Assembly: GCF_014279795.1 (NCBI RefSeq)
Contig: NZ_CP047945.1
Location: 2,066,572-2,130,571 of the forward strand
Reading direction: 5' to 3'
Length of the DNA stretch: 64,000 nucleotides
From: Synechococcus sp. PROS-7-1
Lineage (GTDB): Bacteria; Cyanobacteriota; Cyanobacteriia; PCC-6307; Cyanobiaceae
The position numbers and the translations under genes are program-made. The notes under the pieces were generated by a model. That model did not search any database. It was given only the letters and a program-made list of their open reading frames with translations, and was not told the origin of the DNA. Every line of letters starts with the position of its first letter. Positions within the stretch are counted from its first letter, which is position 1. Below are positions 1 to 64,000 of the stretch, in pieces.

Positions 1-967
1 GCCGAGCGGTTTGAAGCCAGTCGCGGCGGGGGTCATCGCCGCGCTCCTCACGCAACCGCTCAAGCAGGGAACGCTGCGTCTCCGACCATTGAGGCGGCCA
101 CTGCAGGGTGAGCGTGAGCAGAAGGTCTCCACGACCGGTTTTCAGCGGCCAGCCCTTGCCCTTGAGGCGCAGACTGCGGCCCGGGCTGGTGCCCGCCGGG
201 ATCGACACTTCGGCTTCACCGTCCGGTGTCATCACAGTGACGGTGCCTCCAAGCGCTAACTCATCGAGAGCCACTGGGAGATCAGCCCGCAGCTGATCTC
301 CCTCGAAGCGCCACACGGGATGGGGCTGAACCTCCAGGTTCAAGTAAAGATCGCCGCGACGTCCGGTGCCGGGTTGGAGGTTGCCCTTCCCTTTGAGTCG
401 CAGGCGAGAGCCATTCTTCACACCCGCTGGGATCCGCACCTGCACCCGTTCGTCGTTCACCGAAAGTGTGCGTTCACCCCCGCGGAACGCCTCAGCAAAG
501 CTCACTTTCACCGTGGCCTCTGCATCGAGATTCACCGGAGGGCGGGACGCCCCTCGGGGAAAGCCGCCGCCGGCAAAGCCACCGGGAAAACCACCACCAG
601 CGAAACCGCCTGGCGCGCCACCGAACCCACCAGCCCCCGGGCCCCCGAAACGCCCAAGAAGGTCGTTGATGAAATCATCGAAATTGCCGTACCGACCGAA
701 ATCCACATCCATACCGCCAGCACCGCCTCCGGCCTGGTTCCAGTACTGCCCGAACTGTTCGTAGCGCTTTCGCTTCTCAGGATCCGACAGAACCTCGTAA
801 GCCTCACTGACTTCCTTGAACTTGGCCTCAGCGTCTTTATTTCCAGGATTCACATCCGGGTGATATTGGCGCGCCAGCTTGCGGAACGCCCTCTTGATGG
901 CATCAGCATCGGCTCCACGATCCACACCGAGCACCTTGAAGTAATCGCGGTACCCACTGCCTGCCAT
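1..967 (-). CDS. dnaJ: DnaJ/CbpA-type J-domain co-chaperone (3' end cut by window edge)
   Basis: About 322 residues are visible on the minus strand from ATG 967; the reading frame is open to base 1, so the C-terminus is missing. Residues 1-75 form a J domain with the HPD tripeptide ([16 protein letters not shown]). A Gly/Phe-rich linker follows at about 95-145, with repeated GGFAGGGFP units, then two DnaJ C-terminal beta domains containing [17 protein letters not shown] and, in the second, [17 protein letters not shown]. No CxxCxGxG zinc-finger repeats lie between linker and C-terminal domains, so it is the CbpA/DnaJ2-like class rather than full type I DnaJ. The family stimulates DnaK ATPase and delivers unfolded substrates in the cytosol. 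Divergent from the thioredoxin-like gene at 1084. Confidence 0.93.
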
Positions 968-1083
968 GGTGATCGTTCAGCCCAAGGACTCCACTGCTAT
1001 TGAGTCTCCCAGTTCCATCCTGAGTTCGGGACCTTGGCAGCAGGCCGGATGCCCGTACGCCCGAGCGCACGTACATTTTCAAA

Positions 1084-1452
1084 ATGATCCGACTTTTTCT
1101 TCTCGGCACGCTCTCCAGTGCGGGGCTCGGTCTTCTCGGTGCGGAGATGGTGCACTCGGCCCCCGACCCAGCGGCTCTGGCTGACCATCTCAGCGAAACC
1201 AAGGTTCTGTACTACGGATCCTGGCGGTGCCCCGCCTGTCAGGCGCAAGGTCGCCTGTTCGGCGATGCGGTTATCAAGCTTCCGTACGTGGAATGCGCCA
1301 AACCCAAGGAGCTGCCCATTCAGGCCGCTGCCTGCAAAACAGCAAAAATTCGCGCCTATCCAACCTGGATCTTGCCGTCAGGTGAACGCCGCGAGGGGGT
1401 GCAATCGCTGGAGGAACTTCAGGTGTGGTCAGGGATGAGCACAACACCCTGA
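1084..1452 (+). CDS. small exported or anchored thioredoxin-like protein with CPAC motif
   Basis: 122 aa. The N-terminus is hydrophobic (MIRLFLLGTLSSAGLGLLG), consistent with a signal peptide or anchor. The rest resembles the thioredoxin-like domain fused to cyanobacterial VKOR proteins: YYGSWRCPACQAQGRLFG (redox CPAC at about residues 47-50), YVECAKP, a second cysteine in AAACKTAKI, the cis-Pro region RAYPTWILPSGER, and an SLEELQVWSG tail. A role in disulfide exchange outside the cytosol is inferred from fold and targeting; no VKOR partner is visible here. It ends one base before the GTG of the SulP transporter, so the two are probably co-transcribed. Confidence 0.8.
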   Translation: MIRLFLLGTLSSAGLGLLGAEMVHSAPDPAALADHLSETKVLYYGSWRCPACQAQGRLFGDAVIKLPYVECAKPKELPIQAAACKTAKIRAYPTWILPSGERREGVQSLEELQVWSGMSTTP

Positions 1453-1453
1453 G

Positions 1454-3097
1454 GTGATGAACAAACGCCGGCACGCTTTGATTCACGGCTTCAGCTGGAA
1501 CCATTGGCGTGGCGATCTCTCTGGTGGGCTGACCGCGGCGGTGGTGGCACTGCCCCTGGCGTTGGCTTTTGGCAATGCCGCCCTTGGTCCGGGAGGAGCG
1601 ATCTATGGGCTCTATGGAGCCATCGTGACGGGGTTTTTCGCGGCTCTGCTCGGGGGAACGCCGGCCCAGGTCAGCGGGCCGACGGGCCCGATGAGCGTCA
1701 CCGTGGCCGGTGTTGTGGGCAGCCTTGCGGCCGTTGGCGTCAGCCGTGAACTCAGCAGCGGGGAGCTGCTGCCGCTGGTGATGGCCGCCGTGGTGATCGG
1801 AGGACTCTTTCAGATCCTGATGGGAGCGATGAGGCTCGGTCGCTACATCACGCTTGTGCCTTATTCGGTGGTCTCCGGTTTCATGACCGGCATCGGGGTG
1901 ATCATCCTCTGCCTGCAAGTCGGCCCCTTGCTGGGAATCGCCAGCCGCGGCGGCGTGTTGCAATCGCTGCAGATGGTGCTCACAGAGTTCAGCCCCCAGC
2001 CGGCGGCGCTGTTGGTGGGTGCCGCCACCCTGCTGGTGGTGTTCGGCTGTCCGCGACGGCTCAGCCAGGTGATCCCGTCGCCTCTGCTAGCTCTTGTGCT
2101 GATCACGCCGCTCTCGCTGTGGCTGTTTCCGGAGCAGCTGCCGCGCATCGGCACCATCCCGGAGGGGGGACTGACCTTCACCTTGCCGAATTGGCAGGAG
2201 CATCTGCCGGTTCTGCTTCGGGCTGGATTGGTGATGGCCCTTCTTGGAGCGATCGATTCGTTGCTCACCTCCTTGGTTGCCGACAACATCAGCCACACAC
2301 GGCATCGATCCGATCGCGAACTGGTCGGCCAGGGCATCGCCAACAGCGTGGCCGGACTCTTCGGCGGGCTGCCAGGTGCAGGGGCCACGATGCGCACGGT
2401 GATCAACATCCAATCCGGAGGACGCACCCCCCTCTCGGGGATGACCCACTCGATCGTGTTGCTGGTGCTGCTTCTGGGCGCCGGACCTCTGGCCGAAGGG
2501 ATCCCCACGGCCCTGTTGGCGGGAATCCTGATCAAGGTGGGCGTCGACATCATCGACTGGGGGTTCCTGCGCCGCGCCCACCGCCTCTCCTTCAAGACAG
2601 CTTTGGTGATGTGGGGTGTTCTGCTGATGACAGTGTTTTGGGACCTGATCGGCGCCGTGCTGGTGGGAATGTTCGTGGCCAACCTGCTCACGATCGAGTC
2701 CCTCACCGCCCATCAGCTCGGCACCATGAACCAGCACCAGGAACCGCTGAACGCTGAAGAGCAAACCCTGCTAAAACGCTGCGGCGATGATCTGATGCTG
2801 TTCAGACTGCAAGGGCCTCTGAGTTTTGGTGCAGCCAAAGGCATCAGTGAGCGAATGATGTTGGTACGGCAATACCGAATCCTTCTGCTGGACATCACGG
2901 ATGTCCCCCATCTCGGGGTCACGGCCAGCCTGGCGATCGAGCGCATGGTGCAGGAGGCGGCGCAACACGATCGACAGGTGCTCGTAGCCGGTGCAGCCGG
3001 CAAGGTGAAACACCGGCTTGAGCTCTTCGGCATTCCATCTCTCGTTGATACGCGCCTCGAGGCTTTACGTGAAGCCGATCAGCGCCTCAACAGTTGA
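1454..3097 (+). CDS. SulP-family anion transporter with STAS domain (BicA-like)
   Basis: 547 aa. Around twelve hydrophobic segments fill residues 20-420, beginning with the SulP-type stretch DLSGGLTAAVVALPLALAFG and the conserved QVSGPTGPMSV. A cytoplasmic STAS domain occupies about 435-540. The family includes sulfate carriers and the cyanobacterial low-affinity Na+-dependent bicarbonate transporter BicA; the N-terminal motifs and length (BicA is about 560 aa) resemble BicA, but substrate cannot be proven from sequence. The start is GTG 1454 or ATG 1457. Adjacent, probably same-operon, thioredoxin-like gene upstream; convergent with arsH, 10 bp away. Confidence 0.88.
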   Translation: MMNKRRHALIHGFSWNHWRGDLSGGLTAAVVALPLALAFGNAALGPGGAIYGLYGAIVTGFFAALLGGTPAQVSGPTGPMSVTVAGVVGSLAAVGVSRELSSGELLPLVMAAVVIGGLFQILMGAMRLGRYITLVPYSVVSGFMTGIGVIILCLQVGPLLGIASRGGVLQSLQMVLTEFSPQPAALLVGAATLLVVFGCPRRLSQVIPSPLLALVLITPLSLWLFPEQLPRIGTIPEGGLTFTLPNWQEHLPVLLRAGLVMALLGAIDSLLTSLVADNISHTRHRSDRELVGQGIANSVAGLFGGLPGAGATMRTVINIQSGGRTPLSGMTHSIVLLVLLLGAGPLAEGIPTALLAGILIKVGVDIIDWGFLRRAHRLSFKTALVMWGVLLMTVFWDLIGAVLVGMFVANLLTIESLTAHQLGTMNQHQEPLNAEEQTLLKRCGDDLMLFRLQGPLSFGAAKGISERMMLVRQYRILLLDITDVPHLGVTASLAIERMVQEAAQHDRQVLVAGAAGKVKHRLELFGIPSLVDTRLEALREADQRLNS

Positions 3098-3107
3098 AGC
3101 ATCCGCC

Positions 3108-3814
3108 TCATTGGCCTTCGGTGATGGCAGCGATGCCCATGCGCTGCTCAAGCATCTGCGCCGTCTCCTCACGCTCACTGAAACGATCCGCCAGCAAGCG
3201 CTGATTGGAACGGATCAGAACGGTGAAACGAATCAATTCCTCGCACACATCAATTAAACGCTCGCGATACGAGGAGTGCAGTGCTTCATCGTGCAGTCGT
3301 CGTTGAATTCAGCTGTGGAGCGAGGAACACTGCTCTGATTCGGGATGCAGATCATGCGCATCCAGCGACCAAGAATTCGAAGACTATTCACGGTATTAAA
3401 CGACTGAGACCCGCCCGATACCTGCGCGAGAGCAAGAGTTTTCCCTTGCGTGGGTCTGGAGGCGCCACTCTGAAGCGGGATCCAGTCGATCTGATTTTTG
3501 AAAACACCACTGAGATTTCCGTGCAGTTCTGGTGAACACCAGAACTGCCCCTCCGACCAAGCCACCAAGTCCCTGAGCTCCTTCACCTTCGGATGATCCG
3601 ACAACTCAGAGTCAAAAGGGGGAAGATCATGGGGATCAAACACCCTGACCTCAGCCCCCATGGCCTCAAGGATGCGCTGGGCCTCCAGGGTGAGGCAGCG
3701 CGAGCAGGAGTTGACACGCAACGAGCCATACAGGGCAAGGATTCTTGGCCGGTGAGTGATCGCTTGAACGGGCTGGAACTGCTCGAAGGAAGGAACGGGT
3801 GGGTAGGAAACCAT
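3108..3814 (-). pseudogene. arsH: arsH (NADPH-dependent FMN reductase family), frameshifted
   Basis: The upstream part, from ATG 3814, carries ArsH hallmarks: [77 protein letters not shown]. The frame then ends early after [11 protein letters not shown]. The missing C-terminus continues in another frame as [21 protein letters not shown] to AAITEGQ, with stop at 3108. The break coincides with a tandem pair AGTGC AGTGC at 3275-3284. Removing one 5-bp unit restores M-K-H-S-S-Y-R-E-R and gives 233 codons, a normal ArsH length. ArsH proteins oxidise organoarsenicals or reduce quinones and azo compounds. It is either a recent pseudogene, a contingency site, or an assembly error. An in-frame start at 3907 exists but lacks homology. 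Confidence 0.87.
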
Positions 3815-3816
3815 TG

Positions 3817-3840
3817 ATTCATCAACCAAACTTGATGAAT
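3817..3840 (-). promoter_or_regulatory. candidate ArsR operator (9-bp inverted repeat) at the arsH start
   Basis: ATTCATCAA (3817-3825) and TTGATGAAT (3832-3840) form a perfect inverted repeat around a 6-nt spacer. It contains ATCAA-N6-TTGAT, the form I recall for the Synechocystis ArsR site in front of arsBHC (recalled from the literature, not checked). It sits two bases upstream of the arsH ATG, so bound repressor would cover the translation start region. No arsR gene is in the window. Confidence 0.6.
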
Positions 3841-4008
3841 TCAGCCTTACCGGTCTTGGCTTGTATCGCCATGAGGGTGCCCGAACCCCATGGGCGTGGA
3901 ACCGCACTCGAGCTCAGAAGCCGCAGCAGTTAGAGAACAAGAACCATCGCAACAGCCTGAGGCCGACCTCGGGCTTCCGATCTAAACCACACAAAGGTGC
4001 ATTCACCC

Positions 4009-4206
4009 ATGATCAATTCTCTTTTGATCGCCCAGCTATTTATCGCAAGCGATTACCAAGGCTGGGTCGACAGCCAGACCCCTGCAGAACTGTGCCAGGA
4101 GTACCAGGACGGAATGATTCAGCAACAGTATCTACCGGGAGGGCGTTCGCAAACGCCCTGCGGTGAGGGAACCTTTGACGACCCTCTGGATTACATCCCT
4201 CAATAA
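4009..4206 (+). CDS. small hypothetical protein, possibly exported
   Basis: 65 aa from ATG 4009, preceded by AAAGGTG at 3994-4000 as a plausible ribosome site; the GTG at 3997 overlaps that site and is less likely. A short hydrophobic N-terminus (MINSLLIAQLFIAS) is followed by an acidic, Gln/Tyr/Cys-containing body (TPAELCQEYQDGM, CGEGTFDDPLDYIPQ) with two cysteines. No family recognised. It lies alone between broken arsH and the DUF3764 gene, in an AT-richer stretch. Confidence 0.55.
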   Translation: MINSLLIAQLFIASDYQGWVDSQTPAELCQEYQDGMIQQQYLPGGRSQTPCGEGTFDDPLDYIPQ

Positions 4207-4238
4207 AAGAATCAACGCCAATGGCGATTGGGGGATGA

Positions 4239-4511
4239 TCAGGCATCGAGGTAGGAACTGATCACCGTGCTTTCGATCACGTGGCCTGCGCCACGGATCA
4301 TCTCCTTGTTGTCTTCAAAGATCTTGTGCGCGACTCCAACAGGCCCCTGCTGAACCGCGCAGACTTGGCTGGGGTCGTCTTTGCTGACACCACGAAACAG
4401 TGATTTCAAACCCACAGCGGCGTGCATCTTGGCAACGTCGTCGCTGTCGTAAATCGCAGCCCATTCAGCGAAGGGAACACTGAGGTTGAACGTCCAGACC
4501 GTGGTTTCCAT
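4239..4511 (-). CDS. DUF3764 family protein
   Basis: 90 aa from the ATG at 4511 (METTVWTFNLSVPFAEWAAIYDS). A longer in-frame extension to 4625 exists but the family begins at this methionine. The body contains MHAAVGLKSLFRGVSKDDPSQVCAV, then FEDNKEMIRGAGHVIESTVISSY, which matches my memory of the cyanobacterial DUF3764 family, small cytosolic proteins of unknown function with a ferredoxin-like (dimeric alpha-beta barrel) look. Transcribed away from the gene at 4665. Confidence 0.75.
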   Translation of the reverse strand: METTVWTFNLSVPFAEWAAIYDSDDVAKMHAAVGLKSLFRGVSKDDPSQVCAVQQGPVGVAHKIFEDNKEMIRGAGHVIESTVISSYLDA

Positions 4512-4664
4512 TGAACTGTTGAGGATGATTGATTGAAGCACCGATTCAGCGATTGATCCATATTGGCCACAACGCCAAGCGTGCGGATCAGCCCTTAGAA
4601 GCGTTACAAGCCAATCAAGACTCATGATCCCTTACGATTGGGCTAGCAATTTCTCAAAGAAGCC

Positions 4665-4913
4665 ATGGAGTTTTCGGTCGTGATTCTCAATCAGTTTGTT
4701 GACCACTATCCAACAATCGAGTGGATCGACTGGAAAGATGACAACAGCAAACAAATGAAAAGCGAAGGCGACCACTGGGCCAAGGCGACCCTTTCAGGAA
4801 CAGACATCTGGAATTGCCTAGACACGCATCAGATCGATCCGAACCACCTCGTGCAATGGAGGCCTCTCAATGACACCCTGCACAAGGTGAGCCTTCCAAG
4901 CAGAGGACGATGA
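4665..4913 (+). CDS. hypothetical protein upstream of SDR enzyme
   Basis: 82 aa, no family recognised. It is rich in Asp, Trp and His (IEWIDWKDDNSKQM, HWAKATLSGTDIWNCLDTHQ) with no membrane segment or signal. Its stop overlaps the ATG of the following SDR gene (ATGA at 4910-4913), which indicates translational coupling and supports it being a real gene. The first codons MEFSVVILNQFVDHYP could form a beta strand and helix. The divergent neighbour is the DUF3764 gene. Confidence 0.6.
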   Translation: MEFSVVILNQFVDHYPTIEWIDWKDDNSKQMKSEGDHWAKATLSGTDIWNCLDTHQIDPNHLVQWRPLNDTLHKVSLPSRGR

Positions 4914-5758
4914 AAGCCGCCTCGGTGCAGGGCAAAACAGCATTGGTCACAGGATGTTCATCAGGCATTGGCCGAGCCATCGCATTCCACCTGCGACATC
5001 AAGGTTGGAATGTCTATCCAACCGCAAGATCGGAACACGATCTTGCTCATCTGCGCAGCCACGGCTTCCAGGCTCTCCAGCTTGATGTTTTGGATCCAAG
5101 CTCCATCAAAGACTGCGTCTCATCCCTCGCCAAGAGGTGTCCAAGCGGCATTGGCGCCCTGGTGAACAACGCCGGCATCGTGATCCCAGGCGCAGTGGAA
5201 GACCTCTCACGCGAGGACCTCAGTAAACAATTTGAGGTCAATGTTTTTGGCCTGCAGGAACTAACGAACACGATTATTCCGACATTCCGCCATCAGGGAT
5301 GGGGGAGGATTGTGCACATCAGCTCAATTTTTGGAGTGCTCACAGCACCAATGGTTGGTGGCTACTGCGCATCCAAATATGCCCTCGAAGCACTGGCGAA
5401 TGCCCAACGCATGGAACTGCGAGGCAGCGGCGTTGCCCTAAGCCTGATCGAGCCTGGGGCCATTCGCTCCAACCTGCGCAGCAATGCCATGAAGAATCTT
5501 CAAAGCAAGCTCTCAACAAAAGGCCATTTTCATTCCGAATACAAACAAACACTTGAAAAACAAACCGCATCAAACCATCACGCGGGGCAAAGGATGCAAT
5601 CACCTGAAATCGTCGCCCGCAAGGTTCTCCACGCAATAACCAGCAACCACCCAAAGAGACGATATTTTGTGACCAGCGAGGCAAAAATTGGCGCCATAGC
5701 TAGCAGAGCACTGCCAGATTTCTTGATTGATTCCTTCATGCAAGCAATCACACCTTGA
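4910..5758 (+). CDS. short-chain dehydrogenase/reductase (SDR)
   Basis: 282 aa, a classical SDR. The dinucleotide site TGCSSGIG lies near residues 15-22, the NNAG motif appears as LVNNAGIV at about 84-91, the catalytic serine is in IVHISSIFG (about 138), and the YxxxK pair is in YCASKYALE (about 151-155). The C-terminus has an extra basic stretch (HPKRRYFVTSEAKIGAIASRALPDFLID), as in SDRs related to retinol/11-beta-HSD or ketoreductase types. Substrate unknown. Coupled by ATGA overlap to the upstream hypothetical gene. Confidence 0.88.
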   Translation: MKAASVQGKTALVTGCSSGIGRAIAFHLRHQGWNVYPTARSEHDLAHLRSHGFQALQLDVLDPSSIKDCVSSLAKRCPSGIGALVNNAGIVIPGAVEDLSREDLSKQFEVNVFGLQELTNTIIPTFRHQGWGRIVHISSIFGVLTAPMVGGYCASKYALEALANAQRMELRGSGVALSLIEPGAIRSNLRSNAMKNLQSKLSTKGHFHSEYKQTLEKQTASNHHAGQRMQSPEIVARKVLHAITSNHPKRRYFVTSEAKIGAIASRALPDFLIDSFMQAITP

Positions 5759-5778
5759 CGAACTGCCAACCATTCAAG

Positions 5779-6198
5779 TCAAGGGAAAACAATATCAATC
5801 GCCGAATCATCACTGGCATTCACATAAGCGCTGTGGGTCGGCTGAGCAATATTCATCACGACAATGCGTTGATCTTTCGTCTCAATTGCATGAAGCGTCC
5901 CCACGCTTAGCGCATAGGTGTCCCCAGCCTTCAGTGGATGGACTTCACACGATGCCGGATCAGGAACTCCATCACGAATCTTGCTGAGATGAAGCAAGCC
6001 TTCACCGTCCTGAACTATAAAGATGTCGATAATCCCATGGCGGTGGTAATGAGGTTTTTGAGACGTATGGGCTGGAATTTCAAACACAACCAGTTCGTAA
6101 TCACCCTGGCGATGCAAAGATCCCTGGAGGACATTGGTCGTCGTAAGCGTTTTGCCCCGAAGAATGTCGTTGGAGTTACGAATAACAGTGAGACCCAT
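5779..6198 (-). CDS. cupin-domain protein
   Basis: 139 aa with one small cupin barrel. Metal-ligand-like motif 1 appears as KPHYHRHGIIDIFIVQDGEG (about 48-67), where the histidines and a later acidic residue are candidates, and motif 2 as PLKAGDTYALSVGTLHAIET (about 88-107). No fused DNA-binding domain. Convergent with the SDR gene, 20 bp apart. It could be a dioxygenase, isomerase or a sugar-binding cupin; function cannot be set from sequence. Confidence 0.75.
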   Translation of the reverse strand: MGLTVIRNSNDILRGKTLTTTNVLQGSLHRQGDYELVVFEIPAHTSQKPHYHRHGIIDIFIVQDGEGLLHLSKIRDGVPDPASCEVHPLKAGDTYALSVGTLHAIETKDQRIVVMNIAQPTHSAYVNASDDSAIDIVFP

Positions 6199-6328
6199 AG
6201 CTTCTGCAGGAATTGGTTCAAAGCATAAGGACGTGCCCAGGCCGATGCAGGAGCACGGGGCAATCCTGTGGCCATGCAGTGATCAACCCTTTGAACCGAG
6301 ATCCGCCAGTGAGGCGGGGAATGGTTCT

Positions 6329-6556
6329 TTATCTGAAGCGAAAGCGTGGAGCATCCAGACGCGAACGATAGGGCTTCGCTTGGGTTGCTCTAGAAGGTTG
6401 CGCAGGCCGGTATCGACGCGTCGGCACCGGTGTGTAACGCTCCGATGGAACTGGTTGATAGCGACGAGCGGGCAAAGGGGCGGAGCGGACCTTGTAAGCC
6501 TGAACCGGTGAGGCAGGCATCAACAGAATCAATGCAGCGAGCAGAATCTTCGTCAT
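6329..6556 (-). CDS. small exported Arg/Tyr/Pro repeat protein
   Basis: 75 aa. The N-terminus MTKILLAALILLMPASPVQA is a clear signal peptide with an AxA-like cleavage site near residue 20. The mature part is very basic and built from degenerate R-Y-x-P-x repeats (RRYQPVPSERYTPVP, TRRYRPAQP), ending in RFRFR. No enzyme motif. It may bind the cell wall, nucleic acid or anionic polymers; that is inference from charge alone. Stands alone between the cupin and the next exported protein gene. Confidence 0.6.
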   Translation of the reverse strand: MTKILLAALILLMPASPVQAYKVRSAPLPARRYQPVPSERYTPVPTRRYRPAQPSRATQAKPYRSRLDAPRFRFR

Positions 6557-6756
6557 GATGATTGAGTGAAATCAGTTGGGAGCGAACCCCCTCGACTCCT
6601 TCAAGATCACAGCCCTTCTGGTGAACGCTGCTCCACAGCCTTGGTGCAGTTGGGGTGCAGTTCTGGTGGATTTCCGGTGAACCGCTCGATGCCAGCGGAA
6701 TACAGCGCTGCCATGGGTCGTGACAACCAAATTGATAGCATTCTGAACAATGAATC

Positions 6757-7074
6757 ATGCACTTCACTTTGAAAAAGTTTCTCTTAGCCGTTATTACACT
6801 CATTCCCACCACCTTGGCATCCACCGCCCAAGCAGCCGAATACAAAGGCACCTGTTCGTTCAACTCACTAACGATGCCTTGTTCGGTCTCTCAGAATCCA
6901 TTCACATTAACGATGCGCTGGGGTGACGGTGTCACAGAAACCTATGCGCATCAGGGCAATGGCGAGTTCACTGACAAGAATGGCGGCATTTGGACAAGTA
7001 GCACTCATAACAACAATGGAATCCTTTTAAAGCACAAAAACGGCAATTCGATCAGCTTTACAGAAAACCGCTAA
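6757..7074 (+). CDS. exported hypothetical protein
   Basis: 105 aa. Signal peptide MHFTLKKFLLAVITLIPTTLASTAQA with an AQA cleavage site near residue 26. The mature part begins AEYKGTCSFNSLTMPCSVSQNPF with two cysteines that could pair, then short beta-rich segments (FTLTMRWGDGVTETYAHQGNGEF, GGIWTSSTHNNNGILLKHKNGNSIS). It looks like a small beta-sheet periplasmic protein of unknown role. The stretch is AT-richer than the housekeeping genes nearby. Confidence 0.65.
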   Translation: MHFTLKKFLLAVITLIPTTLASTAQAAEYKGTCSFNSLTMPCSVSQNPFTLTMRWGDGVTETYAHQGNGEFTDKNGGIWTSSTHNNNGILLKHKNGNSISFTENR

Positions 7075-7289
7075 AAGCGGACATCAAGTTGCCAACGTTG
7101 ACGCCAGCTGCGAGAGGGGGGATATGGATCAGTGACCTGGAGCGACCTGCTGGGTGAAAGGTGAGTTGACAGCAGGCAACACATACCCCGCCATTGCTGA
7201 CGCACTACTGTTACTTAATTGAAGAAAATTGTGCCAGGTATTGGAGGCTGAATGATGGCTCTTATTGGTCTATTGAAGAAATAAATGAT
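7075..7289. other. non-coding gap with an inverted repeat at its right end
   Basis: No convincing gene is visible. The sequence is AT-rich near 7200-7300. AATGATC (7284-7290) and GATCATT (7299-7305) form a 7-bp inverted repeat around TATAATAG, overlapping the stop codon of the minus-strand beta-barrel gene at 7290-7292. It could be a weak transcription end or regulatory element. Confidence 0.4.
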
Positions 7290-8255
7290 CTATAATAGGA
7301 TCATTGGGATTTCGTGAAAATCGATCAGCCTAGCGGCAGGGGGGTCAGCAACACGCACATCCCTTCTCTTTACGCTCTCAGTTAATGCCTTAATCGTTGG
7401 CTTCTCCCACGCTTTCTTCTGCTTCTCGCTTTGCGAAATTCCTGCTGTATTAAAACGCCACTTGATGTCAGCGGAGAAGCGAGTTTCAAAGGCTTCGTCG
7501 TAGGAGAGATTGGCACCAATGGATAGGTCATTGTTGATGGCATATGCCAAACGACCCAAGACGCCAGATCCATCTGCTTCCCCTGCATCGCCGTTTTGGT
7601 AGTAGTAACCAATAGATGCTTTTAGGGCTGGCGTGATGTTGTAACCAGCATCCAAGCCAAAGGTATCCAGTGCTCCAGCGTTGTAGAACCAGTTGACCTT
7701 CTGCTCGGTATCACCCGTTGGGATGAGCGCATAAGCATTGAATGCCCACTTATCGCTCACCGCTTCTGCATTCACAGCAGCCTGCTGGAAGAAAACAGTT
7801 TTCTCAGTACCAAATAGTGGGACACCTGTGTCGGCATCACCCGTGCTCATTGGTCGGGTGTCATAGCCCGCATTCAGTCCATACATCCAACTGCGGTCGC
7901 CATTGAGCCAGCGATAGCCCAGACGGGATGAGGTGGAGATGGTGGTGCCAGCAACGGTGGTGTTGATGATGCTGCTGTAGTTGTTGAAATCAGCGAAGTT
8001 GGCGTTGGCGAGCACGTCAGCAAAGAAGACGCTGTTGTCTCGAACGACGAGGGGAAGGAAGCCACCAATCCCTGCCTGGTTGGGGGTGCCAGCAGCTTGG
8101 GTCTGCCCTTGGATGCCAACGCGTGGCTTGATGACGTCTTTGAGGCTGATGCTCATGACGCCAAGGTCGCCTGCACTGCCCTCTTGGGCATTGAGAGGCA
8201 GAGGCGCCATTGCAACAGCAAAAGCCAGAAGACCAATGGTGAGGCGGCGGAGCAT
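7290..8255 (-). CDS. outer-membrane beta-barrel protein (inverse-autotransporter/porin-like)
   Basis: About 321 aa from ATG 8255 (an upstream in-frame ATG at 8291 adds 12 basic residues). Signal peptide MLRRLTIGLLAFAVAMAPLPLNA with a cleavage site after LNA. The body is strongly beta: STSSRLGYRWLNGDRSWMYGLNAGYD, VSDKWAFNAYALIPTGDTEQ, FGLDAGYNITPALKASIGYYYQNG, LSIGANLSYDEAFETRFSADIKWRF. The GYR/GYD strands resemble inverse-autotransporter (intimin-type) barrels found in marine Synechococcus. After the terminal WRF strand there is an unusual charged tail of about 50 residues (SEKQKKAWEKPTIKALTESVKRRD) ending MILL. No passenger domain is present. Confidence 0.7.
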   Translation of the reverse strand: MLRRLTIGLLAFAVAMAPLPLNAQEGSAGDLGVMSISLKDVIKPRVGIQGQTQAAGTPNQAGIGGFLPLVVRDNSVFFADVLANANFADFNNYSSIINTTVAGTTISTSSRLGYRWLNGDRSWMYGLNAGYDTRPMSTGDADTGVPLFGTEKTVFFQQAAVNAEAVSDKWAFNAYALIPTGDTEQKVNWFYNAGALDTFGLDAGYNITPALKASIGYYYQNGDAGEADGSGVLGRLAYAINNDLSIGANLSYDEAFETRFSADIKWRFNTAGISQSEKQKKAWEKPTIKALTESVKRRDVRVADPPAARLIDFHEIPMILL

Positions 8256-8485
8256 CAAGCGGAGGCGGAGACAAAGTTTTATCCTTCCCATGCAGTCAAG
8301 CCACCGCTGCGCCCATCTGCCAGTCCTTTAGGCGGTCATCTTCCGCAACCATCAACATCTTCGGCACGAAGGGATAGGAGCAGCTCCTGCAGCAACGCGA
8401 TGGTCATCTGCGTGTCGAGGGTCATTGGTCTGGCGCAACTGCTGAAAGCATTCCCCGCTGGAGCAGCTGATGGAGGGCGGCTGGG
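8256..8485. other. intergenic gap between beta-barrel gene and small ORF
   Basis: No supported gene. A 29-codon minus-strand reading frame starting MTLDTQMTIALLQELL (ATG near 8425) is the only tidy small ORF, without further support. The gap should hold the promoter of the beta-barrel gene. Confidence 0.3.
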
Positions 8486-8719
8486 GTGCTGTCGGAACTG
8501 GATCAGATGGAGACCGACTGGATGGGCTGCATGGAGAGCCGTGATCCAGAGGCAGTTGCCGCGGCCTATCGATTGCTGGGGCATCACATGCAGCTGACGA
8601 TTCAGCAGCTCGGGCCGGTTCTGGTGATCACCGAAGCGGAGCTGGAGCTGGGATGCCCACAACACGAGCAACAGGTCGGGATGCCCACGGGGATGCCCAC
8701 GGACGGCCAAGCAACATAA
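8486..8719 (+). CDS. small hypothetical protein
   Basis: 77 aa from GTG 8486 (an internal ATG at 8507 is the alternative). The sequence is mostly helical and acidic: ELDQMETDWMGCMESRDPEAVAAAYRLLGHHMQLTIQQLGPVLV. The C-terminus has short repeats VGMPTGMPTDG, from three near-identical GGGATGCCCAC units in the DNA. No family recognised. Followed by the convergent tmRNA gene. It could be a lineage-specific small protein or a spurious frame. Confidence 0.4.
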   Translation: MLSELDQMETDWMGCMESRDPEAVAAAYRLLGHHMQLTIQQLGPVLVITEAELELGCPQHEQQVGMPTGMPTDGQAT

Positions 8720-8757
8720 AAGTGGACCCTTGAGATCCGCTGCACTGGAATAATTAA

Positions 8758-8775
8758 GGGGGCCTTCCAGCCCCC
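8758..8775 (-). terminator. terminator of the tmRNA gene
   Basis: On the minus strand GGGGGCTGGAAGGCCCCC forms a G+C hairpin followed by CTTAATTATT. It sits about 50 nt after the tag stop codon of ssrA, where transcription of the permuted precursor should end. Confidence 0.7.
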
Positions 8776-9036
8776 ATGAGTCATTTGGGTGATAAGGCTG
8801 ACTTCACCCCATCTCCCCTAAGGGTCAGGCAGCAACAGGGGCTGCTTGACGGGAGAAACGAACGATGTTGTTCGCAGTTACGGGTTTGCTCTCACCGAGC
8901 AGGCTTCAGTCACCCTCCTCATGCCCCGTCGAAACCATTGCAGCCCCGGAAAGGGAGAAATGGAGCTGAGCGGAATCGAACCGCTGTCCGAAACACTGGT
9001 GTGGATCACCTAGTCCGGAAGATCCGGACACTGCCA
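8776..9036 (-). ncRNA. ssrA: tmRNA, two-piece circularly permuted (ssrA)
   Basis: Minus strand. The acceptor piece comes first: it ends with the T-arm GGTTCGATTCCGC and acceptor strand CAGCTCC plus discriminator A at 8961. A 13-nt intervening segment (8948-8960) follows. The coding piece starts at 8947 with GGGGCTG, which pairs with the acceptor strand (one G-U), and continues with TTTCGACGGGGC. The resume frame runs from GCG 8875 to TGA 8825 and encodes ANNIVRFSRQAAPVAA, the picocyanobacterial tag. CCA is not encoded. A GTCCGGAT/CTTCCGGAC hairpin opens the acceptor piece. This arrangement is known in Prochlorococcus and marine Synechococcus. The outer ends are estimated. Function: rescue of stalled ribosomes. 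Confidence 0.95.
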
Positions 9037-9055
9037 TTCTGACAGCAGTGGTGAC

Positions 9056-10228
9056 GTGGAGCACAGCAGCGTGGGGAGGGAACACCGCCATCCACACAGA
9101 CGGCTGCCCTGCATCGCCGTGCTGCCCCAGGGCCTGGAGGCCATCGGTGCTGCCGAACTCAGTGCCCTTGGCGCCAAAGAGGTGAAGCCCTTGCGCCGTG
9201 CGGCGTCTTTTGAAGCCGAGATGGCCTGCCTCTACAGGCTGCATCTACAGGCGCGCTTGCCGTTTCGCCTGCTGCGCGAGATGAGCCATTTCCGCTGCAA
9301 TGGGCGTGATGATCTTTACGACGGCATCCAGCAGGCCCTCGACTGGGAACGCTGGTTGCATCCCTCCATGAGCTTCCGGGTGGATGTCACCGGCACTGCC
9401 CCGGGCCTGAATCACAGCCATTTCACGGCCCTTCAGGTGAAAAATGCGGTGATCGATCGGCAGCGGGACCTTTGGGGAGAACGCTCGTCCATCGACCTGG
9501 AAGAACCCGATCTGAACCTGCACCTGCATCTGCACCGCGGCGAAGCCACACTCAGCCTCGATGGCTCCGGCGGCAGCCTGCACCGGCGCGGTTACCGCGC
9601 GGCCATGGGCGCGGCGCCCTTGAAGGAAAATCTGGCCGCAGGTCTGATCCAGCTTTCAGGCTGGGACGGCAGCAGCCCATTGGTGGATCCTCTCTGCGGT
9701 TCCGGCACCCTGCTGATCGAAGCAGCAGCGATGGCTCTGCAGCTTCCACCAGGACTCGATCGTGTCTTCGCTCTTGAAAGCTGGGCTGATTTCAATCTGG
9801 ATCAATGGGAAGCCGAGAGACAACGCGCTAAAGCACGGGCATGCCGGGAGCGGAACCTTCCCCTGATTCAGGGGTTTGAAGCCGATCCAAGCATCGCCGA
9901 TCAAGCCCGAGCCAACGTCCAGGCCGCAGGCCTGGAGCACGTCGTTGAGATCAAGACAGGATCGTTCCACCACTTCGCCCTGCCTCAGGAACCTGGAACG
10001 CTGGTGTGCAATCCGCCCTACGGCGAACGCATCGGCGCGGAAAGCGATCTGGAGAGTCTCTATTCCGATTTGGGCCGCTACGCCAAAGAACACGGATCGG
10101 GGTGGGCGCTGTGGGTGCTCAGTGGCAACCCCCAGCTCACTGGAGCTCTGCGCATGAAGGCCACCCGCAGGATTCCGATCAGCAATGGCGGCATCGACTG
10201 CCGCTGGTTGCACTACGACGTGCGCTGA
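9056..10228 (+). CDS. THUMP-domain RNA methyltransferase (RlmL/YpsC-like)
   Basis: 390 aa. An N-terminal ferredoxin-like/THUMP region (CIAVLPQGLEAIGAAELSALGA, then FRVDVTGTAPGLNHSHFTALQVKNAV) precedes a Rossmann methyltransferase. The hallmark GSLHRRGYR at about 180, the SAM-binding DPLCGSGTLLIEAA at about 211-224 and the catalytic NPPYGERIG at about 319-327 are present. This family N2-methylates a guanine in large-subunit rRNA (RlmL, G2445 in E. coli). It lacks the second (RlmK) domain of E. coli RlmL, as is usual outside gammaproteobacteria. Start GTG 9056 is the first usable codon; divergent from ssrA. Confidence 0.88.
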   Translation: MEHSSVGREHRHPHRRLPCIAVLPQGLEAIGAAELSALGAKEVKPLRRAASFEAEMACLYRLHLQARLPFRLLREMSHFRCNGRDDLYDGIQQALDWERWLHPSMSFRVDVTGTAPGLNHSHFTALQVKNAVIDRQRDLWGERSSIDLEEPDLNLHLHLHRGEATLSLDGSGGSLHRRGYRAAMGAAPLKENLAAGLIQLSGWDGSSPLVDPLCGSGTLLIEAAAMALQLPPGLDRVFALESWADFNLDQWEAERQRAKARACRERNLPLIQGFEADPSIADQARANVQAAGLEHVVEIKTGSFHHFALPQEPGTLVCNPPYGERIGAESDLESLYSDLGRYAKEHGSGWALWVLSGNPQLTGALRMKATRRIPISNGGIDCRWLHYDVR

Positions 10229-10231
10229 AGT

Positions 10232-10630
10232 TCAACGGCCTAGAACAGCGCGGGTCGTGCGCGACAGTCCCTCAAGGGTCTGGGGCAGGTAAGGGCCCTT
10301 GGCCAGCATCCCGCCCACGCGCAGGCTGATGCCCGCCACCACCAGGTTGAGCACAGCCAAACCGAGCAACGCCTGAAGCAGGGACCACTCCCATGCCTCG
10401 AGCACCCAAACCAACAGGGCGGCTTCTCCGGCCACCAAGGCCAGGAGCATCAAGGTGCCGCCCATGGCCAGAAACACGCCACCACTAATCAAGCGGCGTT
10501 TTTCACGATCCACTTCTTGGAGTGCAATGCGCACGTGCAGATCCATCACGGAGCCTGCCAAGGCCGTCACCCTGGCGGCTGCACCAAGCCCGCGCGGACG
10601 GGGCTCTTGTGAACGAGGCAATTCGCTCAT
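10232..10630 (-). CDS. phage-holin-family / YqjE-like membrane protein (DUF1469)
   Basis: 132 aa. After a Pro/Arg-rich start, the segment VTALAGSVMDLHVRIALQEVDREKRRL is followed by two membrane helices (FLAMGGTLMLLALVAGEAALLVWVL and LLQALLGLAVLNLVVAGISL). This is the layout of the DUF1469 / holin superfamily III proteins, including E. coli YqjE, which are usually stress-related inner-membrane proteins, not lysis proteins. It overlaps the upstream DUF883-like gene by ATGA (10627-10630), the same order as E. coli yqjD-yqjE. Confidence 0.8.
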   Translation of the reverse strand: MSELPRSQEPRPRGLGAAARVTALAGSVMDLHVRIALQEVDREKRRLISGGVFLAMGGTLMLLALVAGEAALLVWVLEAWEWSLLQALLGLAVLNLVVAGISLRVGGMLAKGPYLPQTLEGLSRTTRAVLGR

Positions 10631-11067
10631 GAGGACCGCCGGCCACCGCTGAGCAAAGCACCCACCAACACCCCAACTCCGGCGGCAACAGCCACAGAGA
10701 GGAGAGGCCGCTCACGCAGGGGCTTCTCGATTTTCGGCCGCAGGGTGCGGTTGAGATCATCCAGCAACTGCTCAAGCTGCTCTTCGAGGGGCTCAAGGCT
10801 GTCAGCCAGATGGCGAGTTCGGTCTCCGGCCTGATGCATCAGCTCCTCAAGCTGATGGCGCACCGTCATCGAAGCGCGGTCCGTGTGTGTGGCAATCAGG
10901 TGCACCACATCATCAAGGCTTCCGCGGGTCGCTTCCAGCGCCTGATGCGTCACTTCCGGCCAGCGCCGCTGAATCTCAGGCAGGAGCGTTTCAAAGCGAT
11001 CTCGGAATCGATGCGCCAGATCCTGGGGTTCTGCAGTCGACTCGGCAGGGGATGGAGCTGAATCCAT
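10627..11067 (-). CDS. YqjD/ElaB-like (DUF883-type) membrane-anchored protein
   Basis: 146 aa from ATG 11067, with AGGA suitably placed upstream; a 42-codon extension to 11193 would run into the gene on the other strand. Long amphipathic helices (HRFRDRFETLLPEIQRRW, LEPLEEQLEQLLDDLNRTL) end in RPLLSVAVAAGVGVLVGALLSGGRRSS, a C-terminal glycine-rich membrane anchor typical of DUF883 proteins. In E. coli such proteins anchor ribosomes to the inner membrane in stationary phase; whether this one does is unknown. Co-transcribed with the YqjE-like gene. Confidence 0.75.
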   Translation of the reverse strand: MDSAPSPAESTAEPQDLAHRFRDRFETLLPEIQRRWPEVTHQALEATRGSLDDVVHLIATHTDRASMTVRHQLEELMHQAGDRTRHLADSLEPLEEQLEQLLDDLNRTLRPKIEKPLRERPLLSVAVAAGVGVLVGALLSGGRRSS

Positions 11068-11112
11068 GGCGATCCTGGTGGCCACCTGCAGGGTAGGGGT
11101 GGTGTCCTGCGG

Positions 11113-11535
11113 ATGAAACCCATGCCCGTCGATCCACACCGATACGTGCTGCTTGAGCATTTCGGGGCTCCTGATGATCCCCGGGGTTGCCATCTCGACC
11201 TTCTATTGGAAGACGGTGACAGTTGCCGCAGCTGGCGGCTTGAAGCGATTCCGCTCCTGAACGGCCCTGGCCAGAGCGCCACGCCGCTCCCCCCCCACCG
11301 GCTGGTGTGGCTCGATCGAGAGGCCGCAGCGGTGTCCGGAGGACGGGGTTGGGCGCGACGGGTCGTGGGGGGGCAGTACCGCGGCACTCTTCCAGCCACG
11401 GTGGATGCGCCGTTCAGCCTGGACCTTGAAGGGATGGCGGCGATCGGGATGCCGGATCCCGTCTGTCTTTCCATGATCGAGGGTCTGTGCTGCCTCAGCC
11501 AGCCTCGAGATCAACAAACTGAACGCAACGCTTGA
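11113..11535 (+). CDS. LigD-like phosphoesterase-fold hypothetical protein
   Basis: 140 aa. Motifs RYVLLEHFGAPDDPRGCHLDLLLEDGDSCRSWRL and LPPHRLVWLDREA, then ARRVVGGQYRGTLP, recall the N-terminal 3'-phosphoesterase domain of bacterial LigD (H-x(n)-H-x-D-L-x-L-E core, then a tryptophan). The catalytic histidine pair would be H16 and H27. No ligase or polymerase domain is attached and no Ku gene is near. The resemblance is moderate and partly from memory, so activity is uncertain. It is divergent from the yqjD-like gene; ATG 11113 or 11122 could start it. Confidence 0.55.
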   Translation: MKPMPVDPHRYVLLEHFGAPDDPRGCHLDLLLEDGDSCRSWRLEAIPLLNGPGQSATPLPPHRLVWLDREAAAVSGGRGWARRVVGGQYRGTLPATVDAPFSLDLEGMAAIGMPDPVCLSMIEGLCCLSQPRDQQTERNA

Positions 11536-11585
11536 GCTTTTCAGGGGCTTCGCTAATTTCAGAGCGCTGACAGCCGTGGCCCCTG

Positions 11586-14500
11586 TTGGTTCATATCAAT
11601 CAAGTTGGGCTCACGCACTTCAAGTCCTTCGGCGGGGCGATGAGCATCCCCCTGGAGCCGGGCTTCACGGTGGTGACCGGTCCGAACGGATCTGGCAAAA
11701 GCAACATTCTTGATGGCGTGCTGTTCTGCCTCGGGCTCGCGAACAGCCGTGGCATGCGGGCCGATCGCTTGCCGGATCTTGTAAACAGCGGGGTTCTCAA
11801 GGCTGGCAAGTCAGCCGAGACCACGGTGAGCGTGCGCTTCGACCTCTCGGACTGGCAACCCGATGCCGCCGAAGAGGGCATCGAGGCTCCAGAGGAAGGT
11901 CCCTGGATCCGTCCGGATCAAACCGAGTGGACGGTGACCCGCAAATTACGGGTGATGCCGGGCGGCTCCTACAGCAGCAGCTACAGCGCCGACGGAATCC
12001 CTTGCAACCTGCAGCAGCTCCAAACCCAGCTGCGACGGCTCCGCATCGATCCTGAAGGAAGCAACGTGGTGATGCAGGGCGATGTGACCCGCATCGTGTC
12101 GATGAGCAACCGGGACCGCCGCGGCCTCATTGATGAATTGGCCGGAGTGGCCCTGTTCGACACCCGCATCGAACAGACCCGCAGAAAACTGGACGATGTG
12201 CAGGAACGGCAGGAACGCTGCCGGATCGTGGAACAGGAACTTCTGGCGGCGCGTCAGCGGCTTGAGAAGGATTGCGCCAAGGCCCGCGCCTATCAGGAGC
12301 TGCGCGAGCAGCTCCAGCTGGGTCGCCGGCAGGAACTGGTTCTGGCTTACGAAGCAGCTCAGGCCGAACGCCGACGCCTGCAGCAGCGGCATCAAGACCT
12401 GGGAGATCAGGATGCCCGCGACTCCCGAGCCCTTGAAGAGCGGGAAACGACACTGCAGGACGCGGCCAGCAAGCTGAAAACACTTCAGGACAACGTCAAG
12501 GCTCTGGGAGAAGACCAGTTGCTAGGCGTGCAGGCTGAACTGGCAGGCCTCGATCCCCAAAGCCGCGAACTGGATCGGCAGGCCGCCCAGCACCAGCAGG
12601 AGGGCGAACGGCTTCAGGCCGTGCGCCATGACCTCCAGGGACGCAGAGGACAGATTCAATCCGAATCGGAGTCGCTTCGGCTCAGCGCTGATCCGGACGG
12701 GCTCGCGCGCGCGGAACAGGCTTGCCGGGATGCGGAGGCCGCCGTGGAACGCTCCCGCCGGCAGCTGGGCGAGGTGGCGGGCCGCTCAGGCACCTGGATT
12801 GAGGAGCAACGCCAGCGCAGCTCCCGCCGCCAGCAGCTGCAGGCCTCCCTGGCCCCTCTTCAGGATGAGCGTCAGCAACTCAAAGAGCGGCTGCGCCAAG
12901 CGGAGGAACGCAAGCTCGACCTGGAGCAGGAGCGAGATCAAGACGGTGCGGAAGACCACAAGGTGCAGAGGCTGCTGGAGCAACTGGAACAGGAGTGGCA
13001 GACCCTGCTCAACGCAATCCGTACGGGACAGGAGCAGCTGCAGCAGTTGGCGGAGTCCTTGGCGATTCAGCAGCGCACCCGCGCCCGCCTGGAGCAGGAA
13101 CAGACGCGACTGGAACGGGACATTGCGCGACAGGACAGTCGGCGTGAAGCCCTTCAGGAGAGCCGCGGCACTGGAGCCCTGCGCCTCCTACTCGAATCCG
13201 GACTGGAAGGAATCCATGGACCGGTCGCCCAGCTTGGGGAGGTGGAGGAGCGCCATCGCATGGCTCTCGAGGTGGCGGCCGGTGCACGTATGGGACAGGT
13301 GGTGGTGGACGACGACCGCATCGCTGCACGGGCCATCGATCTACTGAAAAGCCGTAGAGCCGGACGTCTCACCTTTCTGCCACTGAACAAGATCCGGGCC
13401 CCTGGCGGTGGTGGCGGCTCCGCCATGGCCCGCGGACGCAGACCGGACGGTGGCAACGCCGATGGCCTCATCGGCAGAGCCGTCGACCTGATCCGGTACG
13501 AACCGATTTACGGCGAGGTGTTCGCCTATGTGTTCGGGGACACCCAGGTCTTCACAGACCTGGGCAGTGCCCGACGCGTCCTGGGCCGCTCCCGGGCCGT
13601 CACCCTCGAAGGCGAGCTTCTGGAAAAGAGCGGAGCCATGACCGGCGGAAGCCTGAGCCAGCGCAGCGGCAGCCTGAGCTTCGGCGTGAGCAACGACGGT
13701 GACGAAGCGGCTCCCCTGCGCCAACGCCTCCTGGAGCTGGGGGAAACCCTGGCTGCCTGCTGCCGTGAAGAGCAACGCCTGACGGCACAGATTGAGGAGC
13801 AACGCCCGGGATTGCGCCAGCTTGAGCAACGCCAAGCAGCCCTGGAGGCGGAACGCCAGGCAGCGCGCCGCTCCCACGGCCCCCTGCTGGAACGCCTGCA
13901 GCAACGTCAGCGCAGGCTTCAGGAGCTGCAGGAGACAGGCAGCCAGGAGAACCGTCGCCTCCAGGACATCGAGACGGCGCTGACACCTCTGCAAACCGAG
14001 CTCCAGCAACTGGATCAGCAGGACGCCAAGGTGGAACCCAACGGTGACGCCGAACGCTGGCAAGCCCTCCAACAAACCCTTGAACAGGCTGACGGAGCCT
14101 TAGAGGCGGCCCGCCGTCAGCGCGACACCCTGCTGCAGCAAGACCGGGAGCGGCAGATGTCGGGTCAGCGCTTGGCGGATCAGCTGCAGGCTCTCGAACG
14201 CGAGGAACAATCTCTCCAAGAGGCTGTGAAAGCCCTTGCCGAAACCCATGGCCGTTGGCGGCAGCAGCAGCAGGATCTGAAAACCCGGCGCGATGCCCTC
14301 AACGTTCAGCAACAGGAGCTGCAGACACGTTTCGGCGAGGAACGTCGCGCCCGCGATGAAGCAGAGGCCACCGTTGCGGAGCAACGACAGGGGCTGCAGC
14401 AGGCGCGCTGGGAATTGGAACGGTTGCGCGAGGAACGGGCGGGCCTGGAGGAGCAGTTGCGCAGCGGCAGCATTCGCCTGGAGGAGCTGAAATCGTCTCT

Positions 14501-15191
14501 GCCAGACCCACTGCCGGAGATCAGCGATGGCGTTCGTGACGGTGGTCTTGAGGCTCTGCAGGAGCAGCTTCAGCAGCTTCAACGGCGCATGGAGGCCCTG
14601 GAGCCTGTGAACATGCTGGCGCTGGAAGAGCTGCAAGAGCTCGAACAACGCCTTGGCGATCTCGGCGAACGCCTTGCTGTTCTTAGTCAGGAACGGGAGG
14701 AACTGCTGTTGCGGATCGGAACAGTGGCCACGCTCCGCCAGGAGGCCTTCATGGAGGCCTTCGAAGCAGTGGATGGTCATTTCCGCGAAATCTTCGCGAG
14801 CCTCTCCGATGGCGACGGCAAGCTCCAACTCGACAATGCCGATGACCCCCTTGAGGGAGGCCTGACCCTGGTCGCCCACCCCAAGGGCAAGGCAGTGCGT
14901 CGTTTGGCGGCGATGTCAGGCGGGGAGAAATCTCTCACCGCTCTGAGCTTCCTGTTTGCGCTGCAGCGTTTCAGACCTTCGCCCTTCTATGCCCTCGATG
15001 AGGTGGACAGTTTTCTGGACGGCGTGAATGTGGAGCGTCTGGCGGCGCTGATCGCCCGACAGGCCGAGCAGGCCCAGTTCCTTGTCGTGAGCCACCGCAG
15101 ACCCATGATCGGTGCCTCGACCAGAACCATCGGCGTGACCCAGGCTCGGGGCGCCCACACCCAGGTGGTTGGCCTTCCAGATGCAGCCTGA
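11586..15191 (+). CDS. smc: chromosome segregation protein SMC
   Basis: 1201 aa, the full SMC length. Walker A GPNGSGKS is at residues 32-39, after the typical N-terminus VHINQVGLTHFKSFGG. Two long Gln/Glu/Arg-rich coiled coils (about 170-515 and 720-1030) flank a hinge (about 545-680, with LLESGLEGIHGPVAQLGEV and LLEKSGAMTGGSLS). The C-terminal head has the signature AAMSGGEKSLTALSF and Walker B FYALDEVDSFLD. SMC condenses and organises the chromosome with ScpA/ScpB, which are not in this window. The start is TTG 11586, chosen because homology begins at the next codon. Confidence 0.97.
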   Translation: MVHINQVGLTHFKSFGGAMSIPLEPGFTVVTGPNGSGKSNILDGVLFCLGLANSRGMRADRLPDLVNSGVLKAGKSAETTVSVRFDLSDWQPDAAEEGIEAPEEGPWIRPDQTEWTVTRKLRVMPGGSYSSSYSADGIPCNLQQLQTQLRRLRIDPEGSNVVMQGDVTRIVSMSNRDRRGLIDELAGVALFDTRIEQTRRKLDDVQERQERCRIVEQELLAARQRLEKDCAKARAYQELREQLQLGRRQELVLAYEAAQAERRRLQQRHQDLGDQDARDSRALEERETTLQDAASKLKTLQDNVKALGEDQLLGVQAELAGLDPQSRELDRQAAQHQQEGERLQAVRHDLQGRRGQIQSESESLRLSADPDGLARAEQACRDAEAAVERSRRQLGEVAGRSGTWIEEQRQRSSRRQQLQASLAPLQDERQQLKERLRQAEERKLDLEQERDQDGAEDHKVQRLLEQLEQEWQTLLNAIRTGQEQLQQLAESLAIQQRTRARLEQEQTRLERDIARQDSRREALQESRGTGALRLLLESGLEGIHGPVAQLGEVEERHRMALEVAAGARMGQVVVDDDRIAARAIDLLKSRRAGRLTFLPLNKIRAPGGGGGSAMARGRRPDGGNADGLIGRAVDLIRYEPIYGEVFAYVFGDTQVFTDLGSARRVLGRSRAVTLEGELLEKSGAMTGGSLSQRSGSLSFGVSNDGDEAAPLRQRLLELGETLAACCREEQRLTAQIEEQRPGLRQLEQRQAALEAERQAARRSHGPLLERLQQRQRRLQELQETGSQENRRLQDIETALTPLQTELQQLDQQDAKVEPNGDAERWQALQQTLEQADGALEAARRQRDTLLQQDRERQMSGQRLADQLQALEREEQSLQEAVKALAETHGRWRQQQQDLKTRRDALNVQQQELQTRFGEERRARDEAEATVAEQRQGLQQARWELERLREERAGLEEQLRSGSIRLEELKSSLPDPLPEISDGVRDGGLEALQEQLQQLQRRMEALEPVNMLALEELQELEQRLGDLGERLAVLSQEREELLLRIGTVATLRQEAFMEAFEAVDGHFREIFASLSDGDGKLQLDNADDPLEGGLTLVAHPKGKAVRRLAAMSGGEKSLTALSFLFALQRFRPSPFYALDEVDSFLDGVNVERLAALIARQAEQAQFLVVSHRRPMIGASTRTIGVTQARGAHTQVVGLPDAA

Positions 15192-15251
15192 CGAGCCGGT
15201 GTCTGCTCCTTGCGTCAAAATGGCGCAAATCCCTCCGGCTGAGGCCTGCGG

Positions 15252-16361
15252 TTGAGTTTGTCGTCGTCTTCTAATGATCCTCTGGCCAACGTGCCCAGTG
15301 ATCGCCTCTGGCTGAGATCAGAGCTCATGGGCACCCAGGTGATCACCCGCGATACCGGACGTCGCCTCGGTGTGGTGGGTGAGGTGATCGTGGACATTGA
15401 CGGCCGCGAAGTCGTGGCCCTTGGTTTGCGCGATAACCCTCTCACCCGATTCCTTCCGGGGCTTCCCCGCTGGATGCCCCTCGATCGCATCCGTCAGGTG
15501 GGCGACGTGATCCTCGTGGATTCCGCCGATTCACTGAGTGAAGCCTTTTCACCCGAGCGCTACAGCCGCGTGATCAACTGCCAGGTGATCACCGAATCGG
15601 GCCAGCAACTCGGCAGGGTGCTTGGCTTCTCTTTCGATATCGAAACCGGAGAACTCACCACACTCGTGATGGGGGCCGTGGGCGTGCCCCTCTTAGGTGA
15701 AGGAGTTCTCAGCACCTGGGAGATCCCAGTCGACGAAATCGTGAGCAGCGGGGCTGACCGGATCATTGTGTACGAGGGGGCTGAGGAGAAACTCAAGCAG
15801 CTCAACAGTGGTTTTCTCGAAAAGCTGGGCGTTGGTGGCCCCAGCTGGGAAGAGCAAGAACGCGAGCGCTACAGGGTGAACGTGGTGCCTGTGGAGAACC
15901 AGTTGAGCTCTGGCCAGAGCACTGAAGACACCCCCCGGCAGCTGGAAGCTTCCTCCTCCCAGAGGTTTGACGTGGACCAGGCCGAGCTGGAGTACGTGGA
16001 ACTCGAGCAACCCCGCCAGGACGAGGCCCGCCGCAGGCGTTATCTCGATGAACTGCCACTCGAGGAAGACCCTGAACGCTACCCATCTCAGGAGAGCTAT
16101 CAGTCCCGCAATCGCTATCAGCCTCAAGAGCGCTATCAGCCACCCAGCAACGATCTGCCCCGAGACCTTGATCAGGATCGGGACTTTGACGCCGAGCCGC
16201 CTCTCTACGACGAAGCCCCAGCGCAGCCCCGCAGCGATCAACGACCGCGGCCGGCATCGCGGCGGCCGATCGAGCGACCAGGCGAACCTTTGGATGTAGA
16301 GCCCCTGGATCAGGATCCCCAGCCCAGATCACCCAGGGAACCGATGGATGACCCCTGGTAA
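15252..16361 (+). CDS. PRC-barrel protein with long disordered tail
   Basis: 369 aa from TTG 15252. Two PRC-barrel domains: about 20-95 (LMGTQVITRDTGRRLGVVGEVIVD) and 100-185 (INCQVITESGQQLGRVLGFSFDIETGELTTLVM). From about 215 on the protein is acidic and low-complexity, with repeated Arg-Tyr-x-Pro units (NRYQPQERYQPPS) and Pro/Arg/Asp runs, probably disordered. PRC barrels occur in photosynthetic reaction-centre H subunits and in RNA-processing proteins. The cyanobacterial two-barrel form has no assigned function I can state. Probably transcribed with smc. Confidence 0.82.
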   Translation: MSLSSSSNDPLANVPSDRLWLRSELMGTQVITRDTGRRLGVVGEVIVDIDGREVVALGLRDNPLTRFLPGLPRWMPLDRIRQVGDVILVDSADSLSEAFSPERYSRVINCQVITESGQQLGRVLGFSFDIETGELTTLVMGAVGVPLLGEGVLSTWEIPVDEIVSSGADRIIVYEGAEEKLKQLNSGFLEKLGVGGPSWEEQERERYRVNVVPVENQLSSGQSTEDTPRQLEASSSQRFDVDQAELEYVELEQPRQDEARRRRYLDELPLEEDPERYPSQESYQSRNRYQPQERYQPPSNDLPRDLDQDRDFDAEPPLYDEAPAQPRSDQRPRPASRRPIERPGEPLDVEPLDQDPQPRSPREPMDDPW

Positions 16362-16391
16362 ATCCAGTGGTTAAAAAGCTGGGCTGGGGTC

Positions 16392-16808
16392 CTACCCCTT
16401 GAACTGGAGGGACGCGCTGTTCACGCAGTAACGCTGCCCTGTGGGCGCAGGACCATCTGGGAACACATGTCCCAGATGGGCATCGCAGCGGGCACAGAGA
16501 ATTTCGGTACGCACCATGCCATGGGCGCGGTCCTCCTTAGTGCGAATCGCCCCTGAGCTCACCCCATCCCAGAAACTCGGCCAGCCTGTCCCGGACTCGA
16601 ACTTGGTGCTCGAACTGAACAGCGGCGCATCGCAGCAGATGCAGTGATACGTGCCGTCGTCCTTGTGATTCCAATAAGCCCCTGTGAAAGCGCGTTCAGT
16701 TCCCCCCTGACGGGCAACCTGAAACTGCTCAGGGGTGAGCTGCTCTCTCCATTCGTCAGGAGAACGCTCCATGCGGTCGCCTTCGGTTGGTAAAGAGCTG
16801 GACATCAT
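16392..16808 (-). CDS. msrB: peptide-methionine (R)-S-oxide reductase
   Basis: 138 aa. The MsrB fold is complete: a zinc pair in CICCDAPLF (about 56-59) and [12 protein letters not shown] (about 104-107), the substrate loop [12 protein letters not shown] (about 71-82), and the catalytic cysteine in [11 protein letters not shown] near residue 128. It reduces R-methionine sulfoxide with thioredoxin as electron donor, repairing oxidised proteins. [20 protein letters not shown] gives several possible starts near 16808. Convergent with the PRC-barrel gene. Confidence 0.95.
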
Positions 16809-16830
16809 CTTGAGGCAATTGGCGCGGACC

Positions 16831-18117
16831 CTAATCGGAAAGCGCTCTCGGGAGCAGCTCCCTCACTTCCTCGGCCAGAGCCGCCACGGCACCGGGCTGG
16901 CCGCGCAATCGGCGCAGATCCTCACGCTGACCATCCAGACGTTGCGGGGCCTGAAGCCACTCCATGGCCTCTCCGGCGATCTCCTCAGGCGTGATCGGCC
17001 CGACACGCTCAGGAACCACCATCCGTCCGGCAGCAATATTCGGCCAAGCCAGCAGGCCATGGTTTCGCATGCGCCAGGCGCTGAGGAGAAGTCCGATGAG
17101 CCGTCGCAGTCCTGGAAGCCTGGCGAGCAGACCCAGCCAGCCATCCCAGGCCTGCATCACGCCCAGATGTTGCGTTGGCACCAGCACGATCATCGGCACC
17201 CCAAGGGCCCCGAGCTCAGCGGTATTGGCTCCCACGGTGGTGAGAGCAAGCGCACACTGACTGAGTGCAGCGTGCGCAGGCGGGTCTTCCTGCAGGTGAA
17301 TCACCGTGCCGGCATGGGTCAGCAGGCGTCGCCATGGCCAGTGCTCATCGGCGGGCAACAGGGAGTGAATACCACCGCGGTAGTTGGAGGCAATCGCATT
17401 GGTTGCACCAGAGAAGCGCATGAGCTCGTCTGGATTGGTGGTGGGTGCCACCGGCAACAGGAATTGGCAGTTGGGCAGCTGGGCGGCCAAACGATCGGCA
17501 GTCTCCAGCAGGAACGGCATGCCCACACACAACTTGGCAGGTTTTGACCCGGGCATCAACGCCACCCAGAGCCCTTCAGGCAATGGGTCCCTGCCTTTGG
17601 CGTCATCGGACAGATCCGCCATCAAGTCCCCAACAACACGGCACCGCGGCCGGAAACGCCTGGGCAGCTGTTCAAGCACCGCTGGAGCCATGGCGGCGAT
17701 CCGATCGTTCCAACGGGGCCAACGTGCCACCCACTCGGCATAGGTGATGTGGCGATACCCAAGCCGAGCGGACAACAACACAGTCCAAAACTGATCACCA
17801 CCCAGAAACACCACCACACCGCGAGATGGCCAGGGGCCGTAGCGAGCGGGATTCAGCAAGAGACGCCAGAAACGTCGCGCCGGAACAATGCGATCAAACT
17901 GCCCCCAGCGCGCAGCTGCTTCAGCCTCTGTGCCCGTGGCATTCGGGCAGGGAACCAACACCAGACGAAGGCTGATCTGAGAACCAGGAGCCCTGGGCCG
18001 CATCAAGAGGCGACGATGCAGCTGTTCTGCCAAGGGCCGAACCCACGTAGCGAGCTCTCCAGGCCCGTTGGAAACAAAAATGATGGAGAGCGTCTGATCT
18101 GTGAGTCTCGTCGTCAC
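16831..18117 (-). CDS. lipid-A-disaccharide-synthase-related protein (LpxB-like)
   Basis: 428 aa. The N-terminus [22 protein letters not shown], a mid [28 protein letters not shown] and a C-terminal [32 protein letters not shown] match the cyanobacterial family named lipid-A-disaccharide synthase-related, a GT-B glycosyltransferase relative. Marine Synechococcus lipid A and its role are unusual, and this family is distinct from true LpxB, so the sugar-nucleotide substrate is unknown. Followed on the same strand by tRNA-Leu upstream of it (18144-18225) and msrB downstream. Confidence 0.8.
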
Positions 18118-18143
18118 GCGCGACAGATCAGAGAGGAAAGAAG

Positions 18144-18225
18144 TGCGGATGGCGAGACTTGAACTCGCAAGGCCGAAGCCACACGCCCCTCAAACGTGCG
18201 TGTCTACCAATTCCACCACATCCGC
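18144..18225 (-). tRNA. trnL: tRNA-Leu (GAG)
   Basis: 82 nt on the minus strand. Acceptor strands GCGGATG and CATCCGC pair over 7 bp; the D loop contains GGAATTGGTAGAC; the anticodon stem CACGT/GCGTG closes loop TTGAGGG, giving anticodon GAG; the T arm is CGAGTTCAAGTCTCG. A long variable arm (GGCTTCGGCC-type hairpin) marks class II leucine tRNA. The 3' CCA is not encoded; discriminator A is at 18144. Confidence 0.96.
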
Positions 18226-18372
18226 GTGGTCGACGCAGCCGCTCGGGCCTTGTCGAGGATCGATCATACCGGCTCATGGTGCAGCCCTCTCCTGAAGCCC
18301 CTGTCAGGCAGGGTGAAAAAGGATGCGTAGAACGGACGCTGATACGATCCGCCCTGGCCTGGAAACTGCGGG

Positions 18373-19716
18373 ATGTCCATCGGCAAGGTGCTGATCGCCA
18401 ACCGCGGCGAAATCGCTCTGAGGATCCTGAGGAGCTGCCGTGAGATGGGAATCGCCACGGTCGCTGTCTACAGCACCGTTGATCGCAATGCCCTACACGT
18501 GCAACTGGCAGACGAAGCAGTGTGCGTTGGTGAGGGCCCCAGCAACCGCAGCTACCTAGATATCCCCAACATCCTGGCCGCGGCCACCTCACGTGGGGCT
18601 GATGCCATCCATCCCGGCTACGGCTTTCTCGCGGAGAACGACCGTTTTGCGGAGATCTGCAGAGATCACGGGATCACGTTCGTAGGCCCATCCCCCCACG
18701 CGATCCGCTCCATGGGGGATAAGTCCACGGCCAAAACCACCATGCAGGCCGTGGGGGTTCCCACCGTGCCGGGCAGCGAAGGCCTTCTGTCTGGACCAGA
18801 CGAAGCGGCCGACCTGGCCATGGCCATGGGATATCCCGTGATGATCAAGGCCACAGCCGGCGGTGGTGGCCGGGGCATGCGTCTCGTTCAGTCAGCGGAT
18901 CAACTGGAGAATTTGTTCAAGGCCGCCCAGGGGGAGGCCGAAGCAGCGTTCGGCAACCCTGGGCTCTATATGGAGAAATTCATCGACAGGCCCCGCCACG
19001 TTGAGGTTCAGGTGCTCGCTGACCGCCACGGCCATGTGGTGCACCTCGGTGAGCGCGACTGCTCGATTCAGCGACGGCACCAGAAGCTACTGGAGGAAGC
19101 GCCCAGCCCTGCTCTGGATGAGGACCTGCGCTTGCGCATGGGCGAAGCGGCCGTCGCGGCAGCACGCAGCATCAACTACGAGGGTGCAGGCACCGTTGAA
19201 TTCCTGCTCGATCGCAGCGGCGGCTTCTATTTCATGGAGATGAACACCCGCATCCAGGTGGAACATCCCGTCACAGAAATGGTGACAGGCATCGACCTGA
19301 TCGCGGAGCAGCTGCGCATCGCTGGGGGTGAGCCCATCAGCGTCTCTCAGGACCAGATCGAACTGCGCGGGCATGCCATCGAGTGCCGGATCAACGCCGA
19401 AGATGCAACCCACAATTTCCGGCCTGCTCCCGGGCGGATCACCGGATGGCTTCCTCCAGGAGGCCCAGGTGTCCGCGTCGACAGCCACGTGTATACCGGC
19501 TACGACATCCCACCCTTCTACGACTCACTGATCGGAAAGTTGATTGTTTGGGGACCTGATCGGGAAGCGGCCATCAGCCGCATGCGCAGAGCCTTGAACG
19601 AATGCGCCATCACGGGAATTCCCACCACTGTGGATTTTCACCTGCGCATGCTGGAGCGGCCAGAGTTCCTGCAGGGTGACGTCCACACCAAATTCGTGGA
19701 ACAGGAGATGCTCTGA
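18373..19716 (+). CDS. accC: acetyl-CoA carboxylase, biotin carboxylase subunit
   Basis: 447 aa, standard AccC length. The N-terminal [19 protein letters not shown] starts the preATP-grasp domain; the ATP-grasp lid [12 protein letters not shown] is near 159-170; the biotin/bicarbonate site follows in [19 protein letters not shown], and the catalytic [21 protein letters not shown] lies near 287-307. AccC carboxylates biotin on AccB using ATP and bicarbonate, the first step of fatty acid synthesis. accB is not adjacent, as in other cyanobacteria. Convergent with the YggT gene. Confidence 0.97.
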
Positions 19717-19738
19717 ACACAGCGGGCCGCAAGCAGTC

Positions 19739-20068
19739 TCAAGCGATCGTCTGAGCGCGCTGCAACACCATCGTGAACAGCCCCTGCTGCCCCACCAGCA
19801 ACTCACGGATCAAACTCACGATCCCAACCCAGATCACAGGGGTCACATCAACCCCACCGATGGGGGACACCACGCGACGGGTCAGCGCAAGCACCGGTTC
19901 AGTGGGCAAGGCGATCACCGCCCAGGGTGCGGCCTTCAAATCCACCTGGGGATACCAGGTGAGCACGATGCGCAGAAGGAACATCAGACTCCAGGCTGCC
20001 AGCAGCAATCCCAACAGCGGATTCAAAAGAGACAGCACCTGGAGCAAGGTGGGCGTCACAAACCTCAA
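19739..20068 (-). CDS. YggT family membrane protein (Ycf19-like)
   Basis: 109 aa with two YggT-type hydrophobic segments: LLGLLLAAWSLMFLLRIVLTWYP (about 18-40, with the conserved WYP) and the later VIWVGIVSLIRELLVG. Between them lies PWAVIALPTEPVLALTRRVVSPIGGVDVTPV, the family signature P-TEP-L-R-P-GG-D--P. YggT/Ycf19 proteins are thylakoid or inner-membrane proteins linked to chloroplast and cell-division membrane organisation; the exact role is unclear. Divergent from psbX. Confidence 0.9.
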   Translation of the reverse strand: MRFVTPTLLQVLSLLNPLLGLLLAAWSLMFLLRIVLTWYPQVDLKAAPWAVIALPTEPVLALTRRVVSPIGGVDVTPVIWVGIVSLIRELLVGQQGLFTMVLQRAQTIA

Positions 20069-20101
20069 AGCAATCGAAGCGACATCGTAGAAACATGCCA
20101 G

Positions 20102-20116
20102 CGATCCCTAGGATCG
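20102..20116. promoter_or_regulatory. short inverted repeat in the yggT-psbX divergent region
   Basis: CGATCC (20102-20107) and GGATCG (20111-20116) pair around CTA. It lies 41 bp upstream of the psbX ATG and could be an operator or an RNA leader hairpin. No other evidence. Confidence 0.25.
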
Positions 20117-20156
20117 TTGCGTTTCCGTCCAGATCGTCAGCCCCGGCGCGCTCGCT

Positions 20157-20279
20157 ATGACCCCCTCCCTCGCCAATTTCCTCAGCAGCCTGGTCTGGGG
20201 TGCCGTCATCGTTGTTGTCCCGGCCTCCATCGGTCTCTTTTTCTTGAGCCAGACCGACCGCGTCGATCGCAAACTCTGA
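20157..20279 (+). CDS. psbX: photosystem II protein PsbX
   Basis: 40 aa, too short for most ORF finders. It has one membrane helix ([19 protein letters not shown]) flanked by [11 protein letters not shown] and the hydrophilic end QTDRVDRKL, the PsbX pattern. PsbX is a small thylakoid subunit of photosystem II beside cytochrome b559 that helps quinone exchange at the QB side. It is followed after 81 bp by ycf66, a psbX-ycf66 neighbourhood usual for marine picocyanobacteria. Confidence 0.92.
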
Positions 20280-20360
20280 TCGCTCTGGCGCGCTTCGTAG
20301 ACTTATTAGGTCAGTGCTTGTTTGATCGAGAGCTGACAACCGTTTCCCGGGGGCCTCAAC

Positions 20361-21308
20361 GTGGTTAACGCCAGTCTTAATTGGGCCAGCATTGTTGGAA
20401 TCGTGCTGGCCGTTGGCGGCGCAATGCTGTATTTCATGCGCAGCTTCAAGCCAGCGCTGGCTCGCGATTACGACGTCTTTTTTGCGGCCATCGGTCTTCT
20501 CTGTGGAGGAATTCTGTTCTTCCAGGGATGGCGTCTGGACCCAATCCTCCAGTTCGGTCAGTTCCTCCTCGCTGGCACCACGGTCTTTTTCGCCTACGAA
20601 AGCGTGCGCCTCCGTGGTATTTCCGCAGAGCAGGCCAAACGCTCGGCCTATTTCGATGACGAGCCCCCGACCCGCGCTCCCGCCGGTGGCCTGCGCGGGG
20701 GATACGACGATGCTTATGACCGCTTCGACGAACCTCAACCCCTGAGGCGCCGCTTCGCCGGCAGAGAGTTCGACGAGGCTGAGCCGGAAGACCAAGACTT
20801 CTACAGACCGCGGCGGAACCCCCGCGCTGCCATCCCTGAAGAGGCTGCAAGCCGCAGGCGAGGCCGCAGCGAGGCCTCCAGTGGCTGGAACGGTGATTCA
20901 GAGCAGGATCGACGCATGGCGCGATTCGGCAATCGTGAGGATGAGCCCCTTCGCTCTGGCCCCAGCTTCGGCGACCGACGCAGCCAAAGGGAAGATCAGC
21001 GCCGCGGCAGCCGACCCAATCCCGCAGCCAGTCGTTCAGCCAATCCGACCCCAACAGCGGAACGGAGCAGTGCTCCAACCCAACAGCCCCAAGGCAGCAG
21101 GCCTGTGGGCCGTTCCCAAGCCGGCGTCCCCCAAGGCACTCCTCTGCGCCAAAAGGCCGAGGACGCTTCCTTCACCCCGAGTGAGCGCACGACGCCCACA
21201 CCAGCGCGCAGGCCTTCAGGACCCACTGCTGCCAGAACTGATAGCGCTGATCGCACGCCACCACGCAGTTCCCGTCCACGGGACAACAGTTCCCGTTTCG
21301 ACGACTGA
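20361..21308 (+). CDS. ycf66: Ycf66 family protein with disordered tail
   Basis: 315 aa from GTG 20361. The first 90 residues hold the Ycf66 domain with three hydrophobic segments: WASIVGIVLAVGGAMLYFM, YDVFFAAIGLLCGGILFFQGWRLDPILQFGQFLLAGTTVFFAYESVRLRG. The rest is Arg/Pro/Ser/Asp-rich, likely disordered (GSRPNPAASRSANPTPTAERS). Ycf66 proteins are thylakoid-associated and of unknown function, conserved in cyanobacteria and some plastids. The gene ends where the next lipoprotein gene begins. Confidence 0.88.
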   Translation: MVNASLNWASIVGIVLAVGGAMLYFMRSFKPALARDYDVFFAAIGLLCGGILFFQGWRLDPILQFGQFLLAGTTVFFAYESVRLRGISAEQAKRSAYFDDEPPTRAPAGGLRGGYDDAYDRFDEPQPLRRRFAGREFDEAEPEDQDFYRPRRNPRAAIPEEAASRRRGRSEASSGWNGDSEQDRRMARFGNREDEPLRSGPSFGDRRSQREDQRRGSRPNPAASRSANPTPTAERSSAPTQQPQGSRPVGRSQAGVPQGTPLRQKAEDASFTPSERTTPTPARRPSGPTAARTDSADRTPPRSSRPRDNSSRFDD

Positions 21309-21322
21309 AGCGTCTGATCCTG

Positions 21323-21832
21323 GTGCTCTTGCTGGCTGGTCTTACCCAAGCTGGCTGCAGCGGCAGAAGCCGCCGAGCTCCGAGTGGACTGGCACCAACC
21401 CAACAGCAGCAACCCAGCCTGAGTGGGGATGGCAGCAAACTGGCCGTAATCGTCGATCAACGCGGGCGACCAACCGTGCAACTGAGGGATCTCAAGAGCG
21501 GGCAGCTTCTGCAACTCCGCCACTTTTCTCACCACCAGCCTCACAGCTCACCGTCGCTGAGTTGGAACGGTCGCTACCTCGCCGCTGTGATTCAGCGGGG
21601 CAACCGCCGACTTGTGCTGATCGAAGACCGTCTCACAGGCCGGGCCCATCCACTGAGGCTTCCTGCAGGACGTGATCCTGTGAACCTCAGCCTGGCACCG
21701 AATGGACGCGAACTGGCTGTTCAAACGGCTGAGCAGGGGCGTTGGCAGGTTGAGGTGTTCGACCTCAGCGAACTGCTTGAACCCGATCGTCCTGGAGGGC
21801 GTCGCGAAACAACAACCCCGCAGGAACCTTGA
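21323..21832 (+). CDS. TolB-like beta-propeller lipoprotein (copy 1)
   Basis: 169 aa from GTG 21323. The N-terminus is LLLAGLTQAGC, ending in a lipobox (QAGC), then QQQPSLSGDGSKLAVIVDQRGRPTVQLRDL and SLSWNGRYLAAVIQRGNRRLVLI: WD/TolB-type blades. A GTG start leaves a very short signal peptide. Reading in-frame from CTG 21305 adds KRLILV, giving a proper lipoprotein signal and overlapping the ycf66 stop in a CTGA, parallel to the TTGA junction of the next gene. Homologous to the following gene (about the same length). Role unknown; such small propellers often scaffold envelope complexes. Confidence 0.7.
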   Translation: MLLLAGLTQAGCSGRSRRAPSGLAPTQQQQPSLSGDGSKLAVIVDQRGRPTVQLRDLKSGQLLQLRHFSHHQPHSSPSLSWNGRYLAAVIQRGNRRLVLIEDRLTGRAHPLRLPAGRDPVNLSLAPNGRELAVQTAEQGRWQVEVFDLSELLEPDRPGGRRETTTPQEP

Positions 21833-22320
21833 AGGGGTGGTGGGGACCAGTGATCCTGGCTTCAGTGCTGGGCATCAGCATCGCGGGGTGCTCCGGTTCC
21901 GGCATGCGTCCGCAACCGGGCTTGAATTCCGCACTGCGGCGCAGTGCAGACAGTCGCCGGCAACCAGCCCTAGGGCAGCGGTGGCTGGTGTCGATCGCAA
22001 ACCGAAACGGACGGGAACGCATTGAGCTGGTGGATTTGCGCACGCGCCAACCGGTGCCTCTGCCTGGACTCAATCAAGCCGGAAGCCAACCGGTGAGCGT
22101 GAGCGTGAGCGCCAATGGCCAGCGCATTGCTCTCGTTCGCACCCGGGAGGGACGCACAGAGCTGATGCTCTACCGACGAAGCGCCGGAGCTCTTCAGCGA
22201 CTGCCAGTCGAACCGTCAGGAGTTCCGAGGGAGGTGAGCCTTGATGGCGAAGGCAAGCGTCTGGCCGTCCAGGTGAGTCGCCAGGGGCGCTGGGACGTGG
22301 ATGTGATCCGACTCCCCTGA
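21829..22320 (+). CDS. TolB-like beta-propeller lipoprotein (copy 2)
   Basis: 163 aa from TTG 21829, overlapping the previous stop (TTGA). Signal MKGWWGPVILASVLGISIAGC with lipobox near residue 21. The mature part repeats the plan of the previous protein: QRWLVSIANRNGRERIELVDLRT, VSVSVSANGQRIALVRTREGRTELMLYR, REVSLDGEGKRLAVQVSRQGRWDVDVIRL. The close match to copy 1 (SANG/APNG, AVQ, GRW-V-V end) indicates tandem duplication. Three blades cannot close a propeller, so dimerisation of the two proteins is possible (inference). Confidence 0.75.
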   Translation: MKGWWGPVILASVLGISIAGCSGSGMRPQPGLNSALRRSADSRRQPALGQRWLVSIANRNGRERIELVDLRTRQPVPLPGLNQAGSQPVSVSVSANGQRIALVRTREGRTELMLYRRSAGALQRLPVEPSGVPREVSLDGEGKRLAVQVSRQGRWDVDVIRLP

Positions 22321-22536
22321 TCAGCGCAGGAAACCAGCCCAGTGCAAAAAGGTGTCGTGGCTGATGGCTTCGACCGCCAGCACAGCGACAAAACCAATCA
22401 TTGCGAAGCGTCCATTGACCCGTTCGGCGTATGCACTCCAGCCAAAGGCCGGAATATCACTCGTCGTCGCACTGGTGGTAGGAGTCGACTCGGACTCAGG
22501 CCCCTTAACACTCGCGTCGGCACTGCTGGTCGTCAT
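22321..22536 (-). CDS. hli: high-light-inducible protein (HLIP)
   Basis: 71 aa. The C-terminal half carries the chlorophyll-binding motif of the CAB/ELIP/HLIP family: FGWSAYAERVNGRFAMIGFVAVLAVE, with E-x-x-N-G-R-x-A-M-x-G-F. A Ser/Thr-rich N-terminus of about 30 residues precedes it. HLIPs bind chlorophyll and carotenoid in the thylakoid and quench excess energy under high light; they are small single-helix proteins. It sits 9 bp after the ABC transporter gene, same strand, so probably shares its transcript. Confidence 0.93.
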   Translation of the reverse strand: MTTSSADASVKGPESESTPTTSATTSDIPAFGWSAYAERVNGRFAMIGFVAVLAVEAISHDTFLHWAGFLR

Positions 22537-22545
22537 GCGTAGGGA

Positions 22546-24531
22546 TCAGGAATGTCCAAAGTCATAGCTGGCGGCGGGGAGAAGCTGCCATCCACCCAGG
22601 CCATCCAGAGCCAAAACAGTGTCGTGGTACGACTTGAGTGTGGGCCTGTGACCAATGCTGATCACGGATAGCTCGCGCTGGCGCAGGAGCTTGTACAGAC
22701 GATCTTCCGTGGCCACATCGAGAGCACTTGTGGCTTCGTCCAGCACCACGAAACGCGGTGCATTGAGAAGCAAGCGACCGAAGGCGAGGCGCTGCTGCTC
22801 ACCCAGCGACAAAATTCTCGGCCAGTCTTGCTTCACATCCAGATCCGGATAGCGGCTGACCAACCCCCCGAGATTGACCTCCTCGAGCACATGGCGCAGC
22901 TGGTCATCGCTGTAGCGACTTTCATCGGTGGGATAACACAGTTGCTCTCGCAACGATCCCAGCAGCATGTAGGGCTTCTGAGGGATAAAAAGGAGATCTC
23001 CCGTGGCGGGACGCTCCACTTCCCCATGGCTCGGCGACCAAAGACCGCTGATCATGCGCAAGAGCGATGTCTTGCCACAACCGGAGGGGCCAACAACCAG
23101 CAAACGGTCAGCCTCGCCAACGCTGAGGCTGAGATCACGCAAGATCGGCAAGTCACTCCCTGGAGGCGTGAGATCGGCATGACGAACCACAATTGCATTG
23201 GACGCCTGCTGGACGACAGACGCATCAATGGAGTCGCGACTGACTTGCTCAACCTGACTCTGGAATCCTTCAAGACGTGTCACACCCGCTGTGAACTTGG
23301 CGAGCTCATCAATGCGGTTGACAACAAACAACAGCGACCCTTCAACCATGTTGAAAGCAAAGCCAGCTTGCACAAAACGTCCATAGTCAATCTCTCCTGC
23401 GAAATATGGTCCAGCCATAATCAGATATGGGAAAAAGACACCGGCATATCCCACGGATCGCTGCATGGCACTGATGATCACCTGCCAGACAATCAGAAGA
23501 TTGAAGTTGCTAACGACCGTGCCCAGTCTTCGCGTGGTTTCCTGCCTCTCCGGCTCCTCTCCTGAATAAAAGGCAATGGATTCAGCATTATTGCGGATGT
23601 GCACCAGTCCATAGCGGAAATTCGCCTCATATCGCAGCTGGTCGAAGTTGATGCGAACCAGACGGCGACCCGCGTAAACAAGCAATGCAGTCGTAAAGAG
23701 AGCATAGGCAAAAAGCGAAAAAGTCAGCCTTTGGCTTATACTCCAAAGGATAATAATATTCAAAGAAAATGTCAGAACGGCATCAAAGATTCCAAGCGTG
23801 AAAAGAAGACTTTGCTCCGTGAAAGCCTTCACATCGTCTGTGATTCGCTGGTCAGGATTGTCAAGACCCGTCGCCTGCTCATCATTGGGGTTCAAGATGT
23901 AATAAGCCCTATTGCTCAAATATTCATCGATCAATCCACTCGACAACCACTCGCGCCAAATCAGGCCCAACTTGGCCGTAAAGTAAATCTGAGCCGTGCG
24001 GATCGGCAACGCAACAACAAAACAAGTTGCGTAAATCGCAAGGATCCGATTAAAACCAGCTTCCTGCTTGGCCACCAAGGCATTGGTGATATCACGCGCA
24101 ATAAATCCAATACCAGCATTAATTCCATTCACCGTCAGCAGCATCAAAACAATGGCGCCAAGCAGCAGCCAGTGCAGCCAACGCCTGTTGCGCAGCTGCT
24201 GACGCATCAACAGGAATGAGCCTGCCCCGAGCAGGAACAATGCTGAAAAAACAATGCCCCACCAGCCGCTCCAGATGCCATCAATCGTTGTGCTGATGCC
24301 ACCGAAATATTTCTCTGTTAGCGCTGGGAGCAGCTGCTCAGAAAGATTGATCAGGCCGGTCAGAGCGACCAGCACAAGCCCACCAACGCAGAAGAGAAGT
24401 GACAGCAGCAGCCCAGAGAACTGCCAGCCCGTGGCCTGATCGAGGGGGAGAAAAAATGGCTGCGCGAGGTTACGGAGCCTTCGCAGCTGGCCTGACAAGC
24501 CAGACACAGGAGCCATGGAGGGAGTGATCAT
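22546..24531 (-). CDS. SbmA/BacA-like ABC transporter (ATPase-permease)
   Basis: 661 aa half-transporter. The membrane part (about 50-390) has six hydrophobic segments and the SbmA_BacA/ABCD-type core (WREWLSSGLIDEYLSNRAYYILN and the DNPDQRITDDVKAFTEQSLLF stretch). The nucleotide-binding domain has Walker A VGPSGCGKTSLL, signature LSLGEQQRLAFGR, and Walker B FVVLDEATSALD, then an H-loop SVISIGHRP. Relatives import vitamin B12, bleomycin and peptides or move fatty-acyl CoA. Substrate unknown. The central membrane region is noticeably AT-richer than the ATPase region. Probably co-transcribed with the HLIP gene. Confidence 0.9.
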   Translation of the reverse strand: MITPSMAPVSGLSGQLRRLRNLAQPFFLPLDQATGWQFSGLLLSLLFCVGGLVLVALTGLINLSEQLLPALTEKYFGGISTTIDGIWSGWWGIVFSALFLLGAGSFLLMRQQLRNRRWLHWLLLGAIVLMLLTVNGINAGIGFIARDITNALVAKQEAGFNRILAIYATCFVVALPIRTAQIYFTAKLGLIWREWLSSGLIDEYLSNRAYYILNPNDEQATGLDNPDQRITDDVKAFTEQSLLFTLGIFDAVLTFSLNIIILWSISQRLTFSLFAYALFTTALLVYAGRRLVRINFDQLRYEANFRYGLVHIRNNAESIAFYSGEEPERQETTRRLGTVVSNFNLLIVWQVIISAMQRSVGYAGVFFPYLIMAGPYFAGEIDYGRFVQAGFAFNMVEGSLLFVVNRIDELAKFTAGVTRLEGFQSQVEQVSRDSIDASVVQQASNAIVVRHADLTPPGSDLPILRDLSLSVGEADRLLVVGPSGCGKTSLLRMISGLWSPSHGEVERPATGDLLFIPQKPYMLLGSLREQLCYPTDESRYSDDQLRHVLEEVNLGGLVSRYPDLDVKQDWPRILSLGEQQRLAFGRLLLNAPRFVVLDEATSALDVATEDRLYKLLRQRELSVISIGHRPTLKSYHDTVLALDGLGGWQLLPAASYDFGHS

Positions 24532-24555
24532 GACGGCATTCTGACCAGCTCAGCT

Positions 24556-24897
24556 CTAGCCGGGTGGCCATGCGAGCTCACGACCACCGATCACATGCAC
24601 ATGCAGGTGAAACACGGTCTGGCCAGCGCCCGCTCCGGTGTTGACCACGGTGCGCCAATCCTCCAGTCCCTCCTGCTGGGCAACCCGTGCAGCTACCAGC
24701 AAGAGATGACCAAGCAGGGAGGCGTGCTGGTCTTGCGCCTCACGCAGACTTGGAATCGGCTCACGGGGAATCACCAACACGTGAACCGGAGCCTGGGGGG
24801 CAACATCCCGGAAGGCAAGACAGTGATCGTCGCTGTAGACCTCATCACAGGGAATCTCACCCCGCAGGATGCGGGCAAAAATCGTGTCCTCGGCCAT
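24556..24897 (-). CDS. HIT (histidine triad) family hydrolase
   Basis: 113 aa from ATG 24897 (a 9-codon extension to 24924 is possible). The Hint branch of HIT proteins: TIFARILRGEIPCDEVYSDDHCLAFRDVAPQAPVHVLVIPREPI, then the histidine triad FHLHVHVIGGREL (H-x-H-x-H). Such proteins hydrolyse aminoacyl-AMP, phosphoramidates or dinucleotides in the cytosol. Divergent from comM; the two start codons are about 70 bp apart. Confidence 0.9.
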   Translation of the reverse strand: MAEDTIFARILRGEIPCDEVYSDDHCLAFRDVAPQAPVHVLVIPREPIPSLREAQDQHASLLGHLLLVAARVAQQEGLEDWRTVVNTGAGAGQTVFHLHVHVIGGRELAWPPG

Positions 24898-24967
24898 GGC
24901 GCTGGGCTCGTTGGAGAAAGGCATGCGACGGACTGGGCATTGGATCCCTGAACCGTTTCAACCATGA

Positions 24968-26515
24968 ATGCTTGCACGTTGCCTCAGCGCTTCGCTCCTT
25001 GGAATCGACGCCAGACCGGTCACCGTGGAGGTGGATCTGGCCCCTGGCCTGCCAGGCCTGCAATTGGTGGGACTGGCTGATACGGCCATCCAGGAATCGA
25101 GAGAACGGGTGCGCGCGGCCCTGCGCAACAGCGGCTTCCGTGGTCCCCTCGTGAAGGTGGTGGTGAATCTGGCGCCAGCCGATCTGCGCAAGGAGGGGCC
25201 TTGCTTCGATCTGCCCATTGCCCTCGGCCTGCTGATCGCAAGCGGTCAACTGGATTCACCCTGCCTGCAAAACCTCTGGAGCGCAGGAGAGCTGGGCCTG
25301 GACGGTCGCCTACGGCCCTGTCGGGGCATTCTCGCCATTGCCTGCCTGGCCAAATCCCAGGGAGCCCGCGGCCTGCTGGTCGCCGCCGAAGATGCAGCAG
25401 AGGCTTCCCTGGTGAAGGGCCTGAAGGTGACGGCGGCGGCATCGCTGAAGGATCTGGTGAACCTCCTCCGCGCAGGCGACCTGGTGCAGACCGCGGCACG
25501 GCCCCAACACCAAGCCCCGAGGGATCAGTGCGCTGGTGGAGAGCGATCCGCGGCACCAGCACCCCTGAATCTGCCGGCCCAGCATCTGGCCCGTCAGGGA
25601 CTGGCCCTCGCGGCTGCAGGCAGCCATCACCTTTTGATGGTGGGTCCTCCGGGGTGCGGCAAGACACTGCTGGCGCAGCAATTACCAGCTCTGCTGCCTC
25701 CTCTCGACGATGCTGAGGCTCTCGAAATCACCCGGCTGCATTCGATCGCCGGGTTGCCTGGCAGGAGGGAGGGCTTAATGCGCCAACGGCCGTTCCGGGC
25801 TCCGCACCACAGCGCCTCAGCCGCCGCATTGCTGGGTGGAGGCGCGAATCCCAAACCCGGTGAGCTGAGCCTCGCCCATGGAGGCGTGCTGTTTCTCGAT
25901 GAGCTGGGAGAGTTTCCACGCGCAGTGCTTGATCAGTTGCGGCAACCGCTCGAAGAAGGCGTGCTGATGCTGAGCCGCGCCCGGGTGCGTTGTGCCTTCC
26001 CCTGCAGAGTCACTCTGGTGGCGGCCACCAATCCATGCCCCTGTGGCTGGCATGGCGATCCTCGCTGCCGCTGCAGCGAGTCCCAGGTGAAACGCTATTG
26101 GCAGAGGATGTCGGGTCCCTTGCTCGATCGGATGGATCTGCAGCTGCGACTCGAAGCTCCGGCAGCGGACTCGCTGCGCCAGGTGATCGAAGAGCACCAC
26201 GGATCGATCGACAAGGCCCCCCTGCCCGAGACGATCGAAGCGGCACGCCATCAGATGCATCAACGCAACCCGAACGGATGCAGCAATCGTGACCTCACTA
26301 CCGCTGACCTCAAGCGGCACGGAGCGTTCAAGCCAGAAACCCTCGCGTCCTGGGAGCAGGTGCTCAAGGCGCGTCGGCTCAGCCTGCGCAGCGGCTTGAA
26401 GCTTCTGAAAGTGTCGCGCACCATTGCGGACTTAGCGGGTCAAGGAAACGTGACCGTGGAACACCTTGCAACAGCGCTGTGTTTTCGCAGCTTCGACGCA
26501 CAGATCAAGGGGTGA
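24968..26515 (+). CDS. comM: YifB/ComM family Mg-chelatase-like AAA+ ATPase
   Basis: 515 aa, full-length. N-terminal ChlI-like domain (VEVDLAPGLPGLQLVGLADTAIQESRERVRAALRNSGF), then the AAA+ core with Walker A VGPPGCGKTLL, the RPFRAPHHSAS signature, and Walker B GVLFLDELGEFPRAVLD, then an Mg_chelatase C-terminal region (CPCGWHGDPRCRCSESQVKRYWQRMSGPLLDRMDL). ComM is a hexameric helicase that promotes branch migration of DNA taken up by natural transformation. Its presence fits possible competence but does not show it. Confidence 0.95.
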   Translation: MLARCLSASLLGIDARPVTVEVDLAPGLPGLQLVGLADTAIQESRERVRAALRNSGFRGPLVKVVVNLAPADLRKEGPCFDLPIALGLLIASGQLDSPCLQNLWSAGELGLDGRLRPCRGILAIACLAKSQGARGLLVAAEDAAEASLVKGLKVTAAASLKDLVNLLRAGDLVQTAARPQHQAPRDQCAGGERSAAPAPLNLPAQHLARQGLALAAAGSHHLLMVGPPGCGKTLLAQQLPALLPPLDDAEALEITRLHSIAGLPGRREGLMRQRPFRAPHHSASAAALLGGGANPKPGELSLAHGGVLFLDELGEFPRAVLDQLRQPLEEGVLMLSRARVRCAFPCRVTLVAATNPCPCGWHGDPRCRCSESQVKRYWQRMSGPLLDRMDLQLRLEAPAADSLRQVIEEHHGSIDKAPLPETIEAARHQMHQRNPNGCSNRDLTTADLKRHGAFKPETLASWEQVLKARRLSLRSGLKLLKVSRTIADLAGQGNVTVEHLATALCFRSFDAQIKG

Positions 26516-26760
26516 TCGACACCCGTGTCTCACCGAGCAGTGTGAGGACGATCTCGATAAGGCTGGGTTCCAATGGTTGGAGGCTGCGTCAACCTCTCTT
26601 CGCTGGGATTGCCCATGGCATGGACAAGGGTTTCTGCGACCCAGCAACGGAACTGTTCAAGCTTTTGGCCCATGGTTCTTACCTCACGTTCTCACTTCAG
26701 TCTCAAGGCAACGTGAGGGTGTGCCAACGGGTTGAAATACCGGTTTCCCGGACAGCGAGC
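26516..26760. other. non-coding gap downstream of comM and rpsU
   Basis: 245 bp between convergent ends of comM and rpsU. No supported gene; a plus-strand frame overlaps rpsU but lacks motifs. CCGGTTTCCCGG at 26741-26752 forms a weak 4-bp palindrome that could be part of a terminator. No repeats of note. Confidence 0.35.
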
Positions 26761-26931
26761 TCAGCGACGGCGGCGGCGCTGCTGGGCCTTGCGCTTGTAC
26801 TTCTCGATGGGCGTTTCGTGGTGACGCAGACGCTTGAGATCAGCGAAGATACCGGCCTTGGAGACCTGGCGCTTGAAGCGACGCAGGGCTGATTCAATGC
26901 CTTCGTTTTCTCCGACCGTGACCTGAGTCAT
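26761..26931 (-). CDS. rpsU: 30S ribosomal protein S21
   Basis: 56 aa, short enough to be missed by length filters. The sequence [39 protein letters not shown] and an ending in QQRRRRR fit bacterial S21, a basic protein near the 3' end of 16S rRNA that aids mRNA start-site selection. ATG at 26931. Same strand as, and 44 bp downstream of, the DUF3747 gene. Confidence 0.95.
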
Positions 26932-26975
26932 GCAACCTGCAGGGATATCCAGCTGATCAACTTAGCAAGCCGAGG

Positions 26976-27551
26976 TCAGGGGGCTTCCTCTGCAGGGGCA
27001 GCGTCCCTGTACACATACAAATGGCCCAGGGTGCGTTTGCCGTACTGGCGACGCATCAGACGCCAGCCGGGCTCCAAAACCAACTGAATGAAGCCATTGC
27101 CCGCTCCCCCTGCTTTGGCGATCAGATAGCTGGGTTGGGAGGGATCCCTGGTTGGCACGGCCATGAGCTGCACATCGTTCGCCGACTTGATCACCGACAG
27201 CCGGTAACGGGTGCCCAGGTCATCGCCTCCAATCCGCAGGGAGTAACCATTGCCATCGATATAGCGATTACAGATCCCGGTGAAATCAAAGGTGGCGAGC
27301 ATCGGATTCACCACAGCCGGAGCACTTCCCGACATCTCAAAACAAGGTCTGGCGTTGGTGCGCTGCTCATAGATATTCAGCTGGGCACTGGATCCACTGC
27401 CGATCGGTGCCGCCACCATCACAAACTTCGTCTGATCCACTTCAGACGTGGTGAACAGGGAACCCTGAGCCCTGACCGGAGAAGTCAGGCCGGAAGCCAC
27501 CGCGGCGGTGAGAACGGCAGCAACGATCCGGAAACGGGCCATTCGGAACAA
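26976..27551 (-). CDS. DUF3747 exported protein
   Basis: 191 aa. Signal peptide MARFRIVAAVLTAAVASGLTSPVRA, cleaved near residue 28. The mature part matches the cyanobacterial DUF3747 family: LFTTSEVDQTKFVMVAAPIGSGSSAQLNIYEQRTNARPCFEMSGSAPAVVNPMLATFDFTGICNRYIDGNGYSLRIGGDDLGTRYRLSV. Two conserved cysteines may pair. This family occurs as a single domain or beside SLH/cell-wall proteins; its role is unknown. Starts: ATG 27551 or ATG 27539. Confidence 0.85.
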   Translation of the reverse strand: MFRMARFRIVAAVLTAAVASGLTSPVRAQGSLFTTSEVDQTKFVMVAAPIGSGSSAQLNIYEQRTNARPCFEMSGSAPAVVNPMLATFDFTGICNRYIDGNGYSLRIGGDDLGTRYRLSVIKSANDVQLMAVPTRDPSQPSYLIAKAGGAGNGFIQLVLEPGWRLMRRQYGKRTLGHLYVYRDAAPAEEAP

Positions 27552-27600
27552 GGTGATGTTCCTGGATGGTAAAAGTCCTGAGCGGGTTCAGCTGCCCTAC

Positions 27601-27792
27601 TCAGGCCGGTTTGTTGAGCCGAATCGCAACCAGAAGTGACCCGATGGTGGCCGGCAGGCTCAGCCCAAGAATTAGACGCGTGAGGCGGACACCGAGGTCT
27701 GGATCGCCGTAGGCCAGTTCGAACACACAACCGGTGGCAGCAATGCCAAGCACACAGGCCAGGGCCAGGAACAGGCCTGAGAGGGGTTTCAT
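27601..27792 (-). CDS. small membrane protein overlapping the def 3' end
   Basis: 63 aa from ATG 27792 (ATG 27798 adds two residues; longer starts would overlap def fully). Two hydrophobic segments (FLALACVLGIAATGCVFELAYG and LTRLILGLSLPATIGSLLVAI), so an integral protein. A cysteine follows the first helix. Lies 11 bp downstream of def on the same strand. No family recognised, but it is the type of conserved small protein seen in marine picocyanobacteria. Confidence 0.55.
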   Translation of the reverse strand: MKPLSGLFLALACVLGIAATGCVFELAYGDPDLGVRLTRLILGLSLPATIGSLLVAIRLNKPA

Positions 27793-27802
27793 CGGCATGG
27801 CG

Positions 27803-28408
27803 TCAGGCCAGAGAGCGAACGTCATTGGGCCGGAAGCCATGGTCCTTAAGTTCCTTACTCAGACCTCCGGCATCGGTCACCCGGTCAACGAACAACACAC
27901 CGGTGAGATGGTCCATTTCGTGCTGAATGCATCGGGCCATCAAGCCATCGGCCTTCATCGTTCTCGGCCGCCCCATCTCATCGCGGAAACTCACCTGCAC
28001 GGCGCTGGGGCGCACCACATCCAGATAGACCCCTGGAATACTCAGACAACCTTCCTCATAGGTGTCGAGGGTTGCACTGGCAGAGATGATCTCCGGATTG
28101 ATGAGCACCAGCGGTGGCGAGCTGGCTGTTTCTGGATCCAGATCAATCACCAGCAGCTGCTGATGAACGCCTACCTGAGGAGCCGCCAGACCGATGCCTC
28201 GGGCCGTGTACATGCTGCGCAGCATGTCGCGCGCCAGCTCACGCACGGTTTCATCCACCTTGCCGATGCGCCGGGCATCAAGCCGCAGCACGTCGTCTCC
28301 GAGGGTATGGATCTGCAGAGGCGCGGTCTCCAGAGGCTCTTTCGGAACGGCCACCGGAGAACCCGCCTTCTCAGCCGATCGTGCCAATTGGGCAAAGCTC
28401 CTGGCCAA
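27803..28408 (-). CDS. def: peptide deformylase
   Basis: 201 aa with the three PDF motifs: GIGLAAPQVG (about 70-79), EEGCLSIPG (about 117-125, metal-binding Cys) and QHEMDHLTG (about 159-167, HExxH form with the catalytic Glu). It removes the N-formyl group from nascent proteins at the ribosome. An N-terminal extension (SAEKAGSPVAVPKEPLETAPLQIH) is longer than in E. coli and usual for cyanobacteria. Divergent from the S9 peptidase gene. Confidence 0.96.
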   Translation of the reverse strand: MARSFAQLARSAEKAGSPVAVPKEPLETAPLQIHTLGDDVLRLDARRIGKVDETVRELARDMLRSMYTARGIGLAAPQVGVHQQLLVIDLDPETASSPPLVLINPEIISASATLDTYEEGCLSIPGVYLDVVRPSAVQVSFRDEMGRPRTMKADGLMARCIQHEMDHLTGVLFVDRVTDAGGLSKELKDHGFRPNDVRSLA

Positions 28409-28471
28409 GACCTTTCCTGCAATCTGCTGTGCTGATCTTAGGCAGTCCCCTCAACCGTCGGATCGCGCGCC

Positions 28472-30406
28472 ATGGCCACCCGCCAGCCCCTCTCCGCCCG
28501 TCAAGCACTCGGGAGGCAACCCTCCCTAAAAGCACCCAGGATTCTCGGCGACTGGCTGCTGTGGCTCGAGCAGCGCCCGCAGGAGAAAGGCCGCACAACG
28601 GCCCTGCTGCGGCGATGGGGACAGCCTGATCAGCCGCCACTGGAATTAACGCCGGCCCCCTGCAACCTGCGTTGCCGGATCCACGAATACGGCGGCGGCG
28701 CCAGTGCGGCGGCCCTCCTCAATCATGGGCTCCTTTTCACCTGGGTCGATGGCAGCGATGGCTGTCTGTGGGCCCGATCCTGGAGCGGACTGTCTGGCGC
28801 AGACCCTCGATCGGTGGTGGCGGAAGGACCTGCCAGGCGCCTGACGGCCCCGGGAGATGGGCTGCTGGGCGGTGGGGTGATTGATCCGAAGCGGCACCGC
28901 TGGATCGGCGTGATGGAGCGGGGCGGGCGGGACGACCTGGTGCATGTGGCGCTCGACGGCCTGGATCAGACGCCAGTGATCCTGCACCCCGCGGCGGATT
29001 TTGCGGGATACCCCGCCATCAGCCCTGATGGAGACCAGCTCGCTTGGGTGGAGTGGGAACAACCCGCCATGCCCTGGGATGCCGCTGCACTGCGCTGGGC
29101 ATCCATCGACGCCAATGGTGATCTCGGCACCGTTGACATGCTGGCCGGGAGCACACCAGGGGCTGCGCGTCCAACCTCCGTCTTCCAGCCGCTTTGGCTT
29201 CCTGATGGCCAGTTGGTCGTGGCGGAAGACGGCAGTGGCTGGTGGAATCTGATGCGGCACCAGAATCCCTGCGACCCCTCGCAGAGCTGGGACCGACGCT
29301 GGCCCATGCAGGCGGAGACGGCGATGCCGCAATGGGTGTTCGGCATGAGCACCACAGCCTGGGATGGTGAGCAGCTGCTCGCCGCAGTGTGCGCTGACGG
29401 CCGTTGGCAGTTGAAGCGGCTCAGCGCCGATGGCTCGGTCAGCGTGGTGGACCAACCTTTCGACGACCTTGCGGAGCTGGATGCCGACGCAGGCCGTGCC
29501 GTGGCGATCGCCAGCAACAGCGCGACCGGGCAGGGGCTGTTGGAACTACACATGGCCAGTGGACGCTGGAGCCATACGCCGGCTTCAGACGCGGTGTTGG
29601 AGCCCGAGCACGTCAGCATCGCCGAACCCCTCTGGTTCGAGGGAGCGGCCGGCCGGCGCACCCACGCCTGGTACTACCCGCCCAGCGGGGGCATCTCGCC
29701 GAACACGCCCCTGCTAGTGAAGAGCCACAGCGGTCCTACCGCCATGGCTCGCCGCGGCCTCAGCCTCGGCATTCAGTTTTGGACCACCCGCGGCTGGGGC
29801 GTGGTGGATGTGAATTACGGGGGCTCCACTGGGTTCGGGCGGGATTACCGCGAACGACTCAACGGTGAATGGGGCGTGGTGGATGTGCAGGACTGCGCCG
29901 CGGCGGCGCAAGCCGTGATCGCCAGCGGACGCGCCCACCCGCAGCGGGTGGCCATCGAAGGGGGCAGCGCCGGCGGCTTCACAACCCTGGCCTGCCTCTG
30001 CTTCACGGATGTCTTTCAGGTGGGGGCCTGCCGTTATGCGGTCAGCGACCTCATGGCGCTGGCCTCTGAAACCCATCGCTTCGAGGCCCGCTATCTCGAC
30101 GGTCTGGTAGGCGCATGGCCCCAGGAACGCGCTCGTTATCAGGAGCGTTCACCCCTGCACCATGCCGACCGCATCCGCTGTCCGGTGATCTTTTTCCAGG
30201 GTCTGCAGGACAAGGTGGTGGTGCCGGAGCAAACGGAGCGGATGGCAGCGGCCCTACGCAGCAACGGGGTTCCCGTGGAGGTGCGCACCTACGCCGAAGA
30301 AGGGCATGGCTTCCGAGACAGTGCCGTGCAGGTGGATGTGCTCGAGGCAACGGAAGCCTTCTTCCGCCATCACCTCAGGCTCGATCAACCTGAAGGGATG
30401 ACCTAA
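28472..30406 (+). CDS. S9-family serine peptidase (acylaminoacyl/dipeptidyl peptidase-like)
   Basis: 644 aa. A beta-propeller N-terminal half (about 40-390, with many Trp/Asp repeats such as GYPAISPDGDQLAWVEWEQP) gates the alpha/beta-hydrolase domain. The catalytic Ser is in EGGSAGGFTT near residue 498, with Asp in QGLQDKVVVPEQT near 579 and His in EEGHGFRDS near 610. It cleaves short peptides; the exact specificity is unknown. Its stop overlaps the 3' end of the convergent TAP-like gene by 4 bp. Confidence 0.92.
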   Translation: MATRQPLSARQALGRQPSLKAPRILGDWLLWLEQRPQEKGRTTALLRRWGQPDQPPLELTPAPCNLRCRIHEYGGGASAAALLNHGLLFTWVDGSDGCLWARSWSGLSGADPRSVVAEGPARRLTAPGDGLLGGGVIDPKRHRWIGVMERGGRDDLVHVALDGLDQTPVILHPAADFAGYPAISPDGDQLAWVEWEQPAMPWDAAALRWASIDANGDLGTVDMLAGSTPGAARPTSVFQPLWLPDGQLVVAEDGSGWWNLMRHQNPCDPSQSWDRRWPMQAETAMPQWVFGMSTTAWDGEQLLAAVCADGRWQLKRLSADGSVSVVDQPFDDLAELDADAGRAVAIASNSATGQGLLELHMASGRWSHTPASDAVLEPEHVSIAEPLWFEGAAGRRTHAWYYPPSGGISPNTPLLVKSHSGPTAMARRGLSLGIQFWTTRGWGVVDVNYGGSTGFGRDYRERLNGEWGVVDVQDCAAAAQAVIASGRAHPQRVAIEGGSAGGFTTLACLCFTDVFQVGACRYAVSDLMALASETHRFEARYLDGLVGAWPQERARYQERSPLHHADRIRCPVIFFQGLQDKVVVPEQTERMAAALRSNGVPVEVRTYAEEGHGFRDSAVQVDVLEATEAFFRHHLRLDQPEGMT

Positions 30407-31893
30407 GGCAAAGCCTGCAGATCTTTAGCGGGCTCGTAGGCACAAACCTGATCCTGCTCAGGAACCCTGGCCGTCAACAAATAGTCGGTGACAGCGCTCT
30501 CCACACAATTCGACTGAGCGTTGAGATAGATGCCGTGTTCATTCCCGACAACCTGCAACGTCCTCATTGAAGGGAACGCTCGGGCCATCTCCGTCGACCA
30601 TTGCCAGGGAGTTGCCCCATCCCAGCTCGATCCAGTGATCAATCCGGAAACATTGAGGCCATTGAATGGAGCACGTGGAATGGACGCGCTGGCCGGCAGC
30701 TCCTCATAGCCACTGCAGATGGCAAGAAAATTCACAGCCAGCGATCCCCCGTAAACAGGAGCGCGACGCGTCAGTTCCGACAGACCACGGCGTTGAGATT
30801 GCATGTCAGGACGCTGCGGAAAGTCCTGACAGACAACAGCAGCGAATCCTGCTGCAGCGTTCCCATCCACGGGCTCACTCCGAAAAACAGGTTGCTGAAG
30901 ATCCGCCAGCGCTTCCGCCCGTTGCGTTCCGCTGCTGAACAGGGCCTGATCCACGGTCACGATCAGCGTGCGTCCATAACTTCCTGCCAAGCGTGAAATT
31001 GGGAGGAACTGAATGAGGCGATCCAAAAAATCCCAGCGCGTGTAAATCGAGCCATCGGGCAGCCGCAACGACTGGCGCTCGAGCGACTTCAACGCGCGAT
31101 GAAATTTGAACGACAGGTCTGGGTTGGACTGCAAGAAAAAACGGAGACTGTCATCCGGGGCGAGACTGGACTGACTCAGGCCGACTAAATCCAGCCAAGG
31201 GCTCACGTTGCCATCAAGCACAAGAGCTCTGACCCGGTTTGGGAACAGCGCGGCATAGGTCGAGCCGATGACGGTTCCGTAGGAAACACCCCAGAACGTG
31301 AGTGTCGGGTCACCGACCGATGCCCGCAAGGCTTCAAGGTCATGGACTGTCTCCACAGTCCCCATGCCCTGAATGAGCTCCCGATGTCTCACGATGCAGT
31401 CCCGGTTGGCCTCAGCCAACTGCTGCTGTCGGGTCATCAGCACCTGATCCCAGGTGACCCTGCCAATGGCCGGTCGCTGGGGCATGCCCACCGAGCAATT
31501 CTCAAGTGCGGGCGAAGACTGACCAATGCCACGCGGGTCCCAGGTGATGAAATCAAACGAGCGACGGATGGCATCAGGTAGCAACAGCCCTTTCCAGGCA
31601 CTGCCGTGGCCCGATTGTCCGGGGCCTCCGGGATTGAAAAACAACGTTCCAATTTTCTGATCAGCAGGCCCGGTAGCCGGCAACCGGAACACAGCCAGGT
31701 CAACCTGAGGCCCGTTTGGATTCCTATGGCGAAGCGGTCGCTTCAAGGTGGAGCAATCAAAGCCCTGCTTGGCAAGCCTCTCCAGCCGACATGGCCCCCA
31801 CTGCAACCCCTCCACATCGCCTGCTACTGCCTGAACAGACGATGTCAATCCCGCCAACACAAGCAACGGGAGTAAATCCTGCAGAGTCCGCAT
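30403..31893 (-). CDS. exported alpha/beta hydrolase, TAP-like (tripeptidyl aminopeptidase family)
   Basis: 496 aa from ATG 31893 (ATG 31923 adds ten residues). A hydrophobic N-terminus (LLPLLVLAGLTSSVQAVAG) suggests export. TLFFNPGGPGQSGHGS is the oxyanion-hole region, the nucleophile lies in FWGVSYGTVIGSTYAA near residue 203, and a TAP-like C-terminal domain ends VVGNEHGIYLNAQSNCVESAVTDYLL, with the catalytic His. Streptomyces homologues release tripeptides. Here it may process periplasmic peptides; substrate is inferred only. Confidence 0.87.
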   Translation of the reverse strand: MRTLQDLLPLLVLAGLTSSVQAVAGDVEGLQWGPCRLERLAKQGFDCSTLKRPLRHRNPNGPQVDLAVFRLPATGPADQKIGTLFFNPGGPGQSGHGSAWKGLLLPDAIRRSFDFITWDPRGIGQSSPALENCSVGMPQRPAIGRVTWDQVLMTRQQQLAEANRDCIVRHRELIQGMGTVETVHDLEALRASVGDPTLTFWGVSYGTVIGSTYAALFPNRVRALVLDGNVSPWLDLVGLSQSSLAPDDSLRFFLQSNPDLSFKFHRALKSLERQSLRLPDGSIYTRWDFLDRLIQFLPISRLAGSYGRTLIVTVDQALFSSGTQRAEALADLQQPVFRSEPVDGNAAAGFAAVVCQDFPQRPDMQSQRRGLSELTRRAPVYGGSLAVNFLAICSGYEELPASASIPRAPFNGLNVSGLITGSSWDGATPWQWSTEMARAFPSMRTLQVVGNEHGIYLNAQSNCVESAVTDYLLTARVPEQDQVCAYEPAKDLQALP

Positions 31894-31954
31894 GTGCACT
31901 CTGTTCAGCAGCATCCCCGTCAACCTTCTCTCAACAGTGGTTAGCAGGAATCAA

Positions 31955-32623
31955 TCACTGGGACAGTCCATGCGACTGGCCGTAATGGAGTCCACGGAAC
32001 TGGGCATGAACCGCCTCCATCTGTTCCGAGCTCAGCAAAGGCGGTTCCCCGAGCTGAAGAGCCTGCAGGTACATCCGAGCCAAAGTCTCCACCTCCACTG
32101 CGATGCTCAAGGCCTGATCAAGGCTTTCACCGGCAGTCACAAGACCATGCCTGGCCAAGAGGCAGGCCTTCCGATCGGCCATTGCCTCCACCGTGAACCG
32201 CGAGAGATCCTTCGTACCGAAGGTGGCGTAGGGCGCACAGCGGATGTCGTCGCCGCCGGCAACCGCAGTCATGTAGTGGAACGGGGGAATGCCCCGATCG
32301 TGACAGGCAAGCGCAGTTCCATGGATCGGATGGCAATGCAACACCGCCTGAAGCTCTGGCCGAGCCGCAAGCACATCCGCGTGCAGGCGCCATTCGGACG
32401 AAGGGCGCCGACGACTCTCGGCCGAAAGCGATCCATTGAAATCGATCGCCACCAAATCATCAGACTCCATCTGCTCGTAAGGCAACGAGCTGGGTGTGAT
32501 CAGCAAGCCACCGGGAATGCGGGCGGAAAGATTGCCGGAGGTGCCCTGGTTAAGCCCCGAGGCATTCATACGCCTTGCCAACACCACCATCTGCTCACGC
32601 AGCGCCTGTTCAGGCATTCGCAT
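31955..32623 (-). CDS. class II aldolase, fuculose-phosphate-aldolase/Ald2-like
   Basis: About 222 aa from ATG 32623 (ATG 32617 also possible); a start at 32647 would overlap mtnA more. SGNLSARIPGGLLITPSSLPYEQM at about 30-55; zinc ligands in VLHCHPIHGTALACH; and AGGDDIRCAPYATFGTKDLSRFTVEAMADRKACLLARHGLVTAG, which is much closer to L-fuculose-1-phosphate aldolases than to MtnB dehydratases. Its overlap with the end of mtnA implies coupling. With MtnA it could cleave 5-methylthioribulose-1-phosphate (or 5-deoxyribulose-1-phosphate) to DHAP plus an aldehyde, as Ald2 does in the DHAP shunt of Rhodospirillum and E. coli (established elsewhere). Confidence 0.8.
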   Translation of the reverse strand: MRMPEQALREQMVVLARRMNASGLNQGTSGNLSARIPGGLLITPSSLPYEQMESDDLVAIDFNGSLSAESRRRPSSEWRLHADVLAARPELQAVLHCHPIHGTALACHDRGIPPFHYMTAVAGGDDIRCAPYATFGTKDLSRFTVEAMADRKACLLARHGLVTAGESLDQALSIAVEVETLARMYLQALQLGEPPLLSSEQMEAVHAQFRGLHYGQSHGLSQ

Positions 32624-33710
32624 ACAACCTTCTAAGGCCGGCCTCACTGGCCTCTGCTAAACCCCGTTCCGTGATGAGGCCAGTCACAAGACGGGCTGGG
32701 GTGACGTCAAAGGCGGGATTAAACCCCTTGCTGCCATCGGGTGTGAGCTGAACACGGGTGACGCCTCCGTCAGTGCCGCTCCCCTGGATGTGGGTCACCT
32801 CCTCAGCAGACCGAGCTTCAATCGGGATGTCAGCCACACCGTCATCCAAGCTCCAGTCGATCGTGGAAGCGGGCAGTGCCACGTAAAACGGCACACCGTT
32901 GTCGTGGGCGGCCAGGGCCTTGAGGTAAGTGCCGATCTTGTTGCAGACATCGCCGCGGCGCGTGGTGCGGTCGGTGCCGACGATCACCGCATCCACCTCA
33001 CCGTGCTGCATCAGATGGCCACCGGCGTTGTCGACGATCACCGTATGCGGCACCCCTTCCCGCCCCAGCTCATAGGCGGTGAGTGAAGCTCCCTGGTTGC
33101 GAGGACGGGTCTCATCCACCCACACGTGGATGTTGAGCCCGGCGCGATGGGCCTTGTAGATGGGAGCCAGAGCAGTGCCCCAGTCCACGGTGGCCAGCCA
33201 GCCAGCGTTGCAGTGGGTCAGAACATTGAAGGGTTGGTCTTTGCGTTCAGGAGGACGGGCTTCCGCAAGCCGCTGGACAATCTCAAGGCCGTGATCGCCA
33301 ATGGCCGCACACATCGCCACGTCCTCCTCGGCGATCAGACCCGCCTCCTGCCTGGCGGCGCCAGCCCGTTGCTCCGGCGGCAGGAGACGCACCCGATCGC
33401 GCACGCGCTCCAGGGCCCAGCGCAGATTCACCGCTGTGGGTCTGGTGGCGTTGAGCTGGTCAAAAGCCGCTGTCAGTGCAGCATCCGCGGGATCATCCTG
33501 CAGAGCCAGCATCAGCCCATAGGCACCGGTCACGCCGATGAGCGGAGCGCCACGAACCACCATCGTGCGGATGGCCTCGGCCGCCTCTGCACAGGTGCGG
33601 AGGGTGAGGGTTCGGAACTGATGGGGGAGCTGGGTTTGGTCGATCACCCACACCGAGCGACCGCCTGGTTCTAGCCCGATGGTGCGCCAGGCCTGGCCAT
33701 CAATGTTCAT
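32610..33710 (-). CDS. mtnA: S-methyl-5-thioribose-1-phosphate isomerase
   Basis: 366 aa from ATG 33710; the 32-residue extension to 33806 lacks homology and would overlap the gltS promoter region. MtnA features: MVVRGAPLIGVTGAYGL at about 50-66; the catalytic cysteine in LTHCNAGWLAT near 167; the catalytic Asp in VIVGTDRTTRRGDVCNKIGT near 247; and PFYVALPASTIDW. It isomerises methylthioribose-1-phosphate to methylthioribulose-1-phosphate in methylthioadenosine recycling. Neither mtnB-type, mtnC nor mtnD genes are adjacent; a fuculose-type aldolase is instead. Divergent from gltS. Confidence 0.95.
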   Translation of the reverse strand: MNIDGQAWRTIGLEPGGRSVWVIDQTQLPHQFRTLTLRTCAEAAEAIRTMVVRGAPLIGVTGAYGLMLALQDDPADAALTAAFDQLNATRPTAVNLRWALERVRDRVRLLPPEQRAGAARQEAGLIAEEDVAMCAAIGDHGLEIVQRLAEARPPERKDQPFNVLTHCNAGWLATVDWGTALAPIYKAHRAGLNIHVWVDETRPRNQGASLTAYELGREGVPHTVIVDNAGGHLMQHGEVDAVIVGTDRTTRRGDVCNKIGTYLKALAAHDNGVPFYVALPASTIDWSLDDGVADIPIEARSAEEVTHIQGSGTDGGVTRVQLTPDGSKGFNPAFDVTPARLVTGLITERGLAEASEAGLRRLYANA

Positions 33711-33811
33711 TTGATGCGCAATGGGTGACCCAGCCAATCTGCCTGGCCGGTCACCCCCGCGAACCAACGGCGCCACCGGGATGGCAACCTGCCGGCACAC
33801 ACGCAACCTTT

Positions 33812-35230
33812 ATGGGGCTCAAGCTGTTCGACGTGCTGGTGGCCTTTGCCGGCCTGAGTCTGCTGCTGCTGGCAGGGATGACCCTGCGCCAGAGGCTGCG
33901 CTGGCTGCGGGCACTGGGCATTCCCGAAGCCCTGGTCGCAGGCCTTCTGGGCTTGCTGGTCGGTCCTTTCGGACCCTGGTCGATCTTCCCTGATGCGGTC
34001 TACAGGGTGTGGAGCCAGACCCCAGGCGTGCTGATCTCCCTGGTGTTTGCCACCTTGTTCCTAGGACAACAACTGCCCAGTCCAAGGGTGATCTGGAACC
34101 GGGCTGCCGGGCAGACGGCGTTTGGCATGGTGCTGGGGTTCGGCCAGTACCTGGTGGGGGCGTTGCTGGTGCTGGCTGTGCTCCAGCCTCTGTTTGGCAC
34201 TGACCCGCTGATGGCCGCCCTGATTGAAGTGGGCTTCGAGGGGGGCCATGGCACCGCCGCCGGCATGGGTCCCACCTTCACGGAGCTGGGGCTGCCCTCT
34301 GGAGAAACCCTTGGTCTCGCCATGGCCACGGTGGGAGTTCTGACCGCCGTTCTGCTCGGCAGCACCCTGGTGGTGATCGGTCGCAGTCGCCGCTGGTTGT
34401 CGCAGGGTGGAAGCGAAGCCGGCAGCAGCGCCTCTGCCACCCCGCTGATGCGGACAGGCGACGGCGATCCGATGTCGGCGGATGAACGACTCGCCATGGA
34501 AACGGCTGCTGGAACCGTGGAGTCCGGCCAAGCGGAGTCGATGACCATCGATGCGCTCACGGTGAACGTCGCTCTGGCTGGCGGTGCTGTCGGCCTGGGA
34601 ATCCTGCTCAAAGCTGGACTCACCCAGATGGGTGGACTGACTGGAGGCGAGGGCACAGCGAGGCTGTTGGCCGCGATTCCCGTCTTTCCCCTGGCGATGG
34701 TGGGGGGATTGATCGTTCAGGTTCTTCTGCAGCGCAGTCGCCAGACCCGCCTGGTGTCTCCCGTAGCCCAGGCCAGCATCGGCTCCCTGGCGATGGATTT
34801 GCTGATCACCGCCGCCATGGCCAGCCTCAACTTGCCGCTTCTGGAGGAAAACTGGCTTCCCTTTGCGCTGCTCGCTGCAGCTGGTCTCACCTGGAATGTC
34901 TGCGCATTCCTCTGGTTGGCCCCTCGCATTTTCGGCGACCACTGGTTTGAGCGGGGCATTGCCGACTTCGGCCAGGGCACAGGCGTGACGGCCACGGGGT
35001 TGCTGCTGCTGCGCATGGCCGACCCCTTCGGACGCAGCCGCGCCATGGAGGCGTTTTCTTTCAAACAGTTGCTGTTCGAGCCCTTCCTCGGTGGCGGGCT
35101 GGTGACGGCCCTCTCCCCTTTGCTGATCGTGAGTTGGGGGTTGCCTCGCTTCAGCATGGTTGCCCTGCTGCTCACCCTGGCTTCGCTGCTGCTGGGTCTG
35201 CGTCTCGGGCGACAGCGCCAACGCAGCTGA
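33812..35230 (+). CDS. gltS: sodium/glutamate symporter (GltS family)
   Basis: 472 aa from ATG 33812 (a 29-residue N-terminal extension from 33725 lacks homology). About 11 hydrophobic segments in two halves: LFDVLVAFAGLSLLLLAGMTLRQRL, ALVAGLLGLLVGPFGPW, and the pore-like GFEGGHGTAAGMGPTF in the first half; GIADFGQGTGVTATGLLLLRM in the second, the two inverted repeat signatures of this family. A hydrophilic Ser/Ala/Glu-rich loop of about 50 residues joins the halves. It imports glutamate with Na+. Confidence 0.9.
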   Translation: MGLKLFDVLVAFAGLSLLLLAGMTLRQRLRWLRALGIPEALVAGLLGLLVGPFGPWSIFPDAVYRVWSQTPGVLISLVFATLFLGQQLPSPRVIWNRAAGQTAFGMVLGFGQYLVGALLVLAVLQPLFGTDPLMAALIEVGFEGGHGTAAGMGPTFTELGLPSGETLGLAMATVGVLTAVLLGSTLVVIGRSRRWLSQGGSEAGSSASATPLMRTGDGDPMSADERLAMETAAGTVESGQAESMTIDALTVNVALAGGAVGLGILLKAGLTQMGGLTGGEGTARLLAAIPVFPLAMVGGLIVQVLLQRSRQTRLVSPVAQASIGSLAMDLLITAAMASLNLPLLEENWLPFALLAAAGLTWNVCAFLWLAPRIFGDHWFERGIADFGQGTGVTATGLLLLRMADPFGRSRAMEAFSFKQLLFEPFLGGGLVTALSPLLIVSWGLPRFSMVALLLTLASLLLGLRLGRQRQRS

Positions 35231-35295
35231 CGGTCGGGATCCCCTACACCTGCCAATGGAGACCGCTGTCAGCCTGAAGGGAACGGGAGACAGGA

Positions 35296-36045
35296 ATGAA
35301 GAGCCTGTTTGAACAGCAGTGGCAGACCTACCGCACCGTGCTGGAGCACGACGCCATGGAGCACCGGGCGGTGGCTGCCGCCACAGGCAAGGAACTGCAG
35401 GCATGGCTGGCCCAACGCCCTGCCCACCGGCCCCCACCAACACTCGTGGATCTTGGCTGCGGCGACCTAGCCCGCATGGCCGACCTCTTCAGGACCTTGC
35501 CCCTCGGCGCTTACACAGGCCTGGACCTGGCAGCGTCGGTGCTGCCCCTGGCCGCCAGAGCAATGGGTGAGGCGCCATTCCCTTGCCGATGGCAGCAGGG
35601 TGATCTCCTCGCCTGGGCTGAACGGCCCAACCCTCTGGCCGATGGCAACCAACCGGAACGCGTGGATGTGATTCATTCCGCTTTCGCCATTCATCACCTC
35701 AGCGACAGCCAGAAAATTCAGTTTCTGCGGGGCGCCCGGCAACGGATCGAGACGAACGGTTTGCTGCTGCGGGTGGACGTGTTTAAAAACGAAGACGACA
35801 CCCGGGAGACCTACCTCGATCGTTACATCGATCGGGTGCACCATTGGCCCGCACTCAACACCCTGCAGATCCAGGCCATTGTTGAGCACATGAAGGACTG
35901 CGACTGGCCTGCCCAACGCGGCACGGTTGAGACGATCGCCGCCCAAGAAGGGTGGAGCTGGCGCTGGGCCTGGCGCGGCACCTCTGGGAGCGAGGCTCTT
36001 GCTGTGCTTCAGCCGTGCTCCCGAAAGAACGCAATCACGCCCTGA
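35296..36045 (+). CDS. class I SAM-dependent methyltransferase
   Basis: 249 aa, ATG with AGGA just upstream (spacing is tight). SAM motif I LVDLGCGDLARMADLF at about 52-67 (G-x-G-type), motif II TGLDLAASVLPLA, and a later DVIHSAFAIHHLSDSQKIQFLRGARQRI with the HH pair typical of the Methyltransf_11/12 group. The substrate is unknown. Its 3' end overlaps the convergent sufS gene by 37 bp, which is unusual but both reading frames are well supported. Confidence 0.8.
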   Translation: MKSLFEQQWQTYRTVLEHDAMEHRAVAAATGKELQAWLAQRPAHRPPPTLVDLGCGDLARMADLFRTLPLGAYTGLDLAASVLPLAARAMGEAPFPCRWQQGDLLAWAERPNPLADGNQPERVDVIHSAFAIHHLSDSQKIQFLRGARQRIETNGLLLRVDVFKNEDDTRETYLDRYIDRVHHWPALNTLQIQAIVEHMKDCDWPAQRGTVETIAAQEGWSWRWAWRGTSGSEALAVLQPCSRKNAITP

Positions 36046-37277
36046 AGCTCGGCGGCAAACCGATCGATCTCTTCAAACGTTGTGGTGAAGCTGAGGCTGG
36101 CCCGGGCCGAGCCAGTCACATTGAAGTGCCGATGCAGGGGCTGGCAGCAGTGGTGCCCGCTGCGGATGCAGATGCCGGCGAGATCCAGCATGGAGGCAAT
36201 GTCGTTGGCGTGGACGCCATCAACGAGAAAGGTGGCGAGGGCTCCTCGTCCCGGTTGCTGCTCAGGTGTAGGGCCAAGAATGCGCAGTCCCTCGATGCTG
36301 TCGAGCTGCTGGAAGAGATGGCGGGTGAGCTGGGCTTCCCAGGCCGCGATCTGCTCAAGGCCAAGGTCTTCCAGGTAAGCGATCGCCGCGCCCATGCCCA
36401 CCGCTTCACCAATGGCAGGGGTGCCAGCCTCGAATTTGTGGGGCAGGGCAGCCCAGGTGCTGTGATCAAGGAAGACATCTTGGATCATCTCGCCTCCTCC
36501 CAGGAACGGAGGCATGGCCTCGAGCAGATCGTTCCGTGCCCAAAGAAAGCCCATGCCGGTGGGTCCGCACAGCTTGTGGGAGGACCCCACAAGAAAATCA
36601 GCTCCCAGCCTCTGCACATCAGTGGATTGGTGGGCCAGGCTCTGACAAGCGTCCACGAGCATCAGCGCACCAACCTCATGGGCCAAGGCCGCGATCTCCT
36701 CAACGGGATTGCGGCAGCCAAGGGTGTTGCTGATGTGCACAAGGCTCACCAAACGGGTGCGCTTGTTGAGCTGCCGGCGCAGATCATTGAGGTCGAGCTC
36801 TCCGGTCTCGGTGATCCCCACATGGCGCAGCACGCAACCCGTGCGCTGGGCGAGTTGCTGCCAGGGCACGAGATTGCTGTGGTGCTCCATCACGCTGAGC
36901 AGCACCTCATCGCCGGGCTGAAGGTTGGCATCTCCCCAGGTGCGCGCCACCAGATTGATGGCCTCCGTGGCATTGCGGGTAAACACCACTTCATTGGGCC
37001 CTGCAGCTCCCACGAATCGGGCCACGGCAGCGCGGGCTCCCTCGAAGGCATCGGTGGCACGGGCGCTGAGCTGATGCGCCCCCCGGTGCACATTGGCGTT
37101 ATCGCAGCTGTAGTAGCCGCGCAAGGCATCGAGCACCACCTGGGGCTTCTGGCTGGTGGCCGCGTGGTCGAGATAGATCAAGGGATCACCTTGAGCACCC
37201 GCCAGAGCCAAGATCGGAAAATCGGAACGCGTACGTTCCGCAAGCGTTACGCCAACGTCGCGAGAAAGTGTGGTCAT
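36009..37277 (-). CDS. sufS: cysteine desulfurase SufS
   Basis: 422 aa from ATG 37277, which overlaps the sufD stop by ATGA; longer starts are not needed. PLP-binding features: YLDHAATSQKPQVVLDAL at the N-terminus, DFLVGSSHKLCGPTGMGFLW with the PLP Lys, and the active-site cysteine in RSGHHCCQPLHRHF near residue 375. SufS removes sulfur from cysteine to give alanine and a persulfide passed to the SufBCD scaffold; no SufE is in the window. Last gene of the ftrC-sufBCDS operon. Confidence 0.96.
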   Translation of the reverse strand: MTTLSRDVGVTLAERTRSDFPILALAGAQGDPLIYLDHAATSQKPQVVLDALRGYYSCDNANVHRGAHQLSARATDAFEGARAAVARFVGAAGPNEVVFTRNATEAINLVARTWGDANLQPGDEVLLSVMEHHSNLVPWQQLAQRTGCVLRHVGITETGELDLNDLRRQLNKRTRLVSLVHISNTLGCRNPVEEIAALAHEVGALMLVDACQSLAHQSTDVQRLGADFLVGSSHKLCGPTGMGFLWARNDLLEAMPPFLGGGEMIQDVFLDHSTWAALPHKFEAGTPAIGEAVGMGAAIAYLEDLGLEQIAAWEAQLTRHLFQQLDSIEGLRILGPTPEQQPGRGALATFLVDGVHANDIASMLDLAGICIRSGHHCCQPLHRHFNVTGSARASLSFTTTFEEIDRFAAELQGVIAFFREHG

Positions 37278-38470
37278 AGGGGGCGAGCGGGATCGTTGAC
37301 GGCAGCGGATTTCAGCCAAGAGGGCGCCGCTAAAGGAAGACGATCCACGACTTCGCAGCAGTAGCCCTTCAAGAGCAGAGCAGCAGCTTCATCGGCGGCC
37401 ACGCCCCGGCTGCGCAAGTAAAAAAGTTGATCCTGCTGCAATTGGGTGACCGTGGCTCCGTGGGCACAACGCACATCGTCGGCCACGATCTCCAGCTCAG
37501 GCTTGGCATCCACGCGGGCCCGGCTGGACAGCAGCAGATTGCGGCTGAGCTGGGATGCATCGGTGCGCTGTGCAGCTCGGGGCACCTGAATCGCGCCATT
37601 GAAGATGCTGTGAGAGCGATCAGCCGCCACAGCTTTTTGCAGCTGATCGAGGGATCCATCCGGTCCTTGGAAGCAAACGCCCGTATGGGTGGCAAATTGT
37701 TCATCCCCACCGGTCATCGCCAGACCGTTGAGCCGGGTGATGGCCTGACCATCCACCTGCAGCACCCGGGGCTCCAGCCGCCCGAAGCGCCAACCACGGC
37801 ACACACTCACGAAGTCGTAGCTGCTGCGGGGTTCCTGCTCCACCGCTAGATGGGCAAGGAGGGAGGTGTCGCCACTCGCACTCGCCAGAAAACCATGGCG
37901 TAGATGCGCCTCTTGCCCCAGATGCACCTCAATCACGTGGCTGTGGGCCAAAGGTGCAGCTGTGTTGTCACGCTCGGCTGGGATCACCTGAAGCAGGTCC
38001 AGCTCCGCTTTTTCCTCTAGAAGCAGGAGCACACGCGTAGCAATCAGACCATCGCCTGCGGCCAGCACGATCTCAAGGGGGGCCACCGAGCCACGCACAC
38101 GCAAGGCCAAAACACGCCGGCTGCGGGCATGGTTGAGCTCCACAGGCCAGACCTCAGCACAACCGCAACGATCCAGAGTGTGTCCAAGAGCCTGCTCAAG
38201 CTCAGCCTCGCTCAGAGGCGACACGCCTTCGGGAAGCTGAATCCCCTCCAGGGGATCGGCATCTGAGCCGATCACCAGGCGGGTGACACCCTGATCGACC
38301 GCAGGCCAGGAGCTCTGATCAGCGCCTTCAACAGGTGGCAGGGAGGCCATGGCCTCCAGCCGCTTGAGATCCGTGAGCCGCCAAGCTTCCTGCCGCCGGG
38401 TCGGCAAACCGAGCTTCTCGAGGTTGGCTTGCCCCCGCTTCTGAACCGGTGCCAACACGGTGTTCACCAT
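37274..38470 (-). CDS. sufD: Fe-S cluster assembly protein SufD
   Basis: 398 aa, SufD class. N-terminal RRQEAWRLTDLKRLEAMASLPPV motif and a central beta-helix with SHVIEVHLGQEAHLRHGFLAS. The C-terminus SRARVDAKPELEIVADDVRCAHGATVTQLQQDQLFYLRSRGVAADEAAALLLKGYC matches the SufB/D core family, including the conserved Cys-Ala-His-Gly site. With SufB and SufC it forms the SufBC2D scaffold for 2Fe-2S and 4Fe-4S assembly. Two bases separate it from sufC. Confidence 0.95.
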   Translation of the reverse strand: MVNTVLAPVQKRGQANLEKLGLPTRRQEAWRLTDLKRLEAMASLPPVEGADQSSWPAVDQGVTRLVIGSDADPLEGIQLPEGVSPLSEAELEQALGHTLDRCGCAEVWPVELNHARSRRVLALRVRGSVAPLEIVLAAGDGLIATRVLLLLEEKAELDLLQVIPAERDNTAAPLAHSHVIEVHLGQEAHLRHGFLASASGDTSLLAHLAVEQEPRSSYDFVSVCRGWRFGRLEPRVLQVDGQAITRLNGLAMTGGDEQFATHTGVCFQGPDGSLDQLQKAVAADRSHSIFNGAIQVPRAAQRTDASQLSRNLLLSSRARVDAKPELEIVADDVRCAHGATVTQLQQDQLFYLRSRGVAADEAAALLLKGYCCEVVDRLPLAAPSWLKSAAVNDPARPL

Positions 38471-38472
38471 GA

Positions 38473-39261
38473 TCAGGCCACTCCCTCGGCAGCCAGCTGC
38501 GCATCCACCCAGTCGTAACCGATCTGCTCCAGTTCCAATGCCAGTTCCTTGCCTCCTGTCCGCAGGATCCGACCCGCAGCCATCACGTGGACATAATCCG
38601 GGGTGATTTCGTCCAGCAAACGCTGGTAATGGGTGATCAGGATTGACGCGGTGTCTGGGCTTGAAAGCTGATTCACCCCACTGGCAACAATGCGAAGGGC
38701 ATCGATATCAAGCCCGGAATCGGTTTCATCGAGAATGGAAATCACGGGCTCGAGCAGAGCCATCTGCAGGATTTCATTGCGCTTTTTCTCTCCCCCCGAG
38801 AATCCCTGATTGACGCTGCGGTCAAGGAAGGCAGGGTCCATCTGCACAACCTTGAGCTTCTCGCGCACGTGGTCTTCGAAGTCGAAGGTGTCGAGCTCTT
38901 CTTGGCCCTGGGTCTCCCGACGGGCGTTGGTGGCCACCCTCAGAAACTCAAGGTTGCTGACGCCGGGGATCTCGACCGGATACTGAAATCCAAGGAACAC
39001 GCCGAGGCGTGCCCGTTCCTCGGGTTCGAGCGCGAAGAGGTCGTCACCGCGATAACGCACGGACCCTCCAGTGACGCGATAAGCGGGGTGACCAGCGAGG
39101 ATCTTGGACAAAGTGCTCTTGCCACTGCCGTTCCGTCCCATCACGGCATGAATTTCACCGGCACGGACCTGCAGATTCACGCCTTTAAGGATCGGCTGAT
39201 CCTCAACGGACGCATGCAGGTCTGAAATGTCGAGAAGCAGCTCGGCGTCGGGGCGGATCAC
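38473..39261 (-). CDS. sufC: Fe-S cluster assembly ATPase SufC
   Basis: 262 aa, an ABC-type ATPase without membrane domain. Walker [20 protein letters not shown] near residues 40-58, the SufC-typical [16 protein letters not shown], signature [18 protein letters not shown], and Walker [18 protein letters not shown]. SufC powers the SufBCD scaffold. A 56-bp gap to sufB is the largest spacing within the operon. Confidence 0.97.
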
Positions 39262-39317
39262 GGTGGAAGAGAGGGCGGAATGAAAGAAATGAAACTCGTT
39301 CAGGAGCGCTGCGGACG

Positions 39318-40757
39318 TCAGCCCACGGAGCCCTCGAGCTTGAGAGCCAGGAGCTTGTCAGCTTCGGCAGCGAATTCCATCGGCAACTGATTGAACACAT
39401 CGCGGCAGAAGCCACTCACCATCATGGAGACGGCTTCTTCGAAACCGATTCCTCGGCTTTGCAGATAGAAGAGCTGGTCCTCGGAAATTCGGCAGGTGCT
39501 GGCTTCGTGCTCCACAGCTGAATCTGGCTGCTGGGAGCGGATGTAGGGATACGTGTTGGCACCGGCCTGATCACCGATCAACATCGAATCGCATTGGCTG
39601 TAGTTCCTGGCGCCTGACGCACCCGGGCCGATCTGCACCAGGCCGCGATAGCTGTTGCTGGAGTGACCCGCACTGATGCCTTTGCTCACGATCGTGGAGC
39701 GGGTGCGAGGGCCAACGTGAACCATTTTGGTTCCTGTGTCGGCCTGCTGGCGGTTGTTAGTGAGAGCCACGGAATAGAACTCACCAACCGAGTCAGCTCC
39801 TTGGAGAACGCAGCTTGGATATTTCCAGGTGATCGCCGAGCCTGTTTCCACCTGGGTCCAGCTGATGCGGCTCCGCGCGCCTCGGCACTGGCCTCGCTTG
39901 GTCACGAAGTTGTAAATCCCTCCCACTCCGTTCTCATCGCCGGCATACCAGTTCTGAACGGTGGAATATTTGATCGAAGCGTCATCTAGAACCACAAGCT
40001 CGACCACAGCCGCATGCAGCTGGTTGGTGTCAAACATCGGCGCCGTACACCCCTCGAGATAACTCACTGACGCTCCTTCCTCGGCAACGATCAGCGTGCG
40101 CTCGAACTGCCCTGTATCTCCCGAGTTAATACGGAAATACGTGGAGAGTTCCATCGGGCACTCCACACCTTTGGGGATGAACACGAAGGATCCATCACTA
40201 AACACAGCGGAATTGAGAGCCGCGAAATAGTTGTCGTTGCTGGCCACCACAGTGCCCAGGTAGCGCTCGATCAGGGCGGGATGTTCCTTGACCGCCTCAC
40301 TGAATGAACAGAACACCACACCGTGCTCTGCAAGCTTCTCTTTGTAAGTCGTGGCGATGGACACACTGTCAAAGACAGCATCCACGGCCACATTGCTCAG
40401 GCGCTTTTGCTCGCTAAGAGGAATTCCGAGCTTGTCAAAGGTCTCCAGGAGCTTGGGATCGACCTCGTCAAGACTCGCCTTCTTGTCCTGCTGTTTCGGG
40501 GCTGCGTAATAAATGATGTCCTGGTAGTCGATCGGCGGATACCCGAGCGCAGCCCAATCGGGTTCCTCGAGGGTGAGCCAATGACGGAAAGCCTTGAGAC
40601 GAAACTGAAGCAGAAAATCGGGTTCATCTTTCTTCCCCGAAATCAAACGCACCACGTCCTCACTGAGACCCTTGGCGATCTTGTCGGTCTCGATCTCGGT
40701 CACGAAGCCGTATTTGTACGGCTGACTCACAAGATCTCGTGTGGAGGTGGAGGTCAT
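39318..40757 (-). CDS. sufB: Fe-S cluster assembly protein SufB
   Basis: 479 aa. Hallmarks are [30 protein letters not shown], the beta-helix [41 protein letters not shown], a [26 protein letters not shown] segment with the conserved cysteines, and the C-terminal [20 protein letters not shown]. SufB is the scaffold where nascent clusters form, getting sulfur from SufS. ftrC ends 5 bp upstream. Confidence 0.97.
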
Positions 40758-40762
40758 AGCAA

Positions 40763-41122
40763 TCAGCCGGCGGTGGCGTGAATCGTTTCGGTGCTGATCG
40801 TCTGATCGTCACCCCTGAACGGGTTGTCTTCTGTGAGGAACAGCATGCAATGGCATTCCTTGCGCTCACGCATCGGCACGCAGGGACAGTTCCAGAACGC
40901 CTGAGACACTTCGGCTTCCTTGTCCTCGTAATGGCGACAGGGACAGAGAGCCCCGCCGAGGTCGTCCTTGTGACGCGCCAGACCCTTCAGCACGACAGCG
41001 GTCACACCTGGATCACTACAGAAATAGGTTCCTGTGCGCTGGGCGTAGGTCTCAGCAAATTTACGGATGACCTCAAGGCTCTCAGCAGTCGGTTCTGAAG
41101 TGCCGGCAGGGGCGTCTGTCAT
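40763..41122 (-). CDS. ftrC: ferredoxin-thioredoxin reductase catalytic chain
   Basis: 119 aa. The FTR beta-chain signature is intact: YFCSDPGV near residue 35, [11 protein letters not shown] near 60, and [21 protein letters not shown] near 77-97. Cysteines in these motifs hold the [4Fe-4S] cluster and the redox disulfide. FTR passes electrons from photosystem I via ferredoxin to thioredoxin, activating Calvin cycle enzymes in the light. It is the first gene of the ftrC-sufBCDS block, which places an Fe-S enzyme under the same promoter as its assembly machine. Confidence 0.96.
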
Positions 41123-41162
41123 GGCGCGGAACGGGGCTTGGGGGAACGGAACCGGGGGAGAT

Positions 41163-41182
41163 ACGAAACAGATTGGTTTCGT
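41163..41182. promoter_or_regulatory. candidate SufR operator in the ftrC-aldolase divergent region
   Basis: ACGAAAC (41163-41169) and GTTTCGT (41176-41182) form a perfect 7-bp inverted repeat with a 6-nt spacer, 41 bp from the ftrC start. The known SufR site in Synechocystis is CAAC-N6-GTTG (from memory), which shares the spacing and the AAC/GTT edges. A sufR gene lies 1.3 kb away, so repression of the suf operon is the likely role. Confidence 0.6.
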
Positions 41183-41331
41183 TTTTGGAGCCTAGAGCAC
41201 GGATCCATCACCCGACGGATCCGCCCATTGTGAATGACGCCAGATCACCATCTCGTTGGGGCGATGTCGCCCATGCACTGACGGATCCGTGGGCTGTCAT
41301 TACCTTCGGCGCAACACCCCCTGTTGCCGCC

Positions 41332-42405
41332 ATGGCCATTGCCAACCGTCCGATCAGCGACTGGCTTGGAGCCGAAGCTGAATTGATCCTGAACACCCAG
41401 CCACGGGTGAGCAGAGAGCGCCTCCACTTACCCAACGCCCACGTGGTGGATCGATTCAGCCTTTCGGACCGCAATCCGCAGGTGTTGCGAAGCATTCAGC
41501 AGATGTATGGGAGTGGTCGCTTGGCCAACACCGGATACCTGTCCATCCTTCCGGTCGATCAGGGCATCGAGCACTCTGCGGCCCATTCCTTCGCTCCCAA
41601 CCCCGACTATTTCGATAGCGAGGCGATTGTCGAGCTGGCTGTCGAGGCCGGCTGCAATGCCGTGTGCTCCACTCTCGGCGTTCTGGGATCCGTGGCCCGG
41701 AAGTGGGCACACCGCATTCCATTCATGGTGAAGGTGAACCACAACCAGCTGCTCACGGCACCAAACGTGCACGAGCAGATCTTGTTCGCATCGGTGGATC
41801 AGGCTTGGGACATGGGTGCCGTGGCCATCGGTGCCACCATCTACTTCGGAAGCGACGACTGCAACAGGGAACTGCAGCAGATTGCGGCCCTGTTTGAACA
41901 TGCCCACGATCGCGGCCTGGCCACGGTGCTGTGGTGCTACCTGCGCAATCCGATCTTCAAACAACCCGAAGCCGACTACCACCTCTCCGCCGACCTCACC
42001 GGTCAAGCGGTCCACCTCGGGGTCACCATTGGCGCTGACATCATCAAGCAAAAGCTGCCGGCCAACAACGGGGGCTACCCCGCTGTGGCCAAAGCTCTCG
42101 GCCAGTCTTTTGGCATGACGGACGATCGCATCTACAGCGAGCTGTCCAGTGATAATCCGGTTGATCTCTGTCGCTACCAGGTTCTCAATTGCTATTCAGG
42201 CCGGATCGGCCTGATCAACAGCGGCGGCGCCTCAGGCAGCGACGACATGCATGAAGCGATCCGTACAGCCGTCATCAACAAACGGGCCGGTGGCAGCGGT
42301 CTGATCATGGGTCGCAAAGCGTTCCAAAAACCACGTCAGGAAGGGGTGGATCTGATTCACGCCGTTCAGGACGTGTACCTGAGTCCCGAGGTCACCATCG
42401 CTTGA
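41332..42405 (+). CDS. class I fructose-bisphosphate aldolase (FbaB/DhnA-type)
   Basis: 357 aa from ATG 41332; an in-frame GTG at 41230 and a TTG at 41173 extend upstream, but homology begins near [11 protein letters not shown]. Residues [54 protein letters not shown] with the Schiff-base Lys, and [37 protein letters not shown] match the cyanobacterial archaeal-type class I FBP aldolase. It makes fructose-1,6-bisphosphate from triose phosphates or the reverse. No metal needed, which suits an iron-regulated neighbourhood (inference). Followed by sufR. Confidence 0.9.
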
Positions 42406-42446
42406 GCCCAGATCCCGTGGCATGGTGAGGAGACCATCCTGATGTC

Positions 42447-43112
42447 ATGGGCGCTCCATCCCAGGCACCCACCCGCGAAGCGACGCTTACCCTGCTGTTA
42501 AGGCAGGGTGAGATTGACGCGGCCGGACTGGCCAGCCAACTGGGCATCTCCGTGCAGGCCATGCGGCGTCATCTGCGCACCCTCGAAGACGAGGGACTGG
42601 TGGAATCCACAGCGGTCACCGTGGGGCCAGGGCGCCCTTCCAATCTCTGGCGCCTCACCTCTCGCGGCCATCAGCACTTTCCCGACGGCAGCGAGACCTT
42701 CGCCCTCGGCTTGCTGGACTCCTTGGCCCACAGCCTTCCCCCCGAGATGCTGGGTGCCCTGCTCAAGCAGCAGGCGCATGACAAGGCCGATCAATACAGG
42801 CGACATCTCGGCGATGCTCCACTCGAGCAACGGGTGCGTGCCCTCATTGATCTGCGCAGTCGTGAGGGGTACGTGAGCGACATGGCGCCTGCTGAGGATG
42901 GCCGAGGGTGGTGCATCAGTGAATTTCACTGCTCCGTGCAGCGCATTGCCGAGGAATTCCCGGCCATCTGCGATCAAGAGCTTCAGCTGATCAGGCTGAC
43001 GTTCCCCGACTGCCAGGTGGAACGGGTGCACTGGCGTCTGGAATCGGGCCACTCCTGTGGCTTTCAGATCAGCCCCCTCGACAGCCTGTCAAAGACGCAG
43101 ACCCTGTCGTAA
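42447..43112 (+). CDS. sufR: iron-sulfur biosynthesis regulator SufR
   Basis: 221 aa. N-terminal DeoR-type winged helix: TLLLRQGEIDAAGLASQLGISVQAMRRHLRTLEDEGLVES at about 12-51. C-terminal sensory part with the cysteines that hold its cluster: RGWCISEFHCSVQRIAEEFPAICDQELQLIRLTFPDCQ and SGHSCGF. SufR is the cyanobacterial repressor of sufBCDS, active when it holds a 4Fe-4S cluster. It is on the strand opposite suf and 1.3 kb from sufB, not adjacent, because the aldolase gene lies between. Confidence 0.93.
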   Translation: MGAPSQAPTREATLTLLLRQGEIDAAGLASQLGISVQAMRRHLRTLEDEGLVESTAVTVGPGRPSNLWRLTSRGHQHFPDGSETFALGLLDSLAHSLPPEMLGALLKQQAHDKADQYRRHLGDAPLEQRVRALIDLRSREGYVSDMAPAEDGRGWCISEFHCSVQRIAEEFPAICDQELQLIRLTFPDCQVERVHWRLESGHSCGFQISPLDSLSKTQTLS

Positions 43113-43489
43113 TGGAGCCTTCAACACCCACAGGCCCCCTCACCCGCAAGGACGCCGAGCGGATCGAAGCCACACTCCTTCCAACCTTGGATCGCCATCA
43201 TTTGCGCTTGCAGGCGCACTGCTTGGCAACCTTGAAGTCCATTGCAGCGCCGCGTTGCCATGGACCGCTCCCCAGCGACGAGGAGATTCAGGCCTGGTGC
43301 GGACAGCAACCTGCACTTCGCGACGATTCCGCTTTCCAGGGCGAGCTTCTCAGACAGTTTCAGGTGATTTCTGATCAGCTCAACACCCTGGCGGAGGCCT
43401 GCGGACGCACCCCCCTCGAGCTCACCCTTGAGGCACTGATCGACCATGCCGAAACCGCGAGTCGCCGACGCCTCGCCCAGAACGGCTGA
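43112..43489 (+). CDS. conserved hypothetical protein coupled to sufR
   Basis: 125 aa. The ATG at 43112 overlaps the sufR TAA (TAATG), so translation is likely coupled. It appears all-helical, acidic, without membrane segments: TRKDAERIEATLLPTLDRHHLRLQAHCLATLK, EEIQAWCGQQPALRDD, LNTLAEACGRTPLELTLEALIDHAE. Several cysteines and histidines are scattered but form no known motif. Conserved gene order suggests a role linked to SufR or Fe-S control, but this is inference. Confidence 0.6.
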   Translation: MEPSTPTGPLTRKDAERIEATLLPTLDRHHLRLQAHCLATLKSIAAPRCHGPLPSDEEIQAWCGQQPALRDDSAFQGELLRQFQVISDQLNTLAEACGRTPLELTLEALIDHAETASRRRLAQNG

Positions 43490-43549
43490 ATCGACAGGGC
43501 ACGATCGCTGCAGACCTCCTGCAATCATCAGTGAAGCTCTGCTTCCACC

Positions 43550-44140
43550 ATGACTCTGGAGATTCCCGACGCTCTGAGTTTCTTCCAGCTCAGTTGCGGG
43601 CAATGGCGATCCCAGCGCAGCGTCCACCATCTTCTGCACCGGCGCGCGGAATCCGGAGGGTCACTCATTGTTGTTGAAGACCTAGCGGCGAGCGATGACC
43701 GCCTGGTGGCCATGGCCCGGCAGCATGGACAGGATCCAGCAAGGATCATCGGCGGAAGCCATGTGCGCTGGAGCGCCAACATGGCCTGGGACCGCGATGG
43801 CGATGCTCACGACGGTGAAACCTGCTTCGCCCTGATGGCTGACGCTGAGGCTGACCGCAGTGGCACCTTGCTCAGAGATCAGGGTTATGCCGAGAAAGCT
43901 CCTGCGACATCGACCTTCGAAATGGATGACCGCGACGGCCTGATTCTGCGCACCAGCTACGAAATGATGACGGTGTGGGAGCGCTTTAGCTTCTGCGGAC
44001 CCGATGTGAGAGTGCGCTCGAGCACCGTTGAAGGCTTGTCGAACAATGCCTCCTTCTGCATCGAGACACGCCTCTCGGGAGCAGGAGCCACAGGCGTTGC
44101 CGCCAGCTCTGGAACCGTGAGCTCACCGTTCGGCTGGTGA
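43550..44140 (+). CDS. CpcS/CpeS-family phycobilin lyase
   Basis: 196 aa. N-terminus SFFQLSCGQWRSQRSVHHLLHRRAESGGSLIVVEDL is the CpcS/CpeS hallmark, followed by lipocalin-like strands (SHVRWSANMAWDRDGDAHDGETCFALM, LLRDQGYAEKAPATSTFEMDDRDGLILRT, YEMMTVWERFSFCGPDVRVRSSTV) and a terminal PFGW. Such lyases attach phycocyanobilin or phycoerythrobilin to cysteine 82 of phycobiliprotein subunits. Which bilin and subunit cannot be told from sequence. cpcG follows 90 bp downstream. Confidence 0.9.
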   Translation: MTLEIPDALSFFQLSCGQWRSQRSVHHLLHRRAESGGSLIVVEDLAASDDRLVAMARQHGQDPARIIGGSHVRWSANMAWDRDGDAHDGETCFALMADAEADRSGTLLRDQGYAEKAPATSTFEMDDRDGLILRTSYEMMTVWERFSFCGPDVRVRSSTVEGLSNNASFCIETRLSGAGATGVAASSGTVSSPFGW

Positions 44141-44232
44141 GATTCACTGTTACGGACTGTGAGGCGCAGGAGGGCTGTCGAGGAGTGCGTTGACTCACAC
44201 TTCTACGATCACGCCAGTGGATTCCAAAACGC

Positions 44233-44991
44233 GTGGCACTCCCCCTTCTGCAGTACGCCCCGACCACGCAGAACAACCGAGTCGCTGCCATCAGGGTTGC
44301 TTCTGACGAGAACCAGCGTTCGCGCCAGATGGATATCTCCATGGATGCGGAGAACCTCAAGACGGTGATCGAGTCGGCCTATCGCCAGATCTTTTTTCAC
44401 GCGTTTAAGAGCGATCGCGAAACCTTTCTTGAGTCCCAGCTGCGTAACGGCCAGATCACGGTCAGGGATTTCATCCGGGGACTCTGTCTTTCCGACACCT
44501 TCAAACGCAGCTTTTACAACCTCAACTCCAATTACAAGGTGGTCCGCCACCTGGTTGAGAAGGTGCTTGGCCGCAAGACCCATGGAAAGTCCGAAGAGAT
44601 TGCCTGGTCGATCGTGATCGCGACCAAGGGCGTCGAAGGCATGGTGGATGCCCTTCTCGACAGCGAGGAATACCTCAACGCCTTTGGATATGACACGGTC
44701 CCTTATCAGCGCAACCGGGTCCTTCCAGGGCGCGAACTCGGTGAGACCCCCTTCAACATCACCACGCCCCGTTACGACGAGTACTACCGAAGCATCCTGG
44801 GCTTCCCTCAGGTCGTTTACACCGGCACAGCCAAGGCTCTGCCGCCGAGAGCCAAGCGCATCCGCGGTGGCTTCCCGGAGGATTACCTTCCCTGGGTGCG
44901 TGGCCTGTCCAGGGCAACTGGGGCGTCACCCAGTGGATCAGCCGACATCGACTATCTCTCCAAGGTTCCTTACCGCAGCGTCGGACGCTGA
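44233..44991 (+). CDS. cpcG: phycobilisome rod-core linker CpcG
   Basis: 252 aa from GTG 44233 with the CpcG start VALPLLQYAPTTQNNRV. The linker domain (about 20-180) includes ESAYRQIFFHAFKSDRETFLESQLRNGQITVRDFIRGLCLSDTFKRSFYNLNSNYKVVRHLVEKVLGRKTHG. The C-terminal 70 residues are basic and lack the membrane helix of CpcL forms. It attaches phycocyanin rods to the allophycocyanin core. A strong terminator follows. Confidence 0.95.
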   Translation: MALPLLQYAPTTQNNRVAAIRVASDENQRSRQMDISMDAENLKTVIESAYRQIFFHAFKSDRETFLESQLRNGQITVRDFIRGLCLSDTFKRSFYNLNSNYKVVRHLVEKVLGRKTHGKSEEIAWSIVIATKGVEGMVDALLDSEEYLNAFGYDTVPYQRNRVLPGRELGETPFNITTPRYDEYYRSILGFPQVVYTGTAKALPPRAKRIRGGFPEDYLPWVRGLSRATGASPSGSADIDYLSKVPYRSVGR

Positions 44992-45015
44992 AATCCTCCA
45001 GCCATCACGCTGTTC

Positions 45016-45042
45016 AACGGGGCCTGTGCCCCGTTTTTTTTT
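45016..45042 (+). terminator. Rho-independent terminator after cpcG
   Basis: AACGGGGC (45016-45023), loop CTGT, GCCCCGTT (45028-45035), then a run of T. The 8-bp perfect stem and T tract mark the end of the cpcG transcript, 25 bp after its stop codon. Confidence 0.92.
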
Positions 45043-45150
45043 AGGCCTAGACCAGCTGCAGTCAGAGGATCCTGACCCCAGGGACTCCGTTTGTTTGAAA
45101 AAAGGAATTTGCCTGCAGACTGATCCCAAAGAAACTCGGGAGACCGCTCA

Positions 45151-46221
45151 GTGACGCAAGCCATTACGAATCTTGCCCGTCTGACACTACGTCAGCTGCG
45201 TCAGATGGCGAGTGATCTGGGTGTGACTCTCTACAGCCGCAAGAGCAAAGAAGATCTGGTTTCAGCCATCGCCGAGAGGCAAGAGCGCCGTGGCGGCGAC
45301 CTCAAGGCGATTGAAGCTGAACTCAATGCGCCGGCCCGTCCTCAGTCGAATACACGGGTTGTCTTCCTGCCACGCGATCCCCAATGGGCTTACGTGTTTT
45401 GGGAAATCTCCGATGCAGACCGCCGGCAGGCCCAAAGCGAAGGTGCCTCTCACCTCAGCTTGCGCCTCGCTGATGTCACCGGGCTGCAGGATGGTTCCTC
45501 CCATCCTCATACCCTTCAGGAAGTTCCGGTCGATAGCCACAGCACCGAGTGGTATCTGCCTGTTCCACTTTGCGACCGCGATTACCGAGTAGAGCTTGGA
45601 TTCCGTGCCGGCAGCAACTGGATTTCCTTGGCCTTCTCATCGGTTGCCAGGGTGCCAGCTCTCCATCCCAGCGATCAGATCCTCGATCAGTTCGTACCTT
45701 TCAGCCTCGACGCCAGTGTGCCGGCTCCTCAGCCGATCACCACTCCGATCGAAACCAGTGACAGTGGCCTGCATGAGCGTCTCTACCAAAGTGCCACCAC
45801 CCACTTCCGCAGTCGCCGGGTGGGTTCCGAAGTCCTGCATGAGCTCGACTCCCAATCGAGTGATCAGCGTGGGCTCAGCGATTCCGGCGCAGGACTCTGG
45901 GCCAGCGGACGCAATGAGTCAGGCCTCGGCGGTGTCGCACCCCGTCAGCGCAGCTTCTGGTTGGTCGCTGATGCTGAACTGATTGTGTACGGCGCAACTG
46001 ACCCCTCCGCCCGCCTCACCATCGGGGGCGAAGAGGTACCTCTTTCCAGCGACGGCACCTTCCGCATTCAGGTGCCGTTCCGCGACGGCGAGCAGGCCTA
46101 CCCCATCGAAGCGACAGCTGCCGATGGAGAGCAGAAGCGCAACATCACGCTCAACTTCGAACGGGTGACTCCAGAAGACAACAGCAACCCCGCCAGCGAA
46201 GCCAAAGCTGAGTGGTTCTGA
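45151..46221 (+). CDS. DUF4912 protein with N-terminal SAP/Rho-N-like domain
   Basis: 356 aa from GTG 45151. An N-terminal helical segment ARLTLRQLRQMASDLGVTLYSRKSKEDLVSAIAERQ resembles Rho-N/SAP nucleic-acid binding helices. The DUF4912 domain covers about 65-175: RVVFLPRDPQWAYVFWEISDADR and YRVELGFRAGSNWISLAFSSVARVP. A Ser/Gln-rich linker and a second beta domain (FWLVADAELIVYGATDPSARLTIGGEEVPLSSDGTFRIQVPFRDG) finish it. The role is unknown. The same architecture occurs in other cyanobacteria. Confidence 0.82.
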   Translation: MTQAITNLARLTLRQLRQMASDLGVTLYSRKSKEDLVSAIAERQERRGGDLKAIEAELNAPARPQSNTRVVFLPRDPQWAYVFWEISDADRRQAQSEGASHLSLRLADVTGLQDGSSHPHTLQEVPVDSHSTEWYLPVPLCDRDYRVELGFRAGSNWISLAFSSVARVPALHPSDQILDQFVPFSLDASVPAPQPITTPIETSDSGLHERLYQSATTHFRSRRVGSEVLHELDSQSSDQRGLSDSGAGLWASGRNESGLGGVAPRQRSFWLVADAELIVYGATDPSARLTIGGEEVPLSSDGTFRIQVPFRDGEQAYPIEATAADGEQKRNITLNFERVTPEDNSNPASEAKAEWF

Positions 46222-46231
46222 TTGGGTGGGG

Positions 46232-46414
46232 ATGACCAATCGCCCGCTGCGCTGGTTCGTAGCCATCACCCCTCTAGCAGGGGCCATGATTTTCCCGGTG
46301 GCCGTTCCACTCACGATGGCCAAGGTTGGGATTGGAGCTGGTGTCGGCCTCGCCTTAGTGCTGAGCAGTCTTTGGTTCGTCACCATGCTGCGTACCTCTG
46401 AAATGCCCCACTGA
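46232..46414 (+). CDS. small two-helix membrane protein
   Basis: 60 aa from ATG 46232 with GGTGGGG upstream (GTG 46226 is also in frame). Two hydrophobic helices WFVAITPLAGAMIFPVAVPLTMA and IGAGVGLALVLSSLWFVTML. No family recognised. Ten bases after the DUF4912 gene, same strand, likely the same transcript. Confidence 0.6.
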   Translation: MTNRPLRWFVAITPLAGAMIFPVAVPLTMAKVGIGAGVGLALVLSSLWFVTMLRTSEMPH

Positions 46415-46451
46415 GCCAGCGAGGGGGAACCCTGCTGTCATCCGCTCCAGC

Positions 46452-47849
46452 GTGATGAACCACGGCCCAATCGCGTTACTGGCCTTCACACTGCTTGGCT
46501 GCAGCCAGCCCGGAGTTGTGATCGGCAGGGTTCCAAGCGAGCTGCCGCTGCCAGCTGCAATCGAGGTTCGCTTCAACCATCGCGACAACAGCCGCTACCG
46601 CTCACCTTTGCAGGACCAGTGGCGCAATGGCGATGATTTTGAACGGCACCTGATCGAACAGATCGATGGCGCCAGCAAGGAATTGCTGGTGGCTATTCAG
46701 GAGCTCACGCTTCCGCAAATAGCCTCCGCACTGGTGAGAGCCCACCAGCGCGGCGTGATCGTGAGAGTGGTGCTTGAAAACAGCTACAGCGCACCCTGGG
46801 CAGACCTGCATGAATCAGATCTGCCAGCCCACGCTCGTCAGAGACTGCGACGTTTGGAAGCCCTTGCCGACCTTGACGGCGATGGCGTGGTGACAGCACC
46901 GGAGCGTCGCGCTGGTGATGCCGTGGGGCTGCTTCTTCAGGGAGGAGTGCCCGTCATCGACGACACCGAGGACGGCAGCCGCGGCAGTGGACTGATGCAC
47001 CACAAGTTCATGGTGATCGACAAGCGCCAGGTGATCACCGGCAGTGCCAACTTCACAAGCTCTGGCGTCCACGGTGATGGTGGAGCACCGCGTACCCGCG
47101 GGAATGTGAATCATCTGCTGAGCATCACAAGCACCGAGCTGGCTGCTGTGTTCAAAGAGGAATTTCAGATCCTGTGGGGGGATGGTCCGGGAGGCCTGCA
47201 GAACAGTCGCTTTGGCAGAGGAAAACCGAGCCGGCCTGTCAAAAGCGTGATGGTCGATGGAACACGGATGGATGTGCTGTTCGCTCCCCACAACAAGCGC
47301 TCGGAAGACCATGGCCTCCAACTGATCGCACAACACCTGAGCGCAGCAAAGCGCAGCATTGATCTGGCCTTGTTCGTGTTCTCAGCCCAGTCGCTGACGG
47401 ATGTGTTGGCCCAACGTGTTCAATCCGGAGTGGCGATCCGGCTGCTGGCGGACCCGGGCTTCGCCAGTCGCTCTTTTTCGGAGGTGCTCGACTTACTCGG
47501 GGTGGCACTCCCTGATCGTTTCTGCAAGTTGGAAAAGGGCAACCGCCCCTTGGCAAAGCCCCTGAGGGGAGTCGGCAGCCCGCGCCTCGCCCGCGGCGAC
47601 AAGCTGCACCACAAGTTCGCGGTGATCGACCAGCGCAAAGTGATCACAGGATCCTTCAATTGGTCACCGTCGGCTGCCCATCAGAACGACGAAACGTTGC
47701 TGGTGATTCACTCACCCGAACTGGCAGCCCATTTCACCCGAGAGATCGATCGCATGTGGCGCGGTGCAGACCTGGGCATCACCGAACGCATGCGCCGCAA
47801 GCTCGAACGGCAGCAAAGCAAGTGCGGGAGTGGTGAAGAAAGAAGCTAA
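46452..47849 (+). CDS. phospholipase D-family lipoprotein with EF-hand-like loop
   Basis: 465 aa. Signal with lipobox LLGC (Cys17), so it is a lipoprotein. Two PLD catalytic HKD motifs: MHHKFMVIDKRQVITGSANFTSSG near residue 182 and LHHKFAVIDQRKVITGSFNWSPSA near 385. Between the N-terminal PLD strands lies ADLDGDGVVTAPERRAGD near 140, a calcium-binding EF-hand-like loop (D-x-D-x-D-G-x-x-x-x-x-E). The protein resembles extracellular PLD-type nucleases (Nuc/endonuclease) or phospholipases. ATG 46455 or GTG 46452 can start it. Its last 50 bp are repeated at 48827-48876. Confidence 0.82.
   Translation: MMNHGPIALLAFTLLGCSQPGVVIGRVPSELPLPAAIEVRFNHRDNSRYRSPLQDQWRNGDDFERHLIEQIDGASKELLVAIQELTLPQIASALVRAHQRGVIVRVVLENSYSAPWADLHESDLPAHARQRLRRLEALADLDGDGVVTAPERRAGDAVGLLLQGGVPVIDDTEDGSRGSGLMHHKFMVIDKRQVITGSANFTSSGVHGDGGAPRTRGNVNHLLSITSTELAAVFKEEFQILWGDGPGGLQNSRFGRGKPSRPVKSVMVDGTRMDVLFAPHNKRSEDHGLQLIAQHLSAAKRSIDLALFVFSAQSLTDVLAQRVQSGVAIRLLADPGFASRSFSEVLDLLGVALPDRFCKLEKGNRPLAKPLRGVGSPRLARGDKLHHKFAVIDQRKVITGSFNWSPSAAHQNDETLLVIHSPELAAHFTREIDRMWRGADLGITERMRRKLERQQSKCGSGEERS
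47794..47843 (+). repeat. direct repeat, copy 1 (3' end of PLD gene)
   Basis: A 50-bp unit ending AGTGGTGAAGAAAGA, about 44 of 50 bases identical to copy 2 at 48827-48876 when aligned by eye without gaps. The two copies are in direct orientation, 1,033 bp apart. Confidence 0.85.
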
Positions 47850-48087
47850 AAACAGCAGAGGAGATCGCGACCAACATCCCGAACAATCCAATCTTGAGGT
47901 CAGGGAAGCCGCGTGAACAACTAGCGCACAAGAAAGTCGAACAATGTCAACAGAATGGAGCAGATCGCAGCCGACAAAAATGTGCTTCGGGCCAAGCGGC
48001 CATCAAAGGCAAAATTGAATTTTTAATTGACCAAACGCACCTTGCCGAGGACTCGAAGCAGACTAAAGGCTCTCCCCAAGCCTGACG
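47850..48087. other. AT-richer gap, no supported gene
   Basis: 238 bp between the PLD gene and a membrane-protein gene. A 63-codon plus-strand frame (from 47894) has no motif or start signal and is probably noise. AT content rises clearly compared with the PLD gene, marking the left side of the inserted-looking segment. Confidence 0.35.
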
Positions 48088-48567
48088 ATGACCTCATTCA
48101 CCCATGGGACCATCAGCAAAAGAACATTATTCGCCCTACTGGGCACCCTGAGGCTGTTCCTAGCCGTGGCAGCCATCACGGTCATCACCGTCGAAATTAT
48201 TGAGGTCTACATGCAAAAAGAGGTCATGCACCTCGCCCTATTTGCGATGTTTTTCCTGATCTGCAATTTTCAAATCAATCTCAGCAGGCACACATCTGTC
48301 CTCAAAAAAGAAGAGCGAATCAGTCGACTATTCATCCTGGCTCTTTTCAGCCTTGCCGCTGCCTTCTTTGAACTTGTCGATCTTGGATTTGACCAGGTCA
48401 CGCAAAACCTCAAAAGCAATCCCCTACTCACAGCTGGCTACCAAAGCATCTGCATACTAGAGACCGCGGTAGGCATTTTAGCCATCCTCTTAATCACCTA
48501 TTCAATTGATCGAATGCTGGTCACTCTGCGCTCAACAGCGCATGATTACAGAACGGTCAATCTATGA
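48088..48567 (+). CDS. four-helix membrane protein, unknown family
   Basis: 159 aa. Four hydrophobic helices: TLFALLGTLRLFLAVAAITVITVEIIEV, VMHLALFAMFFLICNF, LFILALFSLAAAFFEL, and SICILETAVGILAILLITYSI. The loops are basic. Composition is more AT-rich than flanking genes. I recognise no family. It lies inside the segment bounded by the PLD-tail direct repeats, suggesting insertion. The stop overlaps the ATG of a 37-codon ORF. Confidence 0.6.
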   Translation: MTSFTHGTISKRTLFALLGTLRLFLAVAAITVITVEIIEVYMQKEVMHLALFAMFFLICNFQINLSRHTSVLKKEERISRLFILALFSLAAAFFELVDLGFDQVTQNLKSNPLLTAGYQSICILETAVGILAILLITYSIDRMLVTLRSTAHDYRTVNL

Positions 48568-48677
48568 ATCAACAACCCAACGATCCCCCCCCCCCACCGC
48601 CGACCCAGAAAGCACCTCAAAGCAAACCAGAAAAACAATATCGACCACTTAAGATTAAATTTAGCCCCCAAGAATAA
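48564..48677 (+). CDS. 37-aa proline-rich micro-ORF with a C11 tract
   Basis: ATG 48564 overlaps the previous stop (ATGA), then MNQQPNDPPPPPPTQKAP and a basic tail ending LKIKFSPQE, stop at 48675-48677. The six prolines come from an 11-base run of C (48585-48595). Too short for usual gene finders; the overlap and clean end support translation, but no homology is known to me. Confidence 0.4.
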   Translation: MNQQPNDPPPPPPTQKAPQSKPEKQYRPLKIKFSPQE

Positions 48678-48753
48678 CGGCCTAAACCTTTGTCGAATTA
48701 AACCTTTGATTTAACAACGTCTCGCGGAAAACCCCAGGCCACAGGGACCCTAA

Positions 48754-48882
48754 ACAGCAACACAATTTACCGAAGCAATCAATCGGACATGGCTGGGAGC
48801 AGAAATGGCCACCACCAAGCGCATAGGCCGCAAAATAGAACGGCAGCAGAGCAAGTTGGGGAGTGGTGAAGAAAGAGTCTGA
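48754..48882 (+). pseudogene. remnant of PLD-gene C-terminus
   Basis: The frame after a TAA at 48751 reads TATQFTEAINRTWLGAE, then IGRKIERQQSKLGSGEERV and stop at 48880-48882. The intact PLD gene ends HFTREIDRMWRGADLGI and RRKLERQQSKCGSGEERS. Shared residues and 50 bp of near-identical DNA show a decayed copy of the PLD 3' end. It overlaps the start of the following hydrolase gene. Confidence 0.8.
48827..48876 (+). repeat. direct repeat, copy 2 (start of hydrolase gene)
   Basis: Second copy of the 50-bp unit found at 47794-47843. The GTG start of the alpha/beta hydrolase (48863) lies inside it; the same GTG exists in copy 1 at 47830. Confidence 0.85.
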
Positions 48883-49600
48883 GCGAACGTTCGCCGGCAA
48901 GGTCCGACGGGCCCTTTGGCTTTTAATTCGGCGCAACTTCAGCGCCCGCGGTCTCTATCTCCGCTTTCTGGCAGGACGCATCAGCTTCGTCGACGGCAAC
49001 AACAACGAAACCAGAGCGATCGTCCTGCAGATTCCAGGTCAGACCGACCCCTGTTACAGCCCATTCAACAAAGGAGTCGCCCGCAGGCTTTGCGCTGAGA
49101 AATTCACGGTGATCCGCTGCGATTTCAGCGGTCAGAAGATCAACCAAATGAAACGCGAGCTGACGGACCACCAAGTCGATGCTTTCTGTGAACAGCTGAT
49201 CCAGCGATGCGATCGCTTACGGCGGCGTTATGACCAACCTCTGATTCTGGTGGGGAAGTCACTGGGAGGAGCCATCGTGACCAAAGCGCTCGATAGAACA
49301 GAAGCAGCTGGCTGCGTGGTTCTCGGCTATCCATTTCAGAAGGAGGGCAGCCACTGGGACCGGCTTCGCCACCTCCAACACGTCCGCAAGCCCGTGTTCA
49401 TCATTCAGGGTGAGGACGACCGCTACGGCGGCAAGAACCTGGTCGCAGGGCTGGCACTGTCCGAATCCATCAACATGGTGTGGATCGCTCAAGCCGAACA
49501 TGGCTTCAAACACCACATACCGGCTCTCAAGGACGCATTGGCAGGCGCTTGCCAGACGATCCTCGAAGGATCCAATTTTCTGACATCAGAGGCAGAATGA
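48863..49600 (+). CDS. alpha/beta hydrolase family protein
   Basis: 245 aa from GTG 48863, within the PLD-tail repeat. The hydrolase fold shows in AIVLQIPGQTDPCYSPFNKGVARRLCAEKFTVIRCDFSG, the nucleophile elbow LILVGKSLGGAIVT near residue 130 (G-x-S-x-G-G), PVFIIQGEDDRYGGKN and a C-terminal WIAQAEHGFKHHI with the likely catalytic His. It resembles the Tex30/KANL3-like hydrolases. Substrate unknown. The next start after GTG would remove a basic N-terminus, so this start is kept. Confidence 0.75.
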   Translation: MVKKESERTFAGKVRRALWLLIRRNFSARGLYLRFLAGRISFVDGNNNETRAIVLQIPGQTDPCYSPFNKGVARRLCAEKFTVIRCDFSGQKINQMKRELTDHQVDAFCEQLIQRCDRLRRRYDQPLILVGKSLGGAIVTKALDRTEAAGCVVLGYPFQKEGSHWDRLRHLQHVRKPVFIIQGEDDRYGGKNLVAGLALSESINMVWIAQAEHGFKHHIPALKDALAGACQTILEGSNFLTSEAE

Positions 49601-49622
49601 CAGCCTCGGCCTGCTCTCAACC

Positions 49623-50000
49623 TTGCGCTTCCTGACTCTTCTGCTCAGCCTCGCGGTGTTGAGGGTTCCCGCCGCTCAAGCAAATGTTGACTACGTGCCG
49701 TTTCCCACGAAAGACGAGCTGCGCTCGCTTCAACTGCAGGCCTACGCCTGTTCCCGGGAGAACGATGCTGAACTCTGCGATGCAACCCGGCAGACAGCAG
49801 ACCCCTTGATGGACCACCCCCGACTGCCCGCGGCCTGCAAGGACGCTGTATGGGAGCTCATTCAGGCATCAACCCCTGCGACTCCGAACTCCTTCCAGCG
49901 GCGCGACAGCATCGACAGGCCAGCACGTCGCCTCACAGTGGTCTGCGCCAAACCGGTCAAGCCCAAGAAACAAGCCGCCCCATCGCCTGGAAAGGCCTGA
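49623..50000 (+). CDS. exported hypothetical protein
   Basis: 125 aa from TTG 49623. Signal LRFLTLLLSLAVLRVPAAQA cleaved after AQA near residue 19. The mature part has paired cysteines (AYACSRENDAELCDATR, LPAACKDAVWELIQ, LTVVCAKP) and an unstructured basic C-terminus. A conserved type of small marine picocyanobacterial secreted protein, function unknown. Convergent with the following minus-strand gene. Confidence 0.6.
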   Translation: MRFLTLLLSLAVLRVPAAQANVDYVPFPTKDELRSLQLQAYACSRENDAELCDATRQTADPLMDHPRLPAACKDAVWELIQASTPATPNSFQRRDSIDRPARRLTVVCAKPVKPKKQAAPSPGKA

Positions 50001-50006
50001 AGTCTC

Positions 50007-50246
50007 TTAAGACCAGTCGAAACTGAAACGCTGGCCAGGAAGAAGCCGAGAAACTTCTGAACGCGCTTCGTCCAGCAACTGCGCACTAATCAGAGGGTGG
50101 CTTTTCAGATCTCGGATCAATTCGTTCATGTCCTCACTGGTCAGACCATGGCTGGACACCATGGATTCCAGGCGCTTGCGGAATTGATCAAGCACTGCCT
50201 TTTGCTCCTCCGACAGAGGTTCGGCATTCGGGTGATCGATTTGCAT
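50007..50246 (-). CDS. small conserved hypothetical protein
   Basis: 79 aa from ATG 50246. The reading frame stays open upstream to 51158 only because it lies antisense to pgm; the acidic-helical sequence MQIDHPNAEPLSEEQKAVLDQFRKRLESM begins at this methionine. It ends ARSEVSRLLPGQRFSFDWS. No motif; appears soluble and helical. Divergent from pgm with 111 bp between. Confidence 0.65.
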   Translation of the reverse strand: MQIDHPNAEPLSEEQKAVLDQFRKRLESMVSSHGLTSEDMNELIRDLKSHPLISAQLLDEARSEVSRLLPGQRFSFDWS

Positions 50247-50357
50247 ACGACGCCACTGTCCCTGATGAATCAAAGGTAGCTGCAACAACTGGTTGTGCCG
50301 AACACCCCTTACGGCTTCAGACGTGTTTAGGTTCCCGGTGAACCGCTGCCTGATGGG

Positions 50358-52016
50358 ATGACCGCATCCGCCTCGGCCGAACCGACGCACACCCTTGTTC
50401 GTCTGGACGCTCCCTTCACTGATCAGAAACCCGGCACGTCCGGACTGCGCAAAAGCAGCCGCCAGTTCGAGCAACCGCATTATCTGGAAAGCTTCGTTGA
50501 GGCCGTGTTCCGCACCCTGCCAGGGGTTCAGGGCGGCACCTTGGTCCTTGGGGGCGACGGTCGCTACGGCAATACCCGGGCGATCGACGTGATTCTGCGC
50601 ATGGGCGCAGCTCACGGTCTCAGCAAGGTGATCGTCACCACCGCTGGCATCCTCTCCACTCCAGCGGCATCCAACCTGATCCGAAAGCGTCAGGCCATCG
50701 GCGGCATCATCCTCTCGGCCAGTCACAACCCGGGTGGTGCCGATGGGGATTTCGGAGTGAAGGTGAACGGTGCCAACGGAGGCCCGACCCCTGCCTCCTT
50801 CACGGATGCCGTCTTCGAGTGCACCAAGACTCTCGAGCAATACGCCATCGTTGAGACCCAAACCCCCAGCCTTGAGGCCCCCGGGAAGCATTCCATCGGC
50901 GCCATGGACGTGGAGGTGATCGATGGCGTTGATGATTTCGTGGAGCTGATGCAGCAGCTTTTCGATTTCGATCGGATCAGCGACCTCATCCGCGGCGATT
51001 TTCCCCTGGCCTTCGATGCCATGCATGCCGTGACCGGCCCCTATGCCCGTCGCCTGCTGGAAGGACTGCTCGGTGCACCGGCTGGAAGCGTGCGCCATGG
51101 CACACCCCTCGAGGACTTCGGCGGTGGACACCCCGACCCCAACCTCACCTACGCCCATGAACTGGCGGATCTCTTACTGAATGGCGATGGCTTCCGTTTC
51201 GGTGCGGCCTGCGACGGCGACGGTGATCGCAACATGATCCTGGGCCAGCGCTGCTTTGTGAATCCAAGCGACAGCCTGGCTGTGCTCACCGCCAACGCCA
51301 CGGTGGCACCGGCCTATGCCGGCGGACTCGCCGGTGTGGCGCGCTCCATGCCCACAAGTGCTGCGGTGGACGTGGTGGCGAAGGATCTCAACATCGACTG
51401 CTACGAAACTCCCACGGGCTGGAAGTTCTTCGGCAATCTTCTCGATGCCGGCAAGATCACGCTCTGCGGTGAAGAAAGCTTCGGCACCGGCAGCAACCAT
51501 GTGCGCGAGAAAGATGGCCTCTGGGCCGTGCTGTTCTGGCTGCAGATCCTGGCCGAACGCCGCTGCAGCGTGGCCGAGATCATGAACAACCACTGGAGTC
51601 GTTTTGGGCGGCACTATTACTCCCGCCATGATTACGAAGCCGTTCCCAGCGACGCGGCCCATGGTCTTTACGACCGATTGGAAACCATGCTGCCCTCGCT
51701 CGCGGGACAGTCCTTTGCAGGTCGCAGCATCAGCAGCGCTGACAATTTCAGCTATTGCGATCCGATCGACAAGTCCGTGACGAAAGGGCAAGGACTGCGC
51801 ATCCTTCTCGAAGACGGCAGCCGGGTGGTGGTGCGTCTCTCGGGTACCGGCACCAAGGGGGCCACGATCCGTGTGTATCTAGAGAGCTATGTCGCGAGTG
51901 GCGGCAACCTCAACCAGGATCCTCAGATCGCCCTTGCGGACATGATCAGCGGCATCAATGCTCTGGCTGAGATCAAGACGCGCACCGGCATGGACAAGCC
52001 CACGGTGATCACCTGA
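50358..52016 (+). CDS. pgm: phosphoglucomutase (alpha-D-glucose-type)
   Basis: 552 aa. N-terminus FTDQKPGTSGLRKSSRQF; the phosphoserine loop GGIILSASHNPGGADGDFGVKVN near residues 115-137 (Ser in ASHNP); the metal loop GAACDGDGDRNM near 282-292; the sugar loop TLCGEESFGTGSNHVREKDG near 370-389; and the phosphate-binding RLSGTGTKG near 490. It interconverts glucose-1-phosphate and glucose-6-phosphate for glycogen and cell-wall sugars. Followed by a clear terminator. Confidence 0.97.
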   Translation: MTASASAEPTHTLVRLDAPFTDQKPGTSGLRKSSRQFEQPHYLESFVEAVFRTLPGVQGGTLVLGGDGRYGNTRAIDVILRMGAAHGLSKVIVTTAGILSTPAASNLIRKRQAIGGIILSASHNPGGADGDFGVKVNGANGGPTPASFTDAVFECTKTLEQYAIVETQTPSLEAPGKHSIGAMDVEVIDGVDDFVELMQQLFDFDRISDLIRGDFPLAFDAMHAVTGPYARRLLEGLLGAPAGSVRHGTPLEDFGGGHPDPNLTYAHELADLLLNGDGFRFGAACDGDGDRNMILGQRCFVNPSDSLAVLTANATVAPAYAGGLAGVARSMPTSAAVDVVAKDLNIDCYETPTGWKFFGNLLDAGKITLCGEESFGTGSNHVREKDGLWAVLFWLQILAERRCSVAEIMNNHWSRFGRHYYSRHDYEAVPSDAAHGLYDRLETMLPSLAGQSFAGRSISSADNFSYCDPIDKSVTKGQGLRILLEDGSRVVVRLSGTGTKGATIRVYLESYVASGGNLNQDPQIALADMISGINALAEIKTRTGMDKPTVIT

Positions 52017-52042
52017 TCGAGGCATCTGCGCGCAACCAACCC

Positions 52043-52068
52043 AGCCTCCCGCCAGGGGGGCTTTTTTT
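52043..52068 (+). terminator. terminator after pgm
   Basis: AGCCTCCC (52043-52050), loop GCCA, GGGGGGCT (52055-52062), then TTTTTT. The minus-strand stop of the next gene (52067-52069) overlaps the T tract. Confidence 0.88.
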
Positions 52069-52333
52069 ATTTGCGACGACCGCGCTGCTTGTGGTGATAC
52101 TCCTTTTCAGGTGATGCTTCCTGAAGTTGGCGCATGCTCTCGATGGATGAGCCGAACAGGGCCGCCGATGCCACCACGACGCCGTAGAGATAGGTGAGGC
52201 GATTGTTGGACAGATCCGCAGGGGTGTTGCGAATGAAGGTTTCGAGGAAAAACGCGAGCACAAGGCCGATTCCTGCACCGATAAACGCCGACCAAAGCAC
52301 TTTGAAGCCATTGAATTCTGGAGGCTGGCTCAT
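52067..52333 (-). CDS. small membrane protein, last gene of RND operon
   Basis: 88 aa with two membrane helices (VLWSAFIGAGIGLVLAFFLETFI and YLYGVVVASAALFGSSIESM) and a basic tail (KEYHHKQRGRRK). Its ATG overlaps the RND transporter stop (52330-52333), so translation is coupled. It could be an accessory subunit like AcrZ, but its size and topology differ; function unknown. Confidence 0.6.
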   Translation of the reverse strand: MSQPPEFNGFKVLWSAFIGAGIGLVLAFFLETFIRNTPADLSNNRLTYLYGVVVASAALFGSSIESMRQLQEASPEKEYHHKQRGRRK

Positions 52334-55300
52334 GAGCTGACCTCCGCTTCTGCCTGGCCCTCCGCCTGACCCAAGAGGGTCTTCATCACCACGTAAAAGA
52401 CCGGAACAACGAAGAGAGACAGCACAGTGGCAATCAGCAAACCGCCGAACACCACCGCACCGAGCGATGTCTGACTGCGAGCGCCAGCACCACTGGCAAA
52501 CACCAAAGGGATAAAACCAAATAACGATGAAATCGCCGTCATCAGAATCGGTCTGAGCCTGGATCCTGCGGCAAAGCGTGCAGCGTCCAGAGCATTGGCG
52601 CCGGCCTGCATGCGCTGATTGGCCATGTCCACGATCAGGATGCCGTTACCCGCAGCAAGCCCGATCAGCATCACCAGGCCCACCTGCGCGTACACATTCA
52701 GCACCTCACCCCGCAGCGCCAGAAACACCAGGGCCCCGAGCATTGCCGTCGGTACCGTCATCAGGATGATCAACGGATCTGAATAGCTTTCGTATTGAGC
52801 CGAGAGCACCAGGTACACCGCCAGGATGCCCAGGGCAAAAATCACGACCGCCAGAGCTCCCGCTTTGACCTCTTCACGGGAAATACCCGTCCAATCGAAA
52901 CTGAGCCCTTGGGGATTCAACGTTTCGAACGTGCCCTTCATGGCGGTGATCGCCTGGCCGGAACTCTTACCAGCGGCTGGCGTGCCCTCGATCTTGATCG
53001 CCCGGTAAAGGTTGAAATGTGGAACAACCGTTGGCCCGAGAGTTTCGCGAACGGTGAAGAACTCGGACAACGGAATCTGCTCACCGGCCTGATCCTTCAC
53101 GTAAATCGATGAGAGTTTCTCCGGTGTGGCCCTGCTCTCCGCATCAGCTTGCACATAAACGCGTCGCACCTTGCCTTCCTGGAAGGTGTCGTTCACATAC
53201 AGGCCGCCAAAATTGACGCTGAAGGTCTGCATCGCAGAGCCAAAATCCACATCGACGGCCGCCATGCGCTCACGGTCAACCTTGATCTCGATCTGGGGAG
53301 ACTCAGGAGAGAAAAGGGTGTAGACCCTGTTGAGATCAGGATCAGCATTGCCTGCCTGCACAAGGCGTCCAGCCGTGGCATAGAGATCAGCAAGGTTGTA
53401 GGCACCCCCGCTTTGATCCAACAGCTGGAATTCAAAGCCGCCTCCGGTTCCGTAACCAGGGATGGCAGGTGGCTCAACCACGATGACCCGTGCACCATCA
53501 ATCGAAGCAGCCAGTTTCTGATTGAGTCGCTCAACGATGGCGCCCACGTTCTGATCTCTTTCCTTGCGATCAGACCAATTCTTCGTACCAAAGAAAAACA
53601 GACCCTTGTTCGGGCTGTTTCCATCGAGGCTGGCTCCGCTGAACACCGATGCGGCTGTGATGTCTTTCTCGGTTCTCAAGACAGCGGCCACCTTCTGGTT
53701 GATGGCTTCAGTGATTTGGGTGGAGACACCTTCAGGAGCCTGGACAACACCGATGGCATAGCCCTGGTCCTCAATCGGGACGAAGCCCCCGGGGATCGCG
53801 CGGAACGCAACAGCGGTGAGGAGGATGCCGACGCCCAGAATCCCCATCACAAGCCGGCGTGATTCCAGGGCCCAATTCAGAGCAGAGGAATAGCGGGTTT
53901 CCATCGCCGCATAAAAGCGATTGAAGTTGCTAAAGATCACCGGAGTGAACCAACCGAGAGTGAGGCCCAAGGCGGGGTAGAAAATCACCGGAAGAATCCG
54001 GCTCACACCCACGAGCACCAACCCGGCAATAGCTCCACCGATGGTGAAGGGGAGAACAGCTGGACGTTGAAGAAAGCGAGAGAGGAGCAACCCGATCAGG
54101 GCGCCAACGATGGTCGGTACCAACACCAGCGCCGCACCATCACCCACCACCAGAAGTCCGTAGGTGAAACCGATCACGGCTCCGGCGATGGCATAAACCT
54201 TGCGACCTGGGTCCTTCGATTCCCGCGCCAGCAACAGTGCCGAGAGCATCGGCGAGAAGGTGAGGGCGTTGAAGGTGGAAATGGCGATCGAGAAAATCAC
54301 CGTGGCTGCGAATTGCTTGTAAATCGTTCCTGTCGCACCTGGGAAGAAGAGCACCGGCAAGAACACGGCGAACTTCACAAGAGAGGTGGCGATGATGGCT
54401 GAGAACAACTCGTCCATCGTGGATTTGGCAGCTTCAAGTGCGCTCAGTCCCTCCGACTTTTTGGTGGACGTGTCTTCAATCACCGTGATCGCATCGTCAA
54501 CGACGAGACCTGTGGCCAAAACAAGGCCGAAGAGAGTGAGCTGATTCAGGGAGAAACCAAAGGCCAAAACAAGCCCGAAGGTTCCAATCAATGCGACCGG
54601 AATTGCAATTCCAGGAACCAGGGTGGCCTTCCAGTTCTGCAGAAACAGAAAAAGAATCAGCACCACCAGAATCACAGCATCCCGAAGGGAATTCACGACT
54701 CCTTTGATCGATGCCGTGATGAAGTCGGTGTTGTCGTAGATCTTCTCCATCTTCATGCCAATCGGCATGGTCTTCTCGAATTCAGCCAGCACCTTCTTGA
54801 CACCGTCTGACACCTCCAGAGCATTACTACCTGTGAGCTGATAAACAGCGAGGCCCACCGATGGCACTCCCTGGAGATCCGTAGCGCTAACCGCATAGGA
54901 CTCACCACCAAGCTGCACGCTGCCCACATCGCGCAACCGCACCAAACCACCTTCATCGGCCGTCCGGACAATCATGTTTTCAAATTCTTCAACGCTGCGC
55001 AGACGCCCCTGAAGCTGAACGGTGAATGTGAATTCCTGCCCCTTCGGCGACGGTTCACCGCCCACCTGCCCAGCTGGAACCAGTCGGTTCTGACTGCTGA
55101 GCTGGTTCACCACATCCGTGGAGGTGAGGCCAAATGTGGACAACTTGTTTGGATCGAGCCAAAGACGGAAGGCCAGTTTGCGATTGCCGAAGTAAGTGAG
55201 GTCACCCACACCGGTGACCCGTTTGATCGAGTCAGTGAGCTTGAGATCGAGAAGACCACTGATTGTTTCCGCGCTGTAGAGAATCTGGTCGGGATCAGCG

Positions 55301-55737
55301 CTTCCGAAGTTGTAAACCAGCAGGATGGAATTGGATGCCTTGTTAACGGTGACTCCAGCCTTTCGCACCTCCTCGGGAAGCTGCGGTTCTGCCAGCGACA
55401 CCCTGTTCTGAACGTTCACCTGGTTGATGTCGCCATCGGTGCCACTGGCAAAGGCAACATCGATCGCACTCACACCATCGGAAGAACTGTTGGATTTGAT
55501 GAAATCCATGTTCTCCACACCGTTGATCTGCTGCTCCAGAACGGTGGTCACACCTTCTTCTACCGACACCGCATCGGCACCGGTGTAAGTCGCTCTCACC
55601 TTCACCGTGGGAGGTGCAATATCCGGGAGGTTCTCAATCGGCAGGATTGGGATGGCAATCAAGCCAACAATCACAATGAGAATGCTGCAGACCGTTGTGA
55701 GAACAGGTCGCGTAATGAAATTATTGGATGCAGACAT
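52330..55737 (-). CDS. RND multidrug efflux permease (HAE1 family, AcrB-like)
   Basis: 1135 aa, longer than the roughly 1050 of AcrB by about 80 residues in the middle. Starts NFITRPVLTTVCSILIVIVGLIAIPILPIENLPDIAPPTVKVRATYTGADA, as the family does. GLVVDDAITVIEDTSTK carries the proton-relay aspartates, and a duplicated second half ends GLAAGNGILIVDMANQRM. About 12 membrane helices and two large periplasmic loops. It exports hydrophobic drugs or lipids with a HlyD-type adaptor and an outer-membrane channel (none nearby). The extra central helices (YAIAGAVIGFTYGLLVVGDGAALVLVPTIVGALIGLLL) are unusual. Confidence 0.93.
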   Translation of the reverse strand: MSASNNFITRPVLTTVCSILIVIVGLIAIPILPIENLPDIAPPTVKVRATYTGADAVSVEEGVTTVLEQQINGVENMDFIKSNSSSDGVSAIDVAFASGTDGDINQVNVQNRVSLAEPQLPEEVRKAGVTVNKASNSILLVYNFGSADPDQILYSAETISGLLDLKLTDSIKRVTGVGDLTYFGNRKLAFRLWLDPNKLSTFGLTSTDVVNQLSSQNRLVPAGQVGGEPSPKGQEFTFTVQLQGRLRSVEEFENMIVRTADEGGLVRLRDVGSVQLGGESYAVSATDLQGVPSVGLAVYQLTGSNALEVSDGVKKVLAEFEKTMPIGMKMEKIYDNTDFITASIKGVVNSLRDAVILVVLILFLFLQNWKATLVPGIAIPVALIGTFGLVLAFGFSLNQLTLFGLVLATGLVVDDAITVIEDTSTKKSEGLSALEAAKSTMDELFSAIIATSLVKFAVFLPVLFFPGATGTIYKQFAATVIFSIAISTFNALTFSPMLSALLLARESKDPGRKVYAIAGAVIGFTYGLLVVGDGAALVLVPTIVGALIGLLLSRFLQRPAVLPFTIGGAIAGLVLVGVSRILPVIFYPALGLTLGWFTPVIFSNFNRFYAAMETRYSSALNWALESRRLVMGILGVGILLTAVAFRAIPGGFVPIEDQGYAIGVVQAPEGVSTQITEAINQKVAAVLRTEKDITAASVFSGASLDGNSPNKGLFFFGTKNWSDRKERDQNVGAIVERLNQKLAASIDGARVIVVEPPAIPGYGTGGGFEFQLLDQSGGAYNLADLYATAGRLVQAGNADPDLNRVYTLFSPESPQIEIKVDRERMAAVDVDFGSAMQTFSVNFGGLYVNDTFQEGKVRRVYVQADAESRATPEKLSSIYVKDQAGEQIPLSEFFTVRETLGPTVVPHFNLYRAIKIEGTPAAGKSSGQAITAMKGTFETLNPQGLSFDWTGISREEVKAGALAVVIFALGILAVYLVLSAQYESYSDPLIILMTVPTAMLGALVFLALRGEVLNVYAQVGLVMLIGLAAGNGILIVDMANQRMQAGANALDAARFAAGSRLRPILMTAISSLFGFIPLVFASGAGARSQTSLGAVVFGGLLIATVLSLFVVPVFYVVMKTLLGQAEGQAEAEVSS

Positions 55738-55748
55738 GATTTAGATCC

Positions 55749-56855
55749 TCAGCCCTTCACCTTGACGGGCACACCGTGACGCAAACTCAGCAAATTGCTG
55801 GTGATGACCTTCTGGCCAAGTTTGAGTCCCTTGGTGACGGGATAACGGTTGTTCTGGAGGGACCCAAGGGTGACCGGAGTCTGCAAAGCAAACAGTGTTG
55901 TAGAGGGAATCTTGCCGACCTCGATTCCCTTTTTGATGCGGGCAAGATCAGCTTTTCCAGGCTGGGCCTCGAGTTCCTTGAAGGTGCCGAGCCGGAACAC
56001 AAAACTCTGCCCGGAGGATTGGGTCACAGCGGAAAACGGCACGGAAGGTTCCTTGCGTTCCTCGAGCTGCAAACGCGTTCGCAGACGCTGACCATTGCGC
56101 AGTTTCCCGTCAGGGTTGGGGAACACGGCGAGGGCCAGCAACGCCTGAGTGTCCGAGGCGATGTTGGGATCCACCGAAAGCACAGTGCTCTTGGCGATCA
56201 CCTCATCGGTGCCGGGAAGACTGAGCAGCACGGGCAAACCGACCTTCACGCGGGTTGCTGAGGTGGAGGGAATTTCCACACGCGCTTCCAGTGTGTTGTT
56301 GCGGATCAACTTGGTGAATGGGTCTCCTGAACGCACCACATCGCCCACCTTCACGGAGACGTCTGCCACCGTGCCGCCAATCGGTGATTTCAAATTGCTG
56401 TAGGCAAGGGTGGCTTCCTGTGCCTGCACCTGCGCGCGGGAGGCGATGTAGATGGCTCGGCGCTGATCACGTTCAGACGCCTCGGCTGCTCCCAGGGGGA
56501 CAAGAAACTCGTAGCGCTTCAGCTCAAGCAGATCTTTCTGTTCCTGAGCCCTAGCCGAAGCCAGTCGCGCCTGCTCCTGGGCCTGGTCCAGAACCATCAG
56601 CAGTTGCCCCGGCTCGACTTTGTCGCCTTGCGCGATCTTCAGTTCCAGAACCCTTCCCGTGGCCTGCGCTGCAAGCTGAACCAGATCGTTGGCCTCCAGC
56701 GTGCTCACCGTGTCGATGTCGTCGGTGAAAGACGCTTCGGTTACTGCAGCCTGCTGCACTTCGGGCAGTGGTCTCTGCGCCCCACCCTTTCCGCCACAGG
56801 CACTGAGTGCAGCGGTGGTCAGTGCCAAGGCCAGGCAGGAAGATAGCGCTCGCAC
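55749..56855 (-). CDS. RND efflux periplasmic adaptor (AcrA/MFP family)
   Basis: 368 aa lipoprotein: SSCLALALTTAALSACGG with lipobox Cys19. Hairpin and lipoyl domains show in VLELKIAQGDKVEPGQLLMVLDQAQEQARLASARAQEQKDLLELKRYE and SPIGGTVADVSVKVGDVVRSGDPFTKLI, with beta-barrel and membrane-proximal domains after. It bridges the inner-membrane pump to an outer-membrane channel. The gene is 11 bp upstream of the pump gene. Confidence 0.93.
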   Translation of the reverse strand: MRALSSCLALALTTAALSACGGKGGAQRPLPEVQQAAVTEASFTDDIDTVSTLEANDLVQLAAQATGRVLELKIAQGDKVEPGQLLMVLDQAQEQARLASARAQEQKDLLELKRYEFLVPLGAAEASERDQRRAIYIASRAQVQAQEATLAYSNLKSPIGGTVADVSVKVGDVVRSGDPFTKLIRNNTLEARVEIPSTSATRVKVGLPVLLSLPGTDEVIAKSTVLSVDPNIASDTQALLALAVFPNPDGKLRNGQRLRTRLQLEERKEPSVPFSAVTQSSGQSFVFRLGTFKELEAQPGKADLARIKKGIEVGKIPSTTLFALQTPVTLGSLQNNRYPVTKGLKLGQKVITSNLLSLRHGVPVKVKG

Positions 56856-56946
56856 GATTTATTCACGGTCGGGCGCATTATGACCGCGATTCAAGAGCTG
56901 GCTGGGCCGTTTAGGGCAAGAATCGGCTCATGCACATCAAACGGTC

Positions 56947-59160
56947 TTGAGCGGATCGCAGCATTCCGATCTATTCAGTCATCAACGGGAGGCCTTGCTG
57001 CGGCGACAGGCTCCCCTCGCGGATCGCTTGCGCCCGCGCAATCTCGATGAATTCGTCGGCCAGGGAGCGATCCTTGCGGAGGGCCGATTACTACGCCGTG
57101 CCATCGCTGCAGATCGTGTCGGCAATTTGATCCTGCATGGCCCACCGGGTGTCGGGAAGACGACCCTGGCCCGAATCATTGCCAATCACACCAGGGCCCA
57201 TTTCAGCTCCCTCAATGCCGTTCTCGCCGGGGTGAAGGACTTGCGTACCGAGGTGAGCGAAGCCGGACAGCGACTGGAACGCCATGGTCTGCGCACCATC
57301 CTGTTCATCGATGAAGTGCATCGCTTCAACAGTGCGCAACAGGATGCGCTGCTCCCCTGGGTGGAAAACGGCACGCTCACCCTGATCGGTGCCACCACTG
57401 AAAACCCCTATTTCGAAGTCAACAAGGCTCTTGTCAGCCGCTCCCGTCTGTTCCGTCTTCAGGCGCTCACGCCCGACGACCTCACCAAGCTCCTCGAGAG
57501 CGCCTTGAAGGATCCCGAGCGTGGCTACGGCGGTCGCAAGATCAAACTCGAGCCGGAGGCCGCGGCCCATCTCGTGGATGTGGCATCCGGTGATGCGCGC
57601 AGTCTTCTGAATGCCCTGGAACTGGCGGTGGACAGCACCCCAGCAGATGACAACGGCGTGATCCGCATCGACCTGGGAATTGCCGAGGAATCCATTCAGC
57701 AGAGGGCTGTTCTCTATGACAAGCAGGGGGATGCCCACTTCGACACGATCAGCGCATTCATCAAGTCGATCCGGGGCTCCGATGCTGATGCGGCTCTGTT
57801 CTGGCTAGCTCGAATGATCGAGGCGGGAGAGAACCCCCGGTTCATTTTCAGGCGCATGCTGATCTCTGCTGGTGAGGATGTCGGCCTGGCCGATCCTCAG
57901 GCCGTGGTGGTTGTGGAAGCCTGTGCCGCGGCCTTTGAACGCATTGGCCTGCCCGAAGGCCTCTACCCCTTGGCCCAGGCAGCTCTCTACCTGGCCTGCA
58001 CCGATAAGAGCAACAGCACCAGTGGCTTCTTCGAGGCTCTTCGACAGGTTCGGAGCGCCCAGCGCCAAGACGTCCCCACCCACTTAAGGGATGCCAATCG
58101 TGATGGGGACGCCTTCGGCGATGGCCAGGGATACCGCTATCCCCATGCCTTCCGGGAGCATTGGGTCGCCCAGCAATACCTACCCGATGCACTTCAGGGA
58201 GAAGCGTTCTGGGGACCAAGCCACCAAGGATGGGAAGGTCAGCGACGGGAACGGATCCTCGAGCGCCGAGCAGCCCAGTTCGCCGCCGCAGTGGAAGCCG
58301 ACGATGCCCATCCACTTCTGGTGAGCAGCGGCCCCGACCAACCCCAGCTCGAACGTTGGCTTCAACGGCAACTGGCTGTTGATGGTGAACGGCTCCAGAC
58401 CCTCCGCAAACGACTCTGGGCTGATTTGAACTGGCGTCGCACCGATCGTGTCTTGATGCTCGGTGGCCGGTCGCTGCTCTGGAGCTTGGACCCCTTGGCC
58501 GCTGTGGCAGAAGGGGGAGTGATGATTCTGTGCGGTTCAGCAACAGATCAGCCGCGGTTGGAAGCTCAGCTCAACCTGCTGGATCCCCTGCAGAGGCCAA
58601 CCCTGATGGGCAAACCGAGCGATCTCGATGCTCTCAGCCAGAACCACAACTTTGAGATCATCGGCGGACGCCTCAATCAGGACGATCTCAAGTCGTCAAC
58701 ACTGATGGAGCTGTGGCCCAGCATCGCCAAACGGACATCAACAGGAGCTCAGCTTCGCCTTCTGCTGAGTGAATCTGAACTTGGCCCTGCTTCGGCTCTC
58801 TTGGAGCACAGCCAGGGTGCTTTAGCCCCCGAGATCGTCAACGCGCTGAATCGCTTGCAAGAACTGGAAGCCCAATGGCTCAGCCAGACATCGGAGCGTG
58901 AAGCCCTAAGGCAACGCCTTGAAGCCAGCGGCTGGAGCCTTGAAAGCACCAACTGGCAGGAATCCTCCACCCTTCGTCTGGACCAATCCTTGATGAACCG
59001 CTGGCTGGGTGAAGGCCGGCCTTACCGCTTGGCCGTTGAAGGCCAGACCAGTGGCCATTCCTCGGCTCTCGTCACTTTGAACAATGAACTGATGAAATGT
59101 CACGGTCAACAGCTGCCCATGCGGCTGAAGCACTGGCGGATCAATGGTCGCCGTCGCTGA
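56947..59160 (+). CDS. rarA: RarA (MgsA) AAA ATPase fused to a methyltransferase-like C-terminal domain
   Basis: 737 aa from TTG 56947. Residues 1-430 are Rar[17 protein letters not shown], Walker [19 protein letters not shown] near 62-80, Walker [13 protein letters not shown] near 117-128, sensor [11 protein letters not shown]. From about 435 to 737 a second domain has [25 protein letters not shown] and a Rossmann-type strand [30 protein letters not shown] typical of SAM-binding folds. The fusion is known in cyanobacteria, where the C-terminal domain has no assigned role. RarA acts at stalled replication forks. Divergent from the RND operon. Confidence 0.93.
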
Positions 59161-59171
59161 GAGACATAAAA

Positions 59172-59194
59172 AAACCCCGGCGAAGCCGGGGTTT
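59172..59194. terminator. bidirectional terminator between rarA and the DUF1400 gene
   Basis: CCCCGGC (59175-59181), loop GAA, GCCGGGG (59185-59191), with A tracts on the left and TTTAT on the right. The palindrome can stop transcription from both convergent genes; it lies 15 bp after the rarA stop. Confidence 0.88.
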
Positions 59195-59228
59195 ATGCGA
59201 TGCAGTGAAATCAAAAGATTTCAGTGGA

Positions 59229-59897
59229 TCACCAGAGGCCGCGAACGGGAGCTGCGGAGCGAGGAGCAGGAGCTGCGGGGAGGATCTGGTTGGCCTGCAC
59301 ACAAGCGGGCAGGAACACATACCAGGACAGCAGTGAGGTGGCCTGAGCGCCGTCAAGGCCGTCCTTGCAGACGTTCTGGGAACCATCGGAGGAGCCGTTG
59401 TCGTTCAGACGGAAGGCAACGGGCAGCTGCTTCATGATGCCGGCAGAGGAGATCTTGCCGTCAGCAGCGTCGAGGATGATGGCGGAGCGAAGAGCCACAA
59501 CAGCGGTCTTCTTCTTCTGCCAGTAGGGGAAGTAGGAGCGGGTCTGGTCCTTCAGGAACTTGACACCATCCTTGGAGTAGAGGAAGCGGGACACGCCCAC
59601 CAGATCAACTTCATAGGTCTTGGTCATGCCCTCTTGGATCTCATCGGCAGTCCAACCGGAGTTGTTGATGCCGGCTTCAAGAGCGCGATCGGTGATTTCA
59701 CCGTTCTTGAAGAACTTTTTGAAGGCTTTGGACTTGGTGGTCCAGACAGCACCACCGGACACCCAGCGCACAGGGCGCTTGGTGCCAGCTTCAGCGGCGA
59801 CAGCCAGAGTGGAAATGGAAGCGGCGGCGAGAGCGCCAGCAGCGAATCGGGTGAGCACGGACGGCGAGAAAAGACGTCCTTTTAAACCTAGCCGCAA
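59229..59897 (-). CDS. exported DUF1400-like protein
   Basis: 222 aa. Signal region LTRFAAGALAAASISTLAVAAEA, cleavage near residue 37. The mature domain has SKAFKKFFKNGEITDRALEAGINNSGWTADEIQEGMTKTYEVDLVGVSRFLYSKDGVKFLKDQTR and AVVALRSAIILDAADGKISSAGIMKQLPVAFRL, the pattern of DUF1400, which in many cyanobacteria precedes an alpha/beta-hydrolase domain. No hydrolase is fused here. A Pro/Ala C-terminus follows. It may act in the periplasm; function unknown. Confidence 0.75.
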   Translation of the reverse strand: MRLGLKGRLFSPSVLTRFAAGALAAASISTLAVAAEAGTKRPVRWVSGGAVWTTKSKAFKKFFKNGEITDRALEAGINNSGWTADEIQEGMTKTYEVDLVGVSRFLYSKDGVKFLKDQTRSYFPYWQKKKTAVVALRSAIILDAADGKISSAGIMKQLPVAFRLNDNGSSDGSQNVCKDGLDGAQATSLLSWYVFLPACVQANQILPAAPAPRSAAPVRGLW

Positions 59898-59979
59898 GAA
59901 ATACGAATGCCAACATCTATCCCAGGATCAGCACGGGAAGTCGCGAAAACTCGCGCAAACAGGATCAGGCATCTTGGGG

Positions 59980-60006
59980 CTCGCGAATCTCGCGAGACTT
60001 GCGAAT
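59980..60006. repeat. three 9-bp imperfect tandem repeats upstream of the DUF1400 gene
   Basis: CTCGCGAAT (59980-59988), CTCGCGAGA (59989-59997), CTTGCGAAT (59998-60006). A further CGCGA-AAAC-TCGCG palindrome is at 59942-59955. These lie 45-110 bp upstream of the DUF1400 start, where a promoter would be. Confidence 0.6.
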
Positions 60007-60021
60007 CTCTTCTTGAAACTC

Positions 60022-60516
60022 TTAAAGGGCTGGCTCTTTTAGGGGTTTCCACCCAGGGGGACATTGATCTGCTTTTGGTTCAACTTCACCCCCTGAAGTC
60101 CCCCTGCAATGAAGTCGTTCAAGCTTTTCGCCGTTGAAGTTGACTTGAGCCAGATAGGCCTCGGAACCCCGCCGAGGAGTCAGCCAGAGCCGGGTTGCAC
60201 CCTCAACATTCTCAACGCGAACCCCAAGAGACGAATCAGCCGTGAGGCCGAGATCGGCAAGCGTGGGCGCGAAATGTCCCCAGTAATGGCGTGTGAGCTG
60301 TCCTTTGGTGAATGCCGCGAGCAGATCTTCCACTCCCCTGCGTTGATGCAACGTGGCGTCCCTTTCATCCAAGCGGCTGTAGTTGGGGTCTGCACCATTC
60401 CAAGCACTCTCCAAACCCTGACTGGATGGAGAGCTCACCATCGCCGCGAATCCGAAGCCGGCCAGCACCACTGCACTGGCCAGGATCGGAAGGCTGGACA
60501 AGCCGGCGGCAGGCAC
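60022..60516 (-). CDS. conserved hypothetical membrane-anchored protein
   Basis: 164 aa. A single N-terminal helix LSSLPILASAVVLAGFGFAAMVSSP acts as anchor or signal. The mature domain contains RRGVEDLLAAFTKGQLTRHYWGHFAPTLADLGLTADSSLGVRVENVEGATRLWLTPRRGSEAYLAQVNFNGEKLERLHCRG, a mixed alpha/beta module, then a Pro/Lys tail with CPPGW. No named family. Same strand as the PPTase gene, which ends upstream by 26 bp. Confidence 0.65.
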   Translation of the reverse strand: MPAAGLSSLPILASAVVLAGFGFAAMVSSPSSQGLESAWNGADPNYSRLDERDATLHQRRGVEDLLAAFTKGQLTRHYWGHFAPTLADLGLTADSSLGVRVENVEGATRLWLTPRRGSEAYLAQVNFNGEKLERLHCRGTSGGEVEPKADQCPPGWKPLKEPAL

Positions 60517-60542
60517 TGAACTCGAGGCAAAAACGCTTGGCT

Positions 60543-61208
60543 TCAGGCTAGGCAGAGGGCGATGGATTGCAGAACTTGTTGATCTGCCGCCACGACGGCG
60601 AACTCCCAGGATTCATAGCCATGCAGCACAGCGGCAAGCTTTTGATGGCTGCGTTGATGAACCACGCTGCTCATCCCAGGACAGACCTCCCAAAAGCGCA
60701 AATCACGGGCAATCGACCCCTTCTGCCACTTGATCGAGGCCTCCTTGATCAACCAGTGCTTCAACACAGCCTGTCGGAGGTCTTCAACACATAGGTGTTG
60801 CAGCCGTTTCCGCTCCTCGTGGCCATACGACCGTTGCAGAATCGAGGCCGCAGGAATCATCCGGTCGCGGCGCTCGAGATCCAAACCAATTGGATGCTCA
60901 GAACAGCCCAGCAGGAGGGCATCACGGCAATGACTCAGGCTCAGGAAACCCCAGCCGCTCGGCAGAGAAGGGGGTTCACCAGGTGGCGCCTGCAAAGGCA
61001 CCGCCTTGGGAGACAGGCTGAAGCGATCAGCTAGACACGCTCGCATCCAGACCCGCGAATGGATGAAGACATCGGAGCGACCTTTTGGCAGGCGCGACGA
61101 CCACTGCTGTTCCTGCATCGATAAACAGCTTGCATCGCAGGGCAGCGGAGCGGACATCCGCCGAAACCAAAGGGCCGTTACGCTTCCGCCACTCCATCCC
61201 TGATCCAT
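60543..61208 (-). CDS. 4'-phosphopantetheinyl transferase (Sfp-type)
   Basis: 221 aa from ATG 61208. SHCRDALLLGCSEHPIGLDLERRDRMI supplies the GxDxE magnesium motif near residue 104, and LRQAVLKHWLIKEASIKWQKG the W-x-x-K-E-A motif near 155. It activates acyl-carrier proteins by transferring phosphopantetheine from CoA, needed for fatty acid synthesis. Its ATG overlaps the ATG of the divergent peroxiredoxin gene (61207), leaving no intergenic region; a later ATG at 61157 is possible. Confidence 0.88.
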   Translation of the reverse strand: MDQGWSGGSVTALWFRRMSAPLPCDASCLSMQEQQWSSRLPKGRSDVFIHSRVWMRACLADRFSLSPKAVPLQAPPGEPPSLPSGWGFLSLSHCRDALLLGCSEHPIGLDLERRDRMIPAASILQRSYGHEERKRLQHLCVEDLRQAVLKHWLIKEASIKWQKGSIARDLRFWEVCPGMSSVVHQRSHQKLAAVLHGYESWEFAVVAADQQVLQSIALCLA

Positions 61209-61674
61209 GACCCTGCAGATCGGTGATCCAGCCCCGGACTTCACGCTTCCGAACGAGAAAGAAGAGCCTGTGACCTTGTCATCACTCAAAGGCCAGAGGG
61301 TCGTGATCTATTTCTACCCGAAGGACGCCACGCCAGGGTGCACCAAGGAAGCCTGCAATTTCCGCGATCGATGGGACCAATTCGAGGCCCATGGCATTCG
61401 GGTGCTGGGTATCAGCAAAGACAATGCCGCATCGCACACTCGTTTCATCAGCAAACAGGAGCTGCCCTTCACCCTGCTCACTGACGTCGAGCCCTGCGTC
61501 GTCGCCAGCGCCTATGAAAGCTATGGGCTCAAGAAGTTCATGGGCCGCGAGTACATGGGCATGATGCGCCACACGTTCGTGGTGGATGCTCAGGGGAATC
61601 TTGAGCTGATTTACCGCAAAGTGAAAGCAGAAGTCATGGCGGACCAGATCCTTAAAGACCTTGGCCTCAGCTAG
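61207..61674 (+). CDS. bcp: thioredoxin-dependent peroxiredoxin (Bcp/PrxQ)
   Basis: 155 aa. DFTLPNEKEEPVTLSSLKGQRVVIYFYPKDATPGCTKEACNF has the peroxidatic Cys46 and the PrxQ-type resolving Cys51 (x-C-T-x-E-A-C). The end GRKVKAEVMADQILKDLGLS fits a monomeric 2-Cys PrxQ. It reduces peroxides with electrons from thioredoxin. Its stop overlaps the 3' end of coaX by 4 bp. Confidence 0.95.
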   Translation: MTLQIGDPAPDFTLPNEKEEPVTLSSLKGQRVVIYFYPKDATPGCTKEACNFRDRWDQFEAHGIRVLGISKDNAASHTRFISKQELPFTLLTDVEPCVVASAYESYGLKKFMGREYMGMMRHTFVVDAQGNLELIYRKVKAEVMADQILKDLGLS

Positions 61675-62369
61675 CTGACGAGGTCGACAAAGGTTTCCAT
61701 CACAAGATCCGGGGTGTGCTGGACATCAACACCCCGGGCTACCAGCTCGGGCAAAAGAAGCGGGGCGTCGCCTCCGCAAAGCCAGACAGTGCTAGGGCAA
61801 CGGCGATGAGCACCTTGGATCAAACCCAACAGGCTTTGAAGAACACCTTGGGTCATGGCACTCGCTGTGTCAGCCGGGAGGTTCGGGCTTACATCGATGC
61901 TGGGCACATCAGGCTCCACCACGGGCAGGGCGACAGTCCCCTCACTCATGGCCTGCAGTTGAAGACGCAACCCCGCGCAGAGCCATCCTCCGCCAAAGCA
62001 TCCAGCGGAGGTGACGCGCGTCAGGCTGAGCACCGTTCCTGCATCAACCACCATCAAATCGTCACCGCCGCCGGATCGAAGCCAGGCCCCCCATCCGGCG
62101 AGAGCACGGTCGATGCCCAGCCAGGGCGGCACATCGTTCAGAGGCACCTGATCAAGCTGAAGTTGCTGGTCACCATGGCGTGAGAATGCAGCAGGGACCT
62201 TTCCGACGGCAGCCCACCGATCAGGGACTGAAGCATCCAGCAGTGGTTCAACGATCGGATCGGTGTGGCGAAAACTCCATGGAGATGATTCAGCGCGTTC
62301 GGCCCAATGCCAGCGTGAATTACCGATCAGCAGGCATCGCTGGGGACTCACCTCCTCAAATGCCGTCAC
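61671..62369 (-). CDS. coaX: type III pantothenate kinase
   Basis: 232 aa. N-terminal P-loop-like LLIGNSRWHWA, LGIDRALAGWGAW, the ASKHA motif DLMVVDAGTVLSLTRVT near residue 105, GGGWLCAGLRLQLQAM and ADTASAMTQGVLQ near 168-180, then STVWLCGGDAPLLLPEL. Type III PanK phosphorylates pantothenate, the first CoA step, and is not inhibited by CoA. It overlaps the end of cysH by 14 bp. Confidence 0.92.
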   Translation of the reverse strand: MTAFEEVSPQRCLLIGNSRWHWAERAESSPWSFRHTDPIVEPLLDASVPDRWAAVGKVPAAFSRHGDQQLQLDQVPLNDVPPWLGIDRALAGWGAWLRSGGGDDLMVVDAGTVLSLTRVTSAGCFGGGWLCAGLRLQLQAMSEGTVALPVVEPDVPSIDVSPNLPADTASAMTQGVLQSLLGLIQGAHRRCPSTVWLCGGDAPLLLPELVARGVDVQHTPDLVMETFVDLVS

Positions 62370-63108
62370 CCATCACCCCAGGCACGTGAATGCCGCACTC
62401 CTGTCTCTGGCCACCAAACCGGGTGCTGCGTCCCTCGGCATCCACACCGTCTGGAGCACTGGAATGCCAATCACCAACGGTGGAATAGCCCTGATCAAAG
62501 AGAGGATGCTGGGGCAACTCGTGCTCCTGCATGTAATAGAAGATGTCTCTGTTGGTCCAATGCAGGAGCGGCCTCAGGGAGAGGCGACCACGAATCGGAT
62601 CAAGCACCGTCATCGTGCTTCTCAGGTCGGTCTGTCCGCTGCGCACCCCACTCCCCCAGCAGCGCACAGCGTGGCGATCGAGAGCGCTCTCGAGGGGATC
62701 AACTTTGCGTAGGCGCAAGTAGAGATCAAGGTCACTGTCGCTTCCTGTTTCCCAAAGTCGCCCGTGAAGGGCCTCCATCCTTGCTGGGGAAAGAGACGAC
62801 TGAACAACGACGGGTTCGAGGCCGAGACGGTCGCAGAGGGTTTCGGCGTAGCGATAGGTCTCTGGGGGTAAATAGCCGGTATCCACCCAGATCACCGGCA
62901 CCGATTCAGCGCCTGGCAAGCCTGCCAGCATGTGTAAGAGCACGGACGACTGGATCCCGAAGCTCGTGGTCATTGCGAATCCCGACCCGAATTGCTCCCG
63001 CGCCCACTGCAACCGCTGCGCAGGCTCCAGTGCCTCAAGCGCCTCCCTCTGAAGCGTCAGCTGGGCGGATTCACCGCCGGAGTCCAAGCCGGCGGCAGCG
63101 CTAGTCAT
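62356..63108 (-). CDS. cysH: phosphoadenylyl-sulfate (PAPS) reductase
   Basis: 250 aa from ATG 63108; further ATGs up to 63210 add a non-homologous N-terminus. Signature ATTSFG-like AMTTSFGIQSSVLLHM near residue 44, VIWVDTGYLPPETYRYAE, RCWGSGVRSGQTDLRS and the C-terminal ECGIH catalytic cysteine. The Cys-Cys pairs for a 4Fe-4S cluster seen in APS reductases are absent, so it is the PAPS type, using thioredoxin. It reduces PAPS to sulfite for cysteine synthesis. Overlaps coaX. Confidence 0.93.
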   Translation of the reverse strand: MTSAAAGLDSGGESAQLTLQREALEALEPAQRLQWAREQFGSGFAMTTSFGIQSSVLLHMLAGLPGAESVPVIWVDTGYLPPETYRYAETLCDRLGLEPVVVQSSLSPARMEALHGRLWETGSDSDLDLYLRLRKVDPLESALDRHAVRCWGSGVRSGQTDLRSTMTVLDPIRGRLSLRPLLHWTNRDIFYYMQEHELPQHPLFDQGYSTVGDWHSSAPDGVDAEGRSTRFGGQRQECGIHVPGVMGDGI

Positions 63109-63197
63109 CGGAATGATGCCGTTCCTCATCAGTGCATTCTCATACGCCGGGGTGACCGGGGGCCTGCCTAAGGTCGGAGCAAGAACATGCGGATCCA

Positions 63198-64000
63198 TTG
63201 ACGCAAGCACCCAATCCGCAGGAGCACCCGATCCTCGTGGTTGGCGGAGGATTCGCAGGGCTATCCACCCTGCAAGCGTTCAGCAGGGTGCATCCCCGCC
63301 CACCCCTCGTCTTGATCGAACCCCGATCAAGGTTCGTCTTTGTCCCCCTCCTCTACGAACTGTTCAGCGGGGAGCTGCAGGGATGGGAAGTCGCCCCCGA
63401 CTACGGGCAACTCTTGCAAGGGCGGGGGATCAGCCACATTCAGGACTCGGTCTGCTCCGTCAACCTTGAAGATCACGTCGTCACAACAGCAGGTGGTCAC
63501 CAGTTGCCCTACAGCCAACTGGTGCTGGCCACTGGAGCAGTGCCGGATGACTTCGGAATCCCTGGCGTCCGCGAGCACGCCTTGCGCTTCCATGCCTTGG
63601 AAGACCTTCCGCCACTTCATGCGCGCTTGAGAGACCTGCGCAACCGTCCCTCCGGAACAAGCACGCTCGTGATTGTTGGGGCTGGTCCCACGGGCGTCGA
63701 ACTCGCGTGCAAACTCGTTGACCTGCTGGAAGGGGCAGCCCGCGTTCATCTCGTTGAACAGGGAGAGCAGATCCTGGCTCGCTCACGGGCCTTCAACCGA
63801 GAGCAAGCTGAGCGCGCCTTGCAAAAACGTGACATCACAGTTCATCTGAAGACACGCGTTCTCAATGTGGTTCCAAATGCTGTGCGATGGAGTGGCGTTG
63901 ACGGCGAGATGGAGCAGCCCCACGACGGTCTGATCTGGACGGCAGGCAGTCGGCCCAACATCCCTGATTTGCTGCCTTCCGTTGCACCTCATCACAAGCG
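63198..64000 (+). CDS. type II NADH dehydrogenase-like flavoprotein (3' end cut by window edge)
   Basis: At least 267 aa from TTG 63198 (start codon uncertain), open to the window end. FAD-binding site ILVVGGGFAGLSTLQ near residues 12-26; FVPLLYELFSGELQGWEVAPDY; YSQLVLATGAVPDDFGIPGV; a second dinucleotide site LVIVGAGPTGVELACKLVD near 155-173; and LIWTAGSRPN. This is the NDH-2/Ndb family (pyridine nucleotide-disulfide oxidoreductase), which passes electrons from NAD(P)H to quinone without pumping protons. Also possibly a sulfide-quinone reductase relative. It is divergent from cysH. Confidence 0.87.
   Translation, partial: MTQAPNPQEHPILVVGGGFAGLSTLQAFSRVHPRPPLVLIEPRSRFVFVPLLYELFSGELQGWEVAPDYGQLLQGRGISHIQDSVCSVNLEDHVVTTAGGHQLPYSQLVLATGAVPDDFGIPGVREHALRFHALEDLPPLHARLRDLRNRPSGTSTLVIVGAGPTGVELACKLVDLLEGAARVHLVEQGEQILARSRAFNREQAERALQKRDITVHLKTRVLNVVPNAVRWSGVDGEMEQPHDGLIWTAGSRPNIPDLLPSVAPHHK

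Follow-up and report, generated by a model that had tools for sequence, protein, structure and literature searches.

We find that arsH of Synechococcus sp. PROS-7-1 is put out of frame by a 5-bp tandem duplication, and we consider it probable (roughly 0.8) that this is a real and recent inactivation, one instance of repeated arsH loss within a single clade. A replication error would have duplicated five bases in tandem inside the gene and so cost it its frame, leaving the cell with, at most, a 186-residue protein that would lack the fold's final helix and the tail that contacts the neighbouring subunit. A search of the genome (2,565,218 bases, one contig) gave no second ArsH match, and the cell would thus have no working ArsH. 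In this clade arsH would be only weakly needed and in the course of being lost more than once. Short tandem duplications give rise to recent frameshift pseudogenes in bacteria, and the PROS-7-1 gene resembles that class in being open but for a single small duplication of non-triplet length, without essential difference. The break looks like ordinary recent gene loss and not like a new mechanism.

The window referred to below is the whole stretch of DNA analysed, 64,000 nucleotides, and the features at arsH are collected in Table 1. On the plus strand, positions 3275-3284 read AGTGCAGTGC, which is GCACT twice in tandem on the coding strand. An earlier note on this DNA had placed such a pair at the very point where the ArsH frame is lost, and we confirm it there. 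The note had also claimed that removing one copy would restore an ArsH of 233 codons running to the stop at 3108, and this is borne out by the 178 codons before the break and the 55 after it. Read from the ATG at 3814, the last normal residues, ending with the 178th, are MKH. The 55 residues missing from the shifted protein are still open in another frame, which ends in ITEGQ and the TGA at 3108, and the other two frames over this 3' remainder hold 3 and 4 stops.

Profile searches place both parts in ArsH (TIGR02690; structures 2q62, 7ple and 2fzv), of the NADPH-dependent FMN reductase family PF03358, and the two parts cover nearly the whole ArsH model, the first matching profile positions 12-181 (E 9.6e-81) and the second 183-219 (E 1.6e-11). 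The scores are 270 bits for the retained part, 271.2 for the open reading frame as it reads, and 270.5 and 42.1 for the two frames. The gene departs from the family in that its frame is broken after residue 178, with 55 of 233 residues lost, and the broken protein falls below the curated whole-protein cut-off of 292.25 bits. The FMN-phosphate motif GSxRxxS, described for ArsH in section 3.2 of PMC9137774, is present in the translation as GSLRVNS, in the family's form GSLRxxS. The FMN_red domain (PF03358) is kept nearly whole, at profile positions 1-149 of 152, and the conserved C-terminal segment (R184...R213) is encoded in the DNA out of frame.

Table 1. Features at the arsH locus of PROS-7-1, in window coordinates.
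Feature	Position	Strand	Remarks
SulP-type anion transporter (Sulfate_transp + STAS)	1454-3097	plus	flank used for synteny
arsH, broken	3108-3814	minus	ATG at 3814, original TGA at 3110-3108; 233 codons, stop and 5 extra bases
Current arsH frame	3254-3814	minus	178 ArsH residues, then 8 foreign residues (CTPRIASV) and stop; 186 aa
Out-of-frame C-terminal part of ArsH	3108-3278	minus	final helix of the fold, and tail
GCACT-GCACT, frame-shifting 5-bp tandem duplication	3275-3284	minus	from the sequence and the alignment with relatives
ACTGCAC, copy of seven junction-spanning bases	3291-3297	minus	possible template-switch donor

A tandem 5-mer pair is not in itself evidence of an event. The window contains 71 perfect non-homopolymer pairs of this length, where 50 first-order simulations of it give an expectation of 86 ± 13, and about one is expected by chance in a gene of the size of arsH. 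Because such pairs are no commoner than chance, it is the comparison with relatives, and not the repeat, that serves as evidence. Intact ArsH of 233 aa is encoded at the same locus in Synechococcus WH7803 (CT971583.1) and in the congener G006, in each case with five bases fewer. When the three genes are aligned, the additional five bases occur in PROS-7-1 only and the gene is otherwise gap-free. WH7803 reads MKHSAYRER and G006 MKDSSYRER at the site, both continue to a stop after 233 codons, and both pass TIGR02690 (331.0 and 332.9 bits). The WH7803 gene lies, like that of PROS-7-1, beside SulP, with 99% identity over the retained 178 residues, and differs from it in being intact and in having a single GCACT; G006 has no perfect copy of the unit. 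Around arsH (3001-4000, 995 aligned bases) PROS-7-1 and WH7803 are 95.5% identical. The lesion is thus private to PROS-7-1, both relatives having the orthologue intact at this locus. According to the earlier note, its reading would be refuted by close relatives whose arsH is intact at an unchanged spacing, and this is the case in neither of the two intact relatives found.

Of the three options that the note had left standing, the evidence most favours a very young pseudogene, given the open remainder, the intact orthologues without the extra five bases and a locus that is decaying in two sister lineages. A reversible slippage site finds no support. The tandem units are of non-triplet length and lie inside a coding sequence, as they would in a contingency locus where frequent changes in unit number switch arsH on and off, but phase-variable loci have several units in an array, and here there are two, with one in WH7803 and no perfect unit in G006; the array is not conserved, and the 64-kb window holds no perfect 5-mer array of at least three units. 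We regard such a switch as very improbable. There is a similarly slim chance that the length of the two-unit site still changes frequently; the population would then hold both ArsH-plus and ArsH-minus cells, with arsH as a reserve gene in a clade that is otherwise losing it. Ribosomal frameshifting, which could yield full-length ArsH from the shifted gene and in whose favour the downstream frame is still open to the original stop, deserves even less credence: by eye, the site has no slippery run of the form X-XXY-YYZ, the motif of ribosomal frameshifting, and neither intact relative has the insertion, which so bears no sign of long selection.

As to how a recent duplication could have arisen, ACTGCAC lies six bases upstream of the GCACT pair on the coding strand, and a brief template switch to this copy may, tentatively, have made the duplication. 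The 7-mer was picked out post hoc. When 22,038 comparable duplications were simulated in the window, direct donors of at least seven bases turned up by chance in 1.3% of cases within 15 bp, 1.9% within 20, 2.9% within 30 and 4.8% within 50, and the rate rises to 3.4-9.6% when inverted donors are allowed.

A second alternative left by the note, that the additional GCACT unit arose by error in sequencing or assembly and arsH is intact in the strain, is weakened by our comparisons and seems to us unlikely, though clearly less so than the switch or the frameshift. The difference is indeed a single one of 5 bp in a gene otherwise open to its normal end, and arsH carries fewer substitutions than a long-dead gene would show. 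Alignment of the window to some 80 kb from WH7803 and as much from G006 covered about 61 and 57 kb of it, respectively. Raw gaps against WH7803 number 105 (94 non-triplet; 56 in the 87 kept frames, which include overlapping doubtful ones, and 22 of those longer than 1 bp) and lie mostly in diverged clusters, WH7803 being the more distant relative; against G006 there are 36 (27 non-triplet, 7 in kept frames, 3 of those longer than 1 bp). Since raw gaps are this numerous, we relied on indels seen alike in both comparisons and on split open reading frames. Seven indels are private to PROS-7-1 in both comparisons, across the roughly 57 kb aligned to both relatives; only the arsH insertion exceeds 1 bp. 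Of the six 1-bp indels, two fall inside predicted frames, one at 8960 in a doubtful frame and one at 52068 where a frame ends. The duplicated unit, moreover, is not a homopolymer, and the same gene carries other lesions in sister lineages.

In the split-frame test, frames of at least 100 aa from the relatives, spurious ones included, were searched for in the window. With WH7803, 170 had a match, 149 whole in one frame and 5 split, and with G006 168 had a match, 155 whole and 5 split. Only arsH and a small frame near 52067 are split against both. In the latter, a minus-strand frame at 52067-52333, an extra T in the T-run at 52067-52068 ends the frame earlier than in either relative, which is how a homopolymer error would look and to that extent favours an error in arsH as well. 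The relatives' longer frame continues over the opposite gene at 50358-52016, and this may be no real break; it could be a real difference, a spurious frame or a homopolymer error. Together the two tests lower the chance of an assembly error at the arsH site without removing it, and an assembly error or a mutation acquired in culture is possible there.

The same alignments show the window to be a mosaic. Most of its first 12 kb is nearer to WH7803 (91-95% identity, against 87-93% to G006), and later blocks are nearer to G006 (90-94%, against 86-88% to WH7803). Two stretches fall outside the aligned blocks of both relatives. One, at 30385-31975 (about 1.6 kb), is absent from the aligned stretches, where its flanks lie about 21 bases apart, and carries one gene, a 506-aa alpha/beta hydrolase (30403-31923, minus strand). 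The other, at 7095-8483, holds a 333-aa open reading frame (7290-8291, minus strand) with no Pfam match at E 0.001.

The substitutions in arsH bear on the age of the break. With G006 as outgroup, changes in the PROS-7-1 lineage number 6 nonsynonymous and 8 synonymous, and those in the WH7803 lineage 3 and 6. This choice of outgroup is doubtful at each gene, and most so beyond about 12 kb, since the closer relative of PROS-7-1 is WH7803 in most of the first 12 kb and G006 in later blocks. The proportion of 6 in 14 is below neutral expectation (a nonsynonymous fraction of 0.72-0.77; P 0.006-0.02) and slightly above that of six of the seven neighbouring genes pooled, DnaJ being left out (38 of 179; P 0.057, Fisher 0.09), in a test that is small and in which two of the six nonsynonymous changes share one codon. 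No such nonsynonymous excess is seen in the WH7803 lineage (Fisher 0.70), and codons 201 and 205, which changed in PROS-7-1, are variable in the ArsH family. This pattern would fit a break late on the branch.

AlphaFold predicts for WH7803 ArsH (18 sequences, mean pLDDT 70.2, pTM 0.73) a 30-residue helix at 180-209, with block pLDDT of 82 and 79 over 181-200 and 59 over 201-210, and a second, weakly supported helix at 214-224. Because the frame is lost after residue 178, the break would remove the last long helix. Among the best 80 of 517 homologues, 16 of the 36 columns at residues 179-214 are at least 95% conserved, and R184, D187, V188, E190-L192, F195-T196, R200, R209 and S211-R213 are identical in all 79 homologues other than WH7803. 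All 80 alignments, WH7803 included, reach at least query residue 214; in eight a stop sign appears, probably beyond the end of the gene. Section 3.2 of PMC9137774 describes the Paracoccus ArsH monomer as having five strands and five helices, with the C and N termini making a structure that binds the neighbouring monomer, and the same source treats this ArsH as an organoarsenic reductase. In Synechocystis, the passages of PMC4284471 that concern ArsH present it as an NADPH-FMN reductase whose part in arsenic resistance is not clear. From the truncation we infer a loss of ArsH function, and since the FMN_red match is retained, residual FMN binding is conceivable.

The arsH locus was surveyed across the genus by tblastn of WH7803 ArsH on the SulP loci with up to 1.5 kb on either side. 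The C-terminal part of SulP was found in 30 of the 31 genomes, and one match (G015) is only a 46% identical paralogue, which leaves 29 true flanks. At these, ArsH is split in two in PROS-7-1, intact in WH7803 and G006, and present as remnants in G009 and G029; the other 24 loci gave no ArsH match at E 1e-3 or better within this range. By SulP, the five genomes with arsH or a remnant of it are most similar to one another: their nucleotide identity is 79.5-92.4%, and that to three further genomes used for comparison is 68.6-75.4%. Both remnants adjoin the same SulP and small gene. That of G009 is interrupted by TGA and TAG stops and by several deletions, and that of G029 has a large internal deletion, with the upstream region and a short 3'-end piece kept. 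The 5-bp duplication is missing from G009, and in G029 the site itself is gone, so we take the PROS-7-1 break to be separate from these losses. An imperfect 12-bp tandem duplication (ATTGATCTCTGC ATTGATGTCTGC) lies in the decayed G009 gene (L030, 1804-1827), 3' of the homologous site at a distance of a few tens of bases.

Searched genome-wide, the ArsH family has matches in 4 of the 31 genomes and passes its cut-off in 2. Other cyanobacterial arsH genes also look broken: one (L029, in G114) is in two parts about 6.6 kb apart, one of them with a TAG, and another (L007, in G092) has an internal TGA. In a midpoint-rooted tree of 64 of 65 rows, with L007 left out and only 40 of the 79 non-WH7803 homologue loci given, the clade's arsH forms a long branch (1.36) of its own, separate from the other cyanobacteria. 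Relatives of ArsH occur on three viral contigs, at 59-62% identity.

We considered whether other genes might cover the loss. Two further FMN_red genes of PROS-7-1 (genome positions 2417728 and 2419175) did not come up among the ArsH matches, and the loss is therefore uncovered at the level of sequence. A loss of the whole arsenic pathway was rejected: acr3 is open (375 aa) and an ArsC-family gene is present. Within the genus, acr3 occurs in 10 of 31 genomes, including all five of the arsH clade, and an ArsC-family gene in 29 of 31; for arsM, none of the 31 had a match over the cut-off, only weaker methyltransferase matches being found. A scan for promoters and terminators returned nothing above chance, and the literature matches listed include no paper on arsH of marine Synechococcus.

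The arsH break of PROS-7-1 is a clean example of an early step in gene loss, and its main use is in correct annotation. One locus in one clade presents arsH intact in two genomes, freshly broken in one and decayed in two. ArsH has a role as a methylarsenite oxidase, and the strains of this clade could be compared to ask whether ArsH matters to marine Synechococcus under methylated arsenic or quinone stress.
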